From positions 1-34,443 of the forward strand of contig CAIQRS010000057.1 in NCBI GenBank assembly GCA_903874275.1: a stretch of 34,443 nucleotides of DNA. Direction: 5' to 3'. The notes beneath the pieces were generated by a model. That model was not told the DNA's origin and ran no database searches. It was given only the letters and a program-made list of their open reading frames with translations. Position 1 is the first letter of the stretch. Each line of letters starts with the position of its first letter. The DNA is from an uncultured Anaeromyxobacter sp. (lineage in GTDB: Bacteria > Myxococcota > Myxococcia > Myxococcales > Anaeromyxobacteraceae). Of this stretch, positions 1 through 34,443 are shown in pieces. The position numbers and the translations under genes are program-made.

Positions 1-660
1 CACGATGCGCGACTCCTCGTCGCCGAAGGCGCCCCCCTCGCCGGCGTGGGGATTGAGGCCGGCCACGGCGATGCGCGGGCGGGCGATCCCCATGTCGCGC
101 CGCAGCCCCTCGGAGGCGACCCCGGCCACCGTGGCGATGCCCGTCGGGGTGAGCCTGCGAATGGCATCCCGCAGCGCGAGGTGGTTCGACGCCAGGGCCA
201 CCCTCAGCCGGCGACCGGCCAGCATCATCACGGACCGTGAACCACCGCCCCGGGCCTCCAGCCACTCGGTGTGGCCGACGAAGCCCGGGAGCGCCAGCGC
301 CACCTGGGCCTTGGACAGCGGCGCCGTGCAGAGGGCCCCGGCCTGGCCGCCGGAGAGCGCCGCGAAGGCCGCTTCCAGGTAGGCGAGCGAGGCCGCGCCG
401 CCGGCCGGGGACGGGCGGCCGGGGCGCCGGTCCGCCGCGGCGAGCCGGGTGATCCGCACCAGCGCCGCGCCGCGGGGGAGGGGATCGCCGGGGGCGATCA
501 CCGACAGGTCGAGCCCGGCCTCCCGGGCCAGGAGGGCGAAGGAGGCGTCCCCGAAGAGGACCGGCGCGACCCGCCCGCGCAGCGCGGCCAGCGCCCGGGC
601 CGTCACCTCCGGCCCGATTCCGGAGGGGTCGCCCAGGCTGACCGCGACGCGAACCGGCAT
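1..660 (-). CDS. pdxA: 4-hydroxythreonine-4-phosphate dehydrogenase PdxA, 3' end cut by window edge
   Basis: Read on the minus strand from the ATG at 660, this gives 220 codons before the window ends, so the C-terminal third or so is missing. PdxA oxidises 4-phosphohydroxy-L-threonine with NAD in the DXP-dependent pyridoxal 5'-phosphate pathway, in the cytoplasm. Visible family motifs are the N-terminal GDPSGIGPEV, then TAPLSK, GHTE (with a metal-ligand histidine) and GLNPHAGE followed by FGDEE. The start lies 4 bases after the stop of the SurA-like gene, so the two are surely co-transcribed. A surA-pdxA pair is well known in Proteobacteria such as Escherichia coli, which supports both names. 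No frameshift is seen in the visible part. Identification is firm; only completeness is unknown. Confidence 0.95.
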   Translation of the reverse strand, partial: MPVRVAVSLGDPSGIGPEVTARALAALRGRVAPVLFGDASFALLAREAGLDLSVIAPGDPLPRGAALVRITRLAAADRRPGRPSPAGGAASLAYLEAAFAALSGGQAGALCTAPLSKAQVALALPGFVGHTEWLEARGGGSRSVMMLAGRRLRVALASNHLALRDAIRRLTPTGIATVAGVASEGLRRDMGIARPRIAVAGLNPHAGEGGAFGDEESRIV

Positions 661-664
661 GGCG

Positions 665-1660
665 CTAGCTCGCCGGCGCGGCCTCGAGCTCCGGGATCTT
701 GAGCTCGATGATGGCCTCGCGCTTCAGCTCGTCGATGTACTGCTGGCGGTAGGTCTCGGCCTGCTGGTTGCCGATCTTCTCGCGGATCTTCTCGGTCACG
801 TCCGCGATCGGCGGGGCCTTGGCGCTGCGCCGCTCGTCGGCCTTGAGGATGATCCAGCCGGTCTTGGCCCGCACCAGGCCGGAGTTCTGCCCGCCCACGA
901 GCGCGAAGGCCACCCGCTCCAGGTCGATGGGCATGGTCCCCTTCTTCACCCAGCCCAGGTCGCCGCCGGAGGCGGCGCCCGGCCCCTGCGACACCTGCCG
1001 GGCCAGGTCGGAGAAGTCCTCGCCGGCGGCCAGGCGCGCCAGCAAGGTCTCGCCGGTCGCCTTGACCCGCGCCTCGTCGGCGGGAGGGGCGCCGCCCGGG
1101 ACCTGGAGGAGGATGAGGCGCAGCTTCACCTGCTCCTCGCCGGTGAACTCGGAGAGGTGTGACTGGTAGTAACCCTTGACGTCGTCGTCGGTGACCTTGA
1201 CCCGGTTCTGCACCTTGGCGGCGATGAGCAGGTGGTTCTCGAAGTCCTTGCGCAGCCGGGCGCGGTAGGCGGTCACCGTCATGTTCTCCGCGGCCAGCGC
1301 CTGCTTGAGCATGTCGTCGGAGAGGTTGTTGCGCTTCTTCACGTCGTCGATGGCGCCGTCGATCTGGGCCTCGGTCACCTCGATGCCGAGGGCCTTGACC
1401 TCGTTCTCCACCAGCCGCTCGGTCAGCACCGCCTCGTAGGCGGAGCGAAGCGCCTTGGCGCGCGCCCGGTCCCGTTCCGGCCCGGGGGGCATGTCGGAGG
1501 CGCGCCGGTACTCGGCCCCGGAGCGCAGGGTCAGCTCGGAGAGGGTGATCACGTCGCCGTTCACGATCGCGGCGACGCGATCCACCGGTCGGCGGTCGTC
1601 GGCCAGCGCCGCCGGCGCCACCAGGGTCATCGCGAGCAGGAGGAGGGTCTCGATCTTCAA
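665..1660 (-). CDS. surA: SurA-like periplasmic peptidyl-prolyl isomerase (parvulin)
   Basis: 331 residues. The first 20 or so form a Sec signal peptide (MKIETLLLLAMTLVAPAALA, then DDRRP). A SurA N-terminal chaperone segment follows (VDRVAAIVNGDVITLSEL), then one parvulin domain at roughly residues 175-290 with the family pattern GGDLGWVKKG and a C-terminal KTGWIILKADE strand. E. coli SurA has two parvulin domains; this protein has one, which is common outside the Gammaproteobacteria. The expected role is folding and escort of outer-membrane proteins in the periplasm. The start is a TTG at 1660 with a GGTGA-like ribosome site about 7 bases upstream; it overlaps the TGA of the preceding isomerase gene (TTGA). 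A later in-frame ATG would shorten the signal peptide too much. pdxA begins 4 bases after its stop. Family certain; the SurA name rests on domain order and the pdxA neighbour. Confidence 0.88.
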   Translation of the reverse strand: MKIETLLLLAMTLVAPAALADDRRPVDRVAAIVNGDVITLSELTLRSGAEYRRASDMPPGPERDRARAKALRSAYEAVLTERLVENEVKALGIEVTEAQIDGAIDDVKKRNNLSDDMLKQALAAENMTVTAYRARLRKDFENHLLIAAKVQNRVKVTDDDVKGYYQSHLSEFTGEEQVKLRLILLQVPGGAPPADEARVKATGETLLARLAAGEDFSDLARQVSQGPGAASGGDLGWVKKGTMPIDLERVAFALVGGQNSGLVRAKTGWIILKADERRSAKAPPIADVTEKIREKIGNQQAETYRQQYIDELKREAIIELKIPELEAAPAS

Positions 1661-2601
1661 GGCTTCACCGGTGTGGCTGCAGTGGGGTCGATCTGGATCT
1701 TCGCCTGGGCGCGGAGGGCTGCGACGTACTCCTCCTGGGCCCTGGCCCGCCTGTCCCGGAGGAGGCGCGCGGCGATGGCCGGCCGCGCCTCAGCGAGCGT
1801 GCGGTGGGACGGGGGCTTCTTCTCGAGCACCTGGAAGACGTGGAATCCGAAGGGGGACGGGATCACGTCGGAGATGGCCTTCGGCTGCATGCGAAAGCAG
1901 GCGTCGAAGACCTCGGGCATTCCCTGCCCCTTGCCGAACCAGCCCAGGTCGCCGCCCCGCTTCCCCTCGGGGGCGATGGAGGCACGTCCGGCGACGATCT
2001 CGAAGCTGGCCGGCTTGCGCCGCACCTCGTCCCGGACCCTCGCGGCCTCCTCGCGGGTCCGGAGCACGATCTGGCGGGCGTGGACCCGTTCCGGCTCGTC
2101 GAACTCCGCCGGGTGGGCGGCGTACCAGGCCGCCACCTCCTCGTCCGGAACCTGGACGCGGGGGAAGACCTCGTCGTGGAAGAGCTTCTCGATGGTGAGC
2201 TGATCGCGCAGCCGGGTCCGGAGCTCGGCCAGCGAGAGCCGCTCCTGGGCTAGCATGTCGTCGAAGGCGGTTCCGGGGTACTCGGAGCGGAGCGCCAGGA
2301 GGGCCCGGTCCACCTGCTCCGGCCCCACCGACACGCCCCGGGCCCGGGCCTGCTGGAGCAGGAGGGTCCGGGACACCAGCCCCTCGACGACGCTGGCGCG
2401 GAGCACGTCGGAGGGGCCGCCCCCCTCGCCGCCGACCCGGAGCTGCTGCAGCTCCCGTTCGTAGGCGACGCGGGAGACGGGCTCGCCGTTCACCACCGCC
2501 ACGGGGGCGGGGCCGGCGATCTCCCCGCCGGCGGTGCCGGAGCGGCAACCGGTGACGAGGAGGGCGGCGAGACCCGAGGCGATGGCGGCGGTCGTCCGCA
2601 A
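1657..2601 (-). CDS. SurA/PpiC-type peptidyl-prolyl isomerase lipoprotein (second of three)
   Basis: 314 residues from a TTG at 2601, one base after the stop codon of the upstream isomerase (TAG-A-TTG), which implies translational coupling. The open frame extends further upstream but overlaps the neighbour's coding sequence, so the TTG is preferred. It gives a clean lipoprotein signal: a hydrophobic stretch ending LLVTGC, with Cys about residue 19. Mature domains are a SurA-like N-terminal helical segment (VNGEPVSRVAYERELQQL) and a C-terminal parvulin domain with HARQIVLRT, GGDLGWFGKG and FGFHVFQVLEKK. The likely role is a membrane-anchored folding factor facing the periplasm. It belongs to a run of three paralogous parvulins, presumably dividing client proteins or working as a set. 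The PrsA/PpiD/SurA families are related; the exact client is unknown. Confidence 0.87.
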   Translation of the reverse strand: MRTTAAIASGLAALLVTGCRSGTAGGEIAGPAPVAVVNGEPVSRVAYERELQQLRVGGEGGGPSDVLRASVVEGLVSRTLLLQQARARGVSVGPEQVDRALLALRSEYPGTAFDDMLAQERLSLAELRTRLRDQLTIEKLFHDEVFPRVQVPDEEVAAWYAAHPAEFDEPERVHARQIVLRTREEAARVRDEVRRKPASFEIVAGRASIAPEGKRGGDLGWFGKGQGMPEVFDACFRMQPKAISDVIPSPFGFHVFQVLEKKPPSHRTLAEARPAIAARLLRDRRARAQEEYVAALRAQAKIQIDPTAATPVKP

Positions 2602-2602
2602 T

Positions 2603-3631
2603 CTACTTCTGTGCCGGCGCCGGCGCCGGCGGAGGCATGGCCGGGCGAGGCTGGGCTCCCGGGGGAGGCATCCCACCGGGAGGCATTCCACCCGGCTGCA
2701 TCCCGCCCGGGCCGGGGGCCGGCGCGGCCGAGACCACGATCTTCTCGAGCTCGGCGTCGTTCACGGTGACCTTGGCCTCCTCGCGGAGCTTCTTCACGTA
2801 GTCGTCGAACTCCTTGGTGCGCTTCTCGCGCTGGAGACGCGACTGGATCTGCGGCTTCACCTGGTCGACGGTGCGCGAGACCCCCTCCTGCCGGCCGGCG
2901 ACGCGGACGATCCAGAAGCCCTGCTGCGTCTCGACGACGACCTCGTCGCCGTCCTTGCCGGCGAAGGCGGCCGCTGCGAACGGCTCTCCGAACTGCTTGG
3001 CGTACTCGTCCTGGGAGCGGAAGCCCAGGTCGCCGCCATTGCCCTTGCTGGCGGCGTCGTCGGACGAGGCGCGGACGGCCGCCTGGAAGGCCTGGGGATC
3101 CTTCTTGGCCTTGGCCTTGATGTCGGCGAGCACCTTGCGCGCCTGGGCGCCCTTCTGGGCCCGATTGGCGGGGGTGGCGGCGACCAGCAGGGCGGAGGTC
3201 CGCACCCGGGCCGCCTTCACGAAGTCGTCCTTGTGCTCGTCGTAGAACTTCTGGACGTCGGCGTCGCTGATGTCCTTGCCGTCGGCGTCGCCGAAGCGCT
3301 TCTGCACCAGCTTCTGCACCATGGCCTTCTTCAGGGTGAGCTGGACGTCGGGGTCGTTCTGGTACCCCTCCTTCTCGGCGGCGTTGGCCAGGATCTCGAA
3401 CTTCACCAGGCTGTCGAGGAACTCCTTCTTCCGCTCGATGTTCTGGTAGCGCTGGCGGAGGAAGGGGGACTGCTCGTCGAGGCGCGCCTGGAACTCGGCG
3501 ACGGTGACGACGACGCCTTCGCCCTGGGCGACGGCGGGGCCGCTCTTCTTGGGGCCGGGGGAGGTGGGCTTGCTGCAACCAGAAAGGGCGAGGACGACCG
3601 CGAAACCGGTCGCGACGAGTGCACGCGTCAT
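2603..3631 (-). CDS. SurA/PpiC-type peptidyl-prolyl isomerase lipoprotein with Pro/Gly/Met-rich tail (first of three)
   Basis: 342 residues from the ATG at 3631, with AGGAG about 10 bases upstream. The frame is open further upstream, but only this start gives a lipoprotein signal peptide (MTRALVATGFAVVLALSGC, then SK). A SurA-type N-terminal domain (VVTVAEFQARL) is followed by a lysine-rich helical region and a parvulin domain with NGGDLGFRS and QQGFWIVRVAGR. The last 35 or so residues are an unusual low-complexity tail built on PGGM/PPGGMP units and ending in PAPAPAQK; it may be a flexible spacer or wall-binding tail. Likely anchored in the outer membrane by its Cys and acting on exported proteins. 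It follows mfd after a 127-base gap and leads the three-isomerase plus pdxA block. Isomerase activity is inferred from family. Confidence 0.87.
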   Translation of the reverse strand: MTRALVATGFAVVLALSGCSKPTSPGPKKSGPAVAQGEGVVVTVAEFQARLDEQSPFLRQRYQNIERKKEFLDSLVKFEILANAAEKEGYQNDPDVQLTLKKAMVQKLVQKRFGDADGKDISDADVQKFYDEHKDDFVKAARVRTSALLVAATPANRAQKGAQARKVLADIKAKAKKDPQAFQAAVRASSDDAASKGNGGDLGFRSQDEYAKQFGEPFAAAAFAGKDGDEVVVETQQGFWIVRVAGRQEGVSRTVDQVKPQIQSRLQREKRTKEFDDYVKKLREEAKVTVNDAELEKIVVSAAPAPGPGGMQPGGMPPGGMPPPGAQPRPAMPPPAPAPAQK

Positions 3632-3758
3632 CGAGGGGAGGCTCCTGTGTTCGTTGGGTGAGAACTGCCGTTCCCGGTGAACCCCCGGCGAGCAGCCGAC
3701 GTTCCCGGACAGCCGCGGGAAAAAACCACGAAACCGCCCGGGGATCAAGGCGATGCGA
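3632..3758 (-). promoter_or_regulatory. Gap between mfd and the parvulin block, with a repeated CCGGGAACG box
   Basis: This 127-base stretch separates the mfd stop from the first isomerase. On the minus strand the nine bases CCGGGAACG occur twice (plus-strand positions 3700-3708 and 3669-3677), 31 bases apart, about three helical turns. GGAAC is the core of many ECF sigma factor -35 elements, including sigma-E, which controls surA-type chaperones in enterics. No matching -10 is convincing, so this is a candidate regulatory region only. A run of six T occurs near the mfd end but without a strong hairpin. Confidence 0.3.
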
Positions 3759-6700
3759 CTACCCGGGACGGGCGCAGGAGACCAGCCCGGCCAGCACCCG
3801 GCGCGCCTCCTCGAGGAGTTCGCGCCCCCGGGTCGCCTCGGCCGCGGGGGAGGACGGGGCGGCGGGAGGAGTCGTCACGGAACCTGCCGTCTTCACTCTG
3901 GATTTTGCGCCGCCGCGCGCAGGGGTGGCCGAGGCGGACCGCGGGCCGACCGTGGCCACGAGCTTCATGTCCGGCGTGAGGCGAAGCGCGCCCCCGCTCC
4001 TCTGGACGTGTCGCGCGAGCTCGAAGGGGTCGAGCGCGGCGTCGGGCCCCAGCGCGAAGACCAGCCGCCCCGGGCCGGCGTCGAGGCCGCGGATGCGCAG
4101 CGTCCGCAGCCGCACCTTCACCGCCATGAGCTCGAAGAGGGCGTCGAGCTCGTCGGGGGTGTCGCCGTAGCGGTCCACGATCTCGGCGCGGGCCTCCTCG
4201 AGCTCCTCGTCGGACGAGGCCTGGGCGAGTCGCTTGTAGAAGTAGAGCCGCTGGTGGACGTCGGGCATGAATCCGTCGGGGATGAAGGCCGGCACCGGAA
4301 GCTGGACGTCCGGGTCCATGTCGGGGCGCGGCGCCTCCCCGCGCAGCTCCCGCACCGCCTCGGCCATGAGCTCGGAGTAGAGGTCGAACCCCACCGCCTC
4401 GATCTGCCCCGACTGGTCCTTGCCGAGCAGATTTCCGGCGCCGCGGATCTCCAGATCGTGGCTGGCGATGGCGAAGCCGCTGCCCAGGTCGGTGAACTTC
4501 TGCAGGGCCTCGAGCCGGAGCCGCGCGTCGCGGGTCACCGGCCGGCGCGCCGGGACGAAGAGCCAGGCGTAGGCCCGCTCCCGGCTCCGGCCGACGCGGC
4601 CGCGGATCTGGTAGAGCTGCGCCAGGCCGAAGTGGTCGGCCCGGTTCACGATGATGGTGTTGGCCGTGGGGATGTCGAGGCCGCTCTCGATGATCGAGGT
4701 GGCGAGCAGCACGTCGAGCTCGCGGGCCACGAAGCGGCTCATCACCTCCTCCAGCTTGCCCTCGCCCATCTGCCCGTGGGCCACCCCGATGCGGGCCTGG
4801 GGGACCAGCTCGCGCAGGAACTTCTCCATCGAGTGGATGGAGCGCACCCGGTTGTGGACGAAGTAGACCTGCCCGCCGCGCCGGAGCTCCTGCTCGATGG
4901 CGTCCTTGATCTGGAGGGGATCGAACTTGGCCACGAAGGTTCGGATGGAGCGGCGGTCCTCCGGCGGCGTGGCGATGATCGACATGTCGCGCACGCCGGC
5001 CAGGCTCATGTGGAGGGTGCGCGGGATGGGGGTGGCGGTGAGGGTGAGCACGTCCACCAGCTTGCGCAGCTTCTTGAGCCGCTCCTTGTGGGCCACCCCG
5101 AAGCGCTGCTCCTCGTCCACCACCACGAGCCCCAGGTCGCGGAAGGAGACGTCGGTGGCGAGCAGCCGGTGGGTGCCGACCACCACGTCCACCTTGCCGG
5201 CCGCGGCGTCGGCCAGGATCCGGCGCACCTCCTCGGCCGACTTCATCCGCGAGATGGCCTCGACCCGGACCGGGTAGCCGGAGAAGCGCTCGCGGAAGGT
5301 GCGTTCGTGCTGCGCGGCCAGCACGGTGGTGGGGACCAGCACCGCCACCTGCTTGCGGGAGAGCACGGCCAGCATGGCGGCCCGCAGCGCCACCTCGGTC
5401 TTGCCGTAGCCCACGTCGCCGCAGACCAGCCGGTCCATGGGCGCGCGCGGCGACGCCGTCCCGCCCTGCCCCTCGGCGCGCCCCTTCGTCATGTCGCCGA
5501 TCACGTCGCCGATGGCCTTGGCCTGGTCGGGGGTCTCCTCGTAGGGGAACTCGGCCTCGAACTCGCGGAAGATCTCGTCGGGGGCGGCGAAGGCGAAGCC
5601 GTGGTGGGCGGCGCGGGCCGCGTAGATGTCGAGGAGCTCGGCGGCCATCTTGAGCAGCTGCTCCTTGACCCGCGCCTTGCGAAGCGCGAAGGAGCTGCCG
5701 CCCAGCCGGTCGAGCCGGATGGCGTCGGGGGCGGCGCCGGTGAACTTCTGCACCTGGCGGAGCTTGGCGACCGGGAGGTAGAGCCGGTCGGCCCCCTCGT
5801 ACTGGAGGACCAGGAAGTCTCCCTCGACCCCCCGGATCTGCATCTTGGTGAGGCCGCCGTAGCGGGCGATGCCGTGCTCGACGTGGACCACGAGGTCGCC
5901 CTCGTTCAGGTCCCGGAACCCGGCCACCATGGCGTTCTCGACCCGGGCGCTGCGGGCGCGCTTGCGCACGCGCCGCCCCAGGATCTCCTCGTCGGCGACC
6001 AGCGCCACCCCGCCGTCCAGGTCCACGAAGCCGTGCGACAGGTCGCCGGGGACGAGGTGGACGTGCACGGCCGGGTCCCAGAGCGACTTGAGCTCCCCGG
6101 GCGGCGCCGCGTGGATCCGGACGCCCAGGCGGCGGTCCTCGAGCAGCCTGCGGAGGCGGTCGGCCGACGACGGCGAGTGGGTGGCCACCACCGCGGTCAC
6201 GCCCCGGCTGCGCCACTCCTGGAGCCGGCGGACCAGCGGGGAGAGCGCTCCCTCGTCGCCGTGGGCCGCCTCGATCTCGCCCCGGATGGCGGCGGTGTCG
6301 CCCAGCGAGAAGCGGACCGGCTCGGCGGTTCCCAGGAAGACCCGGTGGCAGCGCAGGGCAGGCAGCGGGCGCAGCAGGGACGACACCTCGGCGGCGCGCA
6401 GGAAGTGGGCCCCGGGCGGGAGCGCCAGCTCGTCGCGCCGAAGCGCCGCGGCGTGCTCCCGGTCGAGCTCGGCGTCCAGCTCGGAGAGGGCCCGCTCCAC
6501 GCCCTCGGGGTCGTCCACGAGGAGGGCGGGGGAGGCCGGCAGGTGCGCGAGCAGGGTGACGAGCGCGCCCTCGTGGAAGCCGGGGAGGAGCGCCTCCATG
6601 CCGAAGAACGGCGTGCCCGACTCGATGGCGTCGATCACCTCGCGGACCTTGGAGGTGGGGCGGTCCACCTTCTCGGCCAGCTCGCGCACCGTGCGGACCG

Positions 6701-7415
6701 CGGCGGCTTTTCCACTCACCGTGAATGGCGCCTCCCGGGCCTGGACCACCACCAGCTCGTCCACGTCGCCGAGCGAGCGCTGCGTCCCCGGCTCGAAGGC
6801 CCGCGCGCTCTCCACCTCGTCGCCGAAGAGCTCGAGCCGGACCGGTCGCTCGTGGAGCGGGCTCCACACGTCCACCACCGACCCGCGCACCGCGAAGGTC
6901 CCCGGGTCCTCGACCAGCGGGACGCGCGCGTAGCCGATCTCGGTGAGCCGGCGGGCCAGCCCGTCCCGGTCCACGGTCGCGCCCTTGCCGAGGAGCTCCA
7001 GGTTTCGCTCGAGCTCCGGCCGGGGGACGTGGCGGCGGGCCAGCGCGCGGGCCGAGACCACCACCGCGCGCACCCCGGCGCCGGAGAGGTGGAGCCGGGC
7101 CAGGGCCGCGAGCCGGTCCATCTCCAGGCCGCGGTCGGGGGAGAGATCGTCGTAGGGCAGGACCGGGTCGGCGGGGACGCGGACCACCGCCGGGCCGGCC
7201 GGGCCCCCGGCGCCGAGGAAGAAGGCCAGGTCGCGGGCGAGGAGGTCGGCCTCCTCCTCGTCCACCGCCACGGCGAGGAGGGTGCGGCGGCCGGATCCCG
7301 CCTCGAGCAGCCGCAGCCCGGCGAGCCCGCGGGCCGCCCCGGAGAGCCCGACCACGTCGGCGCCGCCGGAGGAGACGGCGACGGCGCGCCACGGTGCGGA
7401 GGGGTTCTCGGCCAC
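3759..7415 (-). CDS. mfd: Transcription-repair coupling factor Mfd
   Basis: 1218 residues from a GTG at 7415. Mfd is an ATP-driven DNA translocase that removes RNA polymerase stalled at lesions and recruits UvrA. Domain order is complete: a UvrB-like N-terminal module (residues 1-350), a linker, the RNA-polymerase-interacting domain around 500-520 (GDLVVHVEHGIARYGG), the helicase/translocase core with Walker A GDVGYGKTE near 665-673 and Walker B-type DEEQRFG near 766, then LTATPIPRTLHMS, and the TRG translocation motif region. Length is slightly above the usual 1150 or so because of an Ala/Pro/Ser-rich C-terminal extension of about 60 residues. No clear ribosome-binding site is seen before the GTG. 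It diverges from the TPR-hrcA unit across a 114-base gap. Identification is certain; the exact start is less sure. Confidence 0.96.
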   Translation of the reverse strand: MAENPSAPWRAVAVSSGGADVVGLSGAARGLAGLRLLEAGSGRRTLLAVAVDEEEADLLARDLAFFLGAGGPAGPAVVRVPADPVLPYDDLSPDRGLEMDRLAALARLHLSGAGVRAVVVSARALARRHVPRPELERNLELLGKGATVDRDGLARRLTEIGYARVPLVEDPGTFAVRGSVVDVWSPLHERPVRLELFGDEVESARAFEPGTQRSLGDVDELVVVQAREAPFTVSGKAAAVRTVRELAEKVDRPTSKVREVIDAIESGTPFFGMEALLPGFHEGALVTLLAHLPASPALLVDDPEGVERALSELDAELDREHAAALRRDELALPPGAHFLRAAEVSSLLRPLPALRCHRVFLGTAEPVRFSLGDTAAIRGEIEAAHGDEGALSPLVRRLQEWRSRGVTAVVATHSPSSADRLRRLLEDRRLGVRIHAAPPGELKSLWDPAVHVHLVPGDLSHGFVDLDGGVALVADEEILGRRVRKRARSARVENAMVAGFRDLNEGDLVVHVEHGIARYGGLTKMQIRGVEGDFLVLQYEGADRLYLPVAKLRQVQKFTGAAPDAIRLDRLGGSSFALRKARVKEQLLKMAAELLDIYAARAAHHGFAFAAPDEIFREFEAEFPYEETPDQAKAIGDVIGDMTKGRAEGQGGTASPRAPMDRLVCGDVGYGKTEVALRAAMLAVLSRKQVAVLVPTTVLAAQHERTFRERFSGYPVRVEAISRMKSAEEVRRILADAAAGKVDVVVGTHRLLATDVSFRDLGLVVVDEEQRFGVAHKERLKKLRKLVDVLTLTATPIPRTLHMSLAGVRDMSIIATPPEDRRSIRTFVAKFDPLQIKDAIEQELRRGGQVYFVHNRVRSIHSMEKFLRELVPQARIGVAHGQMGEGKLEEVMSRFVARELDVLLATSIIESGLDIPTANTIIVNRADHFGLAQLYQIRGRVGRSRERAYAWLFVPARRPVTRDARLRLEALQKFTDLGSGFAIASHDLEIRGAGNLLGKDQSGQIEAVGFDLYSELMAEAVRELRGEAPRPDMDPDVQLPVPAFIPDGFMPDVHQRLYFYKRLAQASSDEELEEARAEIVDRYGDTPDELDALFELMAVKVRLRTLRIRGLDAGPGRLVFALGPDAALDPFELARHVQRSGGALRLTPDMKLVATVGPRSASATPARGGAKSRVKTAGSVTTPPAAPSSPAAEATRGRELLEEARRVLAGLVSCARPG

Positions 7416-7471
7416 GACGGCCCGGTGCTTAACACGGGAAGGGCGCGGGAGTAGGACGGGAGCGCGGCCGG

Positions 7472-7500
7472 TTGATCCCCTGGGGGGGCGTGGCTACACT
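7472..7500 (+). promoter_or_regulatory. Predicted sigma-70-type promoter for the TPR lipoprotein-hrcA unit
   Basis: TTGATC at 7472-7477 is followed by a 17-base spacer and TACACT at 7495-7500. Both hexamers are close to the vegetative consensus and the spacing is ideal. It lies 29 bases before the ATG of the TPR lipoprotein, in the divergent gap with mfd. No CIRCE inverted repeat is visible around it. Confidence 0.6.
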
Positions 7501-7529
7501 CACCGAACTCCCCAGAGGGTCAGATCCCG

Positions 7530-8228
7530 ATGTCGCTCTCCCGCTCCGCCCGGCTCGTCCTGCTCCCGGTGCTGGCCGTCCTCACGGCCTGCGGCGGCCA
7601 GGATCCGTCGGCACGCTCGGGCGGCTACCCGGTGGTGGGGGTCCTGGTTAGTGCCTCGGGGCCGGGCAGCGCCGAGGTCCGGTCCGGGCAACTCGCGGCC
7701 GCCCGGTTCGGGTTCGAGTCGCTGGTGCGTGGCGACCCGGAGCGGATGGACGCGCTCAACGACCTCGCCGTCGCCTACCACCTCGAGGGGCACTCCGAGG
7801 CGGCCCGGCAGCTCCTCGACGAGGTGGTGGCCCGCGGGACCCCGCGGGAGCAGCAGGCGGCGCTCGTGAACCTGGCCGACCTGTACGCCGGGGAGGGCTT
7901 CCTCCAGGCGGCTCAGGCCCACGTGGACGCGGCCCGGGAGATCGACGCCGCGCGCGCCGAGACCGCCTGGGCGCAGGCGCTCCTCGCCGACGCCCGCGGC
8001 GACGTCGAGGCGTCGCGTCTCGCCGCCGAGGCGCAGCGCCTGGACGCGGACGGCGGGTCGCGCCGCTTCCTCGTCTTCGGCTCCCCCGAGGAGCGGATCC
8101 ACTTCGAGGCCCTCTCCGCCGAGGCGGCCGGGGACCGGCCCTTCGCGCTCTCGCGCTGGCGCGAGCTCCGGGCCGGGCGCGTGCCGTCGCTCGCCCAGGC
8201 CGCCCAGCGCCACCTCGCAGAGCCCTGA
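7530..8228 (+). CDS. Tetratricopeptide-repeat lipoprotein of unknown role
   Basis: 232 residues. The N-terminus is a lipoprotein signal peptide ([21 protein letters not shown], Cys at 21) with GG after the cysteine, so a membrane lipoprotein is expected. The rest is alanine-rich and alpha-helical with TPR-like units: residues 70-90 ([20 protein letters not shown]), then [20 protein letters not shown], then [23 protein letters not shown] folds mediate protein-protein contacts, and no enzymatic motif is present. GAGGG about 10 bases before the ATG serves as ribosome site. The gene is 10 bases upstream of hrcA, so the two share a transcript, although a functional link to heat shock is not established. 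Partner and function cannot be named from sequence. Confidence 0.82.
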
Positions 8229-8238
8229 GCGCCGCGCC

Positions 8239-9288
8239 ATGGCCTCCCCCGAGCACGAGCTGAACCGGCGGGAGCGCGAGATCCTCCGCGCCATCGTCCA
8301 GGAGCACATCCACACAGGCGAGCCGGTGGCCAGCCAGACGCTCCGCTCCCGCCACGAGCTCGAGGTGTCGCCGGCCACCGTCCGCAGCGTCATGGCCGAC
8401 CTCGAGGAGCTCGGCCTGCTCGAGAAGCCCCACGCCTCGTCCGGGCGGGTCCCCACCTCGGCCGGCTACCGGCTCTTCGTGGACCTGCTCGTCAAGGTGC
8501 GCGCGCCAACGCCGGCCGACCGGGAGCGGATCGAGAAGGTGACGCTCGGCACCCCCGCCGTGGACAGCCTGCTCGGCCGCACCGCCGAGCTCCTTCACTC
8601 CTTGTCACAGCACGTGGGCGTGGTGTCCACGCCGCCGCCGCTCTCCGACCCCACCCGCCACGTCGAGTTCGTGCGCCTGCGGGAGAACCGGGTGCTGGTG
8701 GTCTTCGTCTCCCAGGCCGGGCTGGTGACGAACAAGCTGGTGCAGCTCGACGTCCCGTACACCCCCTCCGAGCTGGAGCAGGCGGCCGCCTACCTGTCGG
8801 AGAAGCTCCAGACCACCGGCATCGAGGGGCTGCGCGACGCCATCGTCTCCGACATGCGGGCCGACGAGACCGCGCTCCGGGACCTCATGGAGAGGGCGCT
8901 GCGCCTCGCCGAGCAGGCGCTCCCGGTCCCGGGCAGCGAGCGGGTGCTCCTGGACGGCGCGACCACCTTCCTCGACGCGCCCGAGTTCGCCGACATGGGC
9001 AAGGCCCGGGCGCTCTTGCGCACCTTCGCCGAGAAGGACCGGATCCTCCGGGTGCTCGACCGGGTGCTCCAGGCCCGCGAGATGCAGATCTTCATCGGGG
9101 CCGAGAGCGACCTCGCCGCCACCTCCGACGTCTCGGTGGTGGCCGCGCCCTACGTGCGGGACGGCCGGGTGCTCGGGGCCCTGGCCGTCATCGGGCCCAC
9201 CCGGATGGACTACGGGCGCGTCATCCCCCTCGTGGACCTCACCGCCCGCGAGATCTCCCGGGCTCTCTCCGACACCGAGCGGCACTGA
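8239..9288 (+). CDS. hrcA: Heat-inducible transcription repressor HrcA
   Basis: 349 residues. HrcA represses heat-shock chaperone genes by binding the CIRCE operator and is kept active by GroEL. The N-terminal winged helix ([18 protein letters not shown], then [20 protein letters not shown] and [12 protein letters not shown]) is highly characteristic. A GAF-like ligand/dimer domain follows and carries the C-terminal family motif [20 protein letters not shown]. Length is typical. It sits directly upstream of grpE-dnaK-dnaJ, the standard hrcA-grpE-dnaK-dnaJ order. No CIRCE sequence (TTAGCACTC-N9-GAGTGCTAA) was found upstream of this gene or of grpE, so its targets, perhaps groESL, probably lie elsewhere. 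Confidence 0.96.
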
Positions 9289-9307
9289 CCGGCACCGACC
9301 GCCGGTC
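9287..9307 (+). terminator. Hairpin at the end of hrcA, possible terminator or attenuator
   Basis: A perfect 7-base stem GACCGGC / GCCGGTC with a 7-base loop overlaps the hrcA stop codon. It is followed by CTACCTTTCCTC, which is pyrimidine-rich but not a true T run. It would partially separate hrcA from grpE. Function is inferred. Confidence 0.42.
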
Positions 9308-9350
9308 CTACCTTTCCTCAGATCTCCCGAGGACTTGGGACACGGCTTTC

Positions 9351-9380
9351 TTGCCGCCGGGCGGACCCCTGTGAGATATT
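9351..9380 (+). promoter_or_regulatory. Candidate promoter for grpE-dnaK
   Basis: TTGCCG at 9351-9356, an 18-base spacer, and GATATT at 9375-9380, ending 38 bases before the grpE ATG. CTTGCC followed by CCCCTGTGA in the same stretch loosely recalls a heat-shock sigma site, but the spacing (10 bases) is too short for sigma-32. Moderate to weak support. Confidence 0.38.
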
Positions 9381-9418
9381 CGGGATTCGAGGCCGCAGCC
9401 GCGGCCAGCGAACCAGCC

Positions 9419-10051
9419 ATGCCCGGAACCGGAGAAAAAGGGAGCTTTGCCGCGGATATCCCCGCCTCCGTCCTGGAGGAGGCGCTGAAGAGCGTCGCCC
9501 GGCACGGGGGGCAGGCCGTCGACGAGCCGGCAGGGGACCCGCCGGTCGAGGTGGATCCCCCCGCGCCCGACCTGTCCGCCGACGTGCAGCGGCTCGAGGG
9601 GGAGCTCGCCGCCGAGCACGACCGGCTCCTGCGCACCGCCGCCGACCTGGAAAACTTCCGCAAGCGGGTGGCGCGCGAACGGGAGGACGCCGCCAGGAAC
9701 GCCGCCGGACCGGTGGTGAAGGACCTGCTCCCGGCCGTGGACAACCTGGAGCGGGCGCTCGCCGCCGCGCCTCCCGGCGACCCGCTCGCCGACGGGGTGC
9801 GGATGGTGCTTCGGCAGGTGGAGGAGGCGCTCCTCCGGCACGGAGTGGAGCCGAAGGACGCGATGGGCCAGGTCTTCGACCCCGCCCTGCACGAGGCGCT
9901 CGCCACCGTCCCGTCGCCCGGATCGATCGCGGGGACGGTGGTCGCCCAGCACGGACGGGCCTGGATGCACCACGGGCGGCTGCTGCGGCCGGCCATGGTG
10001 GCGGTGGCTGCCCCGGCCAGCGAGCCTTCGGGCGAAGGGTCGGGAGGGTAG
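9419..10051 (+). CDS. grpE: Nucleotide exchange factor GrpE
   Basis: 210 residues from the ATG at 9419. The frame is open to 9335, but the extra residues are not GrpE-like. GrpE releases ADP from DnaK and allows client release. After an acidic/proline-rich N-terminal tail (about 45 residues), a long helix begins ([20 protein letters not shown]), then [17 protein letters not shown], the hallmark GrpE motif. A beta domain follows with [19 protein letters not shown] and [21 protein letters not shown]. Its position between hrcA and dnaK is classical, and dnaK starts 4 bases after its stop, so the pair is coupled. The last residues are Gly/Ser-rich and not conserved. Identification is firm; the start is likely but not proven, because no strong ribosome site precedes it. 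Confidence 0.94.
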
Positions 10052-10055
10052 GGGA

Positions 10056-11894
<1,839 letters not shown>

Positions 11895-11902
11895 ACCCGG
11901 TG

Positions 11903-11919
11903 GGGCGCCGGACGCGCCC
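11903..11919 (+). terminator. Short hairpin after dnaK
   Basis: GGGCGC and GCGCCC flank a 5-base loop just after the dnaK stop, followed by TTCGCTTG. There is no T run, so termination would be weak. It may only reduce read-through into dnaJ. Confidence 0.3.
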
Positions 11920-11924
11920 TTCGC

Positions 11925-11952
11925 TTGCCCCCGACCTCCGCGGCATTAGGTT
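11925..11952 (+). promoter_or_regulatory. Candidate promoter for dnaJ
   Basis: TTGCCC at 11925-11930, a 16-base spacer and TAGGTT at 11947-11952, ending 14 bases before the dnaJ ATG. The untranslated leader would be very short, so support is modest. Confidence 0.3.
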
Positions 11953-11966
11953 CGCCACGGCCAACG

Positions 11967-13079
11967 ATGAGTTCAGAGAAGAGAGACTTCTACGAGGTCC
12001 TGGGCGTGTCCCGGACGGCGACCGGCGAGGAGATCCGGACCTCGTTCAAGCGGCTCGCCATGGAATTCCACCCCGACCGCAATCCGGGGAACGCCGCCGC
12101 CGAGGACCGCTTCAAGGAGGTCGCCGAGGCCTACGACGTCCTCTCCGACGCGGAGAAGCGGGCCCGCTACGACCACTTCGGCCACGGCCAGCAGGGCTTC
12201 GACCCGTTCGCCGGCTTCGGCGGCGCGGCCACCATCAACGACATCTTCGGGGAGATCTTCGGCGAGGTCTTCGGCGCCCATCGCCGGGGACAGCGACGCT
12301 CCCGCGGGGCCGACCTCCGCTACAACCTGGAGCTCGACCTCGAGCAGGCCGCCTTCGGCGCCACCTCGCGCATCGAGATCCAGCGCCCGAAGCGCTGCGA
12401 GACCTGCCACGGCAGCGGGGCCAAGCCCGGGACCCACCCGCGCCAGTGCACGGCCTGCGGCGGCACCGGCGAGATCCGGGTGCAGCAGGGCTTCTTCGCC
12501 ATGTCCCGCACCTGCGGCCAGTGCCGCGGCGAGGGAAAGGTCATCGCCGACCGCTGCGCCGACTGCGGCGGGGCCGGTGGGGTGGCCGAGAAGGCCGCGG
12601 TCGACGTGCGGGTCCCGCCCGGCGTGGACAGCGGCACGCGGCTCAAGCTCCGCGGCGAGGGGGAGCCCGCGCCGTCCCCCTCGGGCGAGCCGGGCGACCT
12701 GTACGTGGTGATCCAGGTGCGGGACCACCCCATCTTCCAGCGCCAGGACACCGAGGTGGTGTGCGAGCTGCCGGTGTCGATCGCCCAGGCTGCGCTGGGG
12801 ACCTCGGTGGACGTGCCCACGCTCGACGGCGCGCACAAGCTCAAGATCCCCGCCGGAACCCAGCCCGGGAAGACCTTCCGCCTGAAGGGGAAGGGCATCG
12901 CCCCGCTGGGTGGCGGCTCGCGCGGCGACCAGCACGTCCGCATCCAGGTGGAGATCCCCACCAAGCTCACCAAGGAGCAGCGGGATCTGCTCGAGAAGTT
13001 CGCCTCCCTCTCGGGAGAGGAGACCAACCCGGCGGCCAGCCGGTTCTGGAGCAAGGTGTCCGAGATCCTCGGCAAGTAG
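11967..13079 (+). CDS. dnaJ: Chaperone protein DnaJ (Hsp40)
   Basis: 370 residues from the ATG at 11967 (MSSEKRDFYEVLGV). The frame is open to 11925, but only this start gives the canonical J-domain beginning. DnaJ delivers clients to DnaK and stimulates its ATPase. The J domain is at about 6-70 with the essential HPD tripeptide (FHPDRNPGN). A Gly/Phe-rich linker follows (GFDPFAGFGG). The zinc region has all four repeats: CETCHGSG, CTACGGTG, CGQCRGEG and CADCGGAG. Two beta-barrel client-binding domains and a C-terminal dimer region complete a type I DnaJ of normal length. It stands 72 bases after dnaK. Nothing is missing. Confidence 0.97.
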   Translation: MSSEKRDFYEVLGVSRTATGEEIRTSFKRLAMEFHPDRNPGNAAAEDRFKEVAEAYDVLSDAEKRARYDHFGHGQQGFDPFAGFGGAATINDIFGEIFGEVFGAHRRGQRRSRGADLRYNLELDLEQAAFGATSRIEIQRPKRCETCHGSGAKPGTHPRQCTACGGTGEIRVQQGFFAMSRTCGQCRGEGKVIADRCADCGGAGGVAEKAAVDVRVPPGVDSGTRLKLRGEGEPAPSPSGEPGDLYVVIQVRDHPIFQRQDTEVVCELPVSIAQAALGTSVDVPTLDGAHKLKIPAGTQPGKTFRLKGKGIAPLGGGSRGDQHVRIQVEIPTKLTKEQRDLLEKFASLSGEETNPAASRFWSKVSEILGK

Positions 13080-13094
13080 TAGAACACGGTATCC

Positions 13095-15038
13095 ATGCGC
13101 CTTTCCCTCCCGGCCGCGATCGCGGTGATCCTGGCGACGGCCTGCGCCACCAGCCGACCCGCCCCCCCGCCGCCACCTCCCCCGGGCGGCCTGGCCCCAG
13201 CCCCGGTGGCCACCGCGCCCTCCGCGGCGGCGGCCTCCGAGCTCTCCCGCCTGCGGGCCGCGCCGGCCTCGACCCCGCCGGCGAGGAGCGCCGAGGCCTT
13301 CGAGAAGCTGGCCGGCACCTTCCCCACCTCCGCCGAGGCCCCCGAGGCCCTCGACGAGGCGGCCCGGGCCTGGATGCGGGCCAAGCAGCCGGCGCGCGCC
13401 GCCTCCACCTGGGCCGAGCTGCTCTCCCGCTACCCGCTCTCCCCGCGCGCCGAGGAGGCCCGCATCCGCTACGGGCTCGCCGAGGTGGAGGCCGGCCGCC
13501 CCCGCCAGGGCATGCCCACCCTGCTCTCGGCCTGGGAGCAGACCCCTCCGGCGGCCCGGGGCAACCTGGCGCTCCGCATCGCCGACGCCGCCGAGGGCGC
13601 GGCCACCTGGCCGCTCTCGGCCCGCTGGCGCACCGAGGCGCTTCCCTACCTTCCGCCCGCCGAGAAGCAGCGCGAGACGGCGCGGGTGCTCGACGTCGTC
13701 GCCACGAAGCTCTCCCCGCAGGAGGTCGAGGCGCTCGCCACCGAGGTTCCGAAGGACGGTGCGGTCGGCGTGGCGCTGGCGGCCCGGATGGCGGCGAAGA
13801 CCCAGGTCGTCGCCGGCGTGATCGGCGTGGCGGTCCCGCTCTCGGGCAAGTTCAAGGCCTGGGGAGAGGCCATCCTCGAGGGCGTGGCGCTGGCCATCCC
13901 GGAGGGCGGCCCGGTCCGGGTGGTCGCGAAGGACACGCGCGGGGAGCCCGACGGCGCCGCCGAGGCCATCGCCCAGCTCGCCGCCGAGGGGGCCGTGGCC
14001 ATCGTGGGCGGCGTCACCAACGCCGAGGCCCAGCGGGCCTCGGCAACGGCGCAGCAGGAAGGGGTGCCGCTCCTCTCGCTCTCCAAGGTCGAGGGGGTCG
14101 CCGAGGGGCGCCCCTACGTCTTCCGGCTCATGCTCACCGCCCGGGCCCAGGCCCAGGCGCTCGCCGACCTGGCGGTTCAGCGCCGGGGGCTCAAGCAGGC
14201 GGTGATCCTCCACCCCGAGATCCCCTACGGGACCGAGCTCCAGGCCGCCTTCCGGCTCGAGGTCGAGGCCCGGGGAGGCGCGGTGGTGCGCGCCGTCGGG
14301 TACGAGGGGGACCGGGCCAATTTTGCACCCATGGTGAAGGAGCTGGTGGGGCGTTCCCAGGTGGAGAGGCGGGCCGACTGGAGGGAGATCCAGAAGGCCA
14401 TCACCAAGGAGATCCAGGACCCCTACCGGAGGGCCAAGGCGCTCGAGAAGGCGCGCAAGGAGCTCTCCCCCATCATCGAGTTCGACGTGATCTTCGTCCC
14501 CGACTTCGCGAGGACGGTCACGCTGCTGGCCCCGGCGCTGGCGGCGGAGGACGTGGTCATCGCCTGCGACCCGGACGCGGTGGCCAAGATCCAGAAGGTG
14601 AGCGCATGGGTGGTGAAGCCGGTGCTCCTCCTCGGCGGGAACGGCTGGGACGACCCGGCCATCGTCGAGAAGGCCGGCCGGTACGTGGAGTGCGCGATCT
14701 TCGTGGACGGGTTCTTCCCCGGCTCGGAACGCCCCGCCACCAAGCGGTTCGTGGAGGCCTTCCAGAAGATCCACGCCCGGGCGCCCTCCATCCTGGAGGC
14801 CTCGGCCCACGACGCCGCCGCGATGGTCGCGGCCGCCATGGCGCGGGGGGCGACGGGGCGAAAGGAGCTGCGCGACGCCCTGGCCGCGCAGCAGCCCTTC
14901 CCCGGCGCCACCGGCGAGGTGGTCTTCGACGCGAAGGGCGAGCCGGTCCGCGACCTGTTCTTCCTCACCGTGGACAAGGGTGCCATCCGCGAGCTGCGCC
15001 CCGAGGAGCTCTCCGGGACGCCGGCGACGGTTCCCTGA
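13095..15038 (+). CDS. LpoA-like / periplasmic-binding-fold lipoprotein with N-terminal TPR region
   Basis: 647 residues. A lipoprotein signal ends at ILATAC (Cys17), followed by a run of prolines at about 23-33 that could span the wall. Residues 45-200 are TPR-like helices (FEKLAGTFPTSAEAPEALDE, then AASTWAELLSRYPLSPRAEE). From about 230 to the end is a type I periplasmic-binding fold related to branched-chain amino-acid receptors: VIGVAVPLSGKFKAWGEAIL, ALADLAVQRRG, VIFVPDFARTV and LEASAHDAAAMVAAA. This domain order matches LpoA, the outer-membrane activator of penicillin-binding proteins. An ABC-transporter receptor is less likely because no permease genes are nearby. A peptidoglycan-synthesis role is therefore inferred. 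It begins 15 bases after dnaJ and precedes a membrane protease by 10 bases. Confidence 0.75.
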   Translation: MRLSLPAAIAVILATACATSRPAPPPPPPPGGLAPAPVATAPSAAAASELSRLRAAPASTPPARSAEAFEKLAGTFPTSAEAPEALDEAARAWMRAKQPARAASTWAELLSRYPLSPRAEEARIRYGLAEVEAGRPRQGMPTLLSAWEQTPPAARGNLALRIADAAEGAATWPLSARWRTEALPYLPPAEKQRETARVLDVVATKLSPQEVEALATEVPKDGAVGVALAARMAAKTQVVAGVIGVAVPLSGKFKAWGEAILEGVALAIPEGGPVRVVAKDTRGEPDGAAEAIAQLAAEGAVAIVGGVTNAEAQRASATAQQEGVPLLSLSKVEGVAEGRPYVFRLMLTARAQAQALADLAVQRRGLKQAVILHPEIPYGTELQAAFRLEVEARGGAVVRAVGYEGDRANFAPMVKELVGRSQVERRADWREIQKAITKEIQDPYRRAKALEKARKELSPIIEFDVIFVPDFARTVTLLAPALAAEDVVIACDPDAVAKIQKVSAWVVKPVLLLGGNGWDDPAIVEKAGRYVECAIFVDGFFPGSERPATKRFVEAFQKIHARAPSILEASAHDAAAMVAAAMARGATGRKELRDALAAQQPFPGATGEVVFDAKGEPVRDLFFLTVDKGAIRELRPEELSGTPATVP

Positions 15039-15048
15039 GGCTGCGCTC

Positions 15049-15996
15049 GTGGACGGGGACGCCGCCATCGCGCCGCCGAGGCGCCGCCTGCCCTGGAGGA
15101 ACCTCCTCCTGTTCCTGGCCACGGTCGCCACCACGGTGCTCTCCGGCGCCGCCTTCGCCGGCTGGTCGGGCGGCGGGACGGCCGGGCTCGTGCTGGCGGG
15201 GCTCTCCTACGCGATCGCCATCCTGGCCATCCTCTTCGCCCACGAGATGGGGCACTACGTCCTCGCCCGGGCCTGGCGGGTGGACTCCACCTTGCCCTTC
15301 TTCCTCCCCATCTTCATCCCCGGCTCGCTCAACTTCGGGACGCTGGGTGCGCTCATCCGGCTGCGCTCCCCCATCCCGACGCGCGATGCCGTGCTCGACA
15401 TCGGCGCGGCCGGCCCCATCGCCGGCGCGCTGGTGGCGGTCCCGCTCTACGCCTGGGGCATGGCCCACTCCAAGGTGCACCCGGTGGGAGCGCTGGCGGC
15501 CTCGGGCAGCGACTCGCTCTGGAGCATGGCCCAGCAGTGGCTTGCCGGGGAGCCGCTCGCCGGCGCGGGCAACGCCGTGGTCTTCGGCGACAGCCTCCTG
15601 ACCGCGGGGGTGCAGTGGCTCGTGCTGGGCACGCTCCCGCCCGGCCACGACGTGATCGTCCACCCGGTGGCGCTGGCCGCCTGGCTCGGCCTCTTCGTCA
15701 CCACGCTGAACCTGATCCCGCTCGGCCAGCTCGACGGCGGGCACGTGACCTACGCCTGGCTGGGGGAGCGACGCGCCCTGTGGCTCTCCCGCGCCGTGTC
15801 GGCGGCCCTCCTCCTGGCCGGGGTCTTCGTCTCCCTCAACTGGTTCGTCTGGTGGCTCCTCACCCGGCTCGTCGTCGGGCTGCGCCACCCGCCGGCCGTG
15901 CACGATGCCCCCATCGGACCGGGGCGCCGCGCCGTGGCCGTGCTGTCCCTCCTGCTCTTCGTCGCCACCTTCGTTCCGGTGCCCTTCCGCCTGTGA
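15049..15996 (+). CDS. Site-2 protease family (M50) intramembrane zinc metalloprotease
   Basis: 315 residues from a GTG at 15049, with GAGG 8 bases upstream and 10 bases after the lipoprotein gene. The frame extends upstream into the neighbour, so this start is preferred. Site-2 proteases cleave membrane-spanning segments, often of anti-sigma factors. The catalytic motif HEMGH is at residues 65-69 within a hydrophobic helix. The second zinc-ligand motif is LNLIPLGQLDGGH near 220-232, and SPIPTRDAVLDIGAAGPIAG is characteristic of this subfamily. Five or six hydrophobic segments are visible. No PDZ domain is seen, unlike RseP. Its substrate is unknown. Stop and next start overlap (GTGA), so it is coupled to the small membrane protein that follows. 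Confidence 0.88.
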   Translation: MDGDAAIAPPRRRLPWRNLLLFLATVATTVLSGAAFAGWSGGGTAGLVLAGLSYAIAILAILFAHEMGHYVLARAWRVDSTLPFFLPIFIPGSLNFGTLGALIRLRSPIPTRDAVLDIGAAGPIAGALVAVPLYAWGMAHSKVHPVGALAASGSDSLWSMAQQWLAGEPLAGAGNAVVFGDSLLTAGVQWLVLGTLPPGHDVIVHPVALAAWLGLFVTTLNLIPLGQLDGGHVTYAWLGERRALWLSRAVSAALLLAGVFVSLNWFVWWLLTRLVVGLRHPPAVHDAPIGPGRRAVAVLSLLLFVATFVPVPFRL

Positions 15997-16379
15997 CCGA
16001 CGAGACGCCCATCTCCGCCGCCCCGGCCGGGCCCGACGACGACGCGGCCTGGGCCGACCTGCGCGCCCGCTGGGACGATCCCCTGGCCCACCGCGCCTTC
16101 CTCTCCGGCTGCGCCGACCTCGACGCGCTGGCCCGCGCCGGGGCCCGCTACCGTGCGGCGCTCCTGGAGAGGCCGGACGACGCGATCGCCGCCGCCGGGC
16201 GCGACGAGGTGCTGCGGAAGGCCACCGTCCTCGGCCTGGCCGCCGTGCCGCGGACCGCGCCGCCCGCCCCCATGTCACCATGGGTCAAGCGAGGCCTCCT
16301 GGCTGCGCTGGCCGTCCTCCTCCTCGGCGCCGCCGCATGGACGGCGCTCGCGTTCCTCCGCTCCGGCGCGGTGCGCTGA
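15993..16379 (+). CDS. Small single-pass membrane protein of unknown function
   Basis: 128 residues from a GTG that overlaps the TGA of the protease gene (GTGA). The upstream open frame lies in the protease coding sequence and is rejected. The N-terminal 95 residues are soluble, Ala/Asp/Arg-rich and helical, with DDDAAWADLRARWDDPLAHR and FLSGCADLDALARAGARYRA. One transmembrane helix follows near 97-120 (WVKRGLLAALAVLLLGAAAW), then a short basic end (LRSGAVR). The tail-anchored topology and coupling suggest it works at the membrane with the M50 protease, possibly as partner or substrate, but no family is recognised. GC-rich codon use matches the neighbours. The overlap TGATG with the helicase gene makes the frame credible. 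Confidence 0.65.
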   Translation: MTDETPISAAPAGPDDDAAWADLRARWDDPLAHRAFLSGCADLDALARAGARYRAALLERPDDAIAAAGRDEVLRKATVLGLAAVPRTAPPAPMSPWVKRGLLAALAVLLLGAAAWTALAFLRSGAVR

Positions 16380-18367
16380 TGCCGGTCTCGGCCCGGAGCG
16401 CCCTCGAGGCGGTGCTCGCCCCCGGCGGCAGCCTGGAGCGGGCCCTGCCCGGATACGAGCCCCGCCCGGACCAGCTCCGCATGGCCTCCGCGGTGGCCGA
16501 CGCGCTCTCGCGGCGGCGCTACCTGGTCGCCGAGGCCGGCACCGGCACCGGGAAGACGCTCGCCTACCTGCTCCCGGCGGTGCAGTCGGGGCGCCGGGTG
16601 GTCATCTCGACCGCCACCCGCGCGCTGCAGGAGCAGATCTGGTTCCGCGACATCCCGCTGCTCCGCGACCAGTGTGGGATCGAGATCTCGGCGGCCTACC
16701 TCAAGGGGCGCGCCAACTACTACTGCCTGGCCCGGGGCGAGGAGTTCGAGCGCCACCCCACCTTCCCCACCCGGGAGGAGGCGGCGCTCTGGCCGCGCAT
16801 TCGGGAGTGGTCGCGCACCACCGCGACCGGCGATCGCGCCGAGATCGACCTGCCCGACGCCTACCTGGCCTGGAAGGACCTCTCCGCCACCGGGGAGACC
16901 TGCGTCGGGAAGGAGTGCGCGGCCTACGAGGACTGCTTCGTCCAGCAGGCCCGGGCCCGCGCCGCCGCCTCCGACGTGGTGCTGGTGAACCACCACCTCT
17001 TCTTCGCCGACCTGGCCATGCGGACCTCCCGGGCCGGCGTGGAGGTGCTGCCGCCCTACGAGGCGGTGATCTTCGACGAGGCCCACGCCATCGAGGACGT
17101 GGCCACCGAGTACTTCGGGCTTCAGGTTTCCTCCTACCGGGTCGAGGAGCTCTCCCGCGACGCGCAGCGCGCCGTGGGCGACCGGCCCGACCTGGCCTCC
17201 ATGCTGAAGCGCACCACCGGTGAACTGGCCAAGGCCGGGGAGCGGTTCTTCGGCTCGGTGGCCCGGGCGCTCTCGGCGGCCTCGGGCCGGGCCGAGCCTC
17301 CCCGGGGCGGCCGTCGCGCCGAGGAGGAGAACCTGCGCGGGACCCTCCTGCCGTCCATGCTGGCGCCGCTCGCCGGCGAGCAGGATCGGCTCGACCAGGC
17401 GCTCGAGGAGCTTCGCGCCGAGCTCGCCGACGACCCGGCGCCGGCCCTGCTCCAGATCGCCCGCAGGGCGGCGGAGCTGCGGGTCGAGCTGGCGGCGGTC
17501 ACCGCCATGAAGGAGCCCTCGCGGGTCTTCTTCGCGGAGGCCCGCGGCCGCGGCGTCTTCCTCCGGGCCGCTCCCATCGACGTGGCCGAGGAGCTCTCCA
17601 CCCGGCTCTACCGGAACGTGGACACCGCGATCTTCACGAGCGCCACGCTCGCCACCCAGGGGCGCTTCGACTACTTCCGGCGCCAGGTCGGCCTGGGCCC
17701 CGACCTCGACGTGGACGAGCGATCGTTCCCGGGCCCCTTCGACTACGCCACCCAGGCCGCGCTGGTGGCCCCCGCGGGGCTGCCCGACCCGAACCAGCCC
17801 GGCTTCGTGGCCGCTGCGGCGAAGGCGGTCCGGGAGCTCACCCAGGTCACCGGCGGGCGCGCCTTCGTGCTCTGCACCTCGGTCCGCAACATGCTCGCCT
17901 TCCGGGAGGCCCTCTCCGACCTCCCCTGGCAGCTCCTCCTCCAGGGAGAGCGCCCCAAGCACCGGCTGCTCGAGGCATTCCGGGAGCGCCCCTCCGTGCT
18001 CTTCGCCACCCAGAGCTTCTGGGAGGGGGTGGACGTGCCCGGGGCGGCCCTGTCGCTCGTCGTCATCGACCGGCTCCCCTTTGCCCCGCCGGGCGACCCG
18101 GTGGTCGCGGCCCGGGTGAAGGCCTTCGCCGAGGGAGGTGGGGACGCCTTCTCCGCGCTTCAAGTTCCGGCTGCGGCGCTCCAGCTCCGGCAGGGGTTCG
18201 GCCGGCTGGTCCGGTCCCGCGCCGACCGCGGGATCGTCGCCGTCCTCGATCCGCGCCTCACCACCCGGGGCTACGGAAGGGCCTTCCTGGCGTCGCTGCC
18301 GCCGAGCCCGCTCCTGCGCTCGATCGAGGAGGCGCGGCGCTGGTGGGATGGCACGGCGGCCCGCTGA
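16379..18367 (+). CDS. dinG: DinG/XPD-family Fe-S DNA helicase
   Basis: 662 residues from the ATG at 16379, overlapping the previous stop (TGATG). It is a superfamily 2 helicase that unwinds DNA 5' to 3' in repair or R-loop removal. Walker A is EAGTGTGKT (52-60), then STATRALQEQ, and the DEAH box is FDEAHAIED near 232-240. Cysteines 116, 175, 180 and 186 (YYCLARG, and ETCVGKEC through YEDC) match the four-cysteine iron-sulphur site of XPD/DinG enzymes. C-terminal helicase motifs are SFWEGVDVPGAALSLVVIDR and QGFGRLVRSRADRG. There is no exonuclease domain as found in Firmicute DinG. YoaA is an alternative name for a close relative. The Fe-S helicase assignment is firm; the exact subfamily is less so. 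Confidence 0.87.
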   Translation: MPVSARSALEAVLAPGGSLERALPGYEPRPDQLRMASAVADALSRRRYLVAEAGTGTGKTLAYLLPAVQSGRRVVISTATRALQEQIWFRDIPLLRDQCGIEISAAYLKGRANYYCLARGEEFERHPTFPTREEAALWPRIREWSRTTATGDRAEIDLPDAYLAWKDLSATGETCVGKECAAYEDCFVQQARARAAASDVVLVNHHLFFADLAMRTSRAGVEVLPPYEAVIFDEAHAIEDVATEYFGLQVSSYRVEELSRDAQRAVGDRPDLASMLKRTTGELAKAGERFFGSVARALSAASGRAEPPRGGRRAEEENLRGTLLPSMLAPLAGEQDRLDQALEELRAELADDPAPALLQIARRAAELRVELAAVTAMKEPSRVFFAEARGRGVFLRAAPIDVAEELSTRLYRNVDTAIFTSATLATQGRFDYFRRQVGLGPDLDVDERSFPGPFDYATQAALVAPAGLPDPNQPGFVAAAAKAVRELTQVTGGRAFVLCTSVRNMLAFREALSDLPWQLLLQGERPKHRLLEAFRERPSVLFATQSFWEGVDVPGAALSLVVIDRLPFAPPGDPVVAARVKAFAEGGGDAFSALQVPAAALQLRQGFGRLVRSRADRGIVAVLDPRLTTRGYGRAFLASLPPSPLLRSIEEARRWWDGTAAR

Positions 18368-18392
18368 CTGACCCGAAATGAGGGGTGGCGGG

Positions 18393-18421
18393 TGGAACCT
18401 CCCCCGTTATTGCGCTAGCTT
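18393..18421 (+). promoter_or_regulatory. Weak candidate promoter upstream of the mglA-like gene
   Basis: TGGAAC at 18393-18398, a 17-base spacer and TAGCTT at 18416-18421, in the 92-base gap after the helicase. Matches are only three of six in each hexamer. It is the only sizeable gap in the upper part of this operon, so a promoter here is plausible. Confidence 0.3.
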
Positions 18422-18459
18422 GCGTGGGGCGGGGAAGGTGCTGGAGGCTTCGGAGGCGA

Positions 18460-19116
18460 ATGGCCCAGTTCAACGAGGATAGCCGCGAGCTCGCGGTGAA
18501 AGTCGTCTACTACGGTCCCGCCTTGTCCGGGAAGACGACCAATTTGCAGGCCCTTTACCAGAAGATGGACCCCAAGGTGCGCGGGCGTCTCATGACCCTC
18601 GACACCAAGGACGACCGCACCCTCTTCTTCGACATGATGCCGGTCTACTTCCGGGCCGCGGGCGGGGTGAAGGTCAAGATCAAGCTCTACACCGTCCCCG
18701 GCCAGGTGATGCACGAGTCCACGCGCCGCATCGTGCTGCAGGGGAGCGACGCGGTGGTCTTCGTGGCCGACAGCCGGAAGTCGGAGGCCGCCTCCACGCT
18801 CGCCTACTGGAAGGACATGCTGCGCAACCTCGAGGCCAACGGGCTCGACCCGCGCGCGCTGCCCATCGTCATCCAGAAGAACAAGATGGACCTGGAGGGG
18901 ATCCGCGAGGACGATTTCGCCGACCTGGTGCGATCGCCGAACGTGCCGGTGATGCCGGCCAAGGCCATCCACGGCGAGGGGGTGCTGGAGACGCTCGGGG
19001 CGCTGCTCTCCCTGTGCTACCGCGACCTCGACCGGGCCCTCGGCCTGGCCAAGCGCTTCTCCCTTCCGGAGAAGGAGTTCATCGGCTCGGTCTTCAGCCG
19101 CGTGGAAGCCAGATGA
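18460..19116 (+). CDS. MglA-like Ras-type small GTPase
   Basis: 218 residues from the ATG at 18460, with GGAGG just upstream. It belongs to the prokaryotic MglA family, which sets front-rear polarity and motility reversals in Myxococcus. Motifs are G1 YYGPALSGKTTN (18-28), DDRTLFFD with Arg53, LYTVPGQV (77-83) with Thr78 in place of the usual Asp and Gln82, and NKMD (141-144). Arg53, Thr78 and Gln82 fall at the same numbers as the key residues known for M. xanthus MglA. It differs by a longer C-terminus and by having no mglB (Roadblock GTPase activator) beside it, so it is probably a paralogue rather than MglA itself. Its last codon overlaps the next gene (ATGA), tying it to a PocR-type kinase. 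Confidence 0.88.
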   Translation: MAQFNEDSRELAVKVVYYGPALSGKTTNLQALYQKMDPKVRGRLMTLDTKDDRTLFFDMMPVYFRAAGGVKVKIKLYTVPGQVMHESTRRIVLQGSDAVVFVADSRKSEAASTLAYWKDMLRNLEANGLDPRALPIVIQKNKMDLEGIREDDFADLVRSPNVPVMPAKAIHGEGVLETLGALLSLCYRDLDRALGLAKRFSLPEKEFIGSVFSRVEAR

Positions 19117-20501
19117 AGGTCCAGCAGTCCGTCCTCCTCCAGGCGACGCCGCTCGGCGACCTGCTCGACATCCGGTCGTTCACGGAGGTCTGCCACTCCT
19201 TCGCCGAGCTCTACCGCATCGGCGTGAAAGTCTTCGACGACACCGGGAACAAGCTGGTGGACGTGAAGATCGGCAACGCCGACTTCTGCGGCTACCTGTG
19301 GCAGTCGCCCGAGGGGCGAACCCAGTGCATGGCCACCGTGCAGCGGGTGAAGACCGACCCCGTGCCCGAGGAGCCCATCCCCAGCACGGTCCACTGCTTC
19401 GCCGGCTGCCGCTACGCGATCCAGCCGGTGCTCTACGAGGGGGACGTCATCGGCCGGATCGTCTTCGGCCCGTTCGTGCCCGACGACCTGGTGGCGCTTC
19501 CGGAGAGCCTGGCCCGCATCTCCCCGGACTTCGACGAGAAGCTGGCCGCCTCCTACATGAACAAGATCCGGCGGGTGCCACAGGCCACCGCCGAGAAGGT
19601 GCTCAAGCACTTCGCCGAGATCCTCGACGTGCTGGTCTTCACCGGCCACAAGAACCTGCTCACGGCGCGGCTGCACATCGAGGCGGTCCAGGAGTCCTAC
19701 CGCGAGGTGCAGGAGAAGAACCGGCAGCTCGAGGGGGCCTACCAGGCGCTCAAGGAGCTCGACCGGCTCAAGTCGAACTTCCTCGCCACCATGAGCCACG
19801 AGCTGCGCACCCCGCTCACCAGCGTCATCGGCTACTCCGAGATGATGCTGGAGGGGCTGGGAGGCCCGCTCACCGCCGAGCAGCGCGAGTACCTCCAGAT
19901 CATCATGGACAAGGGGGAGAGCCTGCTCGGGCTCATCACCTCCATCCTCGACATCTCCAAGATCGAGGCCGGCCGCGTGAAGCTGGTGGTCTCCGACGTG
20001 GACGTGAACGCCATCATGCGCGACGCGGTGGCCACGGTGACGCCCCACGCCCGCAAGAAGGGGCTGCGGGTCTCCTGGCAGCCCTCCAAGCTCCCCGCCG
20101 TGCAGTGCGACCGGGAGAAGATCCGCCAGGCCCTCATCAACCTGGTGACGAACGCCGTGAAGTTCACCCCCTCCGGCGGCTCGGTCTCGGTGGAGGCGCG
20201 GGCCGACGGCGACGACCGGGTGGCCATCACGGTGACCGACACCGGGATCGGCATCGCGCCGCAGAACCTGGGGCGAGTCTTCGACGTCTTCTTCCAGGTG
20301 GACGGCTCCACCACCCGCGAGTTCGGCGGCGCCGGCCTCGGCCTCGCCATCGTGAAGAGCTACCTGGAGGCCCACGCCGGCACCGTGAAGGTCGCCTCCG
20401 CCCCGGGCGAGGGCACCACCTTCACCATCTCCCTGCCGGTGATGGCCTCCGGTCCGGCCGCACTCGCGGTCCGGGCCTCCCCGACGGTCGCGGCGGGGTA
20501 G
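19113..20501 (+). CDS. PocR-domain sensor histidine kinase
   Basis: 462 residues from the ATG at 19113, overlapping the GTPase stop (ATGA). The N-terminal 185 residues match a PocR-type sensory domain. Conserved cysteines are C59 and C72 (DFCGYLW through RTQCM), then C95 and C99 (HCFAGCRYAIQPV), which could bind a metal or sense redox state. A short coiled segment (190-220) leads to the kinase: phosphoacceptor His229 in ATMSHELRTPLTSVIGYS, an N box with NLVTNAVKF (343-351), DTGIG (376-380) and GGAGLGL (405-411). No membrane segment or signal peptide is present, so sensing is cytoplasmic. No dedicated response regulator follows directly; the nearest receiver is the CheY at 23444. Ligand unknown. 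The kinase assignment is certain; PocR rests on the cysteine pattern. Confidence 0.87.
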   Translation: MKVQQSVLLQATPLGDLLDIRSFTEVCHSFAELYRIGVKVFDDTGNKLVDVKIGNADFCGYLWQSPEGRTQCMATVQRVKTDPVPEEPIPSTVHCFAGCRYAIQPVLYEGDVIGRIVFGPFVPDDLVALPESLARISPDFDEKLAASYMNKIRRVPQATAEKVLKHFAEILDVLVFTGHKNLLTARLHIEAVQESYREVQEKNRQLEGAYQALKELDRLKSNFLATMSHELRTPLTSVIGYSEMMLEGLGGPLTAEQREYLQIIMDKGESLLGLITSILDISKIEAGRVKLVVSDVDVNAIMRDAVATVTPHARKKGLRVSWQPSKLPAVQCDREKIRQALINLVTNAVKFTPSGGSVSVEARADGDDRVAITVTDTGIGIAPQNLGRVFDVFFQVDGSTTREFGGAGLGLAIVKSYLEAHAGTVKVASAPGEGTTFTISLPVMASGPAALAVRASPTVAAG

Positions 20502-20516
20502 GGCCTGCCACCCCCG

Positions 20517-21500
20517 GTGAAGCGCCCCGGCGAGTTCGAGCTCATCGAGCGCTTCACCCGGCCGTTCGGGCGCGGCGAGGGGATCCGGGTCGGCATCGGC
20601 GACGACGCGGCGGTGCTGCGGCCGCCGCCGGGCCAGGATCTCGTGGCCACGGTGGACGCGGTGGTCGAGGGGGTCCACTTCACGCCCCGTTTCACCCCGG
20701 AGGAGATCGGCTGGAAGGCGCTGGCCGTGAACCTGTCCGACCTGGCCGCCATGGGGGCCCGCCCGCTCTGGGCGCTGGTGGCGCTCTCCACCCCGCCGGC
20801 CGCCGACCCGGGAAGGTTGGCGCGGATCGGCCGTGGCATCGCCGCCTGCGCCCGCCGCCACGCACTCTCGGTGGTGGGCGGCAACGTGACGGCCGCCCGC
20901 CAGCTCTCGCTCACCGTCACCGTCCTCGGGGCGGTCGGGAAGGGGAGGGCGCTCCTGCGCAGCGGAGGGCGACCCGGCGACCTGCTCGTGGTCAGCGGGA
21001 CGCTCGGCGACGCCGCCCTCGGACTGCTGCCCGGCGCCGCGCCGGGGCCGCGCGGCCGCCAGCGCCGCCCCCGCCCCCGCCTGGCGCTGGGCCGGGGCGT
21101 GGCCGGGATCGCCCACGCCGCCATCGACATCTCCGACGGGTTCCTCCAGGACCTGGGGCACCTCTGCGCCGCCTCCGGGGTCGGGGCCCGACTGGAGGCG
21201 GACAGGCTCCCGCTCTCCCCCGCCTACCGGGCGGCCACCCGGGGAAGCCGCGACCCCTTCGAGGGGGCGCTTTCCGGAGGGGAGGACTACGAGCTCCTCC
21301 TGGCCGTTCCCCCGTCGCGGCTCGAGGCGCTCCGGGGAGCTGCGCGCCGGGCGAGCACCCGGGTGACGGTGGTGGGAGCCCTCGAGGACCGCCCGGGGGT
21401 CCGTGTGGTCGAGGGTGGGCGCTCGCTCCGCCCCCGCCGAGAAGGGCACGACCACCTGCGCTCCGTGCGCGTTCTTGGACCCGGGAGCGGCAGGGCGTAG
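20517..21500 (+). CDS. thiL: Thiamine-monophosphate kinase ThiL
   Basis: 327 residues from a GTG at 20517, 15 bases after the kinase gene. ThiL phosphorylates thiamine monophosphate to the active diphosphate. Diagnostic pieces are GIGDDAAVL (26-34), DAVVEGVHFT (47-56), VNLSDLAAMGA (71-81), VVGGNVTAA (119-127), RPGDLLVVSGTLGDAALGLL and DISDGFLQDLGHL. In the GGDT motif of E. coli ThiL the Asp is replaced by Asn here (GGN at 121-123), a variant I believe occurs in other ThiL proteins. Length is normal. Its position inside a signalling operon looks incidental. A good promoter for the chemosensory genes overlaps its stop codon. Confidence 0.92.
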   Translation: MKRPGEFELIERFTRPFGRGEGIRVGIGDDAAVLRPPPGQDLVATVDAVVEGVHFTPRFTPEEIGWKALAVNLSDLAAMGARPLWALVALSTPPAADPGRLARIGRGIAACARRHALSVVGGNVTAARQLSLTVTVLGAVGKGRALLRSGGRPGDLLVVSGTLGDAALGLLPGAAPGPRGRQRRPRPRLALGRGVAGIAHAAIDISDGFLQDLGHLCAASGVGARLEADRLPLSPAYRAATRGSRDPFEGALSGGEDYELLLAVPPSRLEALRGAARRASTRVTVVGALEDRPGVRVVEGGRSLRPRREGHDHLRSVRVLGPGSGRA

Positions 21501-21503
21501 GAT
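21475..21503 (+). promoter_or_regulatory. Predicted promoter for the chemosensory operon
   Basis: TTGGAC at 21475-21480, a 17-base spacer and TAGGAT at 21498-21503, overlapping the thiL stop. It ends 33 bases before the GTG of the chemoreceptor gene, which also has a good ribosome site (GAGGAG). This would allow the che-lar part to be expressed independently of the mglA-like gene. Confidence 0.52.
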
Positions 21504-21536
21504 CCTTGCCGTTCCCGCCGCACCCGAGGAGAACCC

Positions 21537-22937
21537 GTGTCGAGGAGCCTGCGCCAGGACCGTCCGTCGAGCCGCCCCATGGCGAACGGCCAGGACACGC
21601 CGCCCCACATGGTGGCCCTCCGCGGCCGCTCGCCCGACCGTGACCTGCGTTCGCCTGCGCCGCCCCCCGGGCGCACCGTGTCGCTGCAGACCAAGCTCCT
21701 CGTCTCCTACCTCATCCTGGGCGCCTTCCTCCTCGTGGCCACCCCCGTCGTGCAGGAGCGGCTCCTGCCCGACCGGATCGTCGTCGCCGACGCGGTGCTG
21801 CTCGCGCTCACGCTGGTGGCCGGCTACGCGCTCTCCACCGCCGTCCTCCGGGTGAACCGGCTGGCCCGGCTCAAGTTCTCGGCCGTCGAGATCAGCGGCG
21901 GCGACCTCTCCAAGGTGGTCGTCTCCGAGGAGGCCCGCGGATTCCACGACGAGGTGGACGGCCTCACCGAGTCGATCCGGACCATGCAGGAGAACCTGCG
22001 CGACCTGGTCTCCCGCATCCAGCGCACCGCCCAGTCGGTGGCCGAGAGCGCCAACGAGCTCCAGACCTCCGCCGAGGAGGTCAACGCCTCCACCGACGAG
22101 GTGGCCAGCTCCATGGCCAAGATCGCCCAGGGCGCCGAGGAGCAGTCGGGGCTCGTGGAGCGGACCTCCAAGGTCATCGGCGACATCGCCGCGTCCATCG
22201 AGCGCACCGCCCGGAGCGCCGAGGAGGCGGCCAAGGCCAGCGCCGACACCTCCTCCGGCGCCACCCAGTCCGGCGAGGCGGCCCGGCTCGCCGCCGCCAA
22301 GGTGAAGAAGGTCTTCGCCCGCATCGAGGCGGCCAGCGAGCAGGTCTTCGCCTTCGGCGAGCGGACCCGCGAGATCACCCAGATCGTCGAGGTCATCACC
22401 AGCATCTCGCAGCAGACCAACCTCCTCGCGCTGAACGCCACCATCGAGGCCGCCCGCGCCGGGGAGTACGGGCGCGGCTTCGCGGTGGTGGCCGAGGAGG
22501 TGCGCAAGCTGGCCGAGAGCTCGGGGCGCTCCGCCGAGCAGATCTCGGCGGTGGCCGCCGACGTCTCGGCGCGCGCCTCCGGCGTCGTCCAGGCCATGCG
22601 GGCCTCGGTGGACGAGCTGGGCGAGGGGCGCGAGGACCTGAACGCCATCATGCGCTCCCTCGACGGCATCGCCGGCGCTGCCGCGGCCGGGGCCGACAAG
22701 GTGCGGGTCATCTCGGAGGCCGCCCGCGACCAGCTGCAGGGCTCGGCCGACATGGTGCGGGCCATGGACGACATCTCCGACGTGGCCACCAGCAACGCCA
22801 CCGCCACCGAGGAGGTGCGCAAGGTGATCGTCGAGCAGACCGCCTCGGTCTCGCAGATGGCCAGCGCCGCGCAGGAGCTCCTCAACCTCTCCCTCGAGCT
22901 GCAGAGCGTGGTCTCGCGCTTCCGCCTCGACCGGTAG
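21537..22937 (+). CDS. Methyl-accepting chemotaxis protein without periplasmic sensor domain
   Basis: 466 residues from a GTG at 21537 with GAGGAG a few bases upstream. About 48 cytoplasmic residues (Arg/Pro-rich) precede two membrane helices at about 53-70 and 82-103, joined by a loop of only about 10 residues, so there is no external ligand domain. A HAMP-like region follows, then the long coiled-coil signalling domain with the nearly invariant hairpin tip ([20 protein letters not shown], then [18 protein letters not shown], about 293-330). Sensing must be through the membrane, the cytoplasmic N-terminus or a partner protein. Q/E-rich helices suggest potential methylation sites, yet no CheR or CheB gene is nearby. 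It heads the run MCP-CheW-CheY-CheA-CheC. FrzCD of M. xanthus also lacks a periplasmic domain, but has no membrane helices. Confidence 0.93.
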
Positions 22938-22941
22938 CCCC

Positions 22942-23391
22942 GTGGAGAGGGATCCCCGCCACGTGCTCTTCCGCGCCGGGGGCGAGCGCTTCGCCCTGCC
23001 GCTCGACTCCGTCGCCGTGGTGGTCCCTCCCGACCCGCCCTTCGCCCACGTGCCCCGCACCGCGCCGCCGGTCCTCGGTGCCATGGGGCTGCGGGGGAGG
23101 GTGGTGGCGGTGGTGGAGATGGCTCCCCTCCTCGGCCTGCCGGGCGGGAGGCTCGCGCAGGGCGGAGGGCAGGTGCTGGTCCTCGAGCGGGAGCGGCGCG
23201 CACTGGGGTTCCTCGTGGACGCGGTGATGGGGGTCGAGCCGATCGAGCCGCCCGCGACCCCCGGCGACGGACTTCCGGTGAAGGGGCTCTCGGTGGTGCG
23301 CGGTTCCCCGGTGGCCATCCTCGACCCGGACGCCCTGGCGGCGGCGGCCGGGCGGCTCTTCCGGGGGCGTGCCGGCCAGCGCGCGCCGTGA
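22942..23391 (+). CDS. cheW: CheW coupling protein
   Basis: 149 residues from a GTG 4 bases after the chemoreceptor stop. CheW bridges receptors and the CheA kinase in the signalling array. The sequence follows the CheW two-lobed beta-barrel: VLFRAGGERFALPLDSVAVV at the start, VLGAMGLRGRVVAVVEMAPL (the loop-strand characteristic of CheW, usually G..N.RG), then VLVLERERRALGFLVDAVMG and a C-terminal AILDPDAL strand. The usual Asn in the NLRG motif is replaced (GLRG). Length is normal for CheW. Coupling by position to the receptor and to CheA suggests a dedicated adaptor. Identification is good despite divergence. Confidence 0.87.
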   Translation: MERDPRHVLFRAGGERFALPLDSVAVVVPPDPPFAHVPRTAPPVLGAMGLRGRVVAVVEMAPLLGLPGGRLAQGGGQVLVLERERRALGFLVDAVMGVEPIEPPATPGDGLPVKGLSVVRGSPVAILDPDALAAAAGRLFRGRAGQRAP

Positions 23392-23443
23392 TACCGTGAT
23401 CCATCCCCTCCTCGACGCTCCCGGAACGGAGCCAGGTCCGCGA

Positions 23444-23812
23444 ATGCCGAAGAAAGTCCTCATCGTCGACGACGCGGTCTTCATGCGGAACATGATCCGC
23501 GACATCTTCACGAGCGGCGGCTTCCAGGTGGTGGGCGAGGCCGCCAACGGCCTCGAGGCGGTGGAGAAGTTCCGTGAGCTCCGCCCCGACCTGACCACCA
23601 TGGACATCGTGATGCCCTTCAAGAGCGGCATCGAGGCCACCCGCGAGATCGTCAAGGTCGATCCCCGGGCCGTGGTGATCATGTGCAGCGCGCTCGGGCA
23701 GGAGGCGCTGGTGATGGAGGCCATCGAGGCAGGCGCCAGCGACTTCATCGTCAAGCCGTTCAAGTCCGAGGACGTGATCGCGGTGGTGAAGAAGGTCCTG
23801 GGCGAGGGTTGA
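23444..23812 (+). CDS. cheY: CheY-type single-domain response regulator
   Basis: 122 residues from the ATG at 23444 (MPKKVLIVDDAVFMR). The frame is open further upstream into cheW but those residues are not receiver-like. The receiver has acidic residues D9 and D10, phospho-acceptor Asp54 (TTMDIVMP), Ser82 in place of the usual Thr/Ser (CSALGQ) and Lys104 (VKPFKSED), so phosphorylation should be intact. No output domain is attached, so it must signal by binding a partner. In a flagellated cell this would be the motor switch; here, with no flagellar genes in view and an MglA-like GTPase upstream, a polarity or other target is possible. CheA lies 23 bases downstream and is its likely kinase. 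Confidence 0.94.
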   Translation: MPKKVLIVDDAVFMRNMIRDIFTSGGFQVVGEAANGLEAVEKFRELRPDLTTMDIVMPFKSGIEATREIVKVDPRAVVIMCSALGQEALVMEAIEAGASDFIVKPFKSEDVIAVVKKVLGEG

Positions 23813-23835
23813 CCGGGCGGGTGGTGTGACCCAAG

Positions 23836-25803
23836 GTGAACTGGGACCTCTCGAAATACCTGGCGCTCTTCGTCTCCGAGTCGCGGGAGCACCTCGACGC
23901 CCTCTCGGCCGGGCTGGTGCGGCTCGAGAAGGCGGGCGGCGGGGGCGAGGTCCCGGCCGAGGTCGTGGACGAACTCTTCCGCCACGTCCACAGCCTGAAG
24001 GGCATGGCCGCCGCCATGCAGCTGGAGGGCATCGCGCTGCTCGCCCACCGGGCCGAGGACGTGGTGGGCGTGGTCCGCGCTCTCGGGACGGCGCCCTCCG
24101 CCGAGGTGGTGGACCTGCTGCTCGCCGTCACCGACGCCCTCTCCGAGATGGTGAAGGAGGCCGGGGCCGGAGGCGCGCCGGTCGCCCCCGAGCCGCTGGC
24201 CGAGCGGCTCTCGGCGGCGTCGAGCCGGCTGCGGGGATCCACCCCGACGGCGACCGCCGCGGCGCCTCCCCCGGCCGCGCCCGCGCCGGCCGGGCCGGAC
24301 CCCGAGGCGATCCCCGCCGGGAAAACGCGCCGCCTCCGCGTGGACGTGGAGGTCGTCGAGGGGAGCCCGGTTCCCGCGGTGCGTGGCTTCCTCGTCCTGA
24401 AGCGGCTCGAGGGCGCGGGGCGGGTCGTCACGGCCAGTCCGGGTGCGGCCGAGCTGCGGGCCGGCCAGATGCCGGGCCGGAAGCTCACCGTGGAGGTCGA
24501 GACCGACCAGCCGGTCGCCGAGGTGGAGCGAACGCTGGCCCAGATCGCCGACCTCGGACGGGTCCAGGTCCTGGAGGTGGCGGAGCCCGCGCCCCACCGG
24601 CCCCCTCCTCCGGCGGCGCCGCCGAGGCCGGAGGGGCCCGGCGAGGCGCCCCGCACCGTGCGGGTCCGCGCCGAGATGCTCGACGAGTTCCTCGACGTGT
24701 CGGGCGAGCTCCTGCTCGCCACGGCGCGCCTTCGCGAGCTGGGACGGGCCATGCCCGAGGCCGGACGGCGCGCCCACGAGGAGGGGCTGGACAGGCTCCA
24801 GGCCATCGCCAAGGACCTGCACGGGCGGGTCATGTCGGCGCGCATGACCCCGCTCACCGGCCTCTCCGACCGGCTCCCCCGGGCGGCGCGCGACCTGGCC
24901 CGCCGCACCGGCAAGCAGGTGGACGTGGTGGTGACCGGCTCCGAGATCGAGGTGGACCGGGCGCTGCTCGACGAGATCTCCGACCCGGTCCTGCACCTCC
25001 TCCGGAACGCCGTGGACCACGGCATCGAGACCGCCGCGCAGCGGATCGCCGCCGGAAAGCGCCCCACCGGCCGCATCGAGGTGTCGGCGCGGCGCGAGCG
25101 GGACCGGGTGATCCTGGAGGTCTCGGACGACGGCCGCGGCATGGACCCGGAATCGCTGCGCCGCTCGGCGGTGGCGCGCGGAGCCATCGGCGCCGAGGCG
25201 GCGGCGGCGCTCCCCGACGCGGAGGCCCTCCTCCTCGCCTGCCTGCCCGGGGTCTCCACCGCCGGCCAGGTCACCGACGTCTCCGGGCGCGGGGTGGGCA
25301 TGGACGCGGTGAAGCGAAGCGTCGAGTCGCTCTCCGGGACGCTGGCCATCGAGAGCCGGCGGGGCGAGGGAACCCGCTTCACGATGCGGCTGCCGCTCAC
25401 CGTGGCCATGCAGCCGGTGCTGCTCGTGCGGGTGGGGCTGGAGGTGGTGGCCATCCCGGTGTCCAAGGTCCACGGGGCGTCGCAGGCCCACGTCGAGGCG
25501 CTCGACCGGGCCGGTGGCGCGCCGCAGCTGGCCTTCGGCGGCGGCCACGTCCCGGTGCACGATCTGGGGGTGCTCCTCGGGACCGGTCCGGCCGCCGACG
25601 GACGGCGCCGCTCCATCGTCATAACGGATAGTGAAGCGGGGCGGGTCGGCCTGGCGGTGGACCAGCTCCTCGGCCAGGAGGAGGCGGTCCTCAAGCCGCT
25701 CCACGGTCCGCTTTCCCTGGTTCCCGGGCTGTCGGCCGTCACCGTGCTCGGCAACGGGCGGCCGGTCTTCGTGATCGACGTCCCGGCCCTGGTGGCGGCA
25801 TGA
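23836..25803 (+). CDS. cheA: Chemotaxis histidine kinase CheA
   Basis: 655 residues from a GTG at 23836. CheA autophosphorylates and passes phosphate to CheY. The P1 domain (1-110) has phospho-His52 in HVHSLKGMAAAMQ. A Pro/Ala-rich linker (135-155) leads to a P2-like segment (157-255), a second linker, then the P3 dimer region. In the P4 ATPase the N box is HLLRNAVDHGIE near 386, followed by DDGRGMDP near 431 and GRGVGMDAVK near 484. The P5 CheW-like domain runs from about 520 to the end (MQPVLLVRVGLEVVAIPVSK, then GNGRPVFVIDVPAL). No extra receiver domain is fused, unlike FrzE of M. xanthus. Its stop overlaps the CheC-like start (ATGA). Confidence 0.96.
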   Translation: MNWDLSKYLALFVSESREHLDALSAGLVRLEKAGGGGEVPAEVVDELFRHVHSLKGMAAAMQLEGIALLAHRAEDVVGVVRALGTAPSAEVVDLLLAVTDALSEMVKEAGAGGAPVAPEPLAERLSAASSRLRGSTPTATAAAPPPAAPAPAGPDPEAIPAGKTRRLRVDVEVVEGSPVPAVRGFLVLKRLEGAGRVVTASPGAAELRAGQMPGRKLTVEVETDQPVAEVERTLAQIADLGRVQVLEVAEPAPHRPPPPAAPPRPEGPGEAPRTVRVRAEMLDEFLDVSGELLLATARLRELGRAMPEAGRRAHEEGLDRLQAIAKDLHGRVMSARMTPLTGLSDRLPRAARDLARRTGKQVDVVVTGSEIEVDRALLDEISDPVLHLLRNAVDHGIETAAQRIAAGKRPTGRIEVSARRERDRVILEVSDDGRGMDPESLRRSAVARGAIGAEAAAALPDAEALLLACLPGVSTAGQVTDVSGRGVGMDAVKRSVESLSGTLAIESRRGEGTRFTMRLPLTVAMQPVLLVRVGLEVVAIPVSKVHGASQAHVEALDRAGGAPQLAFGGGHVPVHDLGVLLGTGPAADGRRRSIVITDSEAGRVGLAVDQLLGQEEAVLKPLHGPLSLVPGLSAVTVLGNGRPVFVIDVPALVAA

Positions 25804-26390
25804 GCCCGTCCGTACGGCGCAGGGGCGAGGTCCTCGAGGCGCTCCGGCGGCTGGCCGCCCAGGGCGGGACCCAGGCCGCCGACGCGGTGGGGAGGTTCCT
25901 CGGCCGGGCCACCCTGGCGGACGAGGTCCGCTTCCTCGAGGGTCCCGACGCCCAGGGCGTCGTCCGGATGGTGGGGCGGCCCGACCAGGAGTTCGTGGCC
26001 ATCGCCATGGAGCTGCAGGAGCCGCTGGGCGGCCGGCTCGTCCTGCTCCTCCCCGCCGAGGAGGCGGAGCTCATCTCCCAGCGAATGGTCCCCGACGCGG
26101 CGGCCGGGTCGCTCGACGTGGTGGGGGAGAGCGCGCTCGTGGAGATGGGGAACATCGCCGGGTCGTCCTTCGTCTCGGCGCTGGCGGGCCGGCTCCAGTC
26201 GCGGCTGCTCCACGGCGTGCCACGCCTCACCCGCGGCGGCGCCCGGGCCTGCCTCGACACGCTCGCGCCCGGAGCGGCCGGACCGGCACTGGCGGTGCGA
26301 TTGGGGTGCCCCGAGACCATCGGCACCTTACTCCTCCTCCCGGACCCGGCGCGCCTGGACGGCCTGGCCAGGGTCCTGGAGATTCCCTGA
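25800..26390 (+). CDS. cheC: CheC-family CheY-phosphate phosphatase with one active site
   Basis: 196 residues; the ATG overlaps the cheA stop (ATGA). CheC/CheX/FliY proteins dephosphorylate CheY-P using a Glu-x-x-Asn motif. The second half carries it: ESALVEMGNIAGSSFVSAL, with Glu115 and Asn118. The matching helix in the first half (EALRRLAAQGGTQAADAVGR) aligns with the other usual site, but the Glu and Asn are Arg17 and Ala20, so only one site should work. B. subtilis CheC has two sites and CheX-type proteins vary. No CheD partner is seen. Together with CheY and CheA it forms a complete phosphorylation-dephosphorylation pair. Family assignment is by motif and synteny; the overall sequence is divergent. 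Confidence 0.8.
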   Translation: MSPSVRRRGEVLEALRRLAAQGGTQAADAVGRFLGRATLADEVRFLEGPDAQGVVRMVGRPDQEFVAIAMELQEPLGGRLVLLLPAEEAELISQRMVPDAAAGSLDVVGESALVEMGNIAGSSFVSALAGRLQSRLLHGVPRLTRGGARACLDTLAPGAAGPALAVRLGCPETIGTLLLLPDPARLDGLARVLEIP

Positions 26391-27133
26391 TGGACGAGAA
26401 GGGGCTGCGGCGGCTGCTCGGGCGCCTCCGCCGGGGGGACGCCGGCGTGGACGAGGTGGTGGGGGCGCTGAAGGGCGCGCCCTACGAGGAGGTCGGCGGG
26501 TACGCCGCCATCGACCACCACCGCACGCTGAGGGTCGGGATGCCCGAGGTGGTGCTGGCCGAGCGCAAGACCGCCGCGCAGGTGGCGGCCATCGCCCGGA
26601 AGCTCGCGGCCCGGGGGCCGCTCCTCGTCACCCGGCTCGACCCGGACAAGGCGGGGCCGGCGCGCCGCGCGGTGCGCGGCTCCCGCTACGACCCGGTCTC
26701 GCGCACCCTCTCCCGCGGCCGCATGGAGCTTCCGGTCCGGGGGCCGGTGGCGGTCTGCTGCGCCGGCACGAGCGACGTCCCGGTCTGCGAGGAGGCGGTG
26801 GTGACGCTCGACGTGATGGGCGTTCCGGTGCTGCGGATCTACGACGTGGGCGTGGCCGGGCTGCACCGGTTGCTGGCGCGCCGCGCCGACCTCGACCGCG
26901 CCGTGGCCGTGATCGTCGCGGCGGGGATGGAGGGAGCGCTCCCCAGCGTGGTGGGCGGCCTGGTCGGGAAGCCGGTGATCGGGCTCCCCACGTCCGTCGG
27001 CTACGGCGCCAGCCTGGGCGGCATCGCCCCGCTGCTCACCATGCTCAACTCCTGCGCGCCCAACGTCACGGTGGTCAACGTGGACAATGGATTTGGCGCC
27101 GGGTTCGTGGCCGGGCTCATCGCCCGGCAGTGA
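26390..27133 (+). CDS. larB: Nickel-pincer nucleotide biosynthesis protein LarB
   Basis: 247 residues from the ATG at 26390, overlapping the preceding stop (TGATG). LarB carboxylates and hydrolyses nicotinic acid adenine dinucleotide, the first step toward the nickel-pincer cofactor of lactate racemase. It belongs to the PurE-related (NCAIR mutase-like) family. Conserved blocks are [12 protein letters not shown] near 50-61, [17 protein letters not shown] near 120-136, and [20 protein letters not shown] with the reactive Cys222 in NSC, then [13 protein letters not shown]. Length is typical. It is directly followed by larC; larE and larA are not in the window, so the pathway is completed elsewhere or only part is needed. 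Its place at the tail of a chemosensory operon is unusual. Confidence 0.94.
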
Positions 27134-27143
27134 AGGAACGTGG

Positions 27144-28316
27144 ATGGGGAAGATCCTCTTGCTCGAGCCGGTGGGCGGGATCGCGGGCGACATGTTCGTG
27201 GCCGCCGCCCTCGACATGGGCGTGTCCCGCGCCGCCCTCGACGAGGCGCTCGGGACGCTGCGCCTCCCCGGCTTCCGCCTCGTCGCCACCCGGGCCCAGG
27301 CCGGCGGGATCGCAGGAACCCACGTGGACGTGCTCGTCGAGGGTCCCGCGCCCGCGCAGCGCGACCTGGCCGGGATCCTCGCCGTCGTCGACGGGAGCGG
27401 TCTCTCCCCCCGCGCCCGCGCCGCCGCGCGCGCGGTCTTCGAGCGGATCGGCCGGGCCGAGGCCCGCGTCCACGGCGTGCCGCTCGAGCGGGTGCACTTC
27501 CACGAGGTGGGCGCGGTGGACTCCATCGTGGACGTCTGCGCCGCCGCGGCGGTGCTGGAGATCCTGGGCTGGCCGCGCGTGCTCTGCGCCCCGCCCGAGC
27601 TGGGCCAGGGCTTCGTGAACACCGCGCACGGCCGCCTCCCGGTCCCGCCGCCGGCGGTGGTCGAGATCCTGAAGGGGATCCCGGTGCGGCCGGGCGGCCC
27701 GCAGGGGGAGGCGGTCACGCCCACCGGCGCGGCCATCCTGGCCGTGCTCGCCGAGGTGGCCGACCCGTCCACGTTCCCGCCCTTCTCCGCCACGATGGTG
27801 GGGTACGGCCTGGGCACGGCGCGCTGGAGCGACCGGCCCAACGTGCTGCGCATGACGTCCGGCGACGAGGCGGCCCCGGCAGGGTTGTGGGTCGTGGAGA
27901 CGAACCTCGACGACTGCCCCGGGCAGCTCGTGGCCCGGGCCATCGAGGCGGCCCTCGCCGCCGGGGCGAAGGACGCCTGGGCCGCGCCGCTCACCATGAA
28001 GAAGGGGCGTCCCGGGATCCTCCTCGGCGCGCTCGTCCCCGGGGAGCGGCGCGACGCGGTGGCCCGCGTGTTCCTCGACGAGACCACCACCCTGGGAGTC
28101 CGCCTCCACCCGGTCGAGCGGATCGAGCTCGAGCGGGAGCTCGTGAAGGTGAACACGGCCTACGGGGAGGTGCGGGTGAAGGTGGCCCGGCGGGGCGGGG
28201 TCGCGGTGGGGGCGCATCCCGAGTACGAGGACTGCCTGGCCCGTGCCAGCGCGCACGGCGTGCCGGTCCGCGAGGTCATGGCCGCCGCGCTCACCGCCTT
28301 CCGCACGGCAGGGTGA
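27144..28316 (+). CDS. larC: Nickel-pincer cofactor biosynthesis protein LarC
   Basis: 390 residues from the ATG at 27144 with AAGGA upstream, 10 bases after larB. LarC inserts nickel into the pincer nucleotide in a CTP-dependent reaction. Visible family blocks are [17 protein letters not shown] near 9-23, [71 protein letters not shown] and [18 protein letters not shown]. The gene is one continuous frame, whereas Lactiplantibacillus plantarum makes it from two frames by programmed slippage. Product recipients could be LarA or related nickel-dependent epimerases encoded elsewhere. The kinase gene follows after 6 bases, so transcription clearly continues. Confidence 0.95.
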
Positions 28317-28322
28317 ACGGCG

Positions 28323-30128
28323 GTGCACGACCCCCTCTCCGCCGCCTTCGAGGAGCTCGCCATCCCGGCCGCGCTGGTCGAGCGGGGGCGCGTCGTCCGG
28401 GCCAACCCCGCCTTCGCCCGCTCGGTCGGTCGCGATCCGGGCGCCTGCGCCGGAGAGCAGCTCGAGGCGATGCTCCGGCCCGGGCAGCTGGTCCGGGGGG
28501 CGGCCGATGGAGATGCCCCGTGGCTCGCGCTCCTCGACCTCCCGTCGCCGGGGGCCGATCCCGGCGTGGCCCGCGCGCTCCTCGACCTGACCCGGGGTCT
28601 CGCGCAGTCCCACGCGCAGGAAGACGTGGCGGCGGTGCTGGCCCGGGCCCTCTCCTCCCTCTTTCCCGGGCGCGCCCACTGCATCCGGCTCGTGGATCCG
28701 AAGACGCTGGCCCAGGTTTCCCTGCTCGCGAGCGCCCCGATCGTCGACGGCGGCCCGCCGCATGTCTCGCTCCGGGGAGAGGCGGTGCGCCAGGCCGGCC
28801 TTTCCGAGGCGGCGCTCCAGTCGGGCGGCCTGCGGCTCGTGGACGAGGACGTCCCGTGCTGCGCGGGCAGCGTCCGTTCGGTCGCGGTCCCCCTCGGGGC
28901 CGGAAGCCAGCTCTTCGGACTGGTGAGCCTGGAGTACCCCCCCGGTGCCCCGGGCGGCCCGGCCTTGGACGAGCCGCTCCTCGTCCAGGTGACCAATCCG
29001 GCCGCCACCGGCCTTCGCAACCTGCGCTCGGTGGCGGAGCTCACCTTCCTCAAGAACTACCTGGAGGAGCTGCTCGAGAACGCCAATGCCCTGATCCTCG
29101 TCACCAACCGCCAGCATCACGTCCTTCTCTTCAACCGGGCCGTCTCCCGCCTGACCCGCCTCGGCGGCGAGGACGCACTGGGCGCCGACCTGCTCGGGCT
29201 CCTGCCCGAGGGGGAGCGGGAGCGGACCCGCGCCGTCCTGCAGCGCGGCATCGACGGCGAGGCGGTGACCGGCTTCGAGACCCGGCTTTCCATCCGGGGA
29301 GGCGGGGAGGCGCTCGTCAACTTCAACACCGCGCCCATCGTCGGCCACGGCGGCGAGGTGGAGGGCGTCATCGCCATCGGCCAGGACCTGACCGCGCTGA
29401 AGGCCATGGAGCGGAGGGCCGAGCACTTCCAGCGGCTGGCCGCGGTGGGGCAGGTGGCCGCCGGCATCGTCCACGAGCTCAACAACCCGCTCGTGGCAGT
29501 GGTCACCTACTCCGACCACCTGCTGGAGCGGCGCCGGGGGCGCGAGCTCGACCCAGGCGACGCCGAGAAGCTGCGCCGCATCCGCGACGCCGGCGAGCGC
29601 ATCCAGAGGCTGGCCCGCGACCTCATCACCTACGCGCGCCCCGGCGCCGACAGCCCCGAGCCCCTCGACCTGGGCATCCTGCTCGACCAGGCCGCCCGCA
29701 TGTGCGATCCGGCGCTGCGCGAGGCCCGGGCCCGGGTGCTCCAGGAGATCGCGCCGGCGCCCACCATCCTGGGGGGGCGGGCCGGCCTCCTGCAGGTCTT
29801 CGTGAACCTCATCACCAACGCGGCGCAGGCCCTTCCGGAACGGGGGGGAACGGTCACGCTCTCGCTCCAGGGGCTCGGCGACGAGGTGATCGCGCGGGTC
29901 TCCGACGACGGGAAGGGCATGCCGCCCGAGGTCCAGGCACGCATCTTCGAGCCCTTCTTCAGCACCAAGGAGGGCGGGCGCGGCGTGGGGCTCGGGCTCT
30001 CCATCGTCCAGGGGATCGTGGCCCGCCACGGCGGGACCATCGACGTCGCGAGCGAGCCCGACCGGGGGACGACCTTCGCGGTGCGGCTGCCCCTGCGCTA
30101 TCAGGGAACGAGCGAGAGCACGCCGTAG
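28323..30128 (+). CDS. Cytoplasmic sensor histidine kinase with PAS/GAF-like input (NtrB-like)
   Basis: 601 residues from a GTG at 28323. There are no membrane segments, so it senses inside the cell. Residues 1-85 resemble a PAS domain (PAALVERGRVVRANPAFARS). About 85-235 look like a GAF domain (RALSSLFPGRAHCIRLVDP, then GLVSLEYPPG). About 245-365 form a second PAS (LEELLENANALILVTNRQHH). The DHp helix carries His384 in GIVHELNNPL, the HELNNP form seen in NtrB-type kinases, and the ATPase domain has NLITNAAQAL, DDGKGMP and GRGVGLGLSIV. No response regulator follows. The 3' end overlaps the opposing gene by 28 bases. A link to nickel-cofactor synthesis or to the chemosensory system is possible from co-transcription only. 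Confidence 0.88.
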   Translation: MHDPLSAAFEELAIPAALVERGRVVRANPAFARSVGRDPGACAGEQLEAMLRPGQLVRGAADGDAPWLALLDLPSPGADPGVARALLDLTRGLAQSHAQEDVAAVLARALSSLFPGRAHCIRLVDPKTLAQVSLLASAPIVDGGPPHVSLRGEAVRQAGLSEAALQSGGLRLVDEDVPCCAGSVRSVAVPLGAGSQLFGLVSLEYPPGAPGGPALDEPLLVQVTNPAATGLRNLRSVAELTFLKNYLEELLENANALILVTNRQHHVLLFNRAVSRLTRLGGEDALGADLLGLLPEGERERTRAVLQRGIDGEAVTGFETRLSIRGGGEALVNFNTAPIVGHGGEVEGVIAIGQDLTALKAMERRAEHFQRLAAVGQVAAGIVHELNNPLVAVVTYSDHLLERRRGRELDPGDAEKLRRIRDAGERIQRLARDLITYARPGADSPEPLDLGILLDQAARMCDPALREARARVLQEIAPAPTILGGRAGLLQVFVNLITNAAQALPERGGTVTLSLQGLGDEVIARVSDDGKGMPPEVQARIFEPFFSTKEGGRGVGLGLSIVQGIVARHGGTIDVASEPDRGTTFAVRLPLRYQGTSESTP

Positions 30129-31798
30129 CCCAGGAACTCCGGCAGGACGGCGGCGACCTCGCCCGCCGACGGGACGAGCGGGACCTTCTCGTCGATTCCC
30201 CCGGCGCCCCGGAAGCGGGCGCGCCGTGCCGACCCGGAGAACTCCGTGGAGATCACCAGCGTGGCGCCGCGCACCGGGCCGTCCGCGAGGGACGACACGT
30301 GCACGTCGAGCCGCTTCGGCGGGCGCCAGGCCGACACCGCGAGCGGCGTGGGCGAGACCACCTGCACGGCGTGCCGACCGCGACCGGAGAGCGCGGCGAG
30401 CCCCCACTCCACGGGATCGGCCGACGGCGCCGCGCCGAGGGATCCGCCCGAGGGGGCCGGGACGAGCGGGGCGAGCGCCACGAGCGAACCCTCTCCGGCG
30501 CGGGTGGCCTTCGAGCGCCCCACCTTGGCCTCCGGCAGGAAGGGCGGGAGCATGCGGCCGCCCGGCCCGGCGGCCCGCGCCTCGCCGAGGACCAGGAGCT
30601 TGCCGCCCGCCTCGAGGAAGCGGGTCACGGCGGTGGCCTCGACCGGCGTCATCCCGATGGCCTGGGGCAGGACCAGGACCGACCCGGCGCGCAGCGGGCT
30701 CCCGCCGGTGGCCACGTCCCACTGGACGTGGAGGCGGGAGAGGATCTCGCCGACCTCCTCGAGCTCGAGCCGGTGGAGGCCGCTCGACCACACGTCGGCC
30801 TCGGGGGAGTAGAAGACCAGGCACTCGGCGACCGGGTTCTCGAACGGACGACCCTCCCGCCGGGCCGCATGCTCGGAGAGGAGCGCGCGGATGGGCGCGA
30901 GCGCCGCCGCCCGCTCCCCCTCCTCGAGCCCCACCGTCACCCCCGTGGCGGCCAGCGCACCCGCGTGGCGGGCGACCTGCTCGGCCGTCGCGCCGGCGGG
31001 GAGCTGGGCGGCGACCCGGCGCCTCCCGATGGCGGCGCGCCAGAGGCGGGCCTCGGCGCCGCCGGTGTGGTGGGGGAGCGGGCTCAGGGGAAGCACCGCG
31101 CCGTCGAGGAAACGGGCCGCCTGGAACTGGGCCGGTCCGGCCTGGTCGAAGCGCCCGACCAGGGTGAAGGGGCGCCGCGCCGCCCGGGCGGCGTCGCGGA
31201 CCGGCAGGGCGTAGGCGGCCACCGCGTCGGCCAGCGAGTCGAGCCGGAACCGCAGGAAGTCCCGGCCGAAGTGGAGCCGTCGGAAGCTCACCGCCCCGGG
31301 GGCGGAGGCCAGCTCGTCGGCGGCGATGCGCCGGAAGTCGAAGGGTTCCACCTGGTCGCCGTACTCCCGGCGCAGGTCGGCCTGGAAAACCCCCTGGCAG
31401 GCGTCGCAGAAGCCGGCGCCGAGGAGCCCCAGGCCGAGCACCAGATCGGGCCGGTCGAGGAGGGCCCCGGCGTAGCCGGCGTCGAGGAGCGCCCGGCACC
31501 CGGCGACGATCCGGGCGCGGTGGGAGGCGCCGTGCAGGCAGGCCCGCTCGTGGCCGGCCCTCCCGGAGACCTGGCCATCTGCGTCCCGGCAGGCCTCCGG
31601 GGCGTTGGCCGCGCTGCCGGCGGCGACCCGACCCAGGGCAGTGGGGGCGAACCGCGCGGAGGCGGGCTCGGCCGGGTCCACCACGAGGGGCGCCCCCAGG
31701 GTCCGGGCGGCGTGGGCCTCGGCCTCGGGAACGGGATCCCCGGGGCGGATCCGGAAGGGCGCGAAGGGGGTCGAGGGCACGGACCGGGGACCGTACAC
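30101..31798 (-). CDS. Unknown protein resembling a GH42-like barrel with an amidotransferase-like domain
   Basis: About 565 residues from a GTG at 31798; a second GTG at 31780 is equally possible, and the longer open frame runs into hppA so is rejected. No signal peptide is evident. The N-terminal part (about 1-290) resembles a TIM-barrel glycoside hydrolase: residues with GAGFCDACQGVFQADLRREYG recall the cysteine-containing segment of beta-galactosidase-like (GH42) proteins. The middle region (about 305-420) with LVFYSPEADVW, then VLVLPQAIGMTPVEATAVTR and FLEAGGKLLVLGEA, looks like the glutamine-amidotransferase-like domain that follows such barrels. The catalytic acids cannot be placed with confidence, so activity is not claimed. 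Convergent with the kinase and divergent from hppA, it stands alone on its strand. Codon use is like its neighbours. Confidence 0.62.
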   Translation of the reverse strand: MYGPRSVPSTPFAPFRIRPGDPVPEAEAHAARTLGAPLVVDPAEPASARFAPTALGRVAAGSAANAPEACRDADGQVSGRAGHERACLHGASHRARIVAGCRALLDAGYAGALLDRPDLVLGLGLLGAGFCDACQGVFQADLRREYGDQVEPFDFRRIAADELASAPGAVSFRRLHFGRDFLRFRLDSLADAVAAYALPVRDAARAARRPFTLVGRFDQAGPAQFQAARFLDGAVLPLSPLPHHTGGAEARLWRAAIGRRRVAAQLPAGATAEQVARHAGALAATGVTVGLEEGERAAALAPIRALLSEHAARREGRPFENPVAECLVFYSPEADVWSSGLHRLELEEVGEILSRLHVQWDVATGGSPLRAGSVLVLPQAIGMTPVEATAVTRFLEAGGKLLVLGEARAAGPGGRMLPPFLPEAKVGRSKATRAGEGSLVALAPLVPAPSGGSLGAAPSADPVEWGLAALSGRGRHAVQVVSPTPLAVSAWRPPKRLDVHVSSLADGPVRGATLVISTEFSGSARRARFRGAGGIDEKVPLVPSAGEVAAVLPEFLGYGVLSLVP

Positions 31799-31828
31799 CG
31801 CCCCCGGAGGCCCCGGCAACCCACCGTC

Positions 31829-31857
31829 TTGCGGGGGAGGGACCGGTTCAGTAGTAT
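31829..31857 (+). promoter_or_regulatory. Predicted promoter of hppA
   Basis: TTGCGG at 31829-31834, a 17-base spacer and TAGTAT at 31852-31857, giving an mRNA start about 55 bases before the hppA ATG. GGAGG at 31904-31908 is the only good ribosome site, though 11 or more bases from the ATG. The opposing gene probably initiates within the same 121-base gap. Confidence 0.58.
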
Positions 31858-31919
31858 GCCGCGCCTCCCGAGGGGTCCACGGGGGGTCATCCGCACATCG
31901 GAGGCATCCAGTTCCCGCC

Positions 31920-34375
<2,456 letters not shown>

Positions 34376-34379
<4 letters not shown>

Positions 34380-34443
34380 GCGAGCGAGCCGGACACCCCG
34401 CCGCGGAGAGCCTCCGTGCGCTCCTCGGCGGGTCGGCCGGCTC
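34376..34443 (+). CDS. Start of a further frame, cut by the right edge
   Basis: An ATG overlaps the hppA stop (ATGA) and opens at least 22 codons (MSERAGHPAAESLRALLGG) to the window end. The ATGA overlap is common in this genome and supports a real gene. However, it contains a strong hairpin that could instead be a terminator for hppA. Too little is visible to name a family. Confidence 0.4.
34397..34432 (+). terminator. Long hairpin 18 bases after hppA
   Basis: Arms of 15 bases at 34397-34411 and 34418-34432 pair at 13 of 15 positions (CCCGCCG with CGGCGGG at the base) around a 6-base loop. No T run follows. It could terminate hppA transcription or be a chance structure inside the next coding frame. 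Confidence 0.38.

Follow-up and report, generated by a model that had tools for sequence, protein, structure and literature searches.

Does the small GTPase encoded at this locus answer to the histidine kinase whose gene overlaps its own, or to a Roadblock protein of the MglB type? We addressed this question in the window, i.e. the whole stretch of 34,443 nucleotides analyzed here, together with other genomes of the Myxococcota. The coordinates of the features are collected in Table 1.

Table 1. Coordinates of the GTPase-kinase pair and its surroundings in the window, and of receiver genes behind the corresponding kinase at other loci (L numbers).
Feature	Position	Strand	Remarks
SofG-type small GTPase gene	18460..19116	+	218 aa; ATG 18460, TGA 19116; assigned by tree clade and MglA fold
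GTPase C-terminal extension	19039..19113	+	residues 194-218; not in 195-aa MglA; conserved EFL..IF motif
ATGA stop/start overlap (translational coupling)	19113..19116	+	GTPase TGA and kinase ATG
PocR-HisKA-HATPase histidine kinase gene, cytosolic	19113..20501	+	462 aa; ATG 19113, stop 20501
PocR sensory domain	19158..19646	+	residues 16-178; C59, C72 and C95 family-wide, C99 lineage-specific
HisKA domain	19770..19973	+	residues 220-287; phospho-acceptor H229 in SHELRTP
HATPase_c catalytic domain	20109..20441	+	residues 333-443
ThiL, MCP, CheW, CheY, CheA, CheC-like genes	20517..26390	+	syntenic context, outside the core pair
Single-domain receiver downstream of SofG kinase	L121:8733-9164		
Single-domain receiver downstream of SofG kinase	L122:4397-4771		
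Single-domain receiver downstream of SofG kinase	L137:5171-5560		
Single-domain receiver downstream of SofG kinase	L133:5531-5953		
Single-domain receiver downstream of SofG kinase	L107 after 9340		

The window GTPase is SofG and not MglA

A sequence-only reading of this DNA had described the GTPase as MglA-like and pointed to R53, T78 and Q82. All three residues are found at these positions in the translated sequence, and both marks of Group 1 of the MglA family, the Arg in G2 (R53) and the TVPGQ motif in G3, are present. An AlphaFold2 model of the GTPase (pLDDT 86, pTM 0.87) predicts the MglA fold, with two helices in the C-terminal extension (residues 196-200 and 204-212). Its top PDB match is M. 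xanthus MglA 6izw (TM 0.80 to the query, 40% identity).

Searching the genome gave a single Roadblock match, which lies on another contig (C178) directly before a canonical 195-aa MglA, so that, as previously noted, no Roadblock/MglB gene stands beside the window GTPase. The C178 MglA and the window GTPase are 40% identical. Since a canonical mglBA pair is present elsewhere in the genome, the window GTPase is not MglA. We built a tree of 90 MglA-family proteins, all from Myxococcota, in which a 100/100 branch sets apart all 53 kinase-coupled GTPases and the Roadblock-coupled MglA proteins cluster separately. R53, T78 and Q82 are kept in 53 of the 53 rows of the kinase-coupled clade. Thus, the assignment to the MglA family stands, but the MglA label has to be replaced by that of a separate, SofG-type clade. 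The third group of the tree consists of long proteins, about 310-390 aa, with neither partner. Those encoded at L101:4158-5288, L144, L155 and L157 have a long extension at the C-terminus, and their retrieved flanks showed no Roadblock gene and no PocR kinase gene.

The name SofG comes from a Myxococcus genome (G136), whose MglA is 1 residue off the solved M. xanthus MglA over the aligned part. The orthologue of the window GTPase in this genome falls within the clade, is exactly 239 aa long and has a GNAT acetyltransferase gene adjoining its own. We take SofG to be MXAN_6703. The published length of SofG is 239 aa (PMC4316618) and MXAN_6704 is described as a GNAT (PMC4048283); the length, combined with a GNAT neighbor like MXAN_6704, identifies the sofG locus. 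M. xanthus SofG resembles the window GTPase in its clade, in R53, T78 and Q82, in being longer than MglA and in having no Roadblock partner, and the Myxococcus orthologue belongs to the same GTPase-PocR kinase pair. The window therefore contains the sofG locus of a member of the Anaeromyxobacteraceae. No paper on MXAN_6702/6703 was found in a literature search. The only homologue found on plasmids was a Deinococcus MglA-like GTPase.

At the Myxococcus locus (L100, G136), sofG is preceded by the GNAT gene and two PilT-like ATPase genes in divergent orientation, an arrangement also found in G064, G092, G096 and G087. The window genome has 4 PilT-family matches. PilT is present in nearly every genome, so its co-occurrence with SofG is uninformative.

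The GTPase and kinase genes are kept together across the Myxococcota

As the sequence-only reading had reported, the stop codon of the GTPase overlaps the start of the kinase, the ATGA being common to both genes. In 37 of 51 loci, Myxococcus included, the GTPase stop shares bases with a start codon (ATGA, GTGA, TTGA or TGATG). Among 33 loci, such an overlap is present in 24 of 27 SofG pairs versus 18 of 205 other neighboring same-strand ORF pairs; as these loci are mutually related, a Fisher test on the counts serves as a guide only.

We searched 195 Myxococcota genomes with each of the two proteins. About 164 of them have a clear SofG-type GTPase, and in 149 of the best 150 GTPase matches the kinase lies directly downstream (137 same-strand downstream kinase matches, 8 cases recognized by reading the loci and 4 from PocR matches). 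The one remaining match, in G020, is 165 bases from a contig end. G029 has SofG in duplicate, and a separate PocR protein follows each copy. Among the 195 genomes, those lacking a SofG-type GTPase have no SofG-type kinase; the exception is G156, in which 589 bases separate the kinase start from the end of the contig. The expectation that the two genes would be adjacent in relatives is thus borne out almost universally, and the pair is a phylum-wide unit in the Myxococcota. Adjacency across the phylum together with a conserved overlap is more than chance would give.

The paired kinase is cytosolic and carries an ordinary PocR domain

The sensor domain matches PocR (PF10114) at 86.5 bits, against a cut-off of 23.9, and inspecting the sequence of the kinase showed no transmembrane segment; both agree with the cytoplasmic PocR kinase proposed earlier. 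In an alignment of SofG kinases, H229, N347, D376/G378/G380 and G405-G410 are near-invariant. Judged by these H, N and G motifs, the SofG-paired kinase is predicted to be catalytically intact. In the model of the kinase, a long helix connects PocR with the kinase core, which looks normal, and a fold search with the whole kinase returned kinase cores. A sequence search for a solved PocR structure found none. The PocR part is degraded in G014 (L110), G166 (L109) and G165 (L128), yet the pair is kept.

Four cysteines of the sensor (59, 72, 95 and 99) had been pointed out in this kinase. They are at these positions, with C27 in addition, but most of them turned out to be normal for the family. Of 54 SofG kinases, 50 retain C59, 50 retain C72 and 52 retain C95, and all three cysteines were also present in PocR domains from unrelated proteins (20 of 20), whereas C99 is confined to the Anaeromyxobacteraceae and a single further genome (G157), its position being Leu in 34 of the 54 SofG kinases. 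Because three of the cysteines are PocR-family hallmarks, little speaks for a metal or redox response, and the idea of a special metal/redox cysteine cluster was set aside.

Receiver and chemosensory genes behind the pair

In ten genomes belonging to four families, a single-domain receiver gene is found directly behind the kinase; seven of these genomes are of one family (G002 to G008), while G010, G055 and G163 each represent another. Most genomes have no receiver adjoining the SofG-kinase pair. In the window, none lies directly behind the kinase and the nearest is CheY, at about 23444-23812, which belongs to a ThiL-MCP-CheW-CheY-CheA cluster.

ThiL, the MCP and some or all Che genes are kept behind the pair in G161, G064, G092, G096, G163 and G013, among others, and G002 shows a like arrangement without ThiL. 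Since much of this order is kept in distant Myxococcota, there may be a link between the chemosensory system and the SofG module.

A proposed model for the control of SofG

With a partner gene joined to it and no MglB gene beside it, SofG has in the kinase the leading candidate for its regulator. Where a receiver gene follows the kinase, as in some lineages, the direct target may be a protein other than the GTPase. RomR, a response regulator, is with RomX the exchange factor of MglA (PMC11016934), so that by analogy a receiver could plausibly stand between the kinase and SofG.

We therefore propose the following model. SofG, as a Group 1 member of the MglA family, would be made together with its cytosolic PocR kinase as a unit kept across the Myxococcota. 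PocR would sense a small cytosolic ligand and the kinase would autophosphorylate on H229. It would then phosphorylate a receiver, either the adjacent single-domain protein of the four families or an unlinked one elsewhere, and this receiver would act on SofG much as RomR does on MglA. This is the most likely route; a direct contact between kinase and SofG is a less likely one. The output would presumably be the known role of SofG, the polar positioning of the type IV pilus ATPases PilB and PilT, as SofG places pilus motors in Myxococcus.

Control of SofG by the kinase, perhaps through a receiver, is in our view the most likely reading of the pair. We give about an even chance to its more precise form, in which SofG is co-translated with a dedicated PocR kinase that sets its activity or polar placement, most likely via a receiver. 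More tentatively, and with some doubt, the PocR kinase, plus the receiver where present, may be a Roadblock-free two-component regulator of SofG that connects a cytosolic metabolite to pilus placement throughout the Myxococcota. If true, a bacterial Ras-like GTPase would be run by a two-component sensor with no Roadblock protein.

The signal could also run in reverse, with SofG-GTP recruiting or switching the kinase, for example at the pole, and a response regulator receiving the kinase output. Such a direction would fit with the GTPase always being the first gene, with the motifs of an intact kinase, with the ten genomes in which a receiver follows directly and with a chemosensory cluster as a frequent neighbor. 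On the other hand, the PocR sensor provides the kinase with an input of its own and SofG has a direct motility role in Myxococcus (PMC4316618), which makes this direction unlikely.

MglB is an improbable regulator of SofG

Another explanation is that MglB, or another Roadblock protein encoded elsewhere, governs SofG and that the kinase is independent. The window genome does have one MglB gene, and MglB is given as a GAP for SofG in PMC11016934. This conflicts with PMC4316618, where the part citing the original SofG work states that MglB does not aid SofG hydrolysis and that the SofG GAP is not known.

We compared the residues by which MglA touches MglB, i.e. F56, F57 and F59 on beta2, and L64, I67, K181 and K185, which form the pocket for the acidic C-terminal helix of MglB (PMC6785124). 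As R53 and Q82, F56 and F57 are kept in SofG proteins, which speaks for a Roadblock partner; position 59 is L or M and position 64 is F. I67 is lost, position 181 is a non-basic H, F or Y, and position 185 is mostly non-basic. The window GTPase has G and S at the K181 and K185 sites, and the basic pocket is lost in most of the clade. In addition, K192 of MglA is replaced by D, N or E in most SofG proteins, alpha5 has a mean net charge of -0.9 in SofG compared with +2.2 in MglA, and all 53 rows of the SofG clade have His in place of MglA Y85. Because SofG lacks the basic pocket residues and has a lowered alpha5 charge, a regulatory role of MglB appears unlikely from the protein sequences, and control by any Roadblock protein from elsewhere is quite improbable. 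These data also agree with the earlier proposal that this GTPase has no dedicated MglB, as the SofG clade is never Roadblock-coupled in our set.

Coupling as a possible means of setting expression only

According to distance trees, SofG and the kinase show no robust signal of co-evolution. Their covariation is weak or missing, with r=0.08 (p=0.29), or r=0.29 (p=0.02) once the degenerate kinases are left out, and significance is lost when MglA and MglB are controlled for. This weak covariation would suit a coupling that only sets the expression ratio of two proteins of different pathways, but retention of both genes across the phylum, their one-to-one coupling, the paired duplicate of G029 and the conserved overlap go beyond what shared expression usually needs and make such a role rather doubtful.

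Comparison with known systems

The sequence-only reading had considered a kinase feeding a polarity-type GTPase to be a new pairing. In general this does not hold, as the actinobacterial conservon (CvnA-D) already combines a histidine kinase with an MglA-family GTPase, with no response regulator in the conservon (PMC4316618); the window pairing is thus not a new category. However, the conservon has a membrane kinase, the Roadblock protein CvnB, CvnC and a Group 2 GTPase without the Arg finger, whereas the window has a cytosolic PocR kinase, no Roadblock protein and a Group 1 GTPase. What remains new is the Roadblock-free pairing, which is absent from the survey in PMC4316618: SofG is listed there as an orphan GTPase and its pairing with a kinase is not mentioned. 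A literature search found no link of PocR with MglA.

The window GTPase shares with MglA of the M. xanthus MglA/MglB system the fold, the Arg finger and the TVPGQ motif. It differs by its partner, which is a PocR kinase and not a Roadblock protein, by the lost C-terminal helix pocket, by the change of Y85 to His and by its C-terminal extension. The kinase has the same PF10114 sensor and three-cysteine pattern as other PocR-domain histidine kinases but is tied to a GTPase and does not lie next to metabolic genes. SofG works in pilus polarity, yet according to PMC4316618 it is an orphan whose GAP is not known; with a partner gene joined to it across the phylum, the question of its regulator is directly testable in Myxococcus xanthus.

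Variation at residue 21

Residue 21 of the GTPase, which corresponds to G21 of MglA and to the G12 site of Ras, is Ala in the window (18520-18522), unlike in Myxococcus SofG, where it is Gly. Substitutions at the G12 site of Ras slow hydrolysis or GAP action. Within the SofG clade (52 rows), we found Ala in 24 rows, Gly in 23 and Pro in 5, while all MglA rows (23) and all rows of the long paralogues (13) have Gly.
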